From positions 3,279,001 to 3,343,000 of the forward strand of contig NZ_CP086727.1 of the NCBI RefSeq assembly GCF_020906275.1: 64,000 nt of DNA. Reading direction: 5' to 3'. Shown piece after piece: positions 1 through 64,000 of this stretch. This DNA is from Parasphingorhabdus litoris DSM 22379 (GTDB taxonomy: Bacteria > Pseudomonadota > Alphaproteobacteria > Sphingomonadales > Sphingomonadaceae). Both the position numbers and the translations under genes were made by a program. Each line of letters starts with the position of its first letter. Position 1 is the stretch's first letter. The notes beneath the pieces were generated by a model. The model saw only the letters and a program-made list of their open reading frames with translations, had not been told where the DNA came from and did no database searches.

Positions 1-2
1 CA

Positions 3-1886
3 GCTGTCGGCGCATTGGTCGCAGGCTGTTCCGGCAGTGACGATACGACCAATCCGTCGGACGTGGCTCTAGCGCCAGGCGAAACGACCGAACAACCCAA
101 TCCCGATCGCAATGTCTATTTTGGTGACCTGCATATCCACACGCGCAACAGCTTTGATGCCTATATTTTCAACGTGCGGACGACACCGGAAGATGCTTAC
201 AAATTCGGTATGGGCGAAGGCATCACCCATCCGTCCGGCTATGACCTGAAACTCGAAGGCCCGGCATTGGATTTCATGGCAGTCACCGATCACGCCGCCT
301 ATCTGGGTCACCTGCCCGCGATGGATACGGAAGGCACGGAAATATCCAAGCTGGAAATGGCCAAGGATATGTTCAGCGCTGATCCGGACAAGATTATAGC
401 CGCGTTCCAGCTCATTGGCGGTGCTGTGCGCGATGGCCGCAAGATGGAAGGCGTCTATGATCCGAAAATCATCAGCGACGTTTGGAAAGCGACGGTCGCT
501 GCGGCCGACAAATATTATAAGCCAGGCAAGTTCACGACCTTCTCCGCCTATGAATATACCGCCACGCGGGTGACGCAGGGAGAAGGTGGCGGTTTTGCCG
601 GCGGCAATCTGCATCGCAATGTCGTATTCCGGGACGCAGCCCCCGACATGCCCTTTGGCACATTGGAATCGAGCAATCCGGAAGATTTGTGGACCTGGAT
701 GGACGAACAGCGCGCTGCCGGGATCGATGGAATTTCAATTCCGCATAACAGCAATGTTTCGGATGGCGAGATGTTCAAGCTGGAAACCTATAATGGCCAG
801 CCGCTGACCAAAGCCTATGCCGATCAGCGGATGCGCAACGAACCGATTGTCGAGATCACACAGGTCAAGGGCACCTCGGAAACCCACCCGTCCTTGTCAC
901 CCAATGACGAATGGGCGGATTTCGGGATTTACGAATATCTGCTTTCGTCACAGATCAAGTCCAAGACCAGCAGCGGCGATTATGTCCGGCAGGCTTATGC
1001 CAACGGGCTGATGCTGGAAGATAAGATTGGCGGCAATCCCTATCAATTCGGCCTGATCGGTTCCACCGATACGCACGTCGCCGGCGGTTCGTTTGATGAG
1101 AAGAATTTCTGGTCCAAAATCGGCGTTGTCGATGGCACGCCGGAATCGCGAGGCTCCGTGCCACCAGGCGGCAAGAAAAGCTGGGACGGCGTGACGGTCG
1201 ATCCGCGCGCGGCGAGCTGGTTCTCCCGCTGGGGCGCGTCAGGCTATGCCGCGGTCTGGGCCGAGGAGAATAGCCGGGAAGCGATATTTGACGCGATGCG
1301 GCGCAAGGAAACCTACGCGACCACCGGCACGCGCATCAAATTGCGCTTCTTTGGCGGTTTTGATTTTGATGCCGCCATGCTGGATGATCCGGAAATGGTA
1401 TCCAAAGCCTATGCAAATGGCGTCGCCATGGGCGGTGATCTGTTGGGAGCGGGCAAGGCGCCTGGCTTTATCGTCTGGGCCATGCGCGATGCGATGAGCG
1501 CCCCGTTGCAAAGGGTACAGATTGTCAAAGTCTGGACCGATGGCGGCAAAACCAACGAAAAGGTTTTCGATGTCGCCTGTTCTGATGGCGGTACGGTCGA
1601 TCCGGGCACGGCGCGCTGCCCCGACAATGGTGCGACCGTCAATCTATCCGATTGCTCCATCTCGACCGATAAGGGTGCACCAGAACTTAAAACCTTCTGG
1701 CGCGATCCCGAACATAAGGCGGGACAGCGCGCGTCTTACTATGTTCGCGTGCTGGAAAACCCGGTTTGCCGCTGGTCAACATGGGATGCGATACGTGCAG
1801 GTGTACCGCCTAATCCTGCGCTGCAAAAAACCATTCAGGAACGTGCCTGGTCTTCACCCATCTGGTATGTGCCGACCAAGGCCTGA
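3..1886 (+). CDS. DUF3604 family lipoprotein (5' end outside window)
   Basis: The frame is open to the left edge and codes A-V-G-A-L-V-A-G-C-S-G, a lipobox whose Cys (about base 27) would be lipidated, so the true start lies upstream and the TTG at 15 is not the start. The mature part carries PHP-like metal-binding motifs: D-L-H-I-H-T soon after the linker, V-T-D-H-A about 50 residues later, and S-T-D-T-H in the second half. This fits DUF3604, a large uncharacterised family of the PHP phosphoesterase superfamily, so a periplasmic or outer-membrane metal-dependent hydrolase is likely; the substrate is unknown. Four Cys near the C-terminus (bases about 1575-1660) could form disulfides. It is followed by a parvulin-like isomerase and a HupE-like protein on the same strand. 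Family call is firm, function is inference. Confidence 0.85.
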   Translation, partial: AVGALVAGCSGSDDTTNPSDVALAPGETTEQPNPDRNVYFGDLHIHTRNSFDAYIFNVRTTPEDAYKFGMGEGITHPSGYDLKLEGPALDFMAVTDHAAYLGHLPAMDTEGTEISKLEMAKDMFSADPDKIIAAFQLIGGAVRDGRKMEGVYDPKIISDVWKATVAAADKYYKPGKFTTFSAYEYTATRVTQGEGGGFAGGNLHRNVVFRDAAPDMPFGTLESSNPEDLWTWMDEQRAAGIDGISIPHNSNVSDGEMFKLETYNGQPLTKAYADQRMRNEPIVEITQVKGTSETHPSLSPNDEWADFGIYEYLLSSQIKSKTSSGDYVRQAYANGLMLEDKIGGNPYQFGLIGSTDTHVAGGSFDEKNFWSKIGVVDGTPESRGSVPPGGKKSWDGVTVDPRAASWFSRWGASGYAAVWAEENSREAIFDAMRRKETYATTGTRIKLRFFGGFDFDAAMLDDPEMVSKAYANGVAMGGDLLGAGKAPGFIVWAMRDAMSAPLQRVQIVKVWTDGGKTNEKVFDVACSDGGTVDPGTARCPDNGATVNLSDCSISTDKGAPELKTFWRDPEHKAGQRASYYVRVLENPVCRWSTWDAIRAGVPPNPALQKTIQERAWSSPIWYVPTKA

Positions 1887-1905
1887 TAGCGACGCAATTT
1901 CGGCT

Positions 1906-1969
1906 GCGCTCACCCTGAGCTTGTCGAAGGGTCTTCGAGAATATGCTTCGACGGGCTCAGCATGAGCGC
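1906..1969. repeat. REP-like inverted repeat
   Basis: Two imperfectly complementary arms of about 25 bases flank a short loop: 1906-1930 contains CCTGAGCTTGTCGAAGG and 1945-1969 contains CTTCGACGGGCTCAGC. The arms can fold into a long hairpin. Dispersed repeats with this CCTGAG..GTCGAAGG core are common between genes of many sphingomonads and other alphaproteobacteria. It lies between the DUF3604 gene and the isomerase gene and may stabilise or attenuate the transcript. Confidence 0.75.
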
Positions 1970-1989
1970 ACTGAGTTTATGAGAGAAAA

Positions 1990-2829
1990 GTGACCAACCT
2001 GAAAAAAATCCTCCGAGATCCGATCGCACACTTCGTTCTGATCGGGTTGGCATTGGTTGCCATCAATCATTTCTGGAACCGCTATGAGGGTGAGCAGGGC
2101 CGGACAATCACGGTCAGTGCTGCGGAGATAGACCGGCTGAGCGTGCTATGGGCCAACACGGCTGGCCGCTTGCCGACCGGTGAGGATAAGCAGCAGATTA
2201 TCGACCAATATGTGCAACAGGAAGTGCTGGTGCGGGAGGCCGAGCGATTGGGCCTTGGCGATGATGATACGATCATCAAGCGCCGCTTGGCGCAGAAGAT
2301 GGACTTTCTGGTTAGCGGTGAGAGCACAGCAGACAACCCTTCTGATGCCGAACTAGAGGCATGGTTTGACGCAAACCGCGACAAATTTGCCGCGCCCGAA
2401 CGGCGGAGTTTCGTGCATATTTATCTCAGCCCAGAAAAACATAAAAATGCGATTGAAAAGGTCGCAGCTGACGCTTTGCAGAACGTGCAATCAGGAACGG
2501 ATTGGAAAAGCCTGGGCGATCCTTTCATCCAGAAGCGCAGCTATGCCGCGATACCGGAAAGTGAAGTGACCCGTCTATTCGGGCCGGATTTTGCCAGCGC
2601 GATCTTCAAACTGCCGGCCGGACAATGGAGCGCGCCCATCGGCTCCGCTTTCGGACTACATCTCGTGCGCATCGAAGCGATTGATGACGCGGCCGAAGCC
2701 AGTTTTGAACCGATCAAGGCAGAGGTCACCACCGCATGGCAAGAAGACCAGAGTGCCAAAGCCAAGCAAGCAGCGCTGCAGGAACTGGTACGCGGATATG
2801 ATGTGGTGATTGAGGGTGCGGACGAGTGA
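1990..2829 (+). CDS. Membrane-anchored peptidylprolyl isomerase, PpiC/parvulin type
   Basis: The 279-residue protein starts with GTG. It has one N-terminal membrane segment (about residues 14-28) and a helical SurA/PpiC-like N domain, followed by a parvulin-like domain (about 137-245) with the family's F-V-H-I-Y-L-S strand, a W-S-A-P-I-G loop and a G-L-H-L-V-R-I strand. It probably acts in the periplasm on outer-membrane or secreted proteins. Its stop overlaps the start of the HupE-like gene by four bases (GTGA), so the two are translationally coupled. Proteins of this type recur next to DUF3604 and HupE genes, so it may be a dedicated chaperone for the upstream lipoprotein; that part is inference. 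Confidence 0.8.
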   Translation: MTNLKKILRDPIAHFVLIGLALVAINHFWNRYEGEQGRTITVSAAEIDRLSVLWANTAGRLPTGEDKQQIIDQYVQQEVLVREAERLGLGDDDTIIKRRLAQKMDFLVSGESTADNPSDAELEAWFDANRDKFAAPERRSFVHIYLSPEKHKNAIEKVAADALQNVQSGTDWKSLGDPFIQKRSYAAIPESEVTRLFGPDFASAIFKLPAGQWSAPIGSAFGLHLVRIEAIDDAAEASFEPIKAEVTTAWQEDQSAKAKQAALQELVRGYDVVIEGADE

Positions 2830-3797
2830 CAATCATACGGCTCGGTTTGCTTTGGGCTTTCCTTATCTGGCTCTGCAGTACATCAGCGGGTGCGCATGAA
2901 ATCCGGCCAGCGGCTCTTGAACTAACCGAGCAAGCGGATGGCACGGTCGCCATTGCCTGGAAACAACCGATCCTGTCCGGCCGCAAACTCAAGATGCGGC
3001 CTGTGCTGCCGGATCACTGCCCGGTACCGGAGACCACCCGGCAAGAGATTTCTAGCGATGCGATCGTCGAAAGCTGGCAGGTTTCATGTCAGCTCGACAA
3101 AGGCCGTGTGACGATCGAGGGCCTCGACCGCACGCTCACCGATGTGTTTGTCCGCCTGAAAACGGCGCATGGCGAAGAAACCACCCACATCCTCCGTCCC
3201 GCCAATGCGTCTTTTGCCTTGGGCGATCCGGGAGGATCCCCTGCCAGTGCCTATCTGCAAATTGGTGCTGAGCATATGCTGTTCGGCTGGGATCACCTCT
3301 TGTTTGTGCTTGGTTTGGTGCTGCTCACTCCGGTGCGCAAATTGCTCTGGGTAATCACGGCCTTCACCTTGGGCCACAGCTTGACGCTTGGCATAACGGC
3401 GCTTGGCCTGTTCACATTGCCCAGCGAACCTGTGGAATTGCTGATTGCCCTGTCGATATTTTTCCTGGCTGTGGAAGTGGTGCGCAAATGGGCCGGCAAA
3501 ACGAGCCTGACCATCCGCCGACCATGGTTGGTTGCGTTGTGCTTTGGTTTGATTCACGGTCTCGGCTTTGCGGGCGCGTTGTCGGATATTGGACTGCCCA
3601 AAGGGCAGGAAGTCTGGGCCCTGCTGTTGTTCAATCTGGGCGTCGAGATCGGGCAGATCCTGTTCGTTGGGATTCTGTTGACAGCGCTGTGGCTCATTAC
3701 TCGATCGCCGGTTGACCAGCGCAAATGGGTTGAGATGCCGGCCGCCTATCTGGTTGGCGGGCTCGGAGCCTTTTACACGCTTAGCCGGATCCTTTGA
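2826..3797 (+). CDS. HupE/UreJ-like membrane protein
   Basis: The 323-residue protein has a signal peptide (cleavage near residues 22-24, after S-T-S-A-G-A), a periplasmic beta-rich region of about 120 residues, then six or so membrane helices from about residue 145 to the end. The motif H-M-L-F-G-W-D-H-L-L-F begins the membrane part and is typical of HupE/UreJ family proteins, some of which carry nickel or cobalt. No hydrogenase or urease genes are near, so a role in hydrogenase or urease assembly is unlikely. It overlaps the isomerase gene by four bases and probably works with it and the DUF3604 protein. Confidence 0.8.
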   Translation: MTIIRLGLLWAFLIWLCSTSAGAHEIRPAALELTEQADGTVAIAWKQPILSGRKLKMRPVLPDHCPVPETTRQEISSDAIVESWQVSCQLDKGRVTIEGLDRTLTDVFVRLKTAHGEETTHILRPANASFALGDPGGSPASAYLQIGAEHMLFGWDHLLFVLGLVLLTPVRKLLWVITAFTLGHSLTLGITALGLFTLPSEPVELLIALSIFFLAVEVVRKWAGKTSLTIRRPWLVALCFGLIHGLGFAGALSDIGLPKGQEVWALLLFNLGVEIGQILFVGILLTALWLITRSPVDQRKWVEMPAAYLVGGLGAFYTLSRIL

Positions 3798-4009
3798 TCG
3801 ACCGACAGCAGCAGCGGCAAAACCGCTTTCCTACATGATGGATTGTTCATATATTTGGCGCGCAATGATTGCGCTATTTCATCATCACCTGTGGTCACCA
3901 GACAGAGCATATATTCATCGTCACCAGGCTCGGTTCGTCGCAATTTCACCCCCATTTTGCGTAGATATTGTATAAATTGCTTCAGTTTTCTTGCACCCAA
4001 TATGAACAA
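3773..4009 (-). CDS. Possible small ORF, unknown
   Basis: A 78-codon frame, basic at its N-terminal part with a G-D-D-E-Y-M-L-C-L-V stretch, fills the gap between the hupE-like gene and gpmA. Its residue composition looks protein-like, but it can start only at TTG (4009) or at an internal ATG (codon 19). Neither has a convincing ribosome site, and its end overlaps the hupE-like gene by 25 bases. It could be a real orphan, a decayed gene, or chance. I do not recognise it. Confidence 0.25.
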   Translation of the reverse strand: MFILGARKLKQFIQYLRKMGVKLRRTEPGDDEYMLCLVTTGDDEIAQSLRAKYMNNPSCRKAVLPLLLSVDQRIRLSV

Positions 4010-4076
4010 TTATGTGGCTTGGCGGACCCCGCCTTCACCGCTACAGGTGCCTCAATAGCAAATTTAAGGACATTTT

Positions 4077-4763
4077 ATGCCTCAGCTCATCCTTCTTCGT
4101 CACGGCCAGTCACAATGGAATCTCGAGAATCGCTTCACCGGCTGGTGGGATGTCGATGTCACCGAACAAGGCATTGAAGAAGCCAAGGCCGCCGGCCGCC
4201 TGATGAAGGAAAAAGGTATTGAATCGGACCTGTGTTTCACCAGTCTGCAAAGCCGCGCGATCAAAACACTCAATCTGGCGCTCGAAGAAATGGATCGGCT
4301 GTGGTTGCCGGTGGAGAAAAATTACCGGCTCAACGAACGTCACTATGGCGGACTGACCGGTCTCAACAAGCAGGAAACCCGCGATAAACATGGTGATGAG
4401 CAGGTGCATATCTGGCGCCGCAGCTTTGATACGCCGCCGCCGCCCATGGCCGCCGACAGCGAATATCAGATGACATCCGACCCCCGCTATGCCGGAATCG
4501 AAGTGCCTGCGACCGAGAGCCTCAAAGACACAATCGCCCGTGTGCTGCCCTATTGGAAATCCCGGATTGCACCGGAATTGCAATCCGGCAAGCGCGTGCT
4601 GATTTCGGCCCATGGCAACAGCTTGCGTGCCTTGGTCAAGCATCTGTCGGGCATTTCGGATGATGAAATTACCGGCCTGGAAATTCCAACCGGTCAGCCG
4701 ATCGTCTATGATCTGGATGAAAGCCTGAACGAAAAAGAACGCTATTATCTGTCCGAACGTTGA
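4077..4763 (+). CDS. gpmA: 2,3-bisphosphoglycerate-dependent phosphoglycerate mutase
   Basis: Interconverts 3- and 2-phosphoglycerate in glycolysis and gluconeogenesis. The 228-residue length is usual for the bacterial dPGM family. The phosphohistidine motif L-R-H-G-Q-S-Q-W-N lies at residues 7-15, the substrate loop E-R-H-Y-G-G-L-T-G at about 86-94, and the second catalytic His is in S-A-H-G-N-S near residue 180. The start is ATG after AAGGA. It stands alone, convergent with the GGDEF gene 10 bases downstream. Confidence 0.96.
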   Translation: MPQLILLRHGQSQWNLENRFTGWWDVDVTEQGIEEAKAAGRLMKEKGIESDLCFTSLQSRAIKTLNLALEEMDRLWLPVEKNYRLNERHYGGLTGLNKQETRDKHGDEQVHIWRRSFDTPPPPMAADSEYQMTSDPRYAGIEVPATESLKDTIARVLPYWKSRIAPELQSGKRVLISAHGNSLRALVKHLSGISDDEITGLEIPTGQPIVYDLDESLNEKERYYLSER

Positions 4764-4773
4764 GCGAGAGTTT

Positions 4774-5355
4774 TCAGGCCCCGTCTTTTTTGGATTGGTA
4801 CATAGCTTCATCAGCCCGTGACATAAGCGCCGCCACAGTGTCTGTCGGTCCAACAAAACTATATCCAATTGCAGCGCCAATCAATATGGCCTCACCTCTG
4901 TAGACCAGATTGGCTGTCTTGATGCGGTCGATAAGCGCCAATATCTTGCGCTCCACCTGATCGGCATCAAGATTGTCAAGCAGCAGCGCAAATTCATCAC
5001 CGCCAATCCGCGCGACCATGTCACAGCTGCGAATATTGTCTTTTAATATATCGGCGAGATTGATCAGTAAAAAATCGCCGGCCGCATGACCATATGTGTC
5101 GTTTATTACTTTTAAATCGTCGACATCGAGAAAGAGCAGTGCCGTATTATCACCATAACGCTGGCACCGCATAACCCGCTTTTCAAGGCTTTCGATGAAG
5201 AACCGGCGATTCGGCAGTCCGGTTAGAACATCATGATTCGCTCGTTGCTCCATTTCAGCAAGCTCTTCTTTTAATCGTTGGTTTTCTGATCGAAGAACAG
5301 CGCAGTCTTTACATTCTTGCTTGTCTTCACTTCTATCAATAACTTCACCGATCAA
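4774..5355 (-). CDS. Small soluble GGDEF diguanylate cyclase with CxxC head
   Basis: The 193-residue protein makes cyclic di-GMP. An N-terminal coiled coil (about 18-40) is preceded by a C-K-D-C pair at residues 15-18. The GGDEF domain follows from about residue 40, with D-V-D-D for metal binding and an intact G-G-D-E-F at 118-122. An R-S-C-D inhibitory site sits five residues upstream of it, so product inhibition is expected. There is no membrane segment. The only in-frame start is TTG (5355), with a GGGGGT stretch nearby. The CxxC may bind a metal or act as a redox switch; that is speculation. Confidence 0.85.
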   Translation of the reverse strand: MIGEVIDRSEDKQECKDCAVLRSENQRLKEELAEMEQRANHDVLTGLPNRRFFIESLEKRVMRCQRYGDNTALLFLDVDDLKVINDTYGHAAGDFLLINLADILKDNIRSCDMVARIGGDEFALLLDNLDADQVERKILALIDRIKTANLVYRGEAILIGAAIGYSFVGPTDTVAALMSRADEAMYQSKKDGA

Positions 5356-5580
5356 TCTTTTACCCCCGCCGTGATACTAACGTTTACTATTATTTACTTT
5401 TTATTGTCATTTAGTTTGTCATTTATAGTTTAGTCAACAAAATTGATAGGGCAGAACTGTCTCATGACCTGTTTTGTAAAAATATAGGGAGAAAAAATCG
5501 TTCCGCGTCACTGCCGCATTGCGTGACAGACATTTCATGGCTAAACGAATTTGCTTCCGCGACACTATTCAGGTGCAAGC

Positions 5581-6081
5581 ATGACCGAAGCTCCACAACA
5601 TACTGAGCCGCAAGTTGGAATTATCATGGGCAGCCAGTCCGACTGGGCTACCATGCGTCTGGCTGCGGAAATTCTGGAGCAGCTTGATATCGCGCATGAG
5701 GTAAAGATTGTCTCGGCCCATCGGACACCGGATCGCCTCTACGACTATGCGAAATCAGCCGCAGATCGCAATTTAAAGGTCATCATCGCTGGCGCTGGCG
5801 GTGCTGCGCATTTGCCTGGCATGGCCGCGGCGATGACGCGCGTGCCGGTTTTAGGCGTGCCGATCCAATCGCGAACGCTGAACGGTGTCGACAGCCTGCT
5901 TTCCATTGCCCAGATGCCGGCGGGTATTCCGGTCGGCACTTTGGCCATTGGCGACGCGGGCGCAAAAAACGCAGCCCTGCTTGCCGCTGCCATATTGGCC
6001 AATATGGACGACAGCCTGGCTGATCGTCTTGACGCATGGCGTGCGGCACAAAGCGATGCCGTTGCCGAACAACCGAAATAG
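5581..6081 (+). CDS. purE: N5-carboxyaminoimidazole ribonucleotide mutase
   Basis: Converts N5-CAIR to CAIR in purine synthesis. G-S-Q-S-D-W near residue 18, S-A-H-R-T-P near 44 and [14 protein letters not shown] in the middle are the PurE active-site motifs. The ATG at 5581 gives a 166-residue protein like other class I PurE; a frame extension to TTG at 5551 looks like untranslated leader. purK follows nine bases downstream, the usual purEK operon, whose product feeds the PurH step encoded at 15.5-17 kb. Confidence 0.96.
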
Positions 6082-6090
6082 TCAGCAGCG

Positions 6091-7161
6091 ATGACACCTC
6101 TTCCTCCCGGTTCGACCATTGGCATATTGGGCGGCGGCCAACTGGGCCGCATGCTTGCCGTCGCGGCGGCGCAGCTAGGCTATCGCTGCCATATTTATAC
6201 ACCGGACGAAACCAGTGTAGCGGCGGACGTTGCGGCTGAATTTACCTGTGCGCAGGATGACGACATTCCCGCGCTGGAGAAATTCGCCGATGCCTGTGAT
6301 GTCATCACCTTTGAATTTGAAAACGTCCCGGTCACACCGCTAAACGCCATAGCAGACCGCGCGCCACTTTACCCGCCAGCGAGCGCATTGGACATCGCCC
6401 AAAACCGGATCGCAGAGAAGAAATTCGCACAATCCCATGGCGGCACACCAGCCCCTTTTGCCGAAGTGATTGACCTGGCCTCCCTAGAAGAAGCCATAAA
6501 GCAAGTCAGCACACCGGCGATCCTCAAGACCATTCGCATGGGCTATGACGGCAAGGGTCAGGTGCGGATTAAGGCTGGCGATAATCTTGAAACATGCTGG
6601 GATGCCATCGGGCACCAACCATCTGTGGCCGAGGGGTTCGTCACTTTCAGCCATGAATTTTCGGTCATCCTGGTCCGCGGACAGGATGGCGAAATCCTTT
6701 ATTGGGACACGCCGCATAATGTCCACGAAGACGGCATCTTGTCCCTGTCATCCGCCCCTGCCCCGGCTGCGATATTGAAACATCAGGATGCGGCCCGCGC
6801 GCTCGCGGCAAAAATGGCAGAGGCCATGAATTATGTCGGCGTGTTGACCTGCGAATTTTTTGCCACTGCAGATGGGCCGGTATTCAACGAAATGGCCCCG
6901 CGCGTCCATAATAGCGGTCACTGGACGATCGAAGGCGCGATCACCAGCCAATTTGAAAATCATATTCGGGCCATTTGCGGATTGCCGCTGGGTGATACGG
7001 GGCTAGCTGCCGAAAAGGTCGAGATGACAAACCTGATTGGCGGGAATGCAGAGGAGTGGCAGGCACTGCTATCCGACCCGGCCAACCATCTTCATCTCTA
7101 TGGCAAAGGTGAGAGCCGTCCGGGACGCAAAATGGGCCATGTCACCAGGCTGTTTTTCTGA
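6091..7161 (+). CDS. purK: 5-(carboxyamino)imidazole ribonucleotide synthase
   Basis: ATP-grasp enzyme that carboxylates aminoimidazole ribonucleotide with ATP and bicarbonate to give the PurE substrate. The 356-residue protein opens with the Rossmann-like I-G-I-L-G-G-G-Q-L-G-R-M-L, has the ATP-grasp K-T-I-R-M-G-Y-D-G-K-G-Q near residues 148-159, and ends with the N-E-M-A-P-R-V-H-N-S-G-H metal and active-site segment near 267-278. It is co-transcribed with purE. Confidence 0.96.
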   Translation: MTPLPPGSTIGILGGGQLGRMLAVAAAQLGYRCHIYTPDETSVAADVAAEFTCAQDDDIPALEKFADACDVITFEFENVPVTPLNAIADRAPLYPPASALDIAQNRIAEKKFAQSHGGTPAPFAEVIDLASLEEAIKQVSTPAILKTIRMGYDGKGQVRIKAGDNLETCWDAIGHQPSVAEGFVTFSHEFSVILVRGQDGEILYWDTPHNVHEDGILSLSSAPAPAAILKHQDAARALAAKMAEAMNYVGVLTCEFFATADGPVFNEMAPRVHNSGHWTIEGAITSQFENHIRAICGLPLGDTGLAAEKVEMTNLIGGNAEEWQALLSDPANHLHLYGKGESRPGRKMGHVTRLFF

Positions 7162-7214
7162 TTGGCCCGGTTTTTCCAATTTCAACATGGTTTGATCTGC
7201 GTTAGGCCCACCTT

Positions 7215-7709
7215 ATGAACCATCCCGAAATCATTCTGATTCTAGCGCGCGCCGACAATGGTATCATTGGAAAAGATGGCACGATGCCGTGGCATCTGCC
7301 CGCCGACCTGCGGCACTTCAAATCACTGACGCAAGGCAAACCGATGATCATGGGCCGCAAGACTTTTGACAGTCTGCCCGGCTTGTTGCCCGGACGGCGC
7401 CATATCGTTTTGACCCGCGATACGCAGTGGGAAGCCGAAGGCGCGGAAGTGGTTCATGATGTTAAGGATGCCCTGAAGATTGCCAATGCACCGCATATCG
7501 CCATCATCGGCGGCGCGGAAATTTATCGGCTCTTTTTGCCAAAAGCAGATCGTATTGCCCTCACCGAAGTGCACATGGAGGTGGATGGGGATACCGTCAT
7601 GGATGGCTTTGATCCCGCCATTTGGGAGGAAAGCGAACGAGAGCAGCATGACGCCAATCATGGCAAACCGGCCTTTTCCTTTGTCACGTTGAAGCGGAAA
7701 CAGGCATGA
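7215..7709 (+). CDS. folA: Dihydrofolate reductase
   Basis: Reduces dihydrofolate to tetrahydrofolate with NADPH. The length of 164 residues is standard. Motifs seen: I-G-K-D-G-T-M-P-W-H-L-P-A-D-L near residues 17-31 (catalytic Asp in P-A-D-L), M-G-R-K-T-F-D-S-L-P in the cofactor region, and I-I-G-G-A-E-I-Y. The stop overlaps the next gene's start by four bases (ATGA), so it is coupled to the dipeptidase gene. Confidence 0.96.
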   Translation: MNHPEIILILARADNGIIGKDGTMPWHLPADLRHFKSLTQGKPMIMGRKTFDSLPGLLPGRRHIVLTRDTQWEAEGAEVVHDVKDALKIANAPHIAIIGGAEIYRLFLPKADRIALTEVHMEVDGDTVMDGFDPAIWEESEREQHDANHGKPAFSFVTLKRKQA

Positions 7710-8986
7710 AGAAATTTTTGGTGGCGTTGCTGACAATTATTATTGTGCTGGCCATCGGCTTTTTCACTTTTGCGCCGAGCATATTCGAAAAGCAGACAAA
7801 CCGGGTGGTGGCCGATGCTTTGCCACAAATGAACCATGATTCCAGCGCCATCGAAACGCAGATCAACAAAACAGACAACAAAGCCCTGCCCATCATCCGG
7901 CCGGAAGCGCAGAAGCTGCATGATAGCCTTATGATTGTCGACTTGCACGCCGATACCTTGCTGTGGAAACGCCGAATTACCGATGCGGTTGACTATGGCC
8001 ATGTTGATCTCAAACGGATGCAGAAGGGCAATGTCGGTCTGCAGATTTTTTCCAGCGTCACCAAAACACCAAAAGACCAGAATTATGATCGCAACAGCGC
8101 TGATACAGATAATATAACGCTGTTGGCAGTCGCACAGTTGCAACCCATCCGGACCTGGTTTTCTTTGCTGGAGCGCCAGCTCTACCATGCCCAAAAGCTC
8201 GACGAGACCGTCACCGCTTCGGATGGCGCCATGGTCGCGATCAGTACCTCTGACCATGTTAATGGCCTCGCATTGGCGCGATCCAAAAACGAAAAAATGA
8301 TCGGCGCGCTGTTCTCTGCCGAAGGTCTGCAAACGCTAGAAGGGAAGCGTGAAAATCTCGATAAGCTCTACGATTCCGGCATGCGCATGGCGGGGCTCGT
8401 TCATTTTTTCGACAATGAATTGGCCGGTTCTATGCATGGCGAAGAGAAAGGCGGCCTGACCGACTTTGGACGGCAAATTGTACGCGATTTGGAAGAAAAG
8501 GGCATGATCGTCGATATTGCCCATAGCAGTCACCAGACCGTGGCCGACATTCTGAAAATAGCGCGCCGCCCCGTAGTTTCCAGCCATGGCGGCGTGCAAG
8601 CCGTTTGCGGCGTCAATCGCAATCTCAGCGATGCGGAAATCAAAGGCGTTGCTGCCACTGGCGGCATCATCGGTCTTGGTTATTGGGCCGGAGCCATGTG
8701 TGATACTGATCCTAAAAGCGTTGCCAAAGCGGCCAAGCACATCCGCGATCTGGTTGGCATTGAACATGCCGCACTGGGCAGCGATTTCGACGGCGCCGTG
8801 ACGACGCGCTTCGATACCAGCGGTATTGTCCATATCACCCAGGCATTGATGGATGCCGATTTTACCGAAGCGGAAATTCGCGCTGTAATGGGAGGCAACG
8901 CCCTACGCGTTTTGCAACAGGGCCTGATACCGCTCAAAGATTTACCTAAACAAGCGGTTGAACAAACCACCGAAACTGGCCAATAG
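7706..8986 (+). CDS. Membrane-anchored M19 family dipeptidase
   Basis: Zinc-dependent dipeptidase of the renal (membrane) dipeptidase family. A membrane anchor covers residues 4-22 and the catalytic domain follows. Metal-ligand motifs are D-L-H-A-D-T (about 79-84), a bridging Glu in S-A-E-G, two histidine segments (I-A-H-S-S-H and S-S-H-G-G-V), and G-S-D-F-D-G near the C-terminal third. The 426-residue length fits the family. It is likely periplasmic, acting on dipeptides or D-amino-acid peptides; the exact substrate is unknown. It overlaps folA by four bases. Confidence 0.9.
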   Translation: MKKFLVALLTIIIVLAIGFFTFAPSIFEKQTNRVVADALPQMNHDSSAIETQINKTDNKALPIIRPEAQKLHDSLMIVDLHADTLLWKRRITDAVDYGHVDLKRMQKGNVGLQIFSSVTKTPKDQNYDRNSADTDNITLLAVAQLQPIRTWFSLLERQLYHAQKLDETVTASDGAMVAISTSDHVNGLALARSKNEKMIGALFSAEGLQTLEGKRENLDKLYDSGMRMAGLVHFFDNELAGSMHGEEKGGLTDFGRQIVRDLEEKGMIVDIAHSSHQTVADILKIARRPVVSSHGGVQAVCGVNRNLSDAEIKGVAATGGIIGLGYWAGAMCDTDPKSVAKAAKHIRDLVGIEHAALGSDFDGAVTTRFDTSGIVHITQALMDADFTEAEIRAVMGGNALRVLQQGLIPLKDLPKQAVEQTTETGQ

Positions 8987-8994
8987 CGCAAATC

Positions 8995-9915
8995 ATGCGG
9001 TTGAGTGGGCAAAACAGAATTTCGGACGAGCTGCGCGGTGCGATCATCGCTTTGGGCAATTTTGATGGCTTTCACAAAGGCCATCAGGCGGTTGCCCAAA
9101 CTGCGATTGACTGGGCCAAGGCCGAGGGCCGACCGGCAATCATCGCGACCTTTGATCCGCATCCCGTCCGCCATTTCCAGCCCGATGCGCCGCCCTTTCG
9201 CCTGACCACTCTGGAACAGCGCGAACGCCTGTTTACAGATGCAGGCGCTGACGCGATGCTGGTCTTTGAATTTGCTGCAGAGCTAGCGGGCACAACAGCC
9301 CAGGATTTTGTCGAGAAGCTGCTTGTCGAGCGATTCGGCGCGGCGGGCATCGTCACGGGTGAGGACTTCACCTTTGGCAAAGGGCGCGCTGGTAATATCG
9401 AAGTGATGAAACAATTGGGCGCTCCGCTCGGCCTGTCGACCAAGGCCGTTGGTCCGGTTAGCGATGACACAGAAGTCATCTCGTCCAGCCGCATTCGCGA
9501 TGCCCTGAAGGCTGGCGATTGTGAAACAGCGACAGAACTTCTCACGCGCCCTTTTGCGATTGAAGGTACGGTTATTCACGGGGATAAAAACGGCCGCAAA
9601 CTTGGCTATCCCACGGCCAATATTGATATGGGCCATTATCTTCGTCCCAAATATGGCATCTATGCGGTCAAAGGGCATCTGGCCGATGGCCGTGTCGTCA
9701 ATGGGGCTGCAAATCTCGGCATACGGCCAACCTTCGATCCGCCCAAGGAATTGCTCGAACCCTATTTCTTCGATTTTTCCGAGGATCTTTATGGTCAGGT
9801 AATCGAGGTAGAACTGCACCATTTCCTCCGCGGGGAGGCGAAGTTTGACGATCTTGATGCGCTAATGGAGCAAATGGCACAAGACTGCGCCAGGGCCAAG
9901 GACATGCTGAGATGA
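8995..9915 (+). CDS. ribF: Bifunctional riboflavin kinase / FAD synthetase
   Basis: Phosphorylates riboflavin to FMN and adenylates it to FAD. The N-terminal nucleotidyltransferase half shows G-N-F-D-G-F-H-K-G-H near residues 21-30 and S-S-S-R-I-R later. The C-terminal kinase half shows G-T-V-I-H-G-D and G-Y-P-T-A-N-I. The 306-residue length is standard. It lies directly upstream of the phosphodiesterase and ileS-lspA, the order ribF-ileS-lspA being common in bacteria, with the phosphodiesterase inserted here. Confidence 0.95.
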   Translation: MRLSGQNRISDELRGAIIALGNFDGFHKGHQAVAQTAIDWAKAEGRPAIIATFDPHPVRHFQPDAPPFRLTTLEQRERLFTDAGADAMLVFEFAAELAGTTAQDFVEKLLVERFGAAGIVTGEDFTFGKGRAGNIEVMKQLGAPLGLSTKAVGPVSDDTEVISSSRIRDALKAGDCETATELLTRPFAIEGTVIHGDKNGRKLGYPTANIDMGHYLRPKYGIYAVKGHLADGRVVNGAANLGIRPTFDPPKELLEPYFFDFSEDLYGQVIEVELHHFLRGEAKFDDLDALMEQMAQDCARAKDMLR

Positions 9916-10895
9916 AGAGAAGGTTGTTGTGGGGTCTTGGCGGGCTCTGGATGGTCGTCCTCATCATAGTTTTGCTCAACAGCTCTCGATGGGCTCCGAA
10001 TCCTGAAGGTCAGCTCAAGATGATCGCGCACCGCGGCGTTCATCATATATATGATCTGAAAGGCGTGGGTAGAGATGACTGCACCGCGATTCGCATGCTC
10101 CCCGGTCAGGAAAAGCGAGAGATTTTTGAAAATACAATTCACTCCATTCGCGCAGCGGTAAACCGGCAAGCGGATATGGTCGAAGTGGATGTCGCACCGA
10201 CAAAAGACGGAAGGATGGTGCTGTTTCACGACTGGACGGTCGACTGCCGAACCGATGGCAAAGGCAATACACGTGATCTGACGCTTGCGGAGCTAAAGGC
10301 ACTTGATGTGGCTTATGGCTATTCCTCCGATGGCGGCAAAACCTTTCCCCTGCGCGGCAAGGGCATTGGGAAAATTCCAACGGTGGAAGAGGCAATCGCA
10401 TCAGAGACGTTCAAACCTTTTCTGTTTAATTTCAAAAGCAAAAACCCCGATGAGGCGGATCAACTCTACGCGATATTAAAGGCTGCAGGCCGTGATCCTT
10501 TAAAAGAAGGCGATGGCTTTTATGGCGCAGAAGCACCGGCGAACCGCATGAAAATACTGATCCCCGGTATCTGGTCCTGGTCGAAACCAGGCGTCAAAGC
10601 CTGCACCAAGGATTATGCATGGATGGGCTGGCTCGGCATCACACCCGATAGCTGCAAGGACGGCACATTGGTGGTGCCGCTTAACTATCAATGGGCCTTT
10701 GCGGGATGGCCCAATCGTACCCTAGCGCGGATGGAAGCGGTCGGCGCGCGGGTGATGATAATCGGCCCGGTCAAAGGCGATGATCCTACCAGCGGACTGA
10801 CGCATGGCGATCAGTTGGCGGACATTCCCGCAAGCTTCAACGGCTATGTCATGGTCGAGGATATCAGCACAGTTGGTCCGGCGCTTGTTCGCTAG
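9912..10895 (+). CDS. Glycerophosphodiester phosphodiesterase family protein
   Basis: GDPD-type TIM-barrel hydrolase of glycerophosphodiesters. The N-terminus has a membrane or signal segment (residues 5-22), so the enzyme faces the periplasm. Catalytic motifs are I-A-H-R-G near residue 37, F-E-N-T-I near 74, and E-V-D-V-A-P-T-K-D-G followed by L-F-H-D near 105. The 327 residues fit. It overlaps the ribF stop by four bases. An exact substrate cannot be read from sequence. Confidence 0.88.
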   Translation: MKRRLLWGLGGLWMVVLIIVLLNSSRWAPNPEGQLKMIAHRGVHHIYDLKGVGRDDCTAIRMLPGQEKREIFENTIHSIRAAVNRQADMVEVDVAPTKDGRMVLFHDWTVDCRTDGKGNTRDLTLAELKALDVAYGYSSDGGKTFPLRGKGIGKIPTVEEAIASETFKPFLFNFKSKNPDEADQLYAILKAAGRDPLKEGDGFYGAEAPANRMKILIPGIWSWSKPGVKACTKDYAWMGWLGITPDSCKDGTLVVPLNYQWAFAGWPNRTLARMEAVGARVMIIGPVKGDDPTSGLTHGDQLADIPASFNGYVMVEDISTVGPALVR

Positions 10896-10968
10896 CGGAT
10901 AGCGGCGACAAAGCGTGGATGAAATCCCGCTTGCGCCCGCGCGCTGCCTCGCCTAATCCCCGCCAATC

Positions 10969-13923
10969 ATGACCGATAATGCACCCGCCAAAGAGCGCGA
11001 TTATAAAGACACGGTTTTCCTGCCGAAAACCGATTTCCCGATGAAAGCCGGCCTTGCGAATAAGGAACCGGCTATTTTGGAGCGCTGGCAGACTATCGAG
11101 CTTTATGAGAAGCTGCGTAAAGCGCGTGAGGGACGGGAAAAGTTCATTTTTCACGACGGCCCGCCCTATGCCAATGGCAATATCCATATCGGTCATAGCC
11201 TCAACAAGACGCTCAAGGATCTGGTTGTCCGCTCGCAGAACCTGCTCGGCAAGGATGCGCCATTCGTGCCTGGCTGGGATTGCCACGGCCTGCCGATCGA
11301 GTGGAAGATCGAGGAGCAATATCGCAAGAAAAAGCGCAATAAGGACGAAGTCCCGGCCAGCGAATTTCGCGCCGAATGCCGCGAATATGCTGACAAATGG
11401 GTGAATGTCCAGCGCGAGGAATTCAAGCGGCTCGGCATTCTCGCGCAGTGGGACAAGCCCTATCTGACGATGGATTATGACGCCGAAGCGGCGATTGTCA
11501 CAGAGCTCTTGAAATTTGCCGAAGCGGGACAACTCTATCGCGGCGCGAAACCGGTGATGTGGTCGCCAGTCGAGAAAACTGCGCTGGCCGAAGCCGAGGT
11601 GGAATATGAGGATATTACATCGACGCAAATTGATGTGGCGTTTGAGATTGTCGAAGCGCCGAATGCGCCGGAACTGGTCGGCGCGCATGCGGTGATCTGG
11701 ACGACCACGCCTTGGACGATTCCGGTTAATCAGGCGCTCGCCTATGGAGCGGATGTTGAGTATCAATTACTCCAAATCTCAGAACTTATCGGATATACTG
11801 ATGCTCCAGAAGTTACTCATTTCTTGGGTAAGAATTTTCTGGTGGCGCAACCGTTAGTCGATGATTTTGGAGCCAGAATATACGACGAACTTGCAGCTCA
11901 TTTTGACCCCCGAGCAGAATCATCGCGGATTGTCACCGACTATGTAAAAAAATTCAAAGGCTCCCAGCTAGTCGATGCGATCGCCAAACACCCGATGGCG
12001 GACACCTTCCCGGACAGCGACTTCTACAGCAAACCACGCCCGTTCCTCGACGGTTCGCATTTCGTTACCACCGAAGCAGGTACCGGGCTTGTCCATATGT
12101 CCCCCGATCATGGCGAAGATGATTTCGAGCTGTGCAAGGCCAATGGCATCAACCCGGTATTCGCGGTCGATGCCGATGGTGTTTATCGCGAGGATTGGGA
12201 CTGGCTGCCGCGCGGGGATGAACGTGCCGGCGGGGTGATCAACAAGAAATTTGTCAACAGCACCGGCCCGATTTGCGAAGATTTGCGTGCAGCGGGCGCC
12301 CTGCTCTCGGCCAGCGATGATTTCCAGCATAGCTATCCGCATAGCTGGCGCTCCAAGGCGAAGATCATCTATCGCTGCACGCCGCAATGGTTTGTCCCGA
12401 TGGATGAGCCGCTCACCGCGCCCAGCCAGATCGAGCCGATTGAGGATGAGGAAGACAAGACCGTAGTCGGCCATGCCGAAGGCGTTGCCGGAACGCTGCG
12501 CGAAGTGGCGCTTGCCGAAATCGACAAGACCCGCTTTGTGCCCGCACGCGGCCATCGCCGCCTACAGTCCATGCTCGAAGGCCGCCCCGACTGGGTGCTC
12601 AGCCGTCAGCGCGCCTGGGGCGTGCCGATTGCGCTTTATGTCGATCGCAAGACCGGCGACTATCTCAATGACCCGGCGGTCAATGAACGGATTATCGAAG
12701 CCTTCAAAACCGGCGGCGCCGATGCCTGGTTCAATGCCGATCATCAGGAATTTCTGGGCAACAAGTACAGCCTCGACGACTATGAGGTCATCACCGACAT
12801 TCTCGACGTCTGGTTTGACAGCGGCTGCACCCATGCCTTTGTGCTGGAGAGCGGTAAATGGCCGGATCACCAGACGCCAGCCGATCTCTATCTCGAAGGC
12901 AGCGACCAACATCGCGGCTGGTTCCAGTCAAGCCTGCTCGAATCCTGCGGCACCCGCGGTCGTGCGCCCTATAAGGCCGTACTGACCCACGGCATGACGC
13001 TCGACAAGAACGGCAAGAAAATGTCGAAGTCGCTCGGCAATACGCTCGACCCGCAGAAGATTATCAACGTCAATGGCGCGGATATCCTGCGCCTTTGGGC
13101 GGCCAGTGTCGATTTCACCGAAGATCACCGGATTGGCGATGAAATCCTGAAAGGCGTTACCGACAGCTACCGAAAATTGCGCAACACGTTCCGCTATATG
13201 CTCGGCGGTCTCAGCGATTTTGAGGAAAGTGAACGCGTCGCCGTGGCCGATATGCCGGAGCTGGAACGCTATATACTGCACAAACTCCATCGCCTTGATG
13301 CTGATCTACGCGAGCATGTCGAGAATTTTGCTTTCGGACCTTACATGCGGGCGTTGAGTGATTTTGTGAATGATGATCTGAGCGCCTTCTTCTTCGATAT
13401 CCGCAAAGACTGTCTCTATTGCGATGCGCCGGATGATCCCAAGCGCATGGCATATCGGACGGTCATGGATATATTGTTCCACGCCCTCACCCGCTATATC
13501 GCCCCGGTGCTGGTCTTTACCTCCGAGGAGATTTGGCAAAGCCGATTCCCGGATGAAAATGATTCTATCCACCTCAAGGAATGGCCAGAAATTGATAGCA
13601 GTTGGGATGATGTCGAATTGTCCAAAAAATGGGACACTGTGGCAGCACAACGGTCGGCAATTACCGAGGCAATCGAACCGTTGCGTCGGGAAAAGACAAT
13701 CCGTTCCAGCTTAGAGGCAGAAGTCACCTATCCATTGTCCGAACTGTCGCTTTCGGCTGAAGAATTTTCTGAAATCTGCATCGTCGCCGATGTGAAAGAT
13801 GGTGCCGAGATCACCGTGATCAAAACCGAGCACAGCAAATGCGGCCGCTGCTGGCGCTTGTTGCCCGATGTAGAAGAAGATGGCGCGCTATGCGGCCGTT
13901 GTGATGGGGTTCTTAACGCATGA
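10969..13923 (+). CDS. ileS: Isoleucyl-tRNA synthetase
   Basis: Class I aminoacyl-tRNA synthetase of 984 residues. The HIGH motif (P-P-Y-A-N-G-N-I-H-I-G-H) falls near residues 64-75, the KMSKS loop (K-K-M-S-K-S-L) near 683-690, and a C-terminal zinc knuckle with two C-G-R-C pairs closes the protein. The CP1 editing domain is recognisable by W-T-T-T-P-W-T-I-P near 244-252. A stretch inside CP1 (bases about 11755-11960) is AT-richer than its surroundings and uses different codons. The stop overlaps lspA by four bases. Confidence 0.97.
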   Translation: MTDNAPAKERDYKDTVFLPKTDFPMKAGLANKEPAILERWQTIELYEKLRKAREGREKFIFHDGPPYANGNIHIGHSLNKTLKDLVVRSQNLLGKDAPFVPGWDCHGLPIEWKIEEQYRKKKRNKDEVPASEFRAECREYADKWVNVQREEFKRLGILAQWDKPYLTMDYDAEAAIVTELLKFAEAGQLYRGAKPVMWSPVEKTALAEAEVEYEDITSTQIDVAFEIVEAPNAPELVGAHAVIWTTTPWTIPVNQALAYGADVEYQLLQISELIGYTDAPEVTHFLGKNFLVAQPLVDDFGARIYDELAAHFDPRAESSRIVTDYVKKFKGSQLVDAIAKHPMADTFPDSDFYSKPRPFLDGSHFVTTEAGTGLVHMSPDHGEDDFELCKANGINPVFAVDADGVYREDWDWLPRGDERAGGVINKKFVNSTGPICEDLRAAGALLSASDDFQHSYPHSWRSKAKIIYRCTPQWFVPMDEPLTAPSQIEPIEDEEDKTVVGHAEGVAGTLREVALAEIDKTRFVPARGHRRLQSMLEGRPDWVLSRQRAWGVPIALYVDRKTGDYLNDPAVNERIIEAFKTGGADAWFNADHQEFLGNKYSLDDYEVITDILDVWFDSGCTHAFVLESGKWPDHQTPADLYLEGSDQHRGWFQSSLLESCGTRGRAPYKAVLTHGMTLDKNGKKMSKSLGNTLDPQKIINVNGADILRLWAASVDFTEDHRIGDEILKGVTDSYRKLRNTFRYMLGGLSDFEESERVAVADMPELERYILHKLHRLDADLREHVENFAFGPYMRALSDFVNDDLSAFFFDIRKDCLYCDAPDDPKRMAYRTVMDILFHALTRYIAPVLVFTSEEIWQSRFPDENDSIHLKEWPEIDSSWDDVELSKKWDTVAAQRSAITEAIEPLRREKTIRSSLEAEVTYPLSELSLSAEEFSEICIVADVKDGAEITVIKTEHSKCGRCWRLLPDVEEDGALCGRCDGVLNA

Positions 13924-14441
13924 TCGAAGCTGTATCAAAATACCGGATCGCCGGCCTTGTTGTCGCGTTCCTGATCTTCATCATCGACCAGTTCACCAAA
14001 TATATGGTGATGTTTCCGCTCGACCTGAAAGCCAAGGGCCAGATTGAATTATTGCCCTTTTTCAACCTGACCTGGGCGGAAAATTACGGCGTGTCGATGG
14101 GTTTTCTGACCGCGTCCACCGATTTCCAGCGCTGGGCCTTGGTCGCGTTGACCGGCCTGATCGCCGTGGCGGTGCTGATCTGGATGTGGCGGGAAAAGGC
14201 GAAATGGGACATTATTGCGCTTTCGTTCGTTCTCGGCGGGGCGATGGGCAATATCCTGGATCGCGCGCGGCTTGGCTATGTTGCTGATTTCGCTGATTTA
14301 CATATTGGTGGTTTCCGTCCGTTCCTGATTTTCAACGTCGCGGATGCGTGCATTTCCATCGGCGTCGTAATCCTGCTTGCACGCGCGCTGTTAATACGCG
14401 AAAAGCCGGACGAAGATAATATTCAGCTTGGCGACAGTTGA
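13920..14441 (+). CDS. lspA: Lipoprotein signal peptidase II
   Basis: Inner-membrane aspartyl protease that removes signal peptides from lipidated prolipoproteins. Four membrane helices are visible in 173 residues. The two catalytic Asp motifs are G-N-I-L-D-R followed by V-A-D-F near residues 112-124, and F-N-V-A-D-A near 139-144. It is coupled to ileS by an ATGA overlap. The next gene downstream encodes one of its likely substrates. Confidence 0.96.
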   Translation: MIEAVSKYRIAGLVVAFLIFIIDQFTKYMVMFPLDLKAKGQIELLPFFNLTWAENYGVSMGFLTASTDFQRWALVALTGLIAVAVLIWMWREKAKWDIIALSFVLGGAMGNILDRARLGYVADFADLHIGGFRPFLIFNVADACISIGVVILLARALLIREKPDEDNIQLGDS

Positions 14442-14507
14442 CCCATGGCAAAGAGCCAGCCAAAGAGCTTTGTGCATGCAGGGCAAGTAATTTTGAGGGA
14501 AGTGAAT

Positions 14508-14915
14508 ATGCGTAAATCTATTATCGGTATCAGCCTGGTTTCGCTGGTCGGACTATCCGCATGCGGCTCCAGCGGCCTGTTTGACCGCGACCGTCCTGAC
14601 GAATTCGCCGTCTCGCGCCAGCCTCCCCTGGTCATTCCACCCGATTTCGGTCTGACCCCGCCACAACCCGGCCAACCGCGTCCCCAGACCGGCGGCGTGC
14701 AGCAACAGACCCTGGAAGCCATGTTTGGCGGATCACAGGCACGCAGCGTGACCGAATCCGCAATCGTTGGCCAAGCCGGTGACGCCGATGCCGGCATCCG
14801 CTCCTCCGTTGGCGATGCCGACACGTTCACTGTCGACAAAGGCAGCGTTACCCGTGACATCATCGCCGCACCAGAAGGCGATGGCCAGAATGCACAGGCT
14901 GCGACGCCGGAGTAA
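14508..14915 (+). CDS. DUF3035 family small lipoprotein
   Basis: The 135-residue protein starts at ATG 14508 behind a GAGGGA site; a longer frame from 14445 would hide the signal peptide. The signal ends in L-S-A-C (Cys at residue 19). The mature part begins with F-A-V-S-R-Q-P-P-L-V-I-P-P-D-F, characteristic of DUF3035, an alphaproteobacterial family linked to the Bam outer-membrane assembly complex (BamF-like); assignment to that complex is from memory and tentative. The rest is low-complexity, rich in Pro, Gly and Gln. Confidence 0.8.
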   Translation: MRKSIIGISLVSLVGLSACGSSGLFDRDRPDEFAVSRQPPLVIPPDFGLTPPQPGQPRPQTGGVQQQTLEAMFGGSQARSVTESAIVGQAGDADAGIRSSVGDADTFTVDKGSVTRDIIAAPEGDGQNAQAATPE

Positions 14916-14918
14916 ATA

Positions 14919-15329
14919 TTAGGAAGAGCCGTCAGGCGGCGGCCCTTCATCAAAAGTTTTCACACCCTCCGGAATCAGTTCCCATGGTGCTTTGGAACCC
15001 ACAAAGATATGTTGGCTGATTTCGACGCGAGGGTCGCCGTTCACACAACCAAGTGTCACACCATGAACGGCACCATTAAATATGCCGCAAAGCGTTGAAC
15101 CACATTTGCTGCAGAATTGCAGTCCAAACCCATGGTTACTTTCATAGGTCGCAAGGTGCTGCTCGCCTGTTACCCATTTGAAGTCATTGGCATCAACCAA
15201 GGCATATGCCGACGCCTGAGAACTAAATGCTTTTCGGCAACGCGAACAATGACATGATCTTGCATCGCGAAGTTCACCTGATACTTCATAGTTTATTTTA
15301 CCGCAGAAACACTCTCCTGTTATCGACAT
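14919..15329 (-). CDS. GFA / CENP-V family zinc protein
   Basis: The 136-residue protein starts at ATG 15329 with AGAGGA about ten bases upstream. It carries the zinc-binding cysteines of the glutathione-dependent formaldehyde-activating (Gfa/CENP-V) fold: C-F-C-G near residues 8-11, C-H-C-S-R-C near 28-33, and F-C-S-K-C-G-S near 82-88. Many proteins of this family have no proven formaldehyde activity, so the substrate is open. It is convergent with the DUF3035 gene, with three bases between stops. Confidence 0.85.
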   Translation of the reverse strand: MSITGECFCGKINYEVSGELRDARSCHCSRCRKAFSSQASAYALVDANDFKWVTGEQHLATYESNHGFGLQFCSKCGSTLCGIFNGAVHGVTLGCVNGDPRVEISQHIFVGSKAPWELIPEGVKTFDEGPPPDGSS

Positions 15330-15457
15330 TTTCGATATCCTCTGCATTCTAGATCCAGCTGAAAATGGCCAATGGCAGCAAAAGAAAACAGGCGCAAGAA
15401 TCAGCCCAGTCTTTGCACCCGAAGCGGACACCAAATCACACAGTCAACCCTTTCCAA

Positions 15458-17050
15458 TCAATGCCGGAAATGGCGCATTCCAGTGAACAGCATCGAGAGC
15501 CCTGCTTCGTCCGCCGCTGCGATAACCTCGTCGTCGCGGATGGAACCGCCGGGTTGAATCACAGCGGTTGCACCCGCTTCAACTGCCGCCATCAGGCCAT
15601 CGGCGAAGGGGAAGAAGGCGTCAGAAGCGACAGCTGACCCAATGGTCCGCGCTTCGCTCCAGCCTGCTTTCTCCGCCGCGTCTTTTGCTTTCCACGCCGC
15701 GATACGAGCGGATTCCAGCCGGTTCATCTGCCCCGCGCCCACGCCAGCCGTAGCGCCGTCTTTGGCATAGACAATCGCGTTGGATTTCACATGTTTCGCG
15801 ACGGTCCAGGCGAACAGGCAGTCGGCTTTTTCTTGCGCACTCGGCTCTCGCTTGGTCACGCATTTCAGGTCATCTTCGGTAATCTGGCCATTATCACGCG
15901 ATTGCAGCAGATAGCCTCCCGCTATCGTCTTCAGACCGATGCCGCCACGTGCCGGATCCGGCAGATCGCCGGTCAGCAAGAGCCGCAGGTTTTTCTTCTT
16001 GGCAAAAATCGCGCGCGCATCCGTATCGGCATCCGGAGCGCAGACGACTTCGGTGAAGATGCCGGTCATCGCTTCGGCCGCTGCGCCGTCCAGCGGCCGG
16101 TTCACCGCGATAATCCCGCCAAAGGCCGAGACACTGTCGCAGGCGAGGGCGGCCTTATAAGCCTCCAAAATGCTGTCACCGCTTGCCACGCCGCAGGGAT
16201 TGGCATGTTTGACAATCACCACCGTCGGCGGGCCATCGCGAAACTCGCTGACCAGTTCTAGCGCCGCATCGGCGTCGTTATAATTATTATAGCTGAGCGC
16301 CTTGCCCTGCAATTGTTCGGCCTGTGCAATGCCTCTGGCCGAGGGACCGTCCGGCAGATAGAGCGCCGCCATCTGGTGCGGGTTTTCGCCATAGCGCAGT
16401 TCGGTCGGCTGGCTCATGGTGAGCGGCAGAGTCGGCGGGAACATCTGCTGCTGATCCGCAAAACCGAACCATTGCGCGATCATACCGTCATAGCTGGCGG
16501 TTGCGGCAAAGGCCTTGGCCGCCATTTTCTTGCGGAAATCGATACTGGTCGCGCCACCGCTCTCTTTCAGTTCCGCGAGCAATGTGTCGTAATCCGACGG
16601 GTCGGTGACAATGGTGACGAAATCATGGTTTTTCGCCGCACTGCGCACCATGCTGGGCCCGCCAATGTCGATATTCTCGATAATCTCGTCACGCGCCGCG
16701 CCTTTGGCCACGGTCTGGGCGAAGGGATAGAGATTGACGATCACCAGGTCGATCCCGGCAATGTCATGCTCTTCCATCGAAGCGACATGGCCCGCATCAT
16801 CGCGCCGCGCCAGCAGACCGCCATGGACTTTCGGATGCAGCGTTTTCACACGGCCATCCATCATTTCTGGGAAGTTGGTGACTTCGGAAATATCGGCAAC
16901 TTCCAGCCCCGCATCGCGCAAGGCCTTTGCCGTCCCGCCGGTTGAGATCAACGCCACACCCATCGCGGCCAGATCTTTGCCCAGATCCGCCAAACCGCTT
17001 TTGTCGGACACCGAAAGCAGAGCCCGTTTGATTGTAATATTCTCGGTCAT
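15458..17050 (-). CDS. purH: Bifunctional AICAR formyltransferase / IMP cyclohydrolase
   Basis: Catalyses the last two steps of IMP synthesis. The 530 residues comprise an N-terminal MGS-like cyclohydrolase (residues 1-200, with S-D-K-S-G-L, I-S-T-G-G-T and V-V-N-L-Y-P-F) and a C-terminal formyltransferase (K-H-A-N-P-C-G near 280). The C-terminus ends with F-T-G-M-R-H-F-R-H as in other PurH proteins. It follows the heparinase-like gene by eight bases on the same strand, so it may be read from the same transcript as rpe. Confidence 0.97.
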
Positions 17051-17058
17051 GATCGTCT

Positions 17059-18861
17059 TTATCCCATATGTTTGAGCAGCCAGCCGGTCGCGCCGCCGCC
17101 GCTGCCCACTGTATCTGTTATCACCATCTGCATGACGCTGTGGGGAATACCCATACCATCAACCCAGACGCTATCTTCCAGCATGATTTTTCCGCCGGTG
17201 GATCGGAATTGCCACAAATTTCCATCTTTCAAGCGCAGCAACACACCCTTGCCATCTGATATCAGGTCGCTTTCGATATCGGGGCCAAGGTGAAAGCGCA
17301 GCGCATATTCGATATCTTTTTTCTTCCGTCGCCGTTTTTTACCGTCCGGGATCAACATATCCTCACCGCGCAGCTCTAATCCGTCGGATCGCATCAACAG
17401 TAAGCGCTTGTGGATCAGCCCGAAACGCCGGCCATAGCCATCATGGCTTGCTTCAAGCCGCGTTGCGTTTTCGACGTCCCGGCGAAAAAGTTCCACTTCG
17501 CTGACACCGCGGCCAAGCTTGCCATCCGGCAAGATCGACGTGCTGTTGCTATTGTCGATGCACAAAGTGCTGTGCGCCGCGGTGGTTCGGAGACCCCGCG
17601 CCAATGACGCTGGAATGGTTGCACCGACCAGACCGGCACCACCGCAATTGGCAATGATCCGATTGTCGCCATTGGAAAACTCAAATGCCAAAGTCGACGC
17701 ACATCCAGCCACAGCCATCCGCGCAATCGGTGGTGGTGCTGCATCGAGAATGAGTACCGACCGCCCCGATGATACGCGCTGATAGCCCCAATCGCGTGCC
17801 TGCCGTAGCGGCCGGGCGCGAATACCGCTCGCTTCGATAACCTGTGTAACCTGTTCAGCAGAGGTTGCGCCGCCGCCTTGCCAATTACCCATGCTGCCAT
17901 CGAAGTGGGTGAGGCCCGTGAGCGGGGGCACCGCCAGAGCCAGGGCATTTTCAAGAAATTCTGGAGCATCTTCATCGCGCGACAAATAAACTTGCTTCAG
18001 CATCGACAAAAGGATGACGGCATCAACTTGGTTTAACGGCGACCGCGATACCGATCCGCCATCAGCATAGAAAAACTCGCCCATCGCTTTTTCAAGGCCT
18101 GCTTCTCCGACAATCCGGCGCACCCTGCCTTCGGGAATGAGCAGCGATGCAGCCACAACGCCGCTCCACGCGACTAGGCGGCCCAGGCTGGAGGTGGCTT
18201 TATCTGCTGTGCGATCAAGGTGCCGCGCGGTGCGCGCGATATTGTTCAACACCTTGGAACGGTAAATCAAATCGTTCGAAGACAGGATCAGGGGCGCGTG
18301 ACTTGCCCAGATCAACAGCCGCCAACCGCAATTATCCGGCCGCCAAGCCGGCTGCCGGATTTTTTTGCCATTGGCATCGAGCCATTCTTCCATCAGTTTT
18401 TCTGCCACCGGAACAGCCTGATCCCGTGATGCCGCAGTATCCAGATCGCGCAGCCAAACGAACCGATGGACATAGTCTTCAAAAGCAGGCGGCAATTTCA
18501 GATCGGAGAAATCAATGCCCTCCAGCTTCTTTTTGAGGCCGCGAAACAAAAAATATCCCGCGCGCACCGCTGTGCCCTGAACCCTGTCACCGTCCACTGG
18601 GTCAACCGGCACGGCCAGCAATCGCAAAGGCAGCTTTCCGGATAGCCTGAGCCGATGCAGCGGCATTCGCCAGGTCATGCGATAATAGAGCAAAGCCGTC
18701 TGTTCGGCGAGAGACTGTCCGCGATCGCCGCTCGAACGAATGGTCAGACTGCGACCTTCCGGCGCCACGCTTTCTTCCCCGCTGTAGCGTTCAACCCCAC
18801 TTCCAGGGTCATTGGCGCGATCGTCAGCGGGATTATCTGATTCAGGCCGATTTCCGCTCAT
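17059..18861 (-). CDS. Heparinase II/III-like protein
   Basis: The 600-residue protein has an alpha/alpha-toroid-like N-terminal half and a beta-sandwich C-terminal half resembling the heparinase II/III family, with A-A-H-S-T-L-C-I-D near residue 430 as the family's conserved His segment. There is no signal peptide. In sphingomonads this gene often lies between rpe and purH, as here, so it is a conserved core gene rather than a polysaccharide-degrading specialist; substrate unknown. Its start overlaps the rpe stop (ATGA). Confidence 0.8.
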
Positions 18862-19535
18862 TCACCCCTCAGAGCGCTAATATTTGCGGCATAGTGATCC
18901 GGCCCGCCTTTGAATGTGGCGGTGCCAGCGACGAGCGTGTCGGCGCCAGCGGCAATCGCCTGGGGCGCCGTATTGCGATCAATTCCCCCATCAACCTCCA
19001 ACCGGATGTCCTTGCCCGTTGCGTCGATACGCTTCCGGATAGCTTCGATCTTGCGCAGTTGGCTGTCGATAAAACTCTGACCGCCAAAACCGGGATTAAC
19101 GCTCATCACGAGTATTAGATCCAGATCATCGATAAGATAATCCAGAACATCAAGCGGTGTTGCGGGATTAAGCACAAGTCCGGCCTGCTTGCCGAGCGAC
19201 CGGATAGTCTGAACCGTGCGATGCGGATGAGGACCGGCTTCGGGATGAAAAGAAATAATATCCGCTCCCGCTGCCGCAAAATCTTCCAGGAATTGGTCAA
19301 CCGGCGAAATCATCAAGTGAACATCAAATGGTTTTTCACTGTGCGGCCGCAAGGCTTTGACTACGCCGGGACCGATGGTGATATTGGGAACGAAATGACC
19401 ATCCATCACGTCGACATGAACCCAGTCGCAGCCGGCTTCATCAATCGCGCGAACTTCTTCACCGAGACGCGCAAAATCAGCGGACAAGATGGAAGGAGCG
19501 ATACGGATCGAGCCGGATTGGGAAGTGGTAGTCAT
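18858..19535 (-). CDS. rpe: Ribulose-phosphate 3-epimerase
   Basis: Interconverts ribulose 5-phosphate and xylulose 5-phosphate in the pentose phosphate pathway. The 225-residue TIM barrel shows I-A-P-S-I-L-S-A-D-F near residues 11-20, H-V-D-V-M-D-G near 40, M-S-V-N-P-G-F-G-G-Q near 145 and E-V-D-G-G-I near 180. It lies upstream of the heparinase-like gene with a four-base overlap. Confidence 0.96.
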   Translation of the reverse strand: MTTTSQSGSIRIAPSILSADFARLGEEVRAIDEAGCDWVHVDVMDGHFVPNITIGPGVVKALRPHSEKPFDVHLMISPVDQFLEDFAAAGADIISFHPEAGPHPHRTVQTIRSLGKQAGLVLNPATPLDVLDYLIDDLDLILVMSVNPGFGGQSFIDSQLRKIEAIRKRIDATGKDIRLEVDGGIDRNTAPQAIAAGADTLVAGTATFKGGPDHYAANISALRGE

Positions 19536-19653
19536 GACGGTTCCTTTGCGATCCTGCGTTTAGGATTTTTACAGAGCACCCGCAAGGCGCGATTCGGCAG
19601 AAATCCCAATGGCCTGTGGACAATTTGGGGACAGGCTTAATTTTATCGTCGGG

Positions 19654-20934
19654 TCAGCCTTTTCGGCGTAATTTCGAGACAAAAAATCCGTCAATATGGC
19701 CCTTTTCGGTCAACATGGTTGGCAATGTCCGTACATATCCATTTTCGTTCACAACTATGCCGCTGGGAAGCGCGTCATTGGCGATGGCCATGGCCTCGAA
19801 ACCCTCATGTTTCTCTAAAAATTGTTCGACCTGGTCTTCGCCTTCCTCCGGTTCCAGCGAACAGACGGCATAGACCAGTACGCCGCCTGGTTTGACCCAT
19901 GGCGCGACCCGGTCGAGCAATAGCGCTTGCACATCCGCACGATCGGCTATCTGGCGTGATCCAATGCAATGGAGCACATCGGGATGGCGGCGGAAAATAC
20001 CAGTTGCGCTACAGGGAGCGTCCAGCAGAACAGCATCTGCCGGTTCGGCGGGCTCCCATTTCATTAGATCGGCAATCACGACCTCTGCATCGAGATTGGT
20101 CCGCGTCAGATTATCCTTGAACCGCTCCATGCGCTTGGCGCTGCTATCAACTGACAGGACCTTCCAACCAGCCGCAGCAAGCTGCATCGTCTTGCCGCCT
20201 GGCGCAGCGCATAAATCAAGGACAGTTCGATCTTTGCCCTCACCCAAAAGTCTTGCGGGCAGAGAGGCCGCGAGATCCTGCACCCAAAAGGCGCCATCGG
20301 CAAAGCCAGGCAGTTCAGTCACAGAAACGTTGGGATGCATGCGCATATGCCGGGGTGCCAGCTTCTCACCCTCCAGCGCGCTATTACCATCTGCTTTGAA
20401 GCTGATATCCAGTGGCGGCGCGGCCGCCCATGCCTGTCCGGCGGAGGTGGCCACTTCCTCTCCCCAATGATGGGTCCAGCGATCTAGTGTTTCGCCAGGA
20501 ATCTCGGGATATTCCGGCAGTGCCAATTTACCCGATTCCACGCCGCGCATCACGGTGGAAAAGACGCCGTGCACCAATCGTCTTGGTCCACCATGAACCA
20601 GCGGCAAAGCGGTCGCAATCGCTGCATGCTGGGGGGTTTCAAGCACTAAGACCTGTACCAATGCAATCCGCAACGCCATCCGCGCTTTCGCGTCGTCAGG
20701 CAGGCGTTTTCTGGTCGCGCTGTCGATCATGACGTCCAGCGCGGTCATCCAGCGCAAAACATTGGCCGCTATATTGTGGGCCAGTGAACGGTCAGACGGA
20801 TTGCCCAATTTGGTGGTTGCCGCTGCCATGGCTTGATCCAGCGTTTCACCACGTCGGCACACAGCGTCCAATAATCGCAGCGCCGCCATGCGCGCAGACA
20901 AGCCAGGAATTTTGGAAGAGCTTTTGCTATTCAT
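19654..20934 (-). CDS. rsmB: 16S rRNA (cytosine-967 C5)-methyltransferase, RsmB-type
   Basis: The 426-residue protein starts at the ATG at 20934, with no clear ribosome site; longer in-frame starts give an unlikely leader. It has an N-terminal NusB-like RNA-binding domain (about residues 10-140) and a C-terminal SAM-dependent methyltransferase. Motifs seen: D-L-C-A-A-P-G-G-K-T for SAM, D-A-P-C-S-A-T-G with one catalytic Cys, and Y-A-V-C-S-L-E-P-E-E with the other. The specific base is inferred from family resemblance. Confidence 0.88.
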   Translation of the reverse strand: MNSKSSSKIPGLSARMAALRLLDAVCRRGETLDQAMAAATTKLGNPSDRSLAHNIAANVLRWMTALDVMIDSATRKRLPDDAKARMALRIALVQVLVLETPQHAAIATALPLVHGGPRRLVHGVFSTVMRGVESGKLALPEYPEIPGETLDRWTHHWGEEVATSAGQAWAAAPPLDISFKADGNSALEGEKLAPRHMRMHPNVSVTELPGFADGAFWVQDLAASLPARLLGEGKDRTVLDLCAAPGGKTMQLAAAGWKVLSVDSSAKRMERFKDNLTRTNLDAEVVIADLMKWEPAEPADAVLLDAPCSATGIFRRHPDVLHCIGSRQIADRADVQALLLDRVAPWVKPGGVLVYAVCSLEPEEGEDQVEQFLEKHEGFEAMAIANDALPSGIVVNENGYVRTLPTMLTEKGHIDGFFVSKLRRKG

Positions 20935-21008
20935 TTTTTTGCATTCCGCACTCGATGCGGAATCCATCGCGGATAACGCAGAGAATCCCCATAGACGCCC
21001 CAGCCTCA

Positions 21009-21070
21009 GGATCAAGCCTCCGGATCAAGTCCGGAGCAAGATCAAACTAATGCCTACGTGTCGGATCAAG
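21009..21070. repeat. Short REP-like element with GGATCAAG repeats
   Basis: Three copies of GGATCAAG occur at 21009, 21022 and 21063. The middle copy sits in a perfect hairpin, CTCCGGA-tcaag-TCCGGAG at 21018-21036. Cores of the type CCGGATCAAGTCCGG are widely dispersed in sphingomonad genomes. It lies between the htpX stop and the rsmB start, partly overlapping the end of htpX, and has no T-run, so it is not a typical terminator. Confidence 0.55.
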
Positions 21071-21964
21071 TGCGCTGCGCCGGCCTTTTGAACCGCCCCT
21101 CAACCGGCCCATATCACCAATTTCATCGGCATTGTTCGACCAGCCATCCGATCCACCGCCCTGCGCCATATCCTGCAGTGCCGCGATGCGATCTTCCGTT
21201 GCAGGGTGGGTAGAGAACATCTGCTTTACGCCAGATGGCACAATATAAAGCTGCGCAGCAGCAGGATTGCGCTGTGCCACCGGGTTGGCGATGCGTTGTG
21301 CCTGCCCCGAAATCTTGTGTAAGGCGGACGCGAGCGCAAGCGGCTTGCCGCTAATCTCGGCTGCTGAACGGTCGGCGCCATATTCGCGAGTGCGGCTAAT
21401 CGCCATTTGCACGATCATCGCAGCAAAGGGGGCAATGAACACCGCCAAAATGCCAGCTAGTCCGCGGTTATCGCGAAAGAACAGGCCGAAATTGGCGAGC
21501 ATCGACACCGCACCGGCAATGGTCGCAACCATAGTCATAATAAGCGTATCGCGGTTTTTCACATGGCCAAGTTCATGCGCCATCACGCCTTCAATCTCGT
21601 CATAGCTAAGCATATTGAGCAGCCCGGTTGTTGCGGCGACCGCCGAATGTTCAGGGTCACGGCCGGTCGCAAAGGCATTTGGCTGTGCCTGATCGACAAT
21701 GTAAACTTTCGGCATGGGGAGCTGCGCCCGCTGCGCCAAGCGCTGTACCACCGTATAAAATTCCGGATGACTATTCGCATCCACCTCGACCGCCTTATGC
21801 ATTTTCAGCACGATTTTGTCGGCATTCCAGTACGTGAAGAGGTTCATACCCGCCGCAACCAAGAGCGCCAATATCGCCCCACGTGGCCCACCAAGCGAAA
21901 AACCCATAACCATGAACAAAGCTGTCAAAGCGGCCAGCAACATGGTGGTCTTCAGAAAATTCAT
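21047..21964 (-). CDS. htpX: Zinc metalloprotease HtpX (M48)
   Basis: Membrane protease for quality control of misfolded inner-membrane proteins. The 305-residue protein has two N-terminal helices (residues 5-22 and 29-45), the zinc motif H-E-L-G-H at 130-134, two more helices near 145-190, and the third ligand region [10 protein letters not shown]. The C-terminal tail is Gly-, Ser- and Arg-rich. The upstream gap to the divergent DUF1674 gene is 83 bases. Confidence 0.95.
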
Positions 21965-22047
21965 AGATCTACTCGCTTGATTATGTTGGTTTCTCCCTCA
22001 ATATAGGTGCTGAGGCGGGGTTTTTCAAATTGTGGAAAATAGAAAAT

Positions 22048-22245
22048 ATGGCCGAGAATAATAGAAAATCTGACTCTCGTCAGCCGGGAGAACGTCCCGA
22101 CAATGTCAAACCGCCTGCCCATCTGTCCAAAAATCCTCCAGTTCCGGAACCCGATCCGCTTGAGAAAGCCGACGAGATTTTGGAGAAAAACGGCCCCACC
22201 CGGTATGGAGATTGGGAGCATAAGGGACTGGCAATAGACTTTTAG
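22048..22245 (+). CDS. DUF1674 protein, SDHAF4-like
   Basis: A 65-residue protein starting at ATG 22048. Its conserved C-terminus (G-P-T-R-Y-G-D-W-E-H-K-G and I-D-F at the very end) is the hallmark of DUF1674, homologous to mitochondrial succinate dehydrogenase assembly factor 4, which protects the flavinylated SDH subunit. The N-terminal half is charged and probably disordered. No sdh genes are nearby, so the assembly role is inferred from the family alone. Confidence 0.85.
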   Translation: MAENNRKSDSRQPGERPDNVKPPAHLSKNPPVPEPDPLEKADEILEKNGPTRYGDWEHKGLAIDF

Positions 22246-22302
22246 AGCACACCATTGGCAGCAAGATCGCCGAAACGATTATCGCATTTTTTAGGAGCAA
22301 GA

Positions 22303-23301
22303 GTGACTCGCTTTGCCGATTATTTCGATCTCAAGATACCGCTGGCTCTTGCACCAATGGCTTTGGCCTCTGGCGGCGCACTGGCCTCAGCTTGCGCGCG
22401 GGCCGGAACATTGGGACTAGTCGGCGGCGGCTATGGTGATCTTGAATGGACCAGCCGGGAATATGAGATCGCGGTCGACGCGCTCAAAGATGACGCTGCG
22501 GCGATGAGACGTCTCGGTTGCGGATTCATCAGTTGGAAGCTGGCCGAAAATTCTGACGCGCTGGATTGGTTGATCGATAATCATCGTCCCGCTGCGGTCA
22601 TGCTGTCCTTTGGCGATCCCCGGCCATTTTCTGAACGAATTCTCCAAGCGGGCGCGACGCTGATATGCCAGATCCATTCGCTGACCGATCTGCCGGTGGC
22701 GATTGAGGCCGGCGCGAAAATCATTGTTGCGCAGGGTACCGAAGCCGGCGGACATGGCGCGACCCAAGATCGGGGCAGAGGGACTATATCCTTCATCTCG
22801 GAAACCGCAGACTGGCTTGCCGTCCATGCGCCAGAAACCCTTTTGCTGGGCGCTGGCGGCATTGCAGACGGCCGCGGCCTCGCGGCGGCGATGGTGCTGG
22901 GCGCAGATGGCGCGATGATGGGATCCCGGTTTTGGGCTACCAGTGAATGTCTTGCTAATCCGAAAGCCAAGGACATTGCGATCGAAACAGATGGCGATAA
23001 TACAGCACGCAGCTCGGTCTTTGATGTTTTGCGGCGGAAAAACTGGCCCGAGTCTTTTGATTTTCGAGCTATCCGAAACGACCTGTACCAACAATGGGAA
23101 GACCGGATCGACCTGTTGAAAGACAATCCAGAGGAAGGCCGTGCGGCCTATGATGAAGGTGTGCGTCAGGCTGATTTTAACAGAGCACATATCGGTATCG
23201 GTGAATCTGTCGGTATGATATCCAGAGTACCGGATGCAGCAAGCTTGATTGGTGACATTGAATCAGAAATGAAAAACACTCTGAAGCGGCTTAATCCCTG
23301 A
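22303..23301 (+). CDS. Nitronate monooxygenase-like flavoprotein
   Basis: FMN-dependent TIM-barrel enzyme of the nitronate monooxygenase / 2-nitropropane dioxygenase family, 332 residues. The start is GTG at 22303 with AGGAG five bases upstream; a longer frame from 22255 has no ribosome site. Typical segments are L-A-P-M near residue 15, a G-T-E-A-G-G-H substrate loop with its conserved His near 147, and A-G-G-I-A-D-G-R and G-A-D-G-A-M-M-G-S-R-F for FMN phosphate. The physiological substrate is unknown. Confidence 0.85.
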   Translation: MTRFADYFDLKIPLALAPMALASGGALASACARAGTLGLVGGGYGDLEWTSREYEIAVDALKDDAAAMRRLGCGFISWKLAENSDALDWLIDNHRPAAVMLSFGDPRPFSERILQAGATLICQIHSLTDLPVAIEAGAKIIVAQGTEAGGHGATQDRGRGTISFISETADWLAVHAPETLLLGAGGIADGRGLAAAMVLGADGAMMGSRFWATSECLANPKAKDIAIETDGDNTARSSVFDVLRRKNWPESFDFRAIRNDLYQQWEDRIDLLKDNPEEGRAAYDEGVRQADFNRAHIGIGESVGMISRVPDAASLIGDIESEMKNTLKRLNP

Positions 23302-23322
23302 TCAGAAATTGGAGGAACCGGA

Positions 23323-23652
23323 ATGACCGTTAGTGCAGAAATAGCCGTTCTGATCGGTGCCGTGGTCGGCGCGATAGCATCGCTTGCGACCGTATTTCTG
23401 ACCCATTGGCTGGCCAAGCGGCGCGAGTATCGGCTGGACGACAAACGAAAAGAGCGTTTGATTTTATTGCTGCGCGGGGAAAAATATAAGTGGCGTAGCA
23501 TCGAGACTTTATCATCCGCAGTCGGAGCAGATATCATCAAGACCAAGGAATTGCTGATCGAAATCGACGCACGACAAAGCCTTTCGAACAACAGCTCATG
23601 GGGTCTGATTTCACGCAATCCCTATCCTGAAGATATTCAACCAAAGGAATGA
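23323..23652 (+). CDS. Small single-pass membrane protein, unknown
   Basis: The 109-residue protein starts at ATG 23323 behind TTGGAGGAACCGGA. One membrane helix (about residues 7-28) is followed by a very basic stretch and an amphipathic C-terminal domain of some 60 residues with a small helical, perhaps winged-helix-like, character. It follows the flavoprotein gene by 21 bases and is probably co-transcribed. I do not recognise a named family. Confidence 0.6.
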   Translation: MTVSAEIAVLIGAVVGAIASLATVFLTHWLAKRREYRLDDKRKERLILLLRGEKYKWRSIETLSSAVGADIIKTKELLIEIDARQSLSNNSSWGLISRNPYPEDIQPKE

Positions 23653-23668
23653 AAAGGGCTACGGCAGA

Positions 23669-24016
23669 CTAACTTTCCGGCACTGCATAAAAGTCGCGAT
23701 AGGAAACCAACTGGCCATCGGCGACCTTATATAGTCCGACCCCTTCGATATCGCCTTCAGGCCTTTTCCAGAGCCAGCGGGACCAGGCGACATGCTCATC
23801 ACCGGCAATTTCCAGCACCTCAAAGTGCATTTTTTTCTCTGCCAGTTCCTTGGTCAATCCGGCGAGCAATTTTTCTATGGCAGGCTTGCCCTCTACACGC
23901 CCGATGGCGGGATCTTCAAAAACGGCATCGTCGGCAAAGAGGGGACTGAGCTTCGTATAGTCATGATCATTCTGGATCTCCCAGAATTTCTCGATAACCT
24001 GTTTTGCGTTTGCCAT
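23669..24016 (-). CDS. SnoaL/NTF2-like protein
   Basis: The 115-residue protein has the cone-shaped SnoaL/NTF2-like pattern: an N-terminal helix, D-D-A-V-F-E-D-P-A-I-G near residues 29-38, and a final D-F-Y-A-V strand. Members range from isomerases to ligand binders, and no catalytic residues can be assigned here. AGGAAG lies upstream of the ATG at 24016. It is convergent with the small membrane protein gene. Confidence 0.8.
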   Translation of the reverse strand: MANAKQVIEKFWEIQNDHDYTKLSPLFADDAVFEDPAIGRVEGKPAIEKLLAGLTKELAEKKMHFEVLEIAGDEHVAWSRWLWKRPEGDIEGVGLYKVADGQLVSYRDFYAVPES

Positions 24017-24110
24017 TTAGAATCCTTCTTCCTGTGATCGGGCGAGGTTAGGTGCTCGGCAAGTCGTTCCGCAAGTCCCATTTTGACTAATCATCCATGG
24101 TCAAACTGAA

Positions 24111-25076
24111 TCAGGGCGCTGCAGCCTCCATCTGCTTCTTCAGGGCATCGTTGAACCAAATTTCGAGGCGCGTGATGACCTTGCCAAAAGCCTGATCATC
24201 GACAAAGGCGAGTGCATTGCCCGCTTTTTGCTGTTCCCGCTTCTTTTTCATGCCGAAGAAACCTGGATGGTTGGCGAGGAATATATCCGGCGTCCAATCG
24301 CGTGTCTTGTCAAAGGTGGTACGATAGTCATCCACTATGCCTTCATATTGCGGCGGACTGACTAGCCGGTTCGCAGCGACAGTGGCGGAGCAGAAGAACA
24401 GCACCTCGTAAGTCTTTCCACCCTGAACAACGTCCATGGTCCAGGTTGTACAGCCACGCGAATGACCCGGCGTAAGATGAGCGGTCAGCGTTACGCCGCC
24501 ATGGCTCACAGTTTCACCGTCGGCGATGATCCGATCCACTTTCACCGGCGGCGCATAAAGGAATTCAGTCTCTTCCGATCCCAGATAAAAGCCACCTTCC
24601 AATGCGGAGCGATCCCCTTCACTGGCGATCATCTGCGCGCCGCTCATGGCCTTCAGGTCCGCAAGCCCGCCGGAGTGATCGAGATGAGCGTGACTGTTAA
24701 GCAGGATCTTTATGTCCTTGGGGTCATAGCCCAGCTTGGAAATGGATTCGGCCACTAGCGGGCCCTGGTCAGGCATGCCGCCATCAATCACGATGTGGCC
24801 ATCCTGCGTCGGGATAAAGAACATGGCAAGACCCCGGGTACCAACATAATAGACGCCCGCGCCTTTTTCACCGATGATCTGAAATGGCTCAACCGCCGCA
24901 TACCAACTGGCATTATCCTCAAGCCATTTCGCAAGATTTGCGGCTGAGACCCTGTTTTCTGGCACAGGCTCTGCGTTGGTTATGCTGGAATTTTTCCGAT
25001 TATCCTTAAGATCGGGGCCGGTTGTACAAGCGGCGAGAGCCAATAACGGCAGCGCCAGCCAACGCATCTTCAACAT
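24111..25076 (-). CDS. Subclass B3 metallo-beta-lactamase, lipoprotein
   Basis: The 321-residue protein starts at ATG 25076, with GGAG nine bases upstream. The signal peptide ends in a lipobox with Cys at residue 17 (L-A-A-C). All B3 zinc ligands are visible: H-A-H-L-D-H (H116, H118, D120, H121 in standard numbering), H196 in T-P-G-H-S-R-G, and H263 in L-A-N-H-P-G-F-F-G. The Cys221 position of B1/B2 enzymes is replaced by S-A-T-V-A-A-N, as in B3. It probably hydrolyses beta-lactams in the periplasm; the spectrum cannot be read. The XRE regulator ends 53 bases upstream on the same strand. Confidence 0.9.
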   Translation of the reverse strand: MLKMRWLALPLLALAACTTGPDLKDNRKNSSITNAEPVPENRVSAANLAKWLEDNASWYAAVEPFQIIGEKGAGVYYVGTRGLAMFFIPTQDGHIVIDGGMPDQGPLVAESISKLGYDPKDIKILLNSHAHLDHSGGLADLKAMSGAQMIASEGDRSALEGGFYLGSEETEFLYAPPVKVDRIIADGETVSHGGVTLTAHLTPGHSRGCTTWTMDVVQGGKTYEVLFFCSATVAANRLVSPPQYEGIVDDYRTTFDKTRDWTPDIFLANHPGFFGMKKKREQQKAGNALAFVDDQAFGKVITRLEIWFNDALKKQMEAAAP

Positions 25077-25128
25077 ACTTAAAAACTCCACTCCGCGACG
25101 AACCCAGCATAGCAAGCAATGGCAGCGA

Positions 25129-25890
25129 CTACCTTTCAAAAAACTGAATGGTTTCATCGTCCATTGGGAACATCAGTTCAATCCGCGTTTCACCCGCCTG
25201 CGTGTCCTGCACGGACCCAAATTGCGCGATAGTGGAAAAGAGTGACAGGCGGTTCTCACCAACCCGCAAGATGGTCGGAATTACCGCCTGATTGAGATTG
25301 ATGGAGGCCAGATCAGCATTTTTCACGCGGTCCAGATCAGAAACACGCTGCATCAAGGCGGACAGTTTCTCATCACCGCCAAGCTCCAATATTTCGGTGC
25401 GAAGGCGGGTCAGCGATAGCATCGCCACCTCATCCCAATTTTCAATGAGATCCATCTCGGCGCTTTTGATCAATATCTCCATGAGGTTGACCGTCTCGCT
25501 TGGATTCGCCAGCGCTAACAGCATCCCTGCCCCCTTGTTGGAGCGCACAACGTTCCAGTGCCGATCCACCGCGATGCCGGGATAGGGATCATGATGGTCG
25601 AGCATAGTCGCGATCGCCTGATGAACCGGCGCGAGTTCCGGCGCATCATCTGGCAGGCTGGGATAAATGGCCGCGAAACCCGCTGCATTTAGCGCCTGAT
25701 TAGCCGTACCACGCGGCAGTTTCAGAGCTTCCGAAAGCCGCAAAACCATGGCTCGGCTTGGGTTGGAGCGGCCAGATTCCAGAAAGCTGAGATGGCGCGC
25801 CGACATGTCGGCTTCCAGCGACAGATCAAGCTGACTGAACCGGCGGACTTTGCGCCATTCCTTCAAAATGCTGCCAAATTCTGTCTGCAT
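25129..25890 (-). CDS. XRE-family regulator with MmyB-like ligand domain
   Basis: The 253-residue protein has an N-terminal Cro/CI-type helix-turn-helix (residues 6-60; S-Q-L-D-L-S-L-E-A-D-M-S-A-R-H-L-S-F-L-E-S-G-R) and a C-terminal MmyB-like ligand-sensing domain (about 95-245, beginning H-D-P-Y-P-G-I-A-V-D-R-H-W). Such proteins usually regulate a nearby oxidoreductase or membrane protein gene in response to a lipid-like ligand. A TAACAgTGTTA palindrome sits just upstream of its ribosome site (AAGGAG). Likely targets are itself, the lactamase and the divergent membrane protein. Confidence 0.88.
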   Translation of the reverse strand: MQTEFGSILKEWRKVRRFSQLDLSLEADMSARHLSFLESGRSNPSRAMVLRLSEALKLPRGTANQALNAAGFAAIYPSLPDDAPELAPVHQAIATMLDHHDPYPGIAVDRHWNVVRSNKGAGMLLALANPSETVNLMEILIKSAEMDLIENWDEVAMLSLTRLRTEILELGGDEKLSALMQRVSDLDRVKNADLASINLNQAVIPTILRVGENRLSLFSTIAQFGSVQDTQAGETRIELMFPMDDETIQFFER

Positions 25891-25903
25891 CTCCGTCTCC
25901 TTC

Positions 25904-25914
25904 TAACAGTGTTA
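25904..25914. promoter_or_regulatory. Candidate operator palindrome TAACA-G-TGTTA
   Basis: An 11-base perfect inverted repeat lies between the divergent XRE regulator and the small membrane protein gene, immediately 5' of the regulator's Shine-Dalgarno. Its position suits autoregulation. It is short enough to occur by chance, so this is a weak call. Confidence 0.35.
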
Positions 25915-26018
25915 TTGCATCATGCCAGCGCAGCACAAGAGACGCACTTACCTATGGGGTAATTGTTTTCACTATCTGCATCGGGTTTGCTTAGCGAGAT
26001 TCAACAAGGAGATAGATT

Positions 26019-26456
26019 ATGTCACCCACAGTTGCTGCTCGCGCCATGCGCATCATCGGCGCCTTTTCGATCATTACGGCCGTCCTGTTTGCCTTGGCTG
26101 GCGTGACCGATTTTACCGGTATGAATGACATGTTTTTCAATCTGGCATCATCAGGAAGCGATGGCGTCGCGGGTCTGACGACACCGGAGTCCAAACTGGC
26201 CATGGCGATTGCCGGCGGTGTATTCGGTGGTCTTGGCGCCATGTATCTGTTCATCTCAGCACCTGGTGTCGAACAGGGCAATGCGCTGATCCGGCGCGGG
26301 TCCATCTATGTATTCCTGACCTGGTTTGTGATCGACAGCAGTGCTTCAGTCGCATCTGGCAACGCAGCCAATGTGATCCCTAACCTGGTCTTTTTGATCT
26401 TCTACATGGCGCCGCTATTGCTGGTAAAAGAAACAGGTGCGGCGGTTAACGCCTGA
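26019..26456 (+). CDS. Four-helix membrane protein, unknown
   Basis: The 145-residue protein starts with ATG after AAGGAG. Four hydrophobic segments (about 9-30, 60-82, 92-110 and 118-136) suggest a small integral membrane protein with no charged catalytic motif. It is divergent from the XRE/MmyB-like regulator, a common arrangement for a regulator and its target. Its stop directly abuts the stop of the convergent SDR gene (TGA then TCA). Confidence 0.65.
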   Translation: MSPTVAARAMRIIGAFSIITAVLFALAGVTDFTGMNDMFFNLASSGSDGVAGLTTPESKLAMAIAGGVFGGLGAMYLFISAPGVEQGNALIRRGSIYVFLTWFVIDSSASVASGNAANVIPNLVFLIFYMAPLLLVKETGAAVNA

Positions 26457-27443
26457 TCAGCTGCGTCCATGCACATCCTTGATCCAGGGGCCAAAGGGCG
26501 AATTGCCCAGCATGGCCACCTGGGTCTGAGCACTGACCTCGTTGATCGCGGTTTGGGGTTTGCGGCCCGGATGAACCGGAACACGCAATGGCCGCTTGCC
26601 TGGGCTCATTGCAATCAATCCGGCAATCGCGCGCGGCACATCCATGGGATCTGTTGAACCGCCGCCATCGCGCAGCGCCCCGGCCACCAGTTCCGGATAG
26701 GCCGCTTTGCGTTCGTCTGTTGCCCGTTCCAGCATCGGTCCGGTTAACTTGTTGCCATTCGCCCAGATTTTGGTCGGGTAGCCGCCGGGCTGCACAACCG
26801 TCACATCCACACCATGCGGCACGAGCTCATATGCCATCTGCTCACTCATCGATTCCAGCGCGAACTTCGTTGACGAATAGAGCCCCATGCCCGGCACCAT
26901 CACGCGGCCAAGTTGGGACGACACATTGATAATCAGTCCGGCTTTCCTGGCCCGCATTTTCGGCAAAGCCGCTAGCGCTACCCTGTGCGGTCCAACAGTA
27001 TTGGTTTCGAACAACAGTTGAGTCGCCTCGACATCCTGCAATTCGACCGGCGCACCCGTGCCGATACCAGCATTGTTGACGATCACATCCAGAGCGCCAC
27101 CATTCAACCGCTCTGCCTCTGCCACCGCTTTGGCAACTGATTCATCCGATAGCACATCGAGTTCCAGCACGGTCAGATCAGCACCATCTTTCGCTGCGGC
27201 CTTTAAGGCATCTGCTTCTGCGCGCGGCATATTGCGCATGGTGGCAAAAACCTTTGCCCCCTGTGCCGCATAGTGCAGCGCACCTAGATAGCCGAAACCG
27301 GAGGAACAACCGGTGATCAAGACCGATTTGCCGGACAGGTCTGAATCCCCCTGCGCCGCAACTGACTGACAAGCGGTTAGTGCAATACCCGTAGCTGCGC
27401 CTGCAGCGAGCATCTGGCGGCGATTCAATTTGGTGTCAGTCAT
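26457..27443 (-). CDS. SDR-family oxidoreductase with Tat lipoprotein-type signal
   Basis: The 328-residue protein begins N-R-R-Q-M-L (twin Arg at residues 8-9), a hydrophobic stretch and a possible lipobox L-T-A-C (Cys25), followed by a classical short-chain dehydrogenase. Motifs seen are T-G-C-S-S-G-F-G (about 44-51), N-N-A-G-I-G, a catalytic Ser strand I-N-V-S-S and Y-S-S-T-K. Export of a folded, cofactor-loaded SDR by Tat would be unusual, since NAD(P) is not freely available in the periplasm. It is divergent from the dioxygenase gene. Confidence 0.85.
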   Translation of the reverse strand: MTDTKLNRRQMLAAGAATGIALTACQSVAAQGDSDLSGKSVLITGCSSGFGYLGALHYAAQGAKVFATMRNMPRAEADALKAAAKDGADLTVLELDVLSDESVAKAVAEAERLNGGALDVIVNNAGIGTGAPVELQDVEATQLLFETNTVGPHRVALAALPKMRARKAGLIINVSSQLGRVMVPGMGLYSSTKFALESMSEQMAYELVPHGVDVTVVQPGGYPTKIWANGNKLTGPMLERATDERKAAYPELVAGALRDGGGSTDPMDVPRAIAGLIAMSPGKRPLRVPVHPGRKPQTAINEVSAQTQVAMLGNSPFGPWIKDVHGRS

Positions 27444-27531
27444 GGCTCATACTCCTTGTCGTAATTGTTCAACCTAATATCACAGAAATGGGCTATATAC
27501 CTATCTGATAATAAGATTCGCAGGGGGAAAA

Positions 27532-28356
27532 ATGCAAATAACGAAAGCGAGCGAAGCCGTTGGTGCAATGGTCGAGGGTGTCGATCTAACGTCCTTAAGC
27601 AATGACGAATTCGCCGAAATCCGTGAGGCATTCTTCAACTCCGGGGCCCTTTTTTTCCGAAACCAGCAGCTGACCCCGGAAGACCATATCGCGTTTGCAG
27701 AGCGTTGGAACGATATTGATATTAATCGCTTTTTCACCCCGGTCGAAGGCTATCCGCAGATTGCCAAGGTTCTCAAAGAACCCGATCAGGAAATGAACAT
27801 TGGTGGCGGTTGGCACACAGATCACAGCTATGACGAGATCCCTGCTATGGGATCAATCCTTTATGCGTTGGAAATCCCACCCAGCGGCGGTGACACCTTG
27901 TTTGCAGGCATGCACGCGGCGTATGAAGCGCTGGACGATGCCATGAAGAAGCGGCTCGACGGCCTGAGAGCCCGTCATGGCAATGCCCATATTTTCGGTA
28001 AAGACAGTGACTATCAAAAGAAATTTGGTGGGCGTTTCGGCAATACCGAATCCGCCGTTCAAGAGGCTATACACCCGGTGGTGCTCAACCATCCAGAGAC
28101 CGGCGCAAAGGGTCTCTATGTCAATCCAGGCTTCACGCTGAACATTGTCGATATGGAAGAGAACGAGAGCAAGGCTCTGTTGGCCGAACTCTACGCCCAT
28201 ATCGCGAAGCCCGAATTTCATTTCCGGCTGCAATGGGAGGAAGGCACCCTTGCCATGTGGGATAATCGCTCGACCTGGCATTATGCGCTGAACGACTATC
28301 AAGGCCATCGGCGCTACTTGAACCGGATCACAGTGGCGGGTGTTCCGCTCCATTGA
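27532..28356 (+). CDS. TauD/TfdA-family 2-oxoglutarate/Fe(II) dioxygenase
   Basis: The 274-residue enzyme has the non-haem iron facial triad: H-T-D near residues 87-89 and a distal His in S-T-W-H-Y-A near 247. The 2-oxoglutarate-binding Arg is in H-R-R-Y-L-N-R near 259-265. The start G-A-M-V-E-G-V-D-L matches the TauD/TfdA N-terminus. The substrate could be taurine, an alkylsulfonate or another small acid; no linked transporter is present to decide. ATG follows CAGGGGGAAAA. Confidence 0.9.
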   Translation: MQITKASEAVGAMVEGVDLTSLSNDEFAEIREAFFNSGALFFRNQQLTPEDHIAFAERWNDIDINRFFTPVEGYPQIAKVLKEPDQEMNIGGGWHTDHSYDEIPAMGSILYALEIPPSGGDTLFAGMHAAYEALDDAMKKRLDGLRARHGNAHIFGKDSDYQKKFGGRFGNTESAVQEAIHPVVLNHPETGAKGLYVNPGFTLNIVDMEENESKALLAELYAHIAKPEFHFRLQWEEGTLAMWDNRSTWHYALNDYQGHRRYLNRITVAGVPLH

Positions 28357-28411
28357 GTTTGTTCAGCTACTTCGTTCCTGCTCGGCGCATTAGCCTACAT
28401 CGTCTCAGCCT

Positions 28412-29251
28412 TTATTGCTCGTGCGAATATTTCAGTGTAATTGTTGCGCACAGATGATCGCTCTGCTGAACAGCCATCGAGATTGTATTTTGCGAACGGT
28501 CTTCCTGGGTCAGCGCTATGTGGAATGGCAGTCCCAATTCCACATAGCGTTTAAAGATCATTTCACCCCCGATAATCAAGCGTGGCCGCCCATCGAGCAC
28601 GAGGTTCAAAAATTGTCTGGCGACATCGGCCAAATGTGTTGAATTGACATGATCACCCGAACCGCTGAGAAAAGGGTGTTCGGGTGGGAACCCGTTTTCT
28701 TTTGTGATCAAGGCTTGCGCAGAAGGATTGTGGTGATCGATCAACGGCGACAGGAAGCTCTCATTTTGTGATCCAACCCCAACCAGGTTTGCGGGCGCAT
28801 ATTGAAAATCTTCTGCCATAACCGGTGCAGTGATTTGCTGTTTTGCTTTATCTCGCCATGATTCAAAATCCCGATTTTGAAACACAACACCGATACCACT
28901 CATGCGGTAGACCAGCGAGCCATATTTGTCGAAGAACGTCAGTTGAAAGCGTAGATTTTCTCCCTCCTTTATCAAATCCGCAACGCCATGGGTGGGATGA
29001 TTGGCACCAGATTTCCCGCAAGTCCAATCCGATTGAGTTAAGGCAGACCATTTGGTGGGATCCCAAGTTCCGCGTGCAGTGCTGGTCTCCACAGATGCCC
29101 AGTAGTTAACAGTCTGGACGACAATGGGATCAAATGGATGCAAGGCCAGCCACGGCCAGATATCTTGATCTGCCGAGCATTTGAAGGCAACTGTTCCATC
29201 CTCCAAAACTACATGAGAATGCGTGAATTTGTTAGCGGCGGGTTCTTTCAT
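28412..29251 (-). CDS. Conserved-looking protein, perhaps hotdog-like; unknown
   Basis: A 279-residue soluble protein without a signal peptide. The central F-F-D-K-Y-G-S-L-V-Y-R-M-S-G-I-G-V-V-F and the C-terminal H-V-N-S-T-H-L segment give a weak impression of two hotdog-like (thioesterase/dehydratase) halves. No catalytic residues can be assigned. The coding pattern, clean boundaries and lack of a competing frame support a real gene. It stands between convergent and divergent neighbours with no obvious partner. Confidence 0.6.
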   Translation of the reverse strand: MKEPAANKFTHSHVVLEDGTVAFKCSADQDIWPWLALHPFDPIVVQTVNYWASVETSTARGTWDPTKWSALTQSDWTCGKSGANHPTHGVADLIKEGENLRFQLTFFDKYGSLVYRMSGIGVVFQNRDFESWRDKAKQQITAPVMAEDFQYAPANLVGVGSQNESFLSPLIDHHNPSAQALITKENGFPPEHPFLSGSGDHVNSTHLADVARQFLNLVLDGRPRLIIGGEMIFKRYVELGLPFHIALTQEDRSQNTISMAVQQSDHLCATITLKYSHEQ

Positions 29252-29425
29252 TGATCAAATGATCGCAGAACTCGGATGAGCTTACAACCGATTACAAAGC
29301 CCAAGCTTGAAATGAAATGGAACGGCGCCGTTAAGAACCGACTCCGCCGCAAACATCCTTCGACAAACACCTAATTGGCGGTTTATAGACCCGCCAAATA
29401 TTTTTTATTCCGAGGAAAAACAAAG

Positions 29426-30298
29426 ATGGATCTGGTTGGCCCTGCTTCGCATAGCTATTTCTCTCAGCGGCTGAGGCTGCATTATGCTGATTGGGGCAAT
29501 ACCGAAAAACCACCACTGATCCTGCTTCACGGCGGCAAGGATCATTGCCGCAACTGGGACTGGGTTGCCCAGGAACTACGTGATGATTGGCATATCATTG
29601 CCCCAGACGTTCGCGGTCATGGCGACAGCCAGTGGAGCACCGACGGCAACTACACAACGATGGCAATGGTCACTGATCTTGCGCAGCTTATCCACCAGCT
29701 TGATCTGTCCCCGGTGACGATTGTTGCGCACAGCATGGGCGGCAATATCGCCCTGCGCTACACCGGCCTCTATCCCGATACGGTGCGTAAGCTGGTCGCC
29801 ATTGAAGGACTTGGCCCCGGCCCGGAAATGCTGGCCGAGCGCGAGAAGATCGGACAGCTGCAGCGTGTTAGAAATAGCATAGAAGAAAAACGCAAAGCCG
29901 CCGGACGCCAAGTCAAGCGCTATCCGACTTTTGAAGATGCGCTCAAACGGATGCAGGAAGCCAATGGCCACCTGTCCGACGAACAGGCCCGGCATTTGAC
30001 GACCCATGCGGTTATCCGCAACGAGGATGGCAGCTATAGCTGGAAATTCGATCCCTATGTGCAGCATTGGGATTCGATTGATCTCTCACAAGACAATATC
30101 CATGAGCTGTGGCGCAATATCAGTTGCCCCACCCAATTGCATTACGGCGCTGACAGCTGGGCAAGCAATCCGGAAAAGGACGGGCGCATCCAATATTTCG
30201 GTGACAATGTGTCGGTGAAGGAATTTGATGATGCAGGCCATTGGCTGCACCATGACCAGTTCGAACAGTTTGTGGGCGAATTGAGAGGCTTTTTGTGA
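29426..30298 (+). CDS. Alpha/beta hydrolase
   Basis: The 290-residue protein starts at ATG 29426 after CGAGGAAAA; an upstream frame from 29375 lacks a site. Typical features are L-L-H-G-G-K for the oxyanion hole (about residues 34-39), the nucleophile elbow A-H-S-M-G-G near 103-108, and the catalytic His in D-A-G-H-W-L-H near 269-275. There is no signal peptide. It resembles cytoplasmic esterases or haloalkane-dehalogenase-like hydrolases; the substrate is unknown. Confidence 0.88.
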   Translation: MDLVGPASHSYFSQRLRLHYADWGNTEKPPLILLHGGKDHCRNWDWVAQELRDDWHIIAPDVRGHGDSQWSTDGNYTTMAMVTDLAQLIHQLDLSPVTIVAHSMGGNIALRYTGLYPDTVRKLVAIEGLGPGPEMLAEREKIGQLQRVRNSIEEKRKAAGRQVKRYPTFEDALKRMQEANGHLSDEQARHLTTHAVIRNEDGSYSWKFDPYVQHWDSIDLSQDNIHELWRNISCPTQLHYGADSWASNPEKDGRIQYFGDNVSVKEFDDAGHWLHHDQFEQFVGELRGFL

Positions 30299-30470
30299 AA
30301 GTTGTGATGCTCAATAGGGCCTTTCTCAGCTTTCCTACAGCATCTCTCATATGTTATTAGAACCAGATATCGAACACATTGGTCATCACATTGATGTCGG
30401 ACATAAGGGCAAAAATTTGGCAGCGATTCTGTGTCGAACCTGTATAAACTGGCCGAAATCATCAAAACCC

Positions 30471-30520
30471 TATCACATTTGATGTGATAAAGCTCTGGAC
30501 GGATCACATTATAATGTGAT
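30471..30520. promoter_or_regulatory. Tandem operator palindromes overlapping the ribB promoter
   Basis: Two palindromes share the half-site ATCACAT/ATGTGAT. The first, TATCACAT-ttg-ATGTGATA, is at 30471-30489. The second, ATCACATTATAATGTGAT (18 bases, perfect), is at 30503-30520. Their centres are 31.5 bases apart, three helical turns, so two dimers could bind on the same DNA face. A consensus TATAAT lies inside the second palindrome at 30510-30515, so binding would block RNA polymerase. No FMN riboswitch is visible here. The regulator is unknown; the HTH domain on the downstream RibB is a candidate. Confidence 0.7.
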
Positions 30521-30556
30521 AGCAGCGCCACATAGTGAATAGATAAGGCTGCACCG

Positions 30557-31864
30557 ATGAGCAAGATATTGATAGAGCAACTGATTGAATTGATCGATTC
30601 CGGCAAGGAAACGCGCGCTGGCTTGGCCCGCGCGGCCGGCCTTCACGCGAACAGCCTGCGGCGGCTGGGCGAGTCGGACTGGAATCCGACGGCCGAAACA
30701 TTGGGCAAGCTGGAGAAATATCTCGCAAGCGGCGGCAACAGCGTCATGGCTACGGCCGAGGAGATTATCAACGAGGCACGCAACGGGCGTATGTATATCC
30801 TGGTCGATGACGAAGACCGGGAGAATGAGGGCGATCTTATCATTCCGGCGCAAATGGCAACGCCCGATGCGATCAACTTCATGGCCAAATATGGTCGCGG
30901 GCTGATCTGCCTGGCAATGGCAAGGGACCGGGTCGAGGAGCTCGGCCTTGATATGATGAGCCAGAATAACCGGACCGCGCACGAGACGGCCTTCACCATC
31001 TCGATTGAAGCGCGCGATGGTGTGACCACCGGCATTTCAGCGGCTGACCGCGCCCGCACTGTGGCTGTGGCGATTGATGGCACCAAGGACAAAAGTGAAA
31101 TTGTGACGCCGGGCCATGTCTTCCCGCTACAGGCCCGCAATGGCGGTGTGCTGGTGCGCGCTGGCCATACCGAGGCGGCGGTCGATGTGTCGCGGCTCGC
31201 AGGGCTCAACCCGTCCGGAGTAATCTGCGAGATCATGAAGGACGATGGCGAAATGGCGCGGCTAGATGATCTCATCGAATTTGCCCAGCATCACGGCATG
31301 AAAATCGGCACGATCCGCGATCTAATCGCTTACCGGTTGCGCCATGACCATCTTGCGCAGAAGCGGGCTGAAGCGACATTTGAAAGCCGCTGGGGCGGCG
31401 AGTGGAAGGCGATTACTTTCTTCAACACCGCCACCGAATCGGAACAGATTGTCCTGCAAAAAGGCCATGTCGATCCGGAAAGCCCGACCTTGGTTCGCAT
31501 GCACGCCACCGCGATTTTTAGCGACGTGTTTGGCAAGACCGGAGCGCATAGCGGGACACTGGCTGAATCCATGAAGATTATTGGTGAAGCCGGTTCCGGC
31601 ATCATCGTCTTTATCAGCCCGCGGATACCGGATTTCTATTCCCGTCAGGTCGCCAGGCTGAAAGGCGAGAAACCGGCGGATATGGATCAACTGCGCGACT
31701 ATGGCGTTGGGGCGCAGATCCTTACCGAGTTGGGCGTAAGCGATATGGAATTACTGTCCAATACCAGTCATGACCTTGTCGGGCTCGATGCCTATGGGCT
31801 CCGCATTGTTGGGCAGCGGGCAATACCGACGCCGGATGCGACCAAAGAACTGGAGACCGCATAA
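30557..31864 (+). CDS. ribB: DHBP synthase (RibB) with N-terminal HTH and degenerate RibA domain
   Basis: Forms 3,4-dihydroxy-2-butanone 4-phosphate from ribulose 5-phosphate for riboflavin synthesis. The 435 residues read as three parts. Residues 1-60 resemble a Cro/CI-type HTH ([14 protein letters not shown]). Residues 64-270 are RibB, with [10 protein letters not shown] and R-A-G-H-T-E-A. Residues 275-435 resemble GTP cyclohydrolase II, but where active RibA has the zinc cysteines this reads [11 protein letters not shown], so the third part is probably inactive. The ATG at 30557 follows AAGG; an internal ATG at 30746 would give RibB without the HTH. It overlaps ribH by one base. Confidence 0.9.
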
Positions 31865-32283
31865 TGGCCAAATTTCTGATTGTTGAAGCGCGTTTTTATG
31901 ACCATTTGAATGACATGCTATTGGATGGCGCCAAGGCTGCTTTGGAAGCAGCTGGCCATGAGCATGAGATGCTGACCGTCCCCGGTGCGCTGGAAGTACC
32001 CGGCGCCATCTCCCTTGCTATCGATAGCGGAGAATATGACGGCTTTGTCGCGCTGGGTGTCGTGCTGCGCGGGGAAACCTATCACTTTGAAATCGTCTCC
32101 AATGAAAGCGCCCGCGGTATCATGGCTCTGACACTCGACGGGGCAGCGATTGGAAACGGAATCATCACGGTCGAGAATGAAGCACAAGCCCTTGCCCGTG
32201 CGGACAAAGGACAGAAAGACAAGGGTGGGGAAGCAGCCAAAGCGGCCGTTGCCATGTTTGAGCTGGGGCAGCGATTTAGCTAG
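31864..32283 (+). CDS. ribH: 6,7-dimethyl-8-ribityllumazine synthase
   Basis: Condenses the RibB product with the pyrimidine precursor to form lumazine, the riboflavin precursor. The length of 139 residues is slightly short but complete. Motifs seen are V-P-G-A-L-E-V-P near residues 39-46, [11 protein letters not shown] near 61-71 with the catalytic His, and G-I-I-T-V-E-N-E in the third quarter. It is translationally coupled to ribB and convergent with the sodium channel gene, overlapping its end by eight bases. Confidence 0.95.
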
Positions 32284-33055
32284 TCCTTGAATCCCGCAGC
32301 GCTGCTACTTCTTGCCGCAATCCGCGTATCTCATCCAATATGATATCTCGCTGCGCACTTTGTTCTTCGTCCGCTTCCTCATGCATCGCGTTGACGATGA
32401 TCGCGATAAACAGGTTCAGCACAACAAAGGAGGTCACCAGCACAAAGGGCACGAAAAACGCCCAGGCCCATGGATAGACTTCCATGATTGGACGGACGAT
32501 GCCCATCGACCAGCTTTCCAGCGTCATAATCTGGAACAGCGAATAAAGCGATGCGCCGACCGAACCGAACCATTGCGGAAAGGAAGCGCCGAATAATTTT
32601 GTCGCCATCACCGAGGCCACATAGAAAATCAGGCCGAGCAACAGGATGACCGACCCCATCGACGGAATGGCGGAAAGTAGTCCCTGCACCACCTGACGCA
32701 TTTTGGGCATGGCGGAAACCAATCGAAAAGCCCGGACAATGCGAAGCGCGCGCAGAATTGCGAAATTTCCGCCCAATGGCAGCAGCGCAGCGGAAACAAT
32801 GACAAAGTCGAAATTATTCCAGCCGCTGCGGAAAAACTGCAAGCGATAAACCAACAGCTTGAGGAGAATTTCGATCACAAAAATGGTAATGGCGATCTGG
32901 TCCAGCATGACCAGAAACGGGCCAAATGATGCCATCACTTCGGCCGATGTTTCCAGCCCGATAACAATGGCGTTGACGACAATCACCGCCATGATGGCAT
33001 TTTGAAACAGGGATGATTCGATCAAGATTTTGATCTTCTGGATCACTACTCGCAC
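32276..33055 (-). CDS. Bacterial voltage-gated sodium channel (BacNav type)
   Basis: A six-helix ion channel subunit of 259 residues, expected to form a homotetramer in the inner membrane. The voltage sensor is clear: S4 carries regularly spaced Arg ([12 protein letters not shown]) near residues 100-111. The selectivity filter T-L-E-S-W-S-M (about 176-182) is identical to that of NavAb and marks sodium selectivity, and the region around it (W-F-G-S..., [11 protein letters not shown]) is also NavAb-like. The C-terminus (about 228-256) is an acidic helix and coiled coil as in BacNav. The start may be the second GTG (33046), which has AGAGG at better spacing. Confidence 0.93.
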
Positions 33056-33154
33056 CTCTTTTAACTTTGATTTCTGCCATTTGGCGATTTAGCCTCCAGG
33101 GATCAAGTCACGATTGACCGCTTTGTCGGCCTTGATTAATCGCTGCGCCTCCGC

Positions 33155-33176
33155 TATAGTTTCATTTGTAACTATA
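33155..33176. promoter_or_regulatory. Candidate operator: inverted repeat TATAGTT-N8-AACTATA
   Basis: Seven-base perfect arms at 33155-33161 and 33170-33176 lie 28 bases upstream of the hppD start codon and AT-rich sequence surrounds them. The spacing resembles a dimeric regulator site. An Lrp-type regulator is encoded at the end of the same gene group, making it a natural candidate. No identical second copy was seen by eye. Confidence 0.45.
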
Positions 33177-33203
33177 TTTCTCTTACACGTAAGGAATGCA
33201 TCC

Positions 33204-34313
33204 ATGGCTGATCTTTTTGAAAACCCGGCCGGCCTTGATGGCTTTGAATTTGTAGAATTTTGCGCGCCCGAAAAAGGCGTGCTGGAACCGGTTTTTGAAG
33301 TCATGGGCTTTACCCGCATTGCGCAGCATCGCTCAAAAGACGTGCATTTGTGGCGCCAAGGGCAAATCAACCTGATCATCAATTATGAACCAAAATCGGC
33401 AGCCTGGTATTTCGCACGCGAACATGGCCCATCGGCCTGCGGCATGGCCTTTCGCGTGAGAGATGCGCGCAAGGCTTATGATCATCTGCTGGAAAAAGGT
33501 GCGGAGCCAGTGAGCGTGGAGACGGGACCTATGGAACTGCATATCCCGGCGATCCGCGGTATTGGTGGAGCTATCCTCTATCTGGTTGATCGCTATGCCG
33601 ATGAAGAGCGCGGTGATGCGCTGTCCATCTATGACATCGACTTTGAATATCTGCCGGGCGTAGACCGCAACCCTATCGGTGCCGGCTTCGACATTATCGA
33701 TCATCTCACCCACAATGTTTATGGTGGGCGGATGAAATATTGGGCGGACTATTACGAAACTTTGTTCAACTTCCGCGAGATCCGCTTCTTCGACATCAAA
33801 GGCGAATATACCGGCCTGACGTCCAAGGCATTGACCGCGCCTGATGGGAAAATCCGTATTCCTCTCAACGAAGAGGGTGAAGGCGGCAAAGGCCAGATTG
33901 AGGAATTCCTACGCGAGTTTAACGGCGAAGGTATTCAGCATATTGCCCTCATCTGCGATGACCTGATCGCCTGCTGGGACCGGCTCAAGACACTCGGCGT
34001 TCCGTTCATGACCGCGCCGCCGAACACTTATTACGAGATGCTTGATGAGCGTCTGCCCGGCCATGGCGAGGATGCCAGCGCGCTGCAAAGTCGTGGTATC
34101 CTGCTCGATGGCACCACGGAAGGTGGCCAGCCGCGGCTTCTGCTGCAGATATTTGCCGAACCGCAAATCGGGCCTGTATTCTTTGAATTTATTCAGCGCA
34201 AAGGTGATGACGGGTTTGGCGAAGGGAATTTCAAAGCGCTGTTCGAAAGCATTGAACGCGATCAAGTTGCACGCGGTGTGCTTGACGTCGATGCAAAGGA
34301 ACCTGCAGAATGA
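33204..34313 (+). CDS. hppD: 4-hydroxyphenylpyruvate dioxygenase
   Basis: Fe(II) enzyme that converts 4-hydroxyphenylpyruvate to homogentisate in tyrosine breakdown. The 369-residue protein starts at ATG 33204 after AAGGA; a longer frame from 33114 is untranslated leader. Iron ligands are His in D-H-L-T-H-N (about 173-178), His in I-Q-H-I-A-L (about 250) and Glu in F-F-E-F-I-Q-R-K near residue 330. It ends by overlapping the VOC gene start by four bases. Homogentisate dioxygenase is not encoded in the window. Confidence 0.95.
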
Positions 34314-34861
34314 CTTCTGCGCCCAATCTCTCCGGCATCCACCATGTCGCCTATCGCTGCAAGGATGCGAAGGAAACGGCGGAATTTTACAAACGCGTCA
34401 TGGGCATGGATTTCGACGTCGCCTTTGCCGAGAATGAAGTGCCGTCAACCGGTGAATATGATCCTTACATGCATATTTTTCTCGATGCGGGCGGCGGGAA
34501 TATCCTCGCCTTTTTCGAACTGCCGCAGCAGCCGGAAATGGGCAAGGACCCCAACACGCCTACCTGGGTGCAGCATATTGCATTCAAGGTGAATACACTT
34601 GAGGAACTGCTCGCCGCCAAGGCCAATGCGGAGGCGGAAGGCCTTGAAGTGCTGGGCCCCACCCATCACGGCATTTTCAAATCCATCTATTTCTTCGACC
34701 CCAATGGGCACCGGCTGGAGATTGCCTGTGACATCGGGACCGAGGAAGAGATGAAGGAGCTGCGCCGCGTGGCCCCAGAAATGCTTGAAGAATGGAGCCG
34801 CACCAAAAAGGCTCCGCAACATGCTGCATGGCTGCATGAAAAGGCGCGCGACGAACATTAA
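34310..34861 (+). CDS. VOC-family protein (glyoxalase fold)
   Basis: The 183-residue vicinal-oxygen-chelate fold protein has I-H-H-V-A-Y near residues 10-15, V-Q-H-I-A-F near 88-93 and a Glu in H-R-L-E-I-A-C near 136-141, a plausible metal triad of His, His and Glu. It lies between hppD and the fumarylacetoacetase-like gene, coupled to hppD by a GTGA/ATGA-type overlap, so it likely acts in or near aromatic amino acid catabolism. It is far too small and unrelated to be homogentisate dioxygenase. The reaction is unknown. Confidence 0.85.
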
Positions 34862-34926
34862 TCGTGCATGTTGATTGTTGAGCCGTTCCGGCGCACTATC
34901 CGTTTTCAATAAAAGATGGGAACCCT

Positions 34927-35937
34927 ATGAAACTCGCGACGCTGAAAAATGACACACGCGACGGCCGACTGGTCGTTGTTTCGAAAGACCTGACCCGTTG
35001 CTGCGAAGCGAATAATATAGCCCCCACCCTGCAAGCTGCCCTCGACAATTGGGAAAACTGCGCGCCGAAATTGGAAGCCTTGTACCGCGATGTTGAGCAT
35101 CAGGTTGTCCCCTGCGAACGTTTTCATGAAAACGACGCCCATTCGCCTCTGCCCCGTGCCTATCAATGGGCGGATGGCAGCGCTTATATCAACCATGTCG
35201 AGCTCGTCCGCAAAGCGCGCGGTGCCGAAGTACCCGAAAGCTTTTATAGCGATCCGCTGATGTATCAGGGCGGTTCCGATGCGTTTCTTGGTCCCCGTGA
35301 TGATATCCCGCTAGGCGATCCAAAATGGGGCTGCGACATGGAAGGCGAGGTCGCCGTGATCACCGATGACGTCCCTATGGGCATCAGCGCCGATGATGCG
35401 GCCGATCACATCAAGCTGATCATGCTGTGCAACGATGTCTCCCTGCGCGGCCTGATCCCCGGGGAACTTGCCAAAGGCTTTGGTTTCTTCCAGTCCAAAC
35501 CGCCCAGCGCCTTCTCCCCGGTCTGCGTCACACCGGATGAACTGGGTGATGCTTGGAAGGGTTCGGTCATCCACCTGCCGCTGCATGTCGACTATAACCG
35601 CGAACCATTTGGGCGTGCCAATGCCGGCGTGGATGCGACATTCAGCCTGGCAGACCTCGTTGCCCATGCGGCGAAAACACGACCGCTATGTGCCGGTACA
35701 ATTATCGGTTCGGGTACGGTGTCTAATCAGGACGCCGATGGCGGCGCTGGCAAGCCGGTATCCGAAGGCGGGCTCGGCTATAGCTGTATCGCGGAAATCC
35801 GGATGATCGAAACGATTGCTGATGGTGAAGCGAAAACGCCGTTTATGAGCGCTGGCGATACGGTCAAGGTGCAGATGCTGGACGAGGATGGCCATTCGAT
35901 TTTCGGGGCGATCCGTCAGGAAGTGGTTGAGGTTTGA
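34927..35937 (+). CDS. Fumarylacetoacetate hydrolase family protein
   Basis: The 336-residue protein is a likely fumarylacetoacetase, hydrolysing fumarylacetoacetate to fumarate and acetoacetate, the last step of tyrosine breakdown. Family features include the metal-binding acidic cluster W-G-C-D-M-E-G-E-V-A-V near residues 136-146, L-C-N-D-V-S-L-R near 169-176, and G-T-I-I-G-S-G-T-V-S-N near 256-266. Its place after hppD supports the pathway. It is convergent with the Lrp-type gene, the stop codons touching. Confidence 0.9.
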   Translation: MKLATLKNDTRDGRLVVVSKDLTRCCEANNIAPTLQAALDNWENCAPKLEALYRDVEHQVVPCERFHENDAHSPLPRAYQWADGSAYINHVELVRKARGAEVPESFYSDPLMYQGGSDAFLGPRDDIPLGDPKWGCDMEGEVAVITDDVPMGISADDAADHIKLIMLCNDVSLRGLIPGELAKGFGFFQSKPPSAFSPVCVTPDELGDAWKGSVIHLPLHVDYNREPFGRANAGVDATFSLADLVAHAAKTRPLCAGTIIGSGTVSNQDADGGAGKPVSEGGLGYSCIAEIRMIETIADGEAKTPFMSAGDTVKVQMLDEDGHSIFGAIRQEVVEV

Positions 35938-36408
35938 TTATAGCGGCACCGCCGTTTCGTATTTAATCCGCTCCATGGCAAAGCTTGCTGACACATCAGA
36001 CAGCGGCACCGCCTTGATCAGTTTCTTATATACCCGGTCATAATCGGCCATATCGCGCACCAATAGTTTCAGCAAATAATCCACCTCTCCCGCCATACGG
36101 TAAAATTCGACTACCTCGTCAATGGACGATGCGGCTGCAGCGAATTTCTCCAGCCACTTATCGCTATGATCATTTGTGCGAACCGCAACAAAGGCTGTCA
36201 TACCAAGGCCGACCGCCTCCGGCTTCACAATCGCCACACGCCGCGCAATAATCCCGTCCGCCTCCAGCCGCTTGACCCGCCGCCAACAAGCATTGGTGGA
36301 CAGGCTAAGCTGCGCTGCCAGATTTTCCAGCGACAGACTAGCATCCTGCTGCAGAGCTTTCAGGATATTTCGGTCATTTTCATCAATATTTTTGATTTCT
36401 TCGTTCAT
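35938..36408 (-). CDS. Lrp/AsnC-family transcriptional regulator
   Basis: The 156-residue protein has an N-terminal winged HTH (about residues 8-58, D-E-N-D-R-N-I-L-K-A-L-Q-Q-D-A and S-T-N-A-C-W-R-R-V-K-R-L) and a C-terminal RAM ligand-binding domain with G-E-V-D-Y-L-L-K-L near 107-115. It probably senses an amino acid or keto acid. Placed beside hppD and fah genes, it is a likely regulator of tyrosine catabolism. Its promoter region faces the thiolase-like gene. Confidence 0.92.
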   Translation of the reverse strand: MNEEIKNIDENDRNILKALQQDASLSLENLAAQLSLSTNACWRRVKRLEADGIIARRVAIVKPEAVGLGMTAFVAVRTNDHSDKWLEKFAAAASSIDEVVEFYRMAGEVDYLLKLLVRDMADYDRVYKKLIKAVPLSDVSASFAMERIKYETAVPL

Positions 36409-36540
36409 GTACAGAATAATATCACAATATCGCTTCTATCCAAGGAAATTATGAGAAGGTCTGCTCGGGCGAGACTTGTATCCCTTGCGCGTGATATATA
36501 GCTGTCCGGAAGTTCAACACATGACAGCTATTAAGGCGAC

Positions 36541-38058
36541 CTATTGCAGCACCGCGTGATTACGTTTGCCGTCTGTAGAGATCGTAACCCTCTCGCCAAT
36601 CAGGTCCGTATCTTTCGGCGGGTTTTCCAGCAGACCGATACACGGCACATCATTTTCGTCGGCGAGCCATAGCGTAGCCGCCCCAGCAACACCTTTTACA
36701 TAAGGCAGGGCATAGCTTTTGATCACGCCGCTACCCGATGCAAAATGGTCGGGTTTTGTGCCTTCATCTGGCGGCAACGCGTTTGGCGTCGCGATCCGAT
36801 CAGGTGACCATCCTCCTGCAAGTGGTTGCGCTGCATAAATACCAACGGATTCCTTGTTGATCGCGCCGCCATTGGCGGAAATCATGCCGGGTTTGCTACC
36901 ATCTTTGCGCAGCGCCTGCACTAGGGCCACGATCGCATGAGTGCTATAACTGTTCCCGGGTCCGCCAAAAAAGCTCAGCCCGCCGGTCAGCGTATAGCTC
37001 GACAGCGGCCGATCCGGTTGGTTCAGCGCTTCCATCACCAGAGACACGGCGACCGGGAAGCAGCTGTAAATATCGATCGGACCGATATCACTCGCTTGTT
37101 GCTCGGCCAGGTCCAGCGCCTTGCCCACCGCCCATTCGACGGCGGGAGAGCGCGACAGGTCCATTTGCTGGCTGATGATCGGGACACTCGCATCCGCGCC
37201 GCTATGCAGATAGATCATCTTGTCTTCCGCGATGCCGAGGTCTTCGGCATGGCCCGCGGTCGTCATGATCACGGCGGCGCCCAGTGCGACCGCATCCTGC
37301 GCCACCATCCAGCGGCGATAGGGATCATTGAGCTGATAGTTGCCGCTGCCGTCCTGCAGCAATTCTTCCGCACTCCAGTCTTTCGCAAATTGCGCATGCT
37401 CGCGTGTGGAGGCGACCGAGGAGAAAGCCGACCATAGCTCCGCCATGTCCGTTGCATAGCTCGCCCGGTCCATATTCAAACGGCTGCGCCGCGCATTTTC
37501 GAGCAGACCGTAAGCCATCGGCATGGAGATGATCCCATGACGAAATTCATACATGGTGAGGACCGGAAATTCGGTGCGCTTGTCGATAAAGTCCCGATCC
37601 GAAGGCTGGTTCCAGTCCATTGCGTGGCCGGCTTTCTTGGCGCGCTTGACCGTGCCGATGGATTCTGAACCACAGAGAAGGGCGGCTTTGATTTTGCCCT
37701 CATGCAGCTGGACTGCCAGCTCGTTAATATGCTTTTGCGGACTTTGGCCACCGACATCGCCGTAGATGAGCTGCGCCGGATTAAGGTCCGCCGCCTGTGC
37801 AATCGCGTCGGGAAAATTATCCGGAGAGCCATAAGCATGCTGCACGCCGCTGTCGTGGAAGAGCCGGATCGCGAGCAGGCAGTCGATCGACGCGCCCAGC
37901 TTGTCCGCAACGCCGCTGTCGGCCAGTGCGGCTTTCGCGGCAGCCGAAGCCAGGTCCACCGGCGAAGGCCATTCGATGCCCAATCCCTGCCTCAGGGATT
38001 GCCCGCTGGCTTCTCCCACACCAATTAAAACAGGTGCTTGGCGATCCGAAATTGTCAT
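36541..38058 (-). CDS. Thiolase-like protein lacking the usual nucleophile motif
   Basis: The 505-residue protein has the thiolase fold (V-L-I-G-V-G-E-A near the N-terminus, G-G-L-S-F-F-G-G-P-G-N near 360) and an extra C-terminal beta-rich domain of about 100 residues, as in actinobacterial thiolase-like proteins. Where degradative and biosynthetic thiolases have C-S-S-G, this has L-C-G-S-E-S (about 129-134), so classic Claisen chemistry is not assured. It is divergent from a CoA-transferase gene, which points to acyl-CoA metabolism. Automated pipelines would call it acetyl-CoA acetyltransferase. Confidence 0.75.
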   Translation of the reverse strand: MTISDRQAPVLIGVGEASGQSLRQGLGIEWPSPVDLASAAAKAALADSGVADKLGASIDCLLAIRLFHDSGVQHAYGSPDNFPDAIAQAADLNPAQLIYGDVGGQSPQKHINELAVQLHEGKIKAALLCGSESIGTVKRAKKAGHAMDWNQPSDRDFIDKRTEFPVLTMYEFRHGIISMPMAYGLLENARRSRLNMDRASYATDMAELWSAFSSVASTREHAQFAKDWSAEELLQDGSGNYQLNDPYRRWMVAQDAVALGAAVIMTTAGHAEDLGIAEDKMIYLHSGADASVPIISQQMDLSRSPAVEWAVGKALDLAEQQASDIGPIDIYSCFPVAVSLVMEALNQPDRPLSSYTLTGGLSFFGGPGNSYSTHAIVALVQALRKDGSKPGMISANGGAINKESVGIYAAQPLAGGWSPDRIATPNALPPDEGTKPDHFASGSGVIKSYALPYVKGVAGAATLWLADENDVPCIGLLENPPKDTDLIGERVTISTDGKRNHAVLQ

Positions 38059-38152
38059 GCGTGAAAGTCCCTCAAAATAAACAGTTCATCGATCGATTAA
38101 AACTGATAACAGACACGCATATTCATGCACCTAATAATTTGAGGATAAATTG

Positions 38153-39370
38153 ATGAGCGGATGGCCGGAACTGAAATGGGATGTCGAACCAACCGGGCCG
38201 CTAAAGGGCCTGAAAATATTGGACATGTCCACCGTCGTTCTTGGCCCGTTTGCGACCCTCAATTTTGCCGACATGGGCGCAGAGGTTATCAAGGTAGAAA
38301 ATGACAGCGGCAAATTTCCCGGCGACATGATGCGTCATGCCGGCGACAGTCCAACCGGCGATCTCGGACCGATTTTCACATCGCTCAACCGCAACAAGAA
38401 ATCGATCACCCTCAATGCCAAGGAAGAAGCCGACAAGGCAGTGATTGTCGAGCTGCTGAAACATGCTGATGTGTTTTTCCACAATGTCCGGCTCGCCGGG
38501 ATGGAACGGCTCGGGCTGGACTATGAGTCGGTCAAGGCAATCAATCCGGGGATTGTCTATGTCCATTGCGCGGGCTTTGGCCAAGGCGGAGAATATTCGC
38601 ACCGGCAGGCTTATGATGACTTGATCCAGTGCTCCTCCGGCTTTGCATCCCTGTTTGAAAAGCGTGGCGATAGCGGGCGGCCGCTTTATATGCCGTCGCT
38701 GGTCGCTGACAAAACTATCGGGCTGTTCGCTGTCAATGCGACGCTGGCGGCCATGTACCACAAGGAAAAAACTGGCGAGGGCCAATTTGTCCAGGTGCCG
38801 ATGTTCGAAGCCTTTACCTGGTTCAACATGGTCGAAAATCTATGGGGCGAGACCTTCATTCCCGGCAATGGCCGCCTCGCCTACACGCGCTCGATCAATC
38901 CCAATCGCAAGCCGTATCCGACCAAGGACGGTTATATTGGACTGGTCCCTTATAGTGACGGGCAATGGGAAACCTTTTTCGAGCTGGGCGGCAAGCCCGG
39001 CGTGTTTGAAGAACCGCGTTTCGCGACCTATTCCGAACGCACCAAGAATATCACCGCGCTCTATGCACTGATCGAGGAAATTGCCTCGACCAAGACGACG
39101 GATGAGTGGCTGGAGCTGCTCGACGAGCATAATATTCCTGCCATGCGCTATAACCAGATGGCCGATGTGCTTGAAGATCCGCATCTTCAGCAAGTCGGTT
39201 TCTGGACCGAGCGGGAGGGCGAAAAGATCGGCAAATATCGCTCAATCAAACATCCCGTCCACTATTCCGCCAGCCCCGCCAATGTCTATGCCGACCCGCC
39301 GACACTGGGCGCGGATAATGACGAGATCCGCAATGCGGTCGGCTTGCCGAAAACGGAGGACGCATCATGA
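38153..39370 (+). CDS. CaiB/BaiF (class III) CoA-transferase
   Basis: The 405-residue protein starts at ATG 38153 with GAGG upstream. It has the family N-terminus L-K-I-L-D-M-S-T-V-V-L-G-P-F-A (about 22-36) and the catalytic Asp in Q-A-Y-D-D-L-I-Q (about 158). It moves CoA between carboxylic acids; the acids are unknown. The final four bases overlap the DUF1330 gene (ATGA). Together with the divergent thiolase-like gene it forms an acyl-CoA handling pair. Confidence 0.92.
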   Translation: MSGWPELKWDVEPTGPLKGLKILDMSTVVLGPFATLNFADMGAEVIKVENDSGKFPGDMMRHAGDSPTGDLGPIFTSLNRNKKSITLNAKEEADKAVIVELLKHADVFFHNVRLAGMERLGLDYESVKAINPGIVYVHCAGFGQGGEYSHRQAYDDLIQCSSGFASLFEKRGDSGRPLYMPSLVADKTIGLFAVNATLAAMYHKEKTGEGQFVQVPMFEAFTWFNMVENLWGETFIPGNGRLAYTRSINPNRKPYPTKDGYIGLVPYSDGQWETFFELGGKPGVFEEPRFATYSERTKNITALYALIEEIASTKTTDEWLELLDEHNIPAMRYNQMADVLEDPHLQQVGFWTEREGEKIGKYRSIKHPVHYSASPANVYADPPTLGADNDEIRNAVGLPKTEDAS

Positions 39371-39687
39371 GCGACATAGATGCAGCACCGGTTCACGTCA
39401 TGGCCAATTTCACCGTCCATGATGCAGCCAAATATCGTAATTATGAAAAGGGCTTTTTCCCGATCCTGAAAAAGCATGGCGGCACGTTCATCACCCTGGA
39501 TGACAATAGCAACACCTTTGAAGGCAGCACCCCGCCCGAGGGCCGCGTAGTCCTATTCAAGTTCCCGAACGCAGAGGCAGCAACAACCTGGTATCACGAC
39601 CCCGATTATCAGGCTCTGTCAGAACATCGGCGAGCGGGGACGGAGCTCAAATTTCTGACAATGCTGCATCCGATCCCGGTGCAGTAG
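39367..39687 (+). CDS. DUF1330 (dimeric ferredoxin-like barrel) protein
   Basis: The 106-residue protein matches DUF1330: V-H-V-M-A-N-F-T-V-H-D near residues 9-19, Y-R-N-Y-E-K-G-F-F-P, the strand G-R-V-V-L-F-K-F-P-N, and W-Y-H-D-P-D-Y-Q near 77-84. The fold is a dimeric alpha/beta barrel as in ABM proteins; the function is unknown. It is translationally coupled to the CoA-transferase. Confidence 0.85.
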   Translation: MSDIDAAPVHVMANFTVHDAAKYRNYEKGFFPILKKHGGTFITLDDNSNTFEGSTPPEGRVVLFKFPNAEAATTWYHDPDYQALSEHRRAGTELKFLTMLHPIPVQ

Positions 39688-39730
39688 CTCTCATCTTTTT
39701 TGATGGTCATCCAATTTCATGTTGATCCTG

Positions 39731-41389
39731 CTAGACTGGTTTTCCGGTACCGACTCGCCCTTGTGATTCTCGACTCGCAGAACGCTGAACAGGACGTTCA
39801 AGAAATATCGACTCGAGATGATCAGCCAGCCTTAGGGCCAAAGCCATGATGGTAACCGTGGGGTTCGCCCAGCCACCTGTTGGAAATACACTGCTGCTGG
39901 CTACGAACAGATTGGGGCTGTCATGCAATTTGCAGTTTTTGTCGACTACACCCGTATCAGGCGCGCTGCTCATGCGTGTTCCACCCATATGGTGATAGCC
40001 CCCAATCGGGTGGCTTGATATCAATGGGTCTGTCTTCCAGCGGGCAGATGTTTCGGATAGCCAATCTGACAGGACAACGTCGCCCCATCCCAATCGTCGA
40101 TATTCTTCACCAACCGTTTCCATCAGAACTTTCACACTACGCTTGTCGATTTCAGACAATTGCCAATCCAGTTCGACCTGGCGCATACCCAATCGGTCCG
40201 TCGCACAACCCAGGATGATACGGCTATCAGGATTTGGGGCTTGTTCGGCTCGCACGATCGCAAAGACCCCCAATCTGTTCCGATTGAGCTTCATATTCAA
40301 AATCGAGGACCAAGGATCGGTCCATTCCAAACCCTTTACCGCCAGTTTTTTCAACCCATGGTAACTTGCTCGCCAAAAGCGGCTGGATGGCAGGTCATGT
40401 TTCAACTTGCCCGTAACCGCGCGAAACAGTTCCATTCTCTCCCCTTCTCGCAATCGCGGGGCGATGCTGATGGATGAATTTAAAATGCCTTTATCCCGCT
40501 GCAGCTTATCCGCAGGACGAAGATAAGCCGCATAGCGATTTCCGTCTCTGCGAATGGCCCGGGGTAGCGCCAATAGAGTCTGTGCCAGCTTGTTGGGCAG
40601 AAATTCACCGCCGCGTGCATGGGGATGCTCCATAAAATACCGGCCAAGAAGATCATGCTCGTTGCCGAGTCCGTTGGGCCGGTTGCCAACCGCAGCCATT
40701 AGCAAACGAACAGTTTCAATCGCGCCAGCGGCTAGCACAAAAGCTTTCGCCGTTATCTTGGTGCAATGTCCGGTCACGCTCTCCGCTTTGACATGTTGCA
40801 CCGCATTTTGCGCATTCACATCAATGTCCGTAACGGTTGCATTCAACAAAATGCGCGTGTGATCAAAGCTTTTGCGACTCGGATCGGTAAACCGCTCGCC
40901 CTGTTCATCAAACACCCATAAATCACTATCAAGCTTGTCCGCATCAAATGGCGGCGCAGATTTTTTGATAGTGGTCCACAGATCTTCTGCGCTGGGTTGC
41001 TTCAATCCCAGACGGTCAAACACTTGCTTGTAGTATGAGGTCAAGTCTGTCTTGGTGACCGGCCAGCCGCTATGTGGTAGATAATCGCGCTTTTCAAAAT
41101 CAATCGCATCCAGTTCCGCGCAACGTCCGCCCCATATGGCCGCCGTGCCGCCAAATAGTCGCAACCGCGAATCATCCAGATCATAATATGGCATCCCGAT
41201 ATTCTGGCCATGTGCCAATGATTGCACGGCCGGGTCAAAATCACGTCCGCCACTCTCGACAATGACCACATCCCGGGCTGGTGAACTCAGGGCCTCTGCC
41301 AAAATTTGTCCAGCAACACCGCCGCCGATAATACATATGTCGGCAGCAATTTGCCCCGATACCTCACCTGTTGCCAGATCCAATATCAT
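39731..41389 (-). CDS. GMC-family FAD-dependent oxidoreductase
   Basis: The 552-residue flavoprotein has the FAD dinucleotide motif I-I-G-G-G-V-A-G near residues 20-27 and a GMC C-terminus (H-H-M-G-G-T-R-M near 470 and N-P-T-V-T-I-M-A-L-A near 512-521, holding the catalytic His/Asn region). There is no signal peptide. It likely oxidises an alcohol, sugar or sterol-like substrate. It reads away from the cyclase block and has no clear operon partner. Confidence 0.88.
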   Translation of the reverse strand: MILDLATGEVSGQIAADICIIGGGVAGQILAEALSSPARDVVIVESGGRDFDPAVQSLAHGQNIGMPYYDLDDSRLRLFGGTAAIWGGRCAELDAIDFEKRDYLPHSGWPVTKTDLTSYYKQVFDRLGLKQPSAEDLWTTIKKSAPPFDADKLDSDLWVFDEQGERFTDPSRKSFDHTRILLNATVTDIDVNAQNAVQHVKAESVTGHCTKITAKAFVLAAGAIETVRLLMAAVGNRPNGLGNEHDLLGRYFMEHPHARGGEFLPNKLAQTLLALPRAIRRDGNRYAAYLRPADKLQRDKGILNSSISIAPRLREGERMELFRAVTGKLKHDLPSSRFWRASYHGLKKLAVKGLEWTDPWSSILNMKLNRNRLGVFAIVRAEQAPNPDSRIILGCATDRLGMRQVELDWQLSEIDKRSVKVLMETVGEEYRRLGWGDVVLSDWLSETSARWKTDPLISSHPIGGYHHMGGTRMSSAPDTGVVDKNCKLHDSPNLFVASSSVFPTGGWANPTVTIMALALRLADHLESIFLERPVQRSASRESQGRVGTGKPV

Positions 41390-41728
41390 TTTCGTTTCTC
41401 ATCCTGATGCATTGCCAAATTGGGGGTTGTGGTCGGCTCTCAGACGTTTCGCCAACCGGGTTTGCGACACTCATCATCTATTGAGGTTAGTCGATTTCAT
41501 ATATTTAGTCGATCTAAGAAAACAAGATTTGGATTTGAGATCATTCTCTTCGGCACAATATACGCGATGGTCATCGACTGTCTTTCTTGTATCTCCACTC
41601 CTTTGGTGAAGTTCGTATCAAACAAGCCATTGGTTACTTTTGCTGCATAACTTCCAATAGAAGTGTCGCACTACTCCACAACGCCACCGGAAAGCGCATA
41701 ACGCGAGTCCTCTGTCGGTATTTTCAGG
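41390..41728. other. Intergenic gap, no gene seen
   Basis: This 339-base stretch separates the start of the GMC oxidoreductase from the end of the cyclase gene. It is AT-richer than the flanks and holds only short unconvincing frames. It should contain the GMC promoter; I see no clear terminator, tRNA or repeat. Confidence 0.6.
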
Positions 41729-43528
41729 CTAAAGGTCATCGCAAAACGTATAAGTGGCCTCGGTTGTGGATCTCCCCTTCACTTTGATGTCGGCAACTTT
41801 CCTGAACGATAATGACGGTGCCGCCTCGACAGTTGTCTGACCGATTAATATATCAACGGACAGTTCATCACACTGCCCCTCCAAACGGGAAGCCAGATTG
41901 ACAGCATCCCCCAGCACCGAATAGTCAAATCTGCGGTCTGATCCCATGTTACCAACCACACAAGTACCGGTATTTATACCAATGCCCATACGGATGCGTG
42001 ACACGTTGGCTCCGGTCGGCAGCATCTCTTGAATCTCACGATTGATATTGTCCATTTCGGCCAACATCTCGCGCGCAGCTTCAAGCGCATGCAGGGCATG
42101 ATTTGGATCATCCAGCGGAGCATTCCAAAAAGCCATAATACAATCGCCCATATATTTGTCGATTGTACCGCCATGTCTCAGAATGATGTTCGATAATGGT
42201 GTAAGAATCGCGTTGATCATTCGGGTTAACCCCTGCGGATCGTCCTGCATCGCCTCCGAAATCGCGGTAAACCCGCGAATATCTGAAAATAATATTGTCA
42301 GTTCGCGGTTCACGCCACCCAGATTGAGCAGGCTCGGATCATCCGCAATTTTCTGAACCATTTCCGGAGCGAGATATTGGCCAAAAGCATTCTGCACTTC
42401 ACGCCGGCGATTTTGTTCACCTGCAAAATCTCGGGTCGCAATGGCAGCGACACTCAATATCAATGCGGTGGAGGGAGCCACGGGTCCGATCCAGTACCGG
42501 CCATATTGCAGCAATAGCCAGCAAGCACCAACTATACCCAGCAATGATATTGCCAGGAGCAACGCCTTTTTCCCCGGTGCATTGGGGCGCGAAACCAACA
42601 GTGCCCATGCGGCTGCGATAATGATGAGCACAAGCGAAAGCCAGCGAGGCGCCTGACCAATGGACAACCCGGTGCGCAAGTTGTCGAAAATCGTCGCTTG
42701 AACTTCAATCCCGGGGGTTAATTGCCGCGACCGTAAAGTATAGGCCGTTTCAAAAGCGTCAATGCCACCCGTGGCAACATCAGCATTTGTCTGCAACGCA
42801 AAACCGATAATGACAATTTGATCCTTGAGATAGTCCGGCGGCAAATAAGCCTCCGGATCCAGCGCTTGGTAGTAAGAAATGGTGGGGTAACTGCCCGCTG
42901 GTCCAAAATGCTGAATCCGACGCGGTATCGGATCGGTTTTTACAGATATCCCACTCGTAATCTCGAGCAGCTGGGTCATAAAGCCGTCGGAGTAGACAGG
43001 CATGTTGCGTAGCACACCATCGCCATCCATCGACAGACTGGCGATACCGGTACGGGCGCCGGCCGTGATCAACGCAGGCATAGGTTCCGTCCGCACCAGC
43101 GTGCTGCCATAGGGTCGTTCAATCAGGCTTTCATCGGCAGCCAGGACAATATCAGGACCCATAGCATCCACCAGTGCCTGATCTTGTGTCTTGTCAGCTG
43201 GCTCGGCAAACAGAACGTCAAAAGCAATGGCCTTGGTGCCGGCATTGCGCAACTGGGCAATTAACTCGGCATGGCGTTCCCGTGACCATGGCCATTGCTG
43301 GCCAATCGCATCCATGCTCGGTTCGTCGATCGCAACCAATGTAATGCCCGGCTGTTCTGGCAATGCTGGTGCGATTGTCGACAAATAATCAAAGCTTCGT
43401 CCATCTAGGTCGCGCAGGAATGTGGTCAGACTCAACAACCCTATCAACAGCGCCACCACTGCTACCATGAACACCCCAGACAGCTTGTGACGCGGTGAAA
43501 ACATTTCTTTGATTTCCGGTATAGTCAT
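41729..43528 (-). CDS. CHASE2-domain class III adenylate/guanylate cyclase
   Basis: The 599-residue membrane protein makes a cyclic nucleotide, most likely cAMP. An N-terminal helix (about 18-37) leads into a periplasmic CHASE2 sensor (about 40-285, with I-T-L-V-A-I-D-E-P-S-M-D). Three membrane helices (about 290-370) are followed by a class III catalytic domain (about 395-595). Metal-binding Asp residues are in F-S-D-I-R-G-F-T and M-G-D-C-I-M-A-F, the substrate Lys is in I-D-K-Y-M-G-D, and V-L-G-D-A-V-N-L-A-S-R-L carries the transition-state Asn/Arg. Its ATG directly follows the stop of the FecR-barrel gene (TAGATG), so the two are coupled. Confidence 0.93.
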   Translation of the reverse strand: MTIPEIKEMFSPRHKLSGVFMVAVVALLIGLLSLTTFLRDLDGRSFDYLSTIAPALPEQPGITLVAIDEPSMDAIGQQWPWSRERHAELIAQLRNAGTKAIAFDVLFAEPADKTQDQALVDAMGPDIVLAADESLIERPYGSTLVRTEPMPALITAGARTGIASLSMDGDGVLRNMPVYSDGFMTQLLEITSGISVKTDPIPRRIQHFGPAGSYPTISYYQALDPEAYLPPDYLKDQIVIIGFALQTNADVATGGIDAFETAYTLRSRQLTPGIEVQATIFDNLRTGLSIGQAPRWLSLVLIIIAAAWALLVSRPNAPGKKALLLAISLLGIVGACWLLLQYGRYWIGPVAPSTALILSVAAIATRDFAGEQNRRREVQNAFGQYLAPEMVQKIADDPSLLNLGGVNRELTILFSDIRGFTAISEAMQDDPQGLTRMINAILTPLSNIILRHGGTIDKYMGDCIMAFWNAPLDDPNHALHALEAAREMLAEMDNINREIQEMLPTGANVSRIRMGIGINTGTCVVGNMGSDRRFDYSVLGDAVNLASRLEGQCDELSVDILIGQTTVEAAPSLSFRKVADIKVKGRSTTEATYTFCDDL

Positions 43529-46500
43529 CTAGAAACGAACCTCCGCTCCAATGACCACGGTCAGCCGCGGCGCGGCAACACTAGTCGCTGAATCATATCG
43601 CTTGTCCAGTAAGTTCAACAACGACAGATTGATGGCTAAACGTTGATCTAATGGTTCCCACTCCAGCCGGGCATCGACGAGTGCGGCATCTTCGATCGAC
43701 AAACCCAGGTCATCCCTTTGTCCGCCAATATAGCTGCCCGATATGCTTGCCTTCAGCCTTACGGGCGCTGGCAGGCTCCAAACAAGTGAAGCGCGGGCAA
43801 AATGGCCGGGAACAAATGGCAGCTTATCTCCAACTTCATAGGTGCAACCAAATGAAAGATTAAGGTCCGCCGTAGCACAACCAAAAGTTGGACCGATGGC
43901 TTGATTGACATTGTCACCCGATACGAAGCTGCCTTCAATCGCGCTGTCGGTATAGGCATAGGAGGCCCGCAACCCAATATTTCCAGGTAGCCATAAATTG
44001 GCTTCCGCGCTAATCCGTTTTACCGATACCGGAAAGCCGGTAATATCCACCGGCAAATCAGGAATAGCATAAGTTATCGCCTCCAATTGCTGGTCTTGAT
44101 ATTCGACGGTGGTAAAAAATTGATCAGACCATTCGGCATCCCATCGCATGATGAAACTGTCATTGCGACTCTCGCGAAAGCTGGGCGCACTGTTGGCCTG
44201 CAAACCAACCACAGCAGCGGGACGAAAGCTGAAATCGAATAACCCGCGGCTCTGGCGCAAGAAAGCCGCGCGCAGCCATTGGCCCTCTATCGGTTCATAG
44301 GAAGCACCAAGCCGAAAATTGAGGGGGTAGCGTGTATCGCCGGCAATCGTGCGGGCAATGATTTCCATCTGTCCCTGCATAACCAGCGGCTCTATCGGAT
44401 GATAACGCAAATCAAGGTAAGCGCGTGCCTCTTTGGTCCGTACATCGACGCGATCAGGCACCAGATTGGGGTCAGCGATATTCTGCTCGAAATCAAAGAC
44501 ACTGTTCAAGTCCCGTGTCTTTACATCGCTCCACTCCCCGCCGATCCGCAGGTCCAACGGTCCGAAACCTTTTGCATAATTCGCACTAAGATAGCGAAAA
44601 GTGCTGCGGCTTTGCGACAGCTGGTCCGCAAAAGGCAGCGTGCTGGAAAGGTCAAGCGTTATGAGGTTTAGCTGCGATCTCCCAAATCCTCCGCCAATAG
44701 TCAGTTGATCGCGATAGCCAAATTTGTGATTATATAGCCCGAACAGGAAATTCCTTTCGGTTTCACGGTCTTCTTCGAGGTCAAATCCATTGTCCAGAAT
44801 GCTGACGATATTGGATTCCGACAAGCTGCTATTGCGGTTCAGCTCTCCGTTCAGGACGATGCTGTCTGATGGCGTTATTTCCAGTCCCACATAGCTGCTC
44901 AAAAACCAGCTATCGCCACCGCGCCGCCGCGAAAATGGGCTGATATCCGGGCGCCGCCGTTCATCGGAAATATCGGTATAATTGCCGCGCATCCAGATAG
45001 CCGTAGGCAACGGCGCATCAAAAATAGTGTCCAGTCCGCCGCCAATTACACGCTCGTTCCGCAATTCTTCGCTTAGAAGTGCCGTGCCCACAAAAGGTTC
45101 GAAAAAATTGCCATTGTCGAACCGTAAGCGCCGCTGGGAACTGGCAACGCTTAACGGATCAAGGGCCACGCCCTGCAGGAAACTCGAAAGTGCTTCGAAG
45201 CTTTCCCCCTGCTCGCTTCCAACTGCCGCTTGCTGCGCATTGTAGCTGCCATCGGGGTTGCGGATCAGGAAAGGGCCAGGTGTTTGGTTGATCGCCTGGT
45301 CGAAATAGCTTGAGGGTGTGAAGCTGTCGAACACCCGATCCGCATAATAGCGGCCCCAACCTTCCAAATCCAGGAAACGAAAAGCCTGAGAGACGAGGCT
45401 GCCGGTTTCGCGATTCTCGGACAAGTTGACATATTCACCGCCGCGCCCGCGATAACGGTTCAAAGCCTCGCGTGCATTCCGAATGGCGTTGTCCGCCGCG
45501 AAATCCTGTAAGGCAACACCGGTGCGGGCGAGCGCTATGGCGGGGTTCAGAGGATCAAGCCGGTCGGCTGTGTCAAATTGCTGTTCGGCCAGCCCCGTCT
45601 CGCCCATTTCATGATGAACCTGCGCAAGGCCAAGAAAGCCCATACCATAGTCCGGATTGTGAGCCGATGCGGCCAAAGACGCATCCAGCGCCTGATCCAA
45701 ACGATCTTTGCGGCGCCAATATTGCGCCAAAGCATTGCCGGCCAGCGCATTGCCAGGATCCATCTCCAAAGCTTTGTCGATTTCGGATTTTGCTGCAGAT
45801 AATCTATTTTGCTGCAGCAAGATTTCTGCCCGCATGCTGACCATTTCTGCATCATAAGGCCGCGCGCCGAGCGCCTGGTCCACAAGCTGACCCGCTTCTT
45901 TCAGCCCACCAATAGCCATCCAGTTTTTTGCCTGCGATTTCTGCGCCAAAAAATTGTCGGGATTGGCAGCAATAACCGGGGCCAGAAGGTCGCGCGCTGC
46001 CTTGGGTTTACCACGATAGTCGCGCATCAGATCCGCTTCGCCGATGGTCAGTGTGATATTGTCCGGAAAAGCTTCTCGCGCGTTGGCTATGGTGTCGAAT
46101 GCGGTATCAGGATCGCCCAATAATGTCTCGACATTGGCCTTCACCTGATAGAGCGGCACATAGTTGGGAAAGTTCTGAATCCCTGTTTGCGCGCTGTCTT
46201 TCGCTGCGCGCAAATCGCCTTCATAAGCATCAATCAGCGCAAGTACGAGATAGCTCTCGGCACTATCCTCCAGCAACGGCTGTGATGGCGCATTCCCCAA
46301 TTGGATCATGGCAACATAGCTACCATAGACGCCGGCCAACTGGTCTGCGGTATTGGTGGATAGCGTCATCTGTTCAAACAACCGAAGCGCCCCTTCCCAG
46401 TCTCCACTGACCGCCGATCGCCGGGCGCTTACAAAATTTTCGCTGTCATTGTTCAGGAGATCCAGCCCGCTCGCCAGATTGACGAAATAGAGCATCTGTT

Positions 46501-47095
46501 CTCGCCCCGTGGGGTTCACCAATAATGTTCGCGTTGGCGCTTGCCCGCGCAAGACGGTAGCAGCCTGCCCTGCTTCTACAATCAATCCTCCCTGTTCATT
46601 CGATAGCTCAACTGCTCCTGAAAAAACCTGCAATCGGCTGGAGTCTGCATCGGCCTCTATGGCCCATTCGGTACCGCGAATAGCCGCCGTTGCCGACGGG
46701 GTTTCGATAGACAGATTTGTTCGGTTTCGAGGGCTTCGCCCCCATGCTTTTCCGCGTTGCAGAGATAGTGTGGAAGCCCCGCGTCTGGATACTCGGCGGA
46801 CAACCATCACCGAATTTCTACCCAACCGAACCTGGGTCCCATCGACAAAAACTATAGCGAGAGTGCCGGCCGCTCTGGTGCGCAAGACATCCCCGGCTTT
46901 AAGATCCTGCTGACGCACGGCCTTTTGCCAATTCTTACGTGGCAGCAGCGTTGCTTGCTCTCCCCCTTTTGTCGCCGTGATCTTTCCGGACAGCGGCGCC
47001 GCGCGCTTCACTGGCTGTGCTGCAATCGCTTGCAGAAAAACGATTTGGGTCAATATGATCGTCAGAAAAGATAATAGAATTGCCCGAAGTTTCAC
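43529..47095 (-). CDS. FecR-domain, TPR and outer-membrane beta-barrel protein
   Basis: A very large, 1188-residue envelope protein. A signal peptide (residues 1-26) is followed by a FecR-like domain (about 60-185, with G-D-V-L-R-T and a T-P-S-A-T-A-A-I-R-G-T-E-W signature). Next come about ten TPR-like helical repeats (220-560), a linker, and a C-terminal half (about 640-1188) of alternating strands ending in Phe, typical of an outer-membrane beta-barrel. No TonB box or plug is evident. The gene is immediately upstream of a CHASE2 cyclase, pointing to a surface- or periplasm-sensing partnership. Domain calls are firm except the barrel, which is inferred from pattern and C-terminal Phe. Confidence 0.85.
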   Translation of the reverse strand: MKLRAILLSFLTIILTQIVFLQAIAAQPVKRAAPLSGKITATKGGEQATLLPRKNWQKAVRQQDLKAGDVLRTRAAGTLAIVFVDGTQVRLGRNSVMVVRRVSRRGASTLSLQRGKAWGRSPRNRTNLSIETPSATAAIRGTEWAIEADADSSRLQVFSGAVELSNEQGGLIVEAGQAATVLRGQAPTRTLLVNPTGREQMLYFVNLASGLDLLNNDSENFVSARRSAVSGDWEGALRLFEQMTLSTNTADQLAGVYGSYVAMIQLGNAPSQPLLEDSAESYLVLALIDAYEGDLRAAKDSAQTGIQNFPNYVPLYQVKANVETLLGDPDTAFDTIANAREAFPDNITLTIGEADLMRDYRGKPKAARDLLAPVIAANPDNFLAQKSQAKNWMAIGGLKEAGQLVDQALGARPYDAEMVSMRAEILLQQNRLSAAKSEIDKALEMDPGNALAGNALAQYWRRKDRLDQALDASLAASAHNPDYGMGFLGLAQVHHEMGETGLAEQQFDTADRLDPLNPAIALARTGVALQDFAADNAIRNAREALNRYRGRGGEYVNLSENRETGSLVSQAFRFLDLEGWGRYYADRVFDSFTPSSYFDQAINQTPGPFLIRNPDGSYNAQQAAVGSEQGESFEALSSFLQGVALDPLSVASSQRRLRFDNGNFFEPFVGTALLSEELRNERVIGGGLDTIFDAPLPTAIWMRGNYTDISDERRRPDISPFSRRRGGDSWFLSSYVGLEITPSDSIVLNGELNRNSSLSESNIVSILDNGFDLEEDRETERNFLFGLYNHKFGYRDQLTIGGGFGRSQLNLITLDLSSTLPFADQLSQSRSTFRYLSANYAKGFGPLDLRIGGEWSDVKTRDLNSVFDFEQNIADPNLVPDRVDVRTKEARAYLDLRYHPIEPLVMQGQMEIIARTIAGDTRYPLNFRLGASYEPIEGQWLRAAFLRQSRGLFDFSFRPAAVVGLQANSAPSFRESRNDSFIMRWDAEWSDQFFTTVEYQDQQLEAITYAIPDLPVDITGFPVSVKRISAEANLWLPGNIGLRASYAYTDSAIEGSFVSGDNVNQAIGPTFGCATADLNLSFGCTYEVGDKLPFVPGHFARASLVWSLPAPVRLKASISGSYIGGQRDDLGLSIEDAALVDARLEWEPLDQRLAINLSLLNLLDKRYDSATSVAAPRLTVVIGAEVRF

Positions 47096-47241
47096 GGTCT
47101 CTTAATACCCCCAGAACCAGCGAATTGAGCCAATGCTTGGCGACAATCGGAATGTTTTGCAATGACCGATATCACATGGGTCAGCATAGCCCGATTGCAC
47201 TTAGTCTTATCGTGCCAAGTAACTTGCAATCATCATCCCTA

Positions 47242-48423
47242 CTATTTTGCTAATTTGAGCTGGGGTCTACGGCGATCTTCGATTGCGACTACCAATCGAT
47301 TTCGGCCTTCGGATTTTGCCTGATAGAGCGCCTGGTCAGCACGGCGCAATGCCATTGCGAAGCTTTCATCCGGGAACAAAGCCGCCAATCCGATGCTGGC
47401 GGTGACGCTTCTGTTATCACCAAGTTCGGGGTGCGTTATCATGCCGATTGAAAGCCGGAGATGCTGCGCTACCAATTGGCTGTCTTCTGCGTCCATCTTG
47501 TTGAGAATGATAACAAACTCTTCGCCGCCAATTCTGGCAATGGTGCCCAGCTCCTTAGTCAGTGTTTGTAACAAATCGGCAGAGCGAATGAGCACCTGGT
47601 CACCAGCACTATGTCCGTACAGATCATTCACTTTCTTGAAATGGTCCAGGTCAAGAATCATGAGCGAGCGGCCAAGATTTTTCTTGTCACCCAGACTCTC
47701 GTTCACATATTTATCTAATCCGCGGCGATTAAACAGACCGGTTAATGGATCTCTGATCGACGCAAGCAAATGCTTCTCGATAAGCTTGTTTCCCATGGCC
47801 AATATCATGGTCATACCGCAAGCCAGTCCCCAAAGGGCGCTGCTGGAATGCAACAGAGCAGCGTAAGAGGAAGCGCCATAAGAAGTAGCCGTATAACGCT
47901 CACCAAGTAGTCCATAAACCAAGGCTGGCCGAAGAAAATAGGTTACACACAGACCCGCAAACACCCAGAACCATGCTTTTTCAATTAGATTTCTGCGCTT
48001 CTTCCACAACACCGGCAATGTGCAGGCCAGCAGTAATCCGCCAGTGCTGCTGGAGAAAATTGACCGCTGAATGATATCAGGCTGTTTCAAGCTGAACCAA
48101 AGCAATGATCCGAAACCAAAAAGGAATATCGAAATCAACAACATCCATGGTGGTCTAGTCTTATGATATTCAAACACACCTAAGGCCCAAAAACCGCTCA
48201 CGAGCCAAAAGAGCGTTTTGGCAAAAATGTCTGAGATGACCGGGTCGAAGGCGGACCGGCTCAGATCAAACAAAAAAGATCCAAGTCCGGACAGATAAGC
48301 AAACGCGATCCAGGCGGGAGCTTTTTGATCGCGATCATAAGCATAAAGCGCCATAAAAACGATCGCGAAGACCGTTAGAATAACGATCATCAAGATTCGA
48401 AAGACGAGACTTGCTTCGGCCAT
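47242..48423 (-). CDS. Seven-helix membrane GGDEF protein
   Basis: The 393-residue protein has about seven hydrophobic helices (residues 8-215) and a C-terminal diguanylate cyclase domain (about 220-385) with D-L-D-H-F-K for metal and an active G-G-E-E-F motif. The R-x-x-D inhibitory site is absent (K-E-L-G at that place), so product feedback may be weak. It ends 146 bases upstream of the FecR-barrel gene on the same strand. It likely signals c-di-GMP from a membrane-sensed cue. Confidence 0.9.
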   Translation of the reverse strand: MAEASLVFRILMIVILTVFAIVFMALYAYDRDQKAPAWIAFAYLSGLGSFLFDLSRSAFDPVISDIFAKTLFWLVSGFWALGVFEYHKTRPPWMLLISIFLFGFGSLLWFSLKQPDIIQRSIFSSSTGGLLLACTLPVLWKKRRNLIEKAWFWVFAGLCVTYFLRPALVYGLLGERYTATSYGASSYAALLHSSSALWGLACGMTMILAMGNKLIEKHLLASIRDPLTGLFNRRGLDKYVNESLGDKKNLGRSLMILDLDHFKKVNDLYGHSAGDQVLIRSADLLQTLTKELGTIARIGGEEFVIILNKMDAEDSQLVAQHLRLSIGMITHPELGDNRSVTASIGLAALFPDESFAMALRRADQALYQAKSEGRNRLVVAIEDRRRPQLKLAK

Positions 48424-48522
48424 ATAGTTGTAACGGTCGAAACGTGCCTCAGTTAACGCGTCTGGGCGGTGCGAAATTCCTGTGTCTTGTGCCGCCTCAG
48501 CGGAAATTCAAAGGTTGTTCAA

Positions 48523-48813
48523 CTAAATCCCGTCGAGATATTCAATCACCGGCGCAGCCGCCATACACGGTGCAAGCTTTGGGCCGCTCGCACGAAAATG
48601 GTCGGATTTACCATGGGCATCCAATGCCGCTTGATCAACATAACGCTCCAGCACTTTATATTGCTGAGGATTTTCTTTGCTTTGAAAAACAGAATAAAAT
48701 TCATTGCCGGGTTCATGCTCCCGGACCGCCGCCATCAGCTCCGTAAATGCTGCTTCAAAGTCCGCATTCTTGCCTTCGGCCACTGTCAAAGTCGCCACTA
48801 CACCTACTGCCAT
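48523..48813 (-). CDS. Antibiotic biosynthesis monooxygenase-like (ABM) protein
   Basis: The 96-residue protein has the ABM dimeric ferredoxin-like fold: V-V-A-T-L-T-V-A-E-G-K near residues 5-15, E-P-G-N-E-F-Y-S-V-F-Q near 34-44, and a final H-F-R-A-S-G-P segment. Homologues are often called putative quinol monooxygenases. It lies 69 bases downstream of the thiolase gene on the same strand, perhaps co-transcribed. The activity is not proven by sequence. Confidence 0.85.
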   Translation of the reverse strand: MAVGVVATLTVAEGKNADFEAAFTELMAAVREHEPGNEFYSVFQSKENPQQYKVLERYVDQAALDAHGKSDHFRASGPKLAPCMAAAPVIEYLDGI

Positions 48814-48882
48814 GCTTCATCCTCTTTTGTTTGATTTTCGGGTCGGAGCTGACGCAGCGAGCGCCAGCCCCGATCAACGTAG

Positions 48883-50061
48883 CTAGAGTATTTCAAACAA
48901 TCCGGCAGCGCCCTGACCGCCGCCGACACACATCGTTACGACACCATATTTCGCACCGCGACGCTTGCCTTCGATCAGCACATGCCCGACGCAGCGCGCG
49001 CCCGTCATGCCATAAGGGTGACCGATGGAAATGGAGCCGCCATTGACGTTCAATAGCTCGTCTGGAATGCCAAGCTTCTGCTGACAATAAAGCACCTGCA
49101 CTGCAAAGGCTTCATTGAGTTCCCAAAGACCGATATCATCCATTTTGAGGTCAAACTTTTCGAGCAATTTGGGGATTGCGAAAACCGGACCGATGCCCAT
49201 TTCATCGGGCTTCGTACCCGCAACCGCCATACCAAGATAGCGCCCAAGGGGGTTAAGACCCGCTTTTTCGGCTGCACTGGCTTCCATCACCACGCTAGCG
49301 GAACTGCCATCGGAAAGCTGGGATGCGTTACCGGCCGTGATGATTTTGTCTTCACCAAGCACGGGCTTCAAAGATTGCAAACCTTCCAGCGTGGTTGAAG
49401 GACGGTTGCCTTCATCTTTGCTGAGCGTGATTTCATGCATGGAAATCTCTTTGGTTTCCTTGTCCTGCACGCCCATAGTTGCAGTAACCTCGACAATCTC
49501 GTCGTCAAACTTACCCGCTTCCTGGGCCGCTGCTGTGCGTTGCTGGGATTTTAGTGCATATTCGTCGCATGCTTCGCGCGAAATGCCATAGCGCTCACCA
49601 ACCACTTCGGCCGTTTGCAGCATGGGCATATAGATATCGTCATGCATGGCGACCAATGCCTTGTCCGGTGCCATCCGCATTTCCGGAGTCTGTACCGTCG
49701 AGATCGAATCTTGTCCGCCACCGACAACAACATCCATGCGGTCAATCGTTACCTGCTTGGAGGCGGTTGCAATCGCCATAAGGCCAGAGGAACATTGACG
49801 ATCCAAAGTCATGCCCGGAACTTCAATCGGGAATCCGGAGCGCAGCGCTACGTTACGACCGAGGTTGCCACCCTGTGATCCCTGTTGCAGCGCGCTGCCC
49901 CAGACCACGTCTTCGACCGTCGCCGGGTCAATGCCGGCACGCTCAACGGCCGCTTTGGCCGAATGGCTGCCAAGCGTAGGACCAGCGGTCGCGTTAAAAG
50001 CGCCTTTATAGGCGCGTCCGATGGGGGTCCGGGCGGTGGAAACGATGACTGCGTCACGCAT
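48883..50061 (-). CDS. Acetyl-CoA C-acyltransferase (thiolase)
   Basis: The 392-residue protein is a canonical thiolase. The nucleophile Cys is in L-D-R-Q-C-S-S-G near residue 90, the His in [10 protein letters not shown] near 348, and the second Cys in C-V-G-G-G-Q-G near 378. It cleaves 3-ketoacyl-CoA in fatty acid breakdown, or condenses acetyl-CoA. The His loop departs slightly from the usual G-H-P-I-G-A-S-G, so the chain-length class is unclear. Confidence 0.92.
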
Positions 50062-50172
50062 GATATGATCCTTTATTGTGAGATTTCTGAGTCGAATTTG
50101 GCGCGCATACTCTCTGTTAATCGGGCAATTAACAAGGTTTTTCTTTGCTACTGGTCCTGACGCTACGGCAAG

Positions 50173-51339
50173 CTAGCTCTCTTGCATATGCACGGGAAAA
50201 CCGCCTTCAGGATAGGGCATGATCATCTTGCCGTCGGGCGCTGAAGTAAAGGTGGTCTGGGTCGGATAGGCAAACTCCAGCCCTTCCTCGTTAAACTTCT
50301 CAAGGATGGCCAAACCAATCTTGTGGCGGCCCTCATAGACCACTTCATAGTCACTGCTGATAATATCAAAATCCAGCTCGAAATTGATCGAACTATCACC
50401 AAAACCAACGAAGCCGGAGCGAATAAATTTGGCCCCGTTTTCTTCCACGATCTGTTTCAGAAGGCTTGGAATACGCCGCGCATCATCTGGCTTAGTCTGA
50501 TAGATAACCCCGATGCCATAACGCGTTCGACGGCGACCTAATTGGGTCAGATTGGTGATTTCCTTGTCGAGTAAATTGGTATTGGAGATGATAACTTCTT
50601 CGCCTGTTACGGCCCTAAGCCGAGTGCTCTTCAAACCTATTTCTTCAATCCTGCCTGTGGTGTTATCGTAACTTATAAATTCACCACGTCGGAAGGGTTT
50701 GTCGAAGATGATCGACAATGCCGAGAACAAATCAGAAAAAATGCCTTGCGCCGCAAGGCCAATGGCAATGCCGCCCACACCAAGGCCAGCAACCAGCCCC
50801 GTAACATCCACCCCAAGATTGTCGAGAATGACGATAATCGCAATCGCAAATATCACGCAGGTAACCAGGACACGGATGAGCGACATCGCGCTTTGCAGGG
50901 TATCACTCTGGTTCGGATCCGAGGATAGCTTGCGAGTAAAAAAGCCGAGAATCAATTCGCGTAGCCAGATCGCGACCTGCAATACTATGGAAATTGTGAA
51001 CAGAAAGCTGACAGCCCGAACAATGTCTGCCGGTGCATTGGAATAGGTTACCACCAATTGCGCGGAGACCATGAACATGAAAAATTTGCTGGTCCGAGCA
51101 ATCGCCTGGGTGATGATAGCACGATAGCCGATCAGGCCTTCATTGTTGCTTACTTGACGGGCGGCGTAGCGTTTCATGGCCCCAAGCAAAAAGAAGATGA
51201 AGGTGCCGATCACGATGGTGACAAGCAGTTCGATGTAATTATTGCTCAACCATGCCATGCCATCGTCGAACAGACGCATCATCGAAAGGCTTTCGTCAAT
51301 GTCAAACGGAACGGGCGTAATGTCTGTAGAATCTGCCAT
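50173..51339 (-). CDS. MscS-family mechanosensitive channel
   Basis: The 388-residue protein has four membrane segments before the MscS core. The pore helix region G-L-G-V-G-G-I-A-I-G-L-A-A-Q is near residues 189-202, followed by the beta domain (D-K-P-F-R-R-G-E-F-I, about 217-226) and a C-terminal alpha/beta domain. It opens under membrane tension to release solutes during osmotic downshock. A Pro- and Asp-rich N-terminus is cytoplasmic or periplasmic. It stands alone between the thiolase and tlyA. Confidence 0.92.
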   Translation of the reverse strand: MADSTDITPVPFDIDESLSMMRLFDDGMAWLSNNYIELLVTIVIGTFIFFLLGAMKRYAARQVSNNEGLIGYRAIITQAIARTSKFFMFMVSAQLVVTYSNAPADIVRAVSFLFTISIVLQVAIWLRELILGFFTRKLSSDPNQSDTLQSAMSLIRVLVTCVIFAIAIIVILDNLGVDVTGLVAGLGVGGIAIGLAAQGIFSDLFSALSIIFDKPFRRGEFISYDNTTGRIEEIGLKSTRLRAVTGEEVIISNTNLLDKEITNLTQLGRRRTRYGIGVIYQTKPDDARRIPSLLKQIVEENGAKFIRSGFVGFGDSSINFELDFDIISSDYEVVYEGRHKIGLAILEKFNEEGLEFAYPTQTTFTSAPDGKMIMPYPEGGFPVHMQES

Positions 51340-51400
51340 GGCACGATGCGCTAATGGTCACAGCCGCTGATGGCAAGGTGTCTGATCTCCGTGTGCACCA

Positions 51401-52201
51401 TTATTGGGACTTTTCAGCAAAGATCAAAAATTCGACATTACCCTTTGGCCCCGTGATGGGACTTGCCGCGACACCTTGCACAGCCCATCCTTGATCGGTC
51501 AGCCAATTGCGTATCTTCTCACAAACCTGATCGTGCACCACCGGATCACGCACAACGCCGCCTTTACCAACATCGGCGCGTTCCGCCTCAAATTGCGGCT
51601 TGATCAAGGCTACGAGATGCGCACCGGGTTTTGCAAAGGTCAATGGCCGTTCGAGCACTTTGGTCAACGATATAAAACTTGCATCGCAGACGATCAGATC
51701 AACCTCTTCGGGGATATGCTCGGCCGTTAATATCCTGGCGCTGGTTTGTTCGTGCACCACCACGCGCTCATCCTGTCGCAGTTTCCATGCAAGTTGATTG
51801 GTACCGCTATCAATCGCGTAGACCTTGCTTGCACCTCGAGTCAGCATGACATCGGTAAAGCCCCCCGTACTGCTGCCCACGTCAATCGCGATCATGTCGG
51901 TTATAGCAATTTTGAAATGATCCAAAGCATGGTCCAGTTTTATCCCGCCGCGAGAGACCCAAGGATGATCTTTGCCTTTCAGGTCGACGGCAACATCATC
52001 GAGATATTTCTGACCTGGCTTGTCGACTTTTTGATCAGCCACCGTTACCAACCCAGCCATGATATAGGCTTGCGCCTTGGCACGGCTTTCCGCCAGACCA
52101 CGATCAACCAATATCTGGTCAATCCGCATTTTTTTCGGTTTTGCCTGCCCCGCTGCCGCAGGTGGAGCGGTTTTTGCTGGGCGCGTTTCATTTTGTGCCA
52201 T
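51401..52201 (-). CDS. tlyA: TlyA-family rRNA 2'-O-methyltransferase
   Basis: The 266-residue protein has an S4 RNA-binding domain (about residues 25-85, R-I-D-Q-I-L-V-D-R-G-L) and an FtsJ-like SAM domain (about 85-260). The SAM motif D-V-G-S-S-T-G-G-F-T-D is near residue 112, and the catalytic Lys/Asp set appears around V-C-D-A-S-F-I and K-P-Q-F-E. TlyA methylates 16S and/or 23S rRNA cytidines and is linked to capreomycin sensitivity; which sites are used here is unknown. An Ala/Pro-rich tail precedes the S4 domain. Confidence 0.92.
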   Translation of the reverse strand: MAQNETRPAKTAPPAAAGQAKPKKMRIDQILVDRGLAESRAKAQAYIMAGLVTVADQKVDKPGQKYLDDVAVDLKGKDHPWVSRGGIKLDHALDHFKIAITDMIAIDVGSSTGGFTDVMLTRGASKVYAIDSGTNQLAWKLRQDERVVVHEQTSARILTAEHIPEEVDLIVCDASFISLTKVLERPLTFAKPGAHLVALIKPQFEAERADVGKGGVVRDPVVHDQVCEKIRNWLTDQGWAVQGVAASPITGPKGNVEFLIFAEKSQ

Positions 52202-52250
52202 ATCAAAATGGGACTAGCCGAAGCATATGCTTTTGACCATATTCGATATC

Positions 52251-52814
52251 ATGAGAATCACTTTTACCTTTTCCGCCATGTTGTTAGCCGCTGGTTGTTC
52301 AGCAGTCGTGCCAGCACCCACTCCGGCTCCGGCAGAAACAACATCACCGACTCCAGCGCCTGAACCACCGCCTGCCCCGACACCGACCCCCACACCGCCA
52401 CCAGAACCGATGCGTGGCGACTGGACGGACTGGCCACTGGCGAAAGGCGATTGGGTTTACCGCGAGGATGAGCGGGGCTCGATAGCGCTATTCGGGCCGC
52501 CCAATATGGAAGCGACTTTTATCATTCGCTGTGATCAACGCCGCAATCAGCTGTTTCTATCCCGCGAAGGCGTAGTGGTGGAAACTGGTGCACAAATGAC
52601 GTTGCGTGCAACGTCCGGCATGCAATCTTACCCAGCACGCAACAGCGGCGGCCCGCTGGACTATGCGGCGATAGCTGTGCCCGTAACCGATTATATGATG
52701 GATCGGATCACGTTCAGCCGTGGCCGGTTTGCGGTCGAGACTTCCGCACTGGCATCACTCGCTATTCCGATCTGGCCAGAATTTACCCGCGTTATAGAGG
52801 ATTGCCGTCGCTAG
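52251..52814 (+). CDS. Proline-rich lipoprotein, unknown
   Basis: The protein has 187 residues from ATG 52251 (another ATG at 52227 is possible; neither has a good ribosome site). A short signal peptide ends in L-A-A-G-C. A Pro/Thr/Ala linker (about residues 20-55) is followed by a compact domain of about 130 residues with two Cys (about 89 and 185) that could pair. The linker probably spans the periplasm or cell wall. It is divergent from tlyA. I do not recognise the domain. Confidence 0.7.
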   Translation: MRITFTFSAMLLAAGCSAVVPAPTPAPAETTSPTPAPEPPPAPTPTPTPPPEPMRGDWTDWPLAKGDWVYREDERGSIALFGPPNMEATFIIRCDQRRNQLFLSREGVVVETGAQMTLRATSGMQSYPARNSGGPLDYAAIAVPVTDYMMDRITFSRGRFAVETSALASLAIPIWPEFTRVIEDCRR

Positions 52815-52974
52815 TCGCATGCAATGAACAGGTTTCGGCGAGCAGTAATACTGCTGCGACAGGCCTGCTTTTGGACGGAACGCCGGATTCTGACAGCAAA
52901 TTAAAATAATTCAAGTCTTGTTCGCGCCTGATGAATGATTCACATTCGAATCGTCGAACAAGCGGAGATTTTCA

Positions 52975-53079
52975 ATGCAACAGTTCGTATCTTATCAACA
53001 AGCGAAAGGAGGTGGTCCGATGTCTCATGGTTCAGCACAGGGGTCGGAAAAATCCGTTCGGGGGGCGTATCTGATTTAG
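52975..53079 (+). CDS. Putative leader or microprotein ORF (34 codons)
   Basis: ATG 52975 to TAG 53079 gives 34 residues. An internal ATG at 53020 gives 19 residues and has AAAGGAGGTGG at 53005-53015, nearly perfectly complementary to the 16S rRNA 3' end, at ideal spacing, so that start should be used strongly. A third overlapping frame reads on to a TGA at 53115-53117. A strong terminator follows. This looks like a self-contained small RNA or microprotein gene. Coding is plausible but unproven. Confidence 0.45.
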   Translation: MQQFVSYQQAKGGGPMSHGSAQGSEKSVRGAYLI

Positions 53080-53126
53080 CGATCAGGCAACCCGGCAGCG
53101 GCACTTCCAACCGCTGACCCATGCTT

Positions 53127-53172
53127 AGAGGCTGTTGATCCCATCGCGATCGACAGCCTCTTTTCACTTTTT
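53127..53172 (+). terminator. Rho-independent terminator
   Basis: AGAGGCTGT-t-GATC pairs with GATC-g-ACAGCCTCT (13 of 14 positions) around a CCATCGC loop, and TTTTCACTTTTT follows. It ends the small + strand unit. The DUF2721 gene converges on it from the right and could also be ended there. Confidence 0.85.
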
Positions 53173-53186
53173 GGCTCTTTTCACTT

Positions 53187-53648
53187 TTACGGGTCGTGAC
53201 TTTCCAAAAATTCCTCGCGGATCATGAAGTCCCTCACGCCGATGCGGACTTCCTGCAAAAATTGGATGAGGGCGATGGATAGCAAGCTCATCGCGATAAT
53301 GAAGGCGCCCGCGATGACGCCGGAAAGATCGAAGCCTGTCAGCCCCATGACAAAGAGTAATCCGATAAGAATACAGGCAACAATGGCGCTGACGACGCTA
53401 AGATATATCGCACTGTTCACGATTTTTATCCGTAGTTGGAGATCATGCAGCTCATCAACAATGCATTGATGTTCATGGCCTTCGGTTTCGTTGAACAGGC
53501 CCTGCAATATGCGCGACCGGTCAATAATCCGAGCCAATCGGCCCGCAAACAGGCTCAGCATCCCACCCACGGCCACCAACAGAAAAGCCGGTGCCAGTGC
53601 AGTTTGTAGCACTGTGATTATGTCGCCCTGCCCCAATGCCAGTGTCAT
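53187..53648 (-). CDS. DUF2721 membrane protein
   Basis: The 153-residue protein has an N-terminal membrane helix (about 15-35), the conserved L-F-A-G-R-L-A-R-I-I-D-R-S-R near 33-46, a soluble stretch, then two hydrophobic segments (about 82-102 and 106-130). This matches DUF2721, an uncharacterised small membrane family. It is 17 bases downstream of the siroheme gene on the same strand. Confidence 0.8.
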   Translation of the reverse strand: MTLALGQGDIITVLQTALAPAFLLVAVGGMLSLFAGRLARIIDRSRILQGLFNETEGHEHQCIVDELHDLQLRIKIVNSAIYLSVVSAIVACILIGLLFVMGLTGFDLSGVIAGAFIIAMSLLSIALIQFLQEVRIGVRDFMIREEFLESHDP

Positions 53649-53665
53649 ATCAGCCCCCGTTTCGC

Positions 53666-54436
53666 CTATCCGTAGCGTATCACCAATGTCAGCCCTGTGA
53701 TCTGTGTCGCATCAAATGCGTCCAGATCAAAGCGTTCCGCATCCGCACGTGCCCTGATCAATATCGCTTCCGGTATTTTGGTATCCGCATAGATCACATC
53801 GGCCTGACCCAATAACCGCGCCTGCTTGATTGTCAGATCATCAGGGTCAGCGCTGTGCAGACTAAGTTCGATCAACCCCGTCTGGTTGCCTGCTGCCGGG
53901 TCGGTGAGCCAATGGTCTATGGCCTGTGCATCATGATCGGCAAACGGGTCGAGCGTTCCTCCAGGATTGAGCGCTGCATCAATCGCCCGGCGACGGTCGG
54001 CCCCATCTGGCCAAATCTCCTTGACCCGGGCGCGAGCGGCCAACAGACCTCTGGCCAGCTTTCCCAATCCCGCTGGCAGCATTTGTTCCAATCGTTGGCG
54101 CACGGCTTTGGCAAGACCCGCTGATGCACCGCCTGTGCCAATGGCGATGAGCACCGGATCACGATCGATAATGGCCGGTGTGGTATAATCGCAAAGCGCC
54201 GAACGATCGACGGCATTGACCAGCAGGCCGCGTGCTTTCAGGCGCTTTACCGCCGCATCGGCCTCATCGTCATCCTCGAAAGCCACAACTGCCATAGCGG
54301 CATCGGCCGCTTCATCATCAGTGATGGCCGCACCAGCGCGTTCGTAGAGCCGCCGCTTCGCATCCGCCATTTCTCCGCTGCCGAGCAATATGACTTTGCG
54401 GCCCTTCAACGTCACGAAGATCGGTAGCTGGTCCAT
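53666..54436 (-). CDS. Siroheme enzyme: precorrin-2 dehydrogenase/ferrochelatase, with truncated SUMT tail
   Basis: The 256-residue protein's first 180 residues match the CysG-B/Met8 module: V-I-L-L-G-S-G-E-M-A-D near 15-25 for NAD and I-A-I-G-T-G-G-A-S-A-G-L-A near 96-108 for the active-site region. It oxidises precorrin-2 and inserts iron for siroheme. The last 60 residues look like only the start of the uroporphyrinogen methyltransferase domain (D-D-L-T-I-K-Q-A-R-L-L-G-Q-A-D), then stop, so a fused methyltransferase is missing. The gene is coupled to lysA by three bases. Confidence 0.82.
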   Translation of the reverse strand: MDQLPIFVTLKGRKVILLGSGEMADAKRRLYERAGAAITDDEAADAAMAVVAFEDDDEADAAVKRLKARGLLVNAVDRSALCDYTTPAIIDRDPVLIAIGTGGASAGLAKAVRQRLEQMLPAGLGKLARGLLAARARVKEIWPDGADRRRAIDAALNPGGTLDPFADHDAQAIDHWLTDPAAGNQTGLIELSLHSADPDDLTIKQARLLGQADVIYADTKIPEAILIRARADAERFDLDAFDATQITGLTLVIRYG

Positions 54437-54439
54437 GGT

Positions 54440-55699
54440 CTATTTCAGCCAGTCAGGCACATGCTCTGCGGCCATGATGGTCGCTGGTTCTATCCGCTCC
54501 GCCACCACGGCATATTTATCGCCATCGACCAGCACCTCGGGAACCAGTGGGCGGCTATTATAAGTATTGGCCATAGTCGCTCCATAAGCGCCCGCTGTTC
54601 GGAAGATTCCGAGGTCATCAGTCTGCACCCGATCGACTTCCCGTTCCTTCGCGAAGATATCACTACTCTCGCAAATCGGACCGACAATCGATGCGGTCAT
54701 GGTGTCACCAGTTGGTTGGACGGCTTCAAAATGGTGCCATGCATCATAAATGGCAGGCCGCATCAGATCATTCATCGCGGCATCGACAATCACAAAGTCG
54801 CTGTTCACGCCTGGCTTGATCCGAATGACCTGCGTCATCATCACACCGCTATTGCCCGCAATCACGCGGCCCGGTTCGAACATCAATGTCACGTCCCAAC
54901 CCTTGGTCACGCGCGCGACCATAGCACCGTAGTCAGCTGGGCTGGGCGGATTTTCTTCAGGCTTATAGGGTACGCCGAGACCGCCGCCTAGATCGACATG
55001 CGTTATTTCATGACCCGCAGCGCGTAGATCGCTGACCAATTGCCCCATGCGCGCGTAGCATTTTTCAAGCGGATCGAGTTTTTGCAACTGACTACCGATA
55101 TGCACTGCAACACCGCGCAGGTTAAGGCCTTCCAGCTTGGACAGCCGCGCAAAGATATCAGGCGCAACGTCAATTGCGACGCCGAATTTATTTTCCGCTT
55201 TACCTGTCGAGATTTTCGCATGCGTGCCCGCGTCGACATCGGGATTGACGCGCAGGGTGGCCGAGGCTTTTTCACCGCGCGCCGCGGCAATTTCCGCCAA
55301 CATCTGGCCTTCTTCTTCAGACTCGAGGTTGAATTGGCCAATCGCTTTGTCGAGGCCGAGCGTGAGTTCGGCGCGGCTTTTGCCAACGCCCGAAAACACG
55401 ATATCTTCAGCCTTCATACCTGCTGCCAGAGCACGCTGCAGTTCACCGCCGGAAACCACGTCGGCCCCATAGCCCTGATTGGCAAGAATTTTCAGCACCG
55501 CAAGATTAGGATTGGATTTCACTGCAAAGGCCAGATGGACCTTGCCAGCATCTTTTAACCCCTCCCGAAATACGCGAGCATGACGCTCCAGCGTGGCGCG
55601 GGAATAGACATAGACCGGTGTACCGATCTGGTCGGCAATATCGGGAAGCGCAACATCTTCGGCATGCAGCACGCCATCTTTAAGTTGGAAATGGTCCAT
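54440..55699 (-). CDS. lysA: Diaminopimelate decarboxylase
   Basis: PLP enzyme for the last step of lysine synthesis, 419 residues. The PLP lysine is in F-A-V-K-S-N-P near residue 61, the glycine-rich phosphate site in D-L-G-G-G-L-G near 229, and the substrate Cys in C-E-S-S-D-I-F near 342. It follows lptM in the common alphaproteobacterial order argH - lptM - lysA. Confidence 0.95.
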   Translation of the reverse strand: MDHFQLKDGVLHAEDVALPDIADQIGTPVYVYSRATLERHARVFREGLKDAGKVHLAFAVKSNPNLAVLKILANQGYGADVVSGGELQRALAAGMKAEDIVFSGVGKSRAELTLGLDKAIGQFNLESEEEGQMLAEIAAARGEKASATLRVNPDVDAGTHAKISTGKAENKFGVAIDVAPDIFARLSKLEGLNLRGVAVHIGSQLQKLDPLEKCYARMGQLVSDLRAAGHEITHVDLGGGLGVPYKPEENPPSPADYGAMVARVTKGWDVTLMFEPGRVIAGNSGVMMTQVIRIKPGVNSDFVIVDAAMNDLMRPAIYDAWHHFEAVQPTGDTMTASIVGPICESSDIFAKEREVDRVQTDDLGIFRTAGAYGATMANTYNSRPLVPEVLVDGDKYAVVAERIEPATIMAAEHVPDWLK

Positions 55700-55740
55700 C
55701 GAATGGGGCTTTCAGAATGTTAAAAAGGAGGAATTCGGGT

Positions 55741-55989
55741 TTAGCCGGGCGGCGGCAGGTCAAATTTGTCATCCTGTCGTTTCTCCGACCGGCGGAGCAA
55801 TTCGTCGCTACGTTCCGGCTGTGCCTGCGTGGACGGAATCAACAATTCCTCACCCGTTGGTTTTTCAGCTTCGCCATAGACAGCGGGCGGAAGCGATTGC
55901 CCCTTGGGCGGCTCCAGCGCGCCGCGATTACCGCAGGCAGATAATATCACCAGGGCTGTCAGAGCCGCAATTTTTCCAAAATAGTTCAT
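55741..55989 (-). CDS. lptM: Small lipoprotein LptM
   Basis: The 82-residue protein has a signal peptide ending in L-S-A-C (Cys at residue 19). The next residues, [10 protein letters not shown], are the LptM (YifL) signature; LptM helps the LptD/E lipopolysaccharide translocon mature. The rest is low-complexity and charged. It overlaps the argH stop by four bases, the usual genomic position. Confidence 0.85.
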
Positions 55990-57356
55990 AAGCGATTCGT
56001 CTGTTCCAGTTCTGCGATCCGCTGTCTTACCTGCTCCGGCGCGGTTCCGCCATAGCTGGTCCGACTTGCTACCGATCCTTCGACGCTTAAATCCGGCATA
56101 TCATGGCCTTCCACTCGGGCATCAATGGCGGTGAGGTCGGCAGGCGCCAAGTCCGCAAGGCCGCACCCGCGCTCTTCGCACAGTTTAACCGCAGCACCGG
56201 TAACATGATGGGCTTCCCGGAACGGAATATTGACATCCCGTACCAACCAGTCGGCCAGATCGGTTGCGGTCGAGAATCCGCTATCGGCAGCAGCCCGCAT
56301 CTTTTCAGGGACGAAGGTGACGCTCTCGATGATACCGGTCATCGCAGCGAGCGAGAGACCCAGCAAGTCATGCGCCTCAAATACGGGCGGCTTGTCGTCC
56401 TGCATATCCTTGGAATAGGCGAGCGGCAGGCCCTTCATCGTCACCATGAGCGCATTGAGGCAGCCGACAATCCGCCCGGCATGGCCGCGCACGAGCTCAG
56501 CTGCATCAGGATTGCGTTTTTGCGGCATGATTGAGCTGCCGGTGGACCATTGGTCGGACAATTTCACAAAGCCAAAGGGTTGAGATGCCCAGATTATGAT
56601 TTCTTCAGCTAGTCGCGACAGGTGCAGGGCGGTTTGTGATGCCGCCATCAAATAATCTAGCGCAAAGTCACGGTCTGAAACACTGTCCATAGAATTGGCT
56701 GTCGCGGAACCGAAGTCCAGAGCCTCTGCAGTCATTTGCCGGTCATTGGGAAAACCTGTTCCGGCGAGCGCAGCGGCACCCAATGGACACTCATCCAGAC
56801 GCTTCTTGGCGGCCCAAAGCCGGCTGCTGTCCCTCGCAAACATCTCATAATAAGCGAGCAGATGGTGCCCCATGGTAATCGGCTGCGCCACCTGCAAATG
56901 GGTAAAGCCGGGCATGATTGTGTCGGCCTGTTCCTTGGCCCGCGCAATTAGAGCCTCCCGCAAACTCCAAAGGCCGTCGGATACATCGTCCATGGCATCC
57001 CGCACCCACAGGCGAAAGGATGTCGCGACCTGATCATTGCGCGAACGGGCGGTGTGCAGGCGTCCAGCAACGGGACCAACAATCTCGGTCAACCGCGCCT
57101 CGATCGTCATGTGAATATCTTCAAGGTCCAGATTTTCAGGAACGCCGCCTGTTTCATATTCCTCAGCAATCTGATTGAGGCCTTCGATGATCTTCGTCGC
57201 GTCTTCCGCCTCGACAATGCCTTTTTGGGAAAGCATCTCGACATGGGCGAGTGATGCGCGGATATCTTGACGCCATAATTTCTTGTCGAACGGGATAGAC
57301 GCGTTTATCTCGCGCATGATTGATGAAGGGCCATCGGCAAATCTGCCGCCCCACAT
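55986..57356 (-). CDS. argH: Argininosuccinate lyase
   Basis: Splits argininosuccinate into arginine and fumarate. From ATG 57356 the protein has 456 residues and starts M-W-G-G-R-F; some homologues have about ten residues before this, so an upstream GTG (57440) is possible but would overlap the divergent thioredoxin-like gene. The fumarase-family signature [10 protein letters not shown] is near residue 278, and T-A-R-S-R-N-D-Q near 107-114 binds substrate. The promoter lies within 31 bases of the divergent gene's start. Confidence 0.94.
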
Positions 57357-57387
57357 TGTATTAGAACTCTGGCTGTTGGAATTTGAT

Positions 57388-57978
57388 GTGCGATTAGTGA
57401 TTCGATTTTTCCTGTTTCTGTGCCTGCCAGTGATGCTCACCGGTTGCGATAAGCAATCTGATGCAGGGGAGCAAGACTATGTTGATCCGGTGGGCGGTGA
57501 AGTCATCGAAGGTAAAGAAGGGCTCGTGGGCCATCTTTATATCGGCAAACGCGGAGAGCCGATGGTTGATACGCCGTTTAAGGATCCTGATGGCAATATG
57601 GTCCGTCTGTCCGATTTCATTGGCAAGCCAGTTCTGGTCAACATCTGGGCAACGTGGTGTGCCCCATGTGTGGTGGAAATGCCAATGCTCGACAAACTGG
57701 CTGCTCGTGAAAAAAACAGGCTGAAAGTACTGGTTGTATCGCAGGATATCCAAGGCGCAGAGAAAGTAGAACCGTTCTTTGCTAAGGCGGATTTCAACGA
57801 ACTAGAGGCTTATACCGATCAAGAAAATGGGCTCAGCTTTGGATTCGGATCCGGCCTGATGCCAACCACCGTACTCTATGATGCGGAAGGCAAAGAAGTT
57901 TGGCGGGTTATTGGTGCAATGGACTGGGATGGTGCGCGCGCTGCGGCGCTGATGGAAGAAACATTGGCCGGAAGTTGA
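57388..57978 (+). CDS. TlpA-like thioredoxin-fold lipoprotein
   Basis: The 196-residue protein starts at GTG 57388 with TTGGA upstream. A signal peptide with lipobox L-T-G-C (Cys about residue 20) precedes a thioredoxin domain (about 60-190). The redox motif W-C-A-P-C is near residues 90-94 and the cis-Pro in L-M-P-T-T near 160. It probably reduces periplasmic disulfides, for example in cytochrome c maturation. It is divergent from argH. Confidence 0.92.
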
Positions 57979-58008
57979 TTGGGCTGGCGTTCTAAGAAAA
58001 ACCAAAAA

Positions 58009-58084
<76 letters not shown>

Positions 58085-58602
58085 TTACATAGGTCAGCCC
58101 CATGAAGTGTTCGGGGCCATTGCCAAATCATGAGGGCTTTGGCAAGCATCTTTCCGCAGGCTTTTCCAAAATATCGGAATATCGACGATTTTTCTCCGAC
58201 GGCCCTGCCCAGCAATGTAACATAATGCAAAACCCAAGGTGCAACCGCGATTCGCAGCATATGCCTTATTATCCACAGAATATTAGTGTATTAAATCAAT
58301 TGCTTAGTTCGATTATTGGATTTTTCCACAGGTTGCCGCTGTCAATCTAATTATTTCATTTTTTTTACACACACGGCCTTGCTCGACTCGTTCCGACACG
58401 CTTACTAAGAGACATCGGCTGGTGGCCACGGATTCGAAAATTCTGGCCTCTATGACATTGAAAAAAGCATCGTTGAAAAGTGTTTTCAACATCGGGTTTT
58501 CTGTACCTTGCGGTTCCTTTGGCTGGGAACCCATTGGGAAGTACAGAAATTTTCTGGTCGGTGAGCGGTCCTGCAATGACGCGGGTGGAGATAATTCGGG
58601 GG
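58085..58602. other. AT-rich region upstream of dnaA
   Basis: This 518-base gap holds the dnaA promoter and one perfect DnaA box, with a near-match to a second (separate entry). It has AT-rich tracts (58353-58370). Short frames here look non-coding. It could be a dnaA control region rather than an origin, since no cluster of boxes was seen. Confidence 0.6.
58269..58330. promoter_or_regulatory. DnaA box and near-match upstream of dnaA
   Basis: TTATCCACA at 58269-58277 is a perfect consensus DnaA box, and TTTTCCACA at 58322-58330 differs by one base. Their position, about 270-330 bases upstream of the dnaA start, suits autoregulation of dnaA. Two sites are too few to claim an origin. Confidence 0.6.
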
Positions 58603-60078
58603 ATGTTAGTGGTACAAGAATCGGAAAAAGTGGGCGCCCATATAGCCAGCGAGGCAGCAACAGTTAGCGTGGATAATTCCGTTGTAAACAATGGCAATTT
58701 GGCAAAACAGGATGATGTAGCTTCGCAACTAACAGATGCATGGAAAACCATCTGCTCCGGTTTGCGCCGTGATCTTGGTGCTCAGATTTTTGGTCAATGG
58801 ATCAAGCCCATCAAACTTGCACGCTTTGATGCTGACAATGGCGATTTGCAGCTGCTACTGCCCTCTGAATTTGCTGCCAATTGGGTTCGTGAACGTTATG
58901 CAGAACGCCTTACTCTTGCGTGGAAAGCCCATTGTTCTGACGTAAGGAGTATTAGTTTCGCCGCCAAGGCGGGAGCCGCGCGGATCGCACAGGTCAAACA
59001 GGTCAGTGATATTCCACCCCTTCATGGTTCCACCGCGCCCAATGGTGGAAAATTCCAACCTGATCTTGATCCGCGCATGACGTTTGACGAGTTTATCGCC
59101 GGACCCAGTAATGTTCTGGCACAAAATGCGGCGCAGCGTATGGCAGCGGCGGAAAAACCACTTTTCAATCCGCTCTATCTGCAATCGTCTACGGGGCAGG
59201 GCAAAACCCATTTGATACATGCTATTGGACATGCCTATCAGGCTGAATGTCCGGCTGCACGTGTCATTTACATGTCGGCCGAACGGTTCATGATCGAATT
59301 TGTTTCAGCCATGCGTCGCAACGAGGCGATGGAATTCAAGGCCGCTCTTCGGGAAGCCGACCTTTTGATGATCGATGATATTCAATTTATCGTCGGCAAG
59401 AATTCGACCCAAGAAGAATTTCTTCATACCGTCGATTCGCTGATCAGCCGTGGCAAACGCGTTGTCGTTGCTGCTGATCGTCCACCGCAGGCTTTGGATG
59501 GAGTGGATCAGCGGCTCCTGTCGCGACTTTCGATGGGGCTGGTCGCAGACATTCAATCTGCCGACTTGGAATTGCGCCGAGACATCCTGAACCACAGGCT
59601 CTCCAGCATGCCGCATCAACAGGTGTCAGAAGATGTGGTCGAGTTTCTCGCTCGTACGATCAGTCGCAACTTGCGGGAATTGGAAGGCGGCCTGAACAAG
59701 CTCCTCGCTTATGCGCAGCTGACCGGGCGGCCGATTACCAAGGAACTGGCCGAAGAACAATTGTCAGACATTTTAAGTGCTTGCCGCCGCCGAATTACGA
59801 TTGACGAAATCCAACGCACTGTCTGCGAATATTACCGCCTCGACCGCAATGAAATGTCTTCCAAACGCCGGGCCCGTGCCGTAGCGCGACCGCGACAGGT
59901 CGCCATGTATCTTGCCAAGGTAATGACTCCGCGCAGCTATCCCGAAATCGGCCGTAAATTTGGTGGTCGCGATCATAGCACCGTCATTCATGCGGTGAAA
60001 CTGGTCGAGCAGTTACGGGGTGAAGATACTGAGATGGACAATGATGTCCGGATGCTGCTTCGTCAGCTGGAAAGCTGA
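58603..60078 (+). CDS. dnaA: Chromosomal replication initiator DnaA
   Basis: AAA+ protein that opens the origin. I take ATG 58603 (491 residues, GGAG 12 bases upstream); ATG 58576 is an alternative, and an extension to 58480 looks like leader. Domain I (about residues 30-100) has D-A-W-K-T-I-C-S-G-L. The Walker A is T-G-Q-G-K-T-H near 206-212, the Walker B M-I-D-D-I-Q-F near 262, and the C-terminal DNA-binding signature G-G-R-D-H-S-T-V near 456-463. It is followed by a bidirectional-looking terminator. Confidence 0.96.
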   Translation: MLVVQESEKVGAHIASEAATVSVDNSVVNNGNLAKQDDVASQLTDAWKTICSGLRRDLGAQIFGQWIKPIKLARFDADNGDLQLLLPSEFAANWVRERYAERLTLAWKAHCSDVRSISFAAKAGAARIAQVKQVSDIPPLHGSTAPNGGKFQPDLDPRMTFDEFIAGPSNVLAQNAAQRMAAAEKPLFNPLYLQSSTGQGKTHLIHAIGHAYQAECPAARVIYMSAERFMIEFVSAMRRNEAMEFKAALREADLLMIDDIQFIVGKNSTQEEFLHTVDSLISRGKRVVVAADRPPQALDGVDQRLLSRLSMGLVADIQSADLELRRDILNHRLSSMPHQQVSEDVVEFLARTISRNLRELEGGLNKLLAYAQLTGRPITKELAEEQLSDILSACRRRITIDEIQRTVCEYYRLDRNEMSSKRRARAVARPRQVAMYLAKVMTPRSYPEIGRKFGGRDHSTVIHAVKLVEQLRGEDTEMDNDVRMLLRQLES

Positions 60079-60105
60079 AACAGCTGCGATCAGTCACAAT
60101 ATAGT

Positions 60106-60149
60106 CAATAAAAAGGCCATCTCGGAACGCACCGAGATGGTCTTTTTTA
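60106..60149. terminator. Terminator between dnaA and the DUF4136 gene
   Basis: CCATCTCGG (60117-60125) pairs with CCGAGATGG (60132-60140) around AACGCA, with TCTTTTTT on the right and AATAAAAA on the left. It can stop transcription from both sides, fitting the convergent dnaA and DUF4136 genes. Confidence 0.85.
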
Positions 60150-60173
60150 TTTGCCCCTATCTGCTGTTTCGAG

Positions 60174-60845
60174 TTACTTTTTCTCAGGCGCAATCGAAAT
60201 GCGAACGCGTTCGCCGTTGCTGCCTGGGAAGTCGGTGAACATGGCCTCAACCAGATTCGGAACGAGATAGGTTAGATTTTTCGACCTTGAGCGGGCTTCT
60301 GCCTTGCCTTCAAACAAACGCTCACCGTCAACTTGCCGGTCGATCTTCAGATCAAGCTCGGAGGTATAAACCGTGAAACTGCGGACGCTGCCATAGCCTG
60401 AGAATCCATGACCGCCAAACAGGAACGGGTCATAAAAGCCCAATCGATAGCGATGACGACCGTAGAAGCCGCGACGATGATAGCCTCGGAAACCTGTTGC
60501 AAAAAAAGGATCATAGTCGGAAACCACTTTTTCACGGCCATTGTCCACGTCGTAATCCATGCTGACGATTAACTGTGCAGCCGCCGGATCATCGCTGCGC
60601 TGATAGCCAAGATCGGACATTCGCTGTTCAACCAGTGCGGCATATTGGCTGAATTCCAGACCGCCAGAAAGTTCAGGATCGGACGCTACCACAGCAAAAC
60701 TTTGTCCCTGTGCAGGTGGCAAGGCTTCAAATCGCTGTACATCAGCCCGGAAAGGACTTGCACAAGCACCCAGCGCCAGGAAGGCGACGGGCGCAAGAAT
60801 TTTCAATTTCAGATGTTTTGAATTTTTTGATCGAGACGTTTTCAT
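60174..60845 (-). CDS. DUF4136 lipoprotein
   Basis: The 223-residue protein starts at the inner ATG (60845), with AAGGA six bases upstream. The signal peptide ends in a lipobox L-G-A-C (Cys about 26). The mature part begins with F-E-A-L-P-P near residue 37 and has D-Y-D-V-D and Y-R-G-Y-H-R-R-G-F-Y-G segments (Gly/Tyr/Arg-rich), then V-Y-T-S-E-L-D-L-K-I-D and the final F-P-G-S-N-G. This matches the DUF4136 family of envelope lipoproteins, whose function is unknown. Confidence 0.82.
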   Translation of the reverse strand: MKTSRSKNSKHLKLKILAPVAFLALGACASPFRADVQRFEALPPAQGQSFAVVASDPELSGGLEFSQYAALVEQRMSDLGYQRSDDPAAAQLIVSMDYDVDNGREKVVSDYDPFFATGFRGYHRRGFYGRHRYRLGFYDPFLFGGHGFSGYGSVRSFTVYTSELDLKIDRQVDGERLFEGKAEARSRSKNLTYLVPNLVEAMFTDFPGSNGERVRISIAPEKK

Positions 60846-61237
60846 CGTCATTCCTTCAACTTGCCCGCCATCTTCTTCATATAATAAGATTATCATGCTG
60901 AACCACCATTGAACGATAAAATAGTGCGGCTCGTCGATAAATTTCAATGGCACCTTGTTGTTTTTTGACGAAAATTTCTGTTTTGGATAGGAGAGATAAG
61001 TATAAAAGCGTATATTTTACAAATATATACAGAATCACAGCACTTGGACCGATCTCTAATAGTCCGACAAAACAGACCATTAAACTTTAGCAGACTAGAA
61101 TATTCAGTAAGATATGCGAATCGACAAAAAAAACATCGATTTACATATTGATACAAATAGCAGACAGCCTCTAATCAATGCTATGTCATACACCAGAGCC
61201 TTACAAACCGACAATTTCAGAAAAGTAATTTATCACT
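60846..61237. other. AT-rich gap between divergent genes
   Basis: 392 bases, markedly AT-rich, hold the promoters of the divergent DUF4136 gene and the receiver-like regulator. Short frames here have no ribosome sites. I see no repeat or RNA gene. Confidence 0.55.
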
Positions 61238-62248
61238 ATGGATGAAAACATACAGGACGACATTTGGGGCGGCCAGATTCTATTAGTCTCCGATGATCCG
61301 CAACTGCGGGCACTTTACGTCCATGCTATTGAATTGCTGGGCGGTAGATGTACGCCGCTACCTGTCAATTTTGCCGATGATGATCTCACCGATCGTATGA
61401 ATGTCGCGGCAATCGTCGTCCAAATTACCGAATGGGATAGCGCCCAGCAATCTGCGTTGGAGCGAATTGAACAGTTTTGTGAGGCATCAAGCCTGCCGAT
61501 GCTGATCAGGACCAACCTCGATTTGCTGGATACGGTTTTGGTGGCAGTCGACTATCCCCATGTCGAACATTTGCTCAGCGATAGCGTTGCAGAGCTGTTT
61601 GTATCGTTGGAGCATCGAACGCAGCGTCCGATCAGCAGCCTGTTCGCAGACAGAGATGAAATTGACCTGGCTGATCTGAAAAAGATCTCAGCCGATGTAG
61701 AGCGTATAGCAAGAGCATTGGTCAAATTGTCAGGCCCACAACAACCTTCTGGTGGGCGCCAGCCGATTAGTAGCCCTTTCCTTGAAGGCCAAACAAAGCT
61801 CGCTGATTCTCCTATTGGCTTCAAAGCCGGATCATCCGCCGACTTGCAAGGACGCGAAACTGATCATCGATCAGAAGGTGCGACAGAGGCCCCCACAAGC
61901 CATATTTCGGCTGAAGAAGTCCGCGGTTTGATTCGTGCTCGCCGATTGCGCGACCAATATTTTGAAGCGGAGTTGTTTGCTGATCCAGCATGGGACATGC
62001 TGCTAGACCTTATGGCAGCGCAACTGGAAGGGACTAAAGTTGCGGTTTCAAGCCTCTGTATCGCAGCTGCCGTGCCGCCAACGACGGCGCTGCGGTGGAT
62101 TAAAACCATGACCGAAGAAGGTGTCTTTCTTCGCAAAGCGGACAAAAAAGACGGGCGCCGGATTTTTATCGAACTCAGTGACGAAGCGGCAGCGGGCATG
62201 ATCAGGATTTTTGACTTGGTACGTCATGAAGGATTGATGCTGATCTGA
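61238..62248 (+). CDS. Receiver-like / winged-helix regulator, unknown
   Basis: The 336-residue protein has an N-terminal alpha/beta domain (about 10-125) resembling a receiver (I-L-L-V-S-D-D-P-Q-L-R near 14-24), but with a weak phosphorylation-site pattern. A helical and Pro/Gly/Ser-rich linker (about 140-225) follows. The C-terminal winged-helix DNA-binding domain (about 228-330) has S-S-L-C-I-A-A-A-V-P-P-T-T-A-L-R-W-I as recognition region and K-D-G-R-R-I-F-I as wing. The latter resembles MarR-like proteins common near cell-cycle genes in sphingomonads. Targets are unknown; adjacency to dnaA and rpsT is suggestive only. Confidence 0.7.
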   Translation: MDENIQDDIWGGQILLVSDDPQLRALYVHAIELLGGRCTPLPVNFADDDLTDRMNVAAIVVQITEWDSAQQSALERIEQFCEASSLPMLIRTNLDLLDTVLVAVDYPHVEHLLSDSVAELFVSLEHRTQRPISSLFADRDEIDLADLKKISADVERIARALVKLSGPQQPSGGRQPISSPFLEGQTKLADSPIGFKAGSSADLQGRETDHRSEGATEAPTSHISAEEVRGLIRARRLRDQYFEAELFADPAWDMLLDLMAAQLEGTKVAVSSLCIAAAVPPTTALRWIKTMTEEGVFLRKADKKDGRRIFIELSDEAAAGMIRIFDLVRHEGLMLI

Positions 62249-62263
62249 TTCGCACAAAAGAAA

Positions 62264-62285
62264 ACCCGCCAGTGATCGGGCGGGT
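62264..62285 (-). terminator. Terminator of rpsT
   Basis: ACCCGCC (62264-62270) pairs with GGCGGGT (62279-62285). Read on the - strand the hairpin is followed by TTTCTTTTG, so it ends rpsT. The + strand regulator gene, 16 bases to the left, may also be stopped here, though its T-tract is weak. Confidence 0.75.
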
Positions 62286-62327
62286 AATTCTTGTTCAAAC
62301 TATCTGTCTGGCCCAGACCAGAACTGC

Positions 62328-62591
62328 TTATCCCAGTGCAGCAACCCGTTTTGTCAGACGGCTGAATTTCCGTGAGGCAGTATTCTTGTGGAACACTCCG
62401 CGTGCAACACCGCGTGCCAATTCGGGCTGAACAGCGGCAAGAGCGGTAGCCGCAGCGGCTTTGTCGCCGGCTTCCAAAGCGGCTTCAACAGATTTGATCT
62501 TCGTGCGAATCTGGCTCACACGGTTCTTATTGATAACCGTACGGCGCGCGTTGCGACGGATACGTTTCTTTGCTTGCGGCGTATTAGCCAT
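62328..62591 (-). CDS. rpsT: 30S ribosomal protein S20
   Basis: Binds 16S rRNA in the small subunit. The 87-residue, Lys/Ala-rich protein starts [14 protein letters not shown] and holds [13 protein letters not shown] near residues 67-79, both diagnostic. It lies downstream of mutM on the same strand. Confidence 0.96.
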
Positions 62592-62718
62592 GAAATTTCC
62601 TCAAAACTGAAATGCTGGGAAGCCGTCGATTACATATGCAATCTCGGCTCAGGTCGGCGGTCATTAGCTTCCCAGATGATTCCCGTCAATAGCTTAGTCA
62701 AACAAGTGCAAATCAGCC

Positions 62719-63531
62719 CTAACGCTGACATTTCCGACAATAAAAGGTCGAGCGACCACTATCAACCTTGCGCACCACAGGCGCCCCACAAGCACAATCT
62801 TCGCCCTCCCGGCCATAAACCAGCCAATCCTTCGAAAAATAGCCCAATTCTCCGTCAGGTTGGGCAAAATCCCGCAAAGATGAACCGCCAGCGGCAATCG
62901 CTGCTTCCAATACTGCTTTGATCGCCTTCACCAATTTGTCATAGCGCGGTTTTGATATGCTCTTGCCCATCCGGCTTGGCGATATTCCGGCCATATGCAA
63001 AGCTTCGCAGACATAAATATTGCCGAGCCCCGCGACATTGCGCTGATCGAGCAGCAACTGTTTGATCGGTGCCTTGCGGTCTTTTGTTGCTGCTTTCAAA
63101 TAAGTGCCGTTAAAAGCCTCGCTTAGCGGCTCCGGGCCCATAGCAGCGAACGGTCCAAATAGCTCCACTTCATCGGCTCGAATCAGGTCGAGAGAACCGA
63201 AACGACGCGGATCATTAAGCACCAATCGCCGATTTTCTTCAGTTTCCAGCAACAGATGGTCGTGCTTTTCCAACTCCACCGGATCAATCCGCCAACGGCC
63301 AGACATGCCTAGGTGAAATATCATGACATCACCGCGATCGGTCTCGATTAAGCCGTATTTGGCGCGCCGCGACAGTTGCGTGACCCGTGCGCCCGTCATC
63401 CGCTGGCGCAGATCAGCGGGGATTGAACGGCGCAGATCAGCGCGGCGCGGCTCGACCAGGGTCAGCCTGTTCCCTTCCAGTACGGGCCGCAAACCGGCGA
63501 CCGTAGTTTCCACTTCTGGCAGTTCTGGCAT
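62719..63531 (-). CDS. mutM: Formamidopyrimidine-DNA glycosylase (Fpg/MutM)
   Basis: Removes 8-oxoguanine from DNA and cleaves the abasic site. The 270-residue protein begins M-P-E-L-P-E with the catalytic Pro at position 2 and Glu at 3. A helix-two-turn-helix segment follows the middle, and a C-terminal zinc finger (C-A-C near 247-249 and C-R-K-C near 265-268) ends the protein. It is divergent from ubiE with about 160 bases between. Confidence 0.96.
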   Translation of the reverse strand: MPELPEVETTVAGLRPVLEGNRLTLVEPRRADLRRSIPADLRQRMTGARVTQLSRRAKYGLIETDRGDVMIFHLGMSGRWRIDPVELEKHDHLLLETEENRRLVLNDPRRFGSLDLIRADEVELFGPFAAMGPEPLSEAFNGTYLKAATKDRKAPIKQLLLDQRNVAGLGNIYVCEALHMAGISPSRMGKSISKPRYDKLVKAIKAVLEAAIAAGGSSLRDFAQPDGELGYFSKDWLVYGREGEDCACGAPVVRKVDSGRSTFYCRKCQR

Positions 63532-63691
63532 CAGGCCCCTCTAATTATCGTAACATCGCTCTGTGCAGCAGCTACAGGGTGATTGCAGTGCTGCCAAGCG
63601 TCGTCTAATGCTTGTCATTCTAAACCCCTCTACATCGATTCTGCCATGTCGTTTTCGGGGGTCTAAATCCAAGGGCTTGAGCAACCAGATT

Positions 63692-64000
63692 ATGATCGAA
63701 ACCAAGACAGTCTCCTTCGGCTATGAAGAGGTGGATGAAGATGAGAAGGTTGGTCGTGTTGGCCAGGTCTTCTCCAGCGTCGCGAGCAAATATGATGTGA
63801 TGAACGACGCCATGAGCGCTGGTACGCATCGACTGTGGAAGGATCGCTTTGCGCGCCGGGTCAAACCCCGGGCCGGCGAAGAGATTCTCGATATGGCCGG
63901 CGGCACAGGCGATATCGCGTTTCGCATGGTCGATAGTGGCGCGAACATTACGGTTGCCGATATCAACCCCGACATGCTTTCCGAAGGACTCGACCGCGCC
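63692..64000 (+). CDS. ubiE: Ubiquinone/menaquinone C-methyltransferase UbiE (3' end outside window)
   Basis: Open frame from ATG 63692 to the right edge (103 residues visible). It contains F-S-S-V-A-S-K-Y-D-V-M-N-D near residues 28-40 and D-M-A-G-G-T-G-D-I-A-F near 66-76, the UbiE/COQ5 SAM-binding signature. It methylates quinone precursors. Being divergent from mutM is the usual order in sphingomonads and related groups. Confidence 0.95.
   Translation, partial: MIETKTVSFGYEEVDEDEKVGRVGQVFSSVASKYDVMNDAMSAGTHRLWKDRFARRVKPRAGEEILDMAGGTGDIAFRMVDSGANITVADINPDMLSEGLDRA

Follow-up and report, generated by a model that had tools for sequence, protein, structure and literature searches.

A sphingomonad gene pair for a putative FecR-TPR-barrel receptor and a CHASE2 cyclase of the NsrA-CyaK type

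Overview of the receptor-cyclase pair

In a 64,000-nucleotide window of the Parasphingorhabdus litoris DSM 22379 genome (contig NZ_CP086727.1, positions 3,279,001 to 3,343,000), two abutting genes on the minus strand encode a FecR-TPR-barrel protein and a CHASE2 class III nucleotide cyclase. Judged by sequence, they are a sphingomonad relative of an already known kind of trans-envelope receptor pair, NsrA-CyaK of Sinorhizobium meliloti (pSymB), because the homology is colinear with a pair that has been tested genetically. An NsrA-type receptor system, studied so far in plant symbiosis, is thereby placed in sphingomonads.

We consider it likely that the two proteins form a trans-envelope relay of the NsrA-CyaK type. 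The receptor would be secreted, its 22-strand TonB-receptor-like barrel would insert in the outer membrane, and its TPR solenoid and FecR domain would lie in the periplasm, where an outside ligand, or the state of the barrel, would alter the presentation of the FecR domain through the TPR-FecR part. FecR would then contact the periplasmic CHASE2 domain of the inner-membrane cyclase, and the cytoplasmic class III catalytic domain would shift its cAMP output, to be read by a CRP-type regulator. For the window pair, we infer both the ligand and the direction of control, while association and conservation point to a putative contact between FecR and CHASE2.

Gene layout and homology to NsrA-CyaK

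The receptor ORF starts with GTG and runs on the minus strand from 47095 to 43529 (exact coordinates, 1188 aa), and it is followed by the cyclase ORF, which starts with ATG and runs from 43528 to 41729 (599 aa). A gap of 146 nt (47096-47241) separates the receptor gene from an upstream diguanylate-cyclase gene. At the junction (43526-43531, minus strand) TAG is followed directly by ATG in the sequence (letters TTC TAG ATG), so the stop codon of the receptor abuts the start codon of the cyclase, as an earlier note on this DNA had read it. This arrangement suggests translational coupling, and the gene junctions of homologous receptor-cyclase pairs mostly abut or overlap as well.

When plasmids were searched by tblastn, an S. 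meliloti gene matched 97% of the window receptor query, and the annotation of CP140934 places nsrA before cyaK with a one-base overlap. Comparison with S. meliloti 1021, using domain limits set by hand, gave 45/94 aligned residues identical in FecR (48%), 99/341 in the TPR part, 143/476 in the barrel (30%), 145/280 in CHASE2 (52%), and 130/229 in the cyclase part (57%). The window receptor is thus homologous to NsrA across nearly its whole length, with the gene for a CHASE2 class III cyclase directly downstream. In the excerpts of the S. meliloti studies that we drew on (PMC7529298, PMC13001267), nsrA-cyaK is described as an outer-membrane receptor with its cognate CHASE2 adenylate cyclase, acting via cAMP and Clr; reporter genetics is described in which the cAMP-dependent response to an outside protein signal requires both genes, and ribosomal protein uL2 is named as the candidate signal. 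One of these excerpts (PMC7529298) describes NsrA as an outer-membrane beta-barrel receptor that additionally serves CyaD1/D2, and reports 57 acidic residues in its loops, proposed to bind uL2.

The two systems share their domain order, are colinear over 97% of the receptor, have genes that abut, and are 52-57% identical in CHASE2 and cyclase. They differ in host, in the barrel, and in the stretch before the TPRs, which is about 60 residues shorter in the window protein. The modelled outer loops of the window receptor hold 22 acidic (D/E) and 12 basic (K/R) residues among 157, compared with the 57 acidic residues reported in the NsrA excerpt, the two loop predictions having been made differently. 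Because the barrel is only 30% identical and the modelled loops seem less acidic, the ligand of the window receptor may differ from that of NsrA. A signal from legume nodules is improbable as the ligand in sphingomonads. Moreover, a PycTM relative lies upstream in 40 of the best 80 of 389 homologous loci, but in none of the sphingomonad loci fetched (blastp).

Receptor domains and the predicted barrel

Several regions can be recognized in the receptor, namely a hydrophobic, signal-like N-terminal segment (hydropathy), a FecR domain at residues 69-163 (Pfam, 59.2 bits against a cut-off of 24), a TPR solenoid at about 207-550 (TPR_19, 47.7 bits against 25), a helical linker at about 567-650, and a barrel at 664-1187. 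The last residue is Phe, which is frequent at the C-terminus of outer-membrane proteins, and the receptor is probably located in the outer membrane. The description of a 1188-residue FecR-TPR protein therefore proved exact in coordinates and length, and both domains were confirmed by Pfam.

An AlphaFold2 model was built from 73 sequences (the window protein and those of 72 of the 80 homologous loci), with a mean pLDDT of 84.2 and a pTM of 0.83. In this model a beta-rich FecR part spans 37-191 and a helical TPR solenoid 207-550; a short linker of helices follows, and long strands then occupy 664-1187. In that stretch 22 long strands were counted with two short ones excluded, and longer and shorter loops alternate. 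The 50 Foldseek matches listed for this model are outer-membrane transporters, which we take to be TonB-dependent transporters, with FecA at rank 7; these 50 overlap the model only in part (TM-scores by target of 0.44-0.60 and rmsd of 6.3-11.4). In a profile-profile comparison that took in 15 of the 48 TonB-receptor matches in the genome, the barrel of the receptor family matched TonB receptors from the same genome with 99.1% probability over 367 columns, whereas the controls gave 9.7% (reversed profile) and 0.1% (TPR part). The model, the Foldseek matches, and this profile match all bear out the beta-barrel-like half that had been proposed from the sequence alone.

The match to the alignment of full-length TonB receptors starts at column 213, which we read as past the plug, and residues 540-670, covering the linker, had no match to full-length TonB receptors (0.1% probability). 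Neither STN nor Plug matched the window receptor (Pfam, E up to 1) or eight members of its family (E up to 0.01), and the anti-sigma domain DUF4880 was not found in the window receptor (Pfam). In the model, the barrel looks like a 22-strand TonB-receptor-type barrel at the level of the fold. Since the barrel matches TonB receptors, the linker does not, and STN, Plug, and anti-sigma domains were not detected, it appears to be a TonB-receptor barrel minus plug and STN that carries its own FecR domain on the same chain. The receptor thus looks like an iron-uptake receptor of the FecA kind joined to the FecR domain with which such receptors usually communicate.

A TPR part followed by a barrel is also the layout of export porins of the PgaA/BcsC type, and the large protein could be such a porin, with the cyclase merely regulating its use. 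NCBIfam does give weak scores through the TPRs (37.2 bits for PgaA and 19.9 bits for BcsC), but these are far under the cut-offs of 366.65 and 858. PgaA and BcsC have barrels of 16 strands and are not known to carry a FecR domain, which does not fit a protein whose barrel has 22 strands by count and matches TonB-dependent transporters, and no polysaccharide synthase family was found among the nine flanking proteins scanned. We regard an export porin as very improbable.

Topology and catalytic residues of the cyclase

The 599-residue cyclase consists of a transmembrane segment (TM, 13-41), a CHASE2 domain (25-310; Pfam, 136.3 bits against a cut-off of 26.3), further TMs within 293-365, and a cyclase domain (409-593; Guanylate_cyc, 83.3 bits against 21.9). 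Hydropathy and an AlphaFold2 model (pLDDT 85.0, pTM 0.63) agree on one N-terminal TM, CHASE2, three TMs, and the catalytic domain, and the modelled class III fold resembles CyaB, CyaC, and Cya2. Because both give this order, CHASE2 can be predicted on sound grounds to face the periplasm, in keeping with the earlier note.

The catalytic residues of class III adenylate cyclases, whose roles we take to be the usual ones here, are present in the window protein as D416, K458, D462, S537, N544, and R548. In an alignment of 59 rows (the window protein and those of 58 loci), each of the six columns has a letter in 58 rows, and 57 or 58 of these retain the residue. Alignments place Glu at the K458 position in 2w01 (titled guanylyl cyclase Cya2) and Lys in the artificial 6fht chain, and Lys at this position presumably favours ATP. 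The product of the window cyclase is probably cAMP. Across the cyclase family, CHASE2 was found in 59/59 members and the cyclase domain in 58/59, and one member (L091) is truncated by a contig end.

The genome gave 12 cNMP-binding matches, including a CRP homologue that matches solved CRP/FNR proteins such as 7pza (named putative cAMP-binding protein), and this homologue is a plausible candidate reader of cAMP. Clr-type sites in the window were not in excess (10 found, compared with a mean of 9.47 in shuffles).

Conservation and distribution of the pair

A scan of named genomes, with both search patterns lying within the FecR part, yielded 389 relatives, from which the best 80 were kept. The FecR-barrel gene is followed by a CHASE2 cyclase gene in the same orientation in 78 of these 80 loci; three loci are cut by contig ends. 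The two loci without a cyclase neighbour (L148 and L149) belong to Microvirga genomes that also hold a paired locus (L138 and L108), and L108 has two tandem receptor copies ahead of one cyclase. Pairing is therefore not strictly one-to-one, as the additional service of NsrA to CyaD1/D2 also indicates. By record title, Rhizobiales and Sphingomonadales account for most hosts of these best 80 loci and Parvularculaceae for some.

A search of 60 relatives found 14 with a full-length receptor gene, and CHASE2 is adjacent in all 14, one of them being cut by a contig end. Some match was obtained in 44 of the 60; besides the 14 full-length genes and one remnant, these are just short FecR or TPR matches. 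In the remnant (relative G031), receptor residues 175-410 run directly into cyclase residues 468-598 and both genes are decayed, which is consistent with joint loss of receptor and cyclase. With a threshold of E up to 1e-15, a class-wide search with a single sequence gave matches in 2/190 genomes, one of them apparently the window's own; since at most three candidates were scored per genome, this result says only that the distribution is patchy. The co-occurrence that the earlier note proposed to look for is thus seen in both sets of genomes, in a protein for which both a barrel and a FecR fold are predicted.

Mean pairwise identity is 0.64 for FecR, 0.57 for CHASE2, 0.64 for the cyclase domain, 0.46 for the TPR part, and 0.36 for the barrel, as calculated from two alignments of different make-up after rows at least 90% alike were dropped (64/73 receptor and 46/59 cyclase rows kept). 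As an argument for FecR-CHASE2 contact, these values are biased, because the search patterns lie in FecR and the cyclase domain is equally conserved. Variation is greatest in the barrel, in keeping with ligand sensing.

FecR and CHASE2 proteins across the genome and the phylum

The genome encodes four CHASE2 proteins and six proteins with a FecR domain. Three of the six are classical, with a DUF4880-FecR architecture, and their genes are preceded by an ECF sigma gene and followed by one for a TonB receptor. The other three adjoin CHASE2 proteins, which are the window cyclase, a PAS kinase accompanied by a response regulator, and an EAL protein. Accordingly, three of the four CHASE2 proteins adjoin a FecR protein, and the fourth, likewise a cyclase, abuts a TPR-CHAT protein. 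One of the FecR proteins beside CHASE2 has LysM instead of the barrel, and a third shows FecR as its sole domain.

The classical sets bear on an alternative in which the FecR-barrel protein, as a variant of the receptors used in cell-surface signalling, continues to act on an ECF sigma factor and the cyclase is an unrelated neighbour. A FecR domain, a barrel of TonB-receptor type, FecA among the best structural matches, and the three sets themselves would agree with this; the likeness to FecA-FecR-FecI extends to FecR and barrel. In the window protein, unlike that system, FecR and barrel share one chain and the partner is a CHASE2 cyclase. DUF4880, STN, and Plug gave no match, the linker is unlike TonB receptors, no sigma family occurs among the nine flanking proteins scanned, and the cyclase follows in nearly all of the best 80 loci, so we give a sigma-factor role hardly any credence. 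The earlier note's view that an envelope protein is tied to a cyclase and not to the FecI route accordingly stood, in line with the absence of a sigma family and DUF4880, but its description of the route as unexplored did not, since excerpts of published work already cover nsrA-cyaK (PMC7529298, PMC13001267) and FecR-CHASE2 clusters (PMC9239204, PMC5192318).

Two of the FecR-CHASE2 arrangements in this genome have parallels in the latter two excerpts. In Campylobacterota, a CHASE2 cyclase is reported to be clustered with a FecR-domain outer-membrane protein, as in the window, but the TPR protein is separate there and the cluster includes a phosphodiesterase (excerpt of PMC9239204). The BiofilmReg operon of Burkholderia comprises a response regulator, a LysM-FecR protein, and a CHASE2 kinase (excerpt of PMC5192318); a FecR protein adjoins a CHASE2 protein here too, and a similar arrangement occurs in the window genome at L055, but the output is a kinase and peptidoglycan-binding LysM takes the place of the outer-membrane barrel.

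Because LysM-FecR and FecR-only partners exist in the genome, an outside ligand is unnecessary for the FecR-CHASE2 module as such. CHASE2 itself might sense the state of the periplasm or membrane; the FecR-TPR-barrel protein, as a tether or a negative partner, would then report on the integrity or assembly of the outer membrane and not on a ligand. The barrel-less partners and the patchy distribution of the receptor-cyclase pair would both agree with this. On the other side, a protein signal added to S. meliloti acts via NsrA and CyaK, according to the PMC7529298 excerpt, and the variability of the barrel fits ligand sensing; we regard sensing by CHASE2 alone as unlikely and favour the ligand-responsive relay.

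To gauge the association more widely, 40 CHASE2 loci, taken in about even steps through the best-scoring matches listed for the phylum, were examined with a home-made FecR profile. A FecR-like domain was found within about 5 kb in 13/40 loci. In 9 of these it is upstream on the same strand, at a distance of up to 138 nt in 8 cases, and in the other 4 it is downstream on the opposite strand; none was found in the fetched DNA of the remaining 27/40. The expectation by chance, computed from the FecR density of the window genome, is about 0.7 of 40 within 5 kb. The count is rough, because upstream sequence was short for several loci and one family supplied many of them, and the association across the phylum is clear but partial. 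FecR may well be a common partner of CHASE2 in the periplasm. We tentatively propose that FecR may be a general periplasmic effector of CHASE2 whatever the output (cyclase, histidine kinase, or EAL), and that NsrA-type receptors may have arisen when this FecR was joined, via the TPRs, to a TonB-receptor barrel whose plug and STN domain had been lost, the logic of FecA-FecR having moved from sigma factors to second messengers. What seems to be new in this reading is FecR as a general partner of CHASE2 and the NsrA-type barrel as a plug-less TonB-receptor barrel; the excerpts retrieved for CHASE2 with FecR and for NsrA with TonB-dependent contain no statement of either. According to an excerpt of a 2016 paper (PMC5192318), it is not known what is recognised by CHASE2 domains. 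With three CHASE2 proteins of three different outputs each beside a FecR protein, compared with three FecR proteins in classical sets, CHASE2 recognition becomes a simple binding question.

Genomic setting

The pair borders a syntenic block that is conserved from 47.2 to about 52 kb of the window in three relatives (G016, G027, and G031) without the pair at the equivalent site. The shared block stops at 47242-47297, and no similarity continuing across the pair was found in these three. The diguanylate cyclase (47242-48423) was considered as a third member and rejected, as its best match in the near relative G016 shares a contig with the pair but is about 505 kb away from it, G027 has good matches despite lacking a full-length receptor gene, and just 2 of the best 80 of 389 homologous loci gave a gene related to it. 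A conserved neighbourhood was also sought by comparing 12 flanking window genes with 34 loci (E up to 1e-20), several of which are doubles, and the sole match was the diguanylate cyclase in L046 and L082, one place under two ids. Promoter and terminator scans were at or below chance. The flanks of the pair in 13 relatives fall into several distinct contexts, and the pair behaves as a self-contained two-gene cassette of patchy distribution.

A PycTM relative beside nsrA-cyaK

Upstream of nsrA-cyaK, the Sinorhizobium meliloti homologues of the receptor and cyclase genes of the window, lies a gene in the opposite orientation for a relative of PycTM proteins (Pycsar effector family, PF18967), as at loci L035 (4259-4804) and L037 (4262-4801). 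Among the 80 homologous loci L079-L158 examined by blastp, which are the best 80 of 389 relatives of the window receptor, 40 have this gene in the same position and orientation, and these 40 come from rhizobial records. The PF18967 assignment was made by Pfam for three examined proteins, one of them from pSymB of S. meliloti ml28. The PycTM relative may act as a membrane effector for the product of the CyaK-type cyclase. A full-text literature search for Pycsar in connection with Sinorhizobium returned no match.

Other CHASE2 partners and receptor loci

Two further places in the window's own genome hold CHASE2 genes, both on the minus strand. At L057 (5867-11061), the start of another CHASE2 cyclase gene overlaps by 1 base the stop of a gene for a 1046-residue TPR-CHAT protein, which is a CHASE2 partner type distinct from FecR. 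At L056 (5557-9431), a FecR protein gene precedes a CHASE2-EAL gene, and this order suggests FecR control of c-di-GMP breakdown; in several relatives, weak FecR matches adjoin CHASE2 genes similar in length to that CHASE2-EAL gene.

Elsewhere, a receptor gene of 74% identity, together with its cyclase, occurs in a record titled as an Oceanobacter MAG (L083); our guess is that the title may reflect a mislabelled bin. In Microvirga zambiensis (L108, 6001-13557), two receptor genes stand in tandem, with the cyclase following the second copy.
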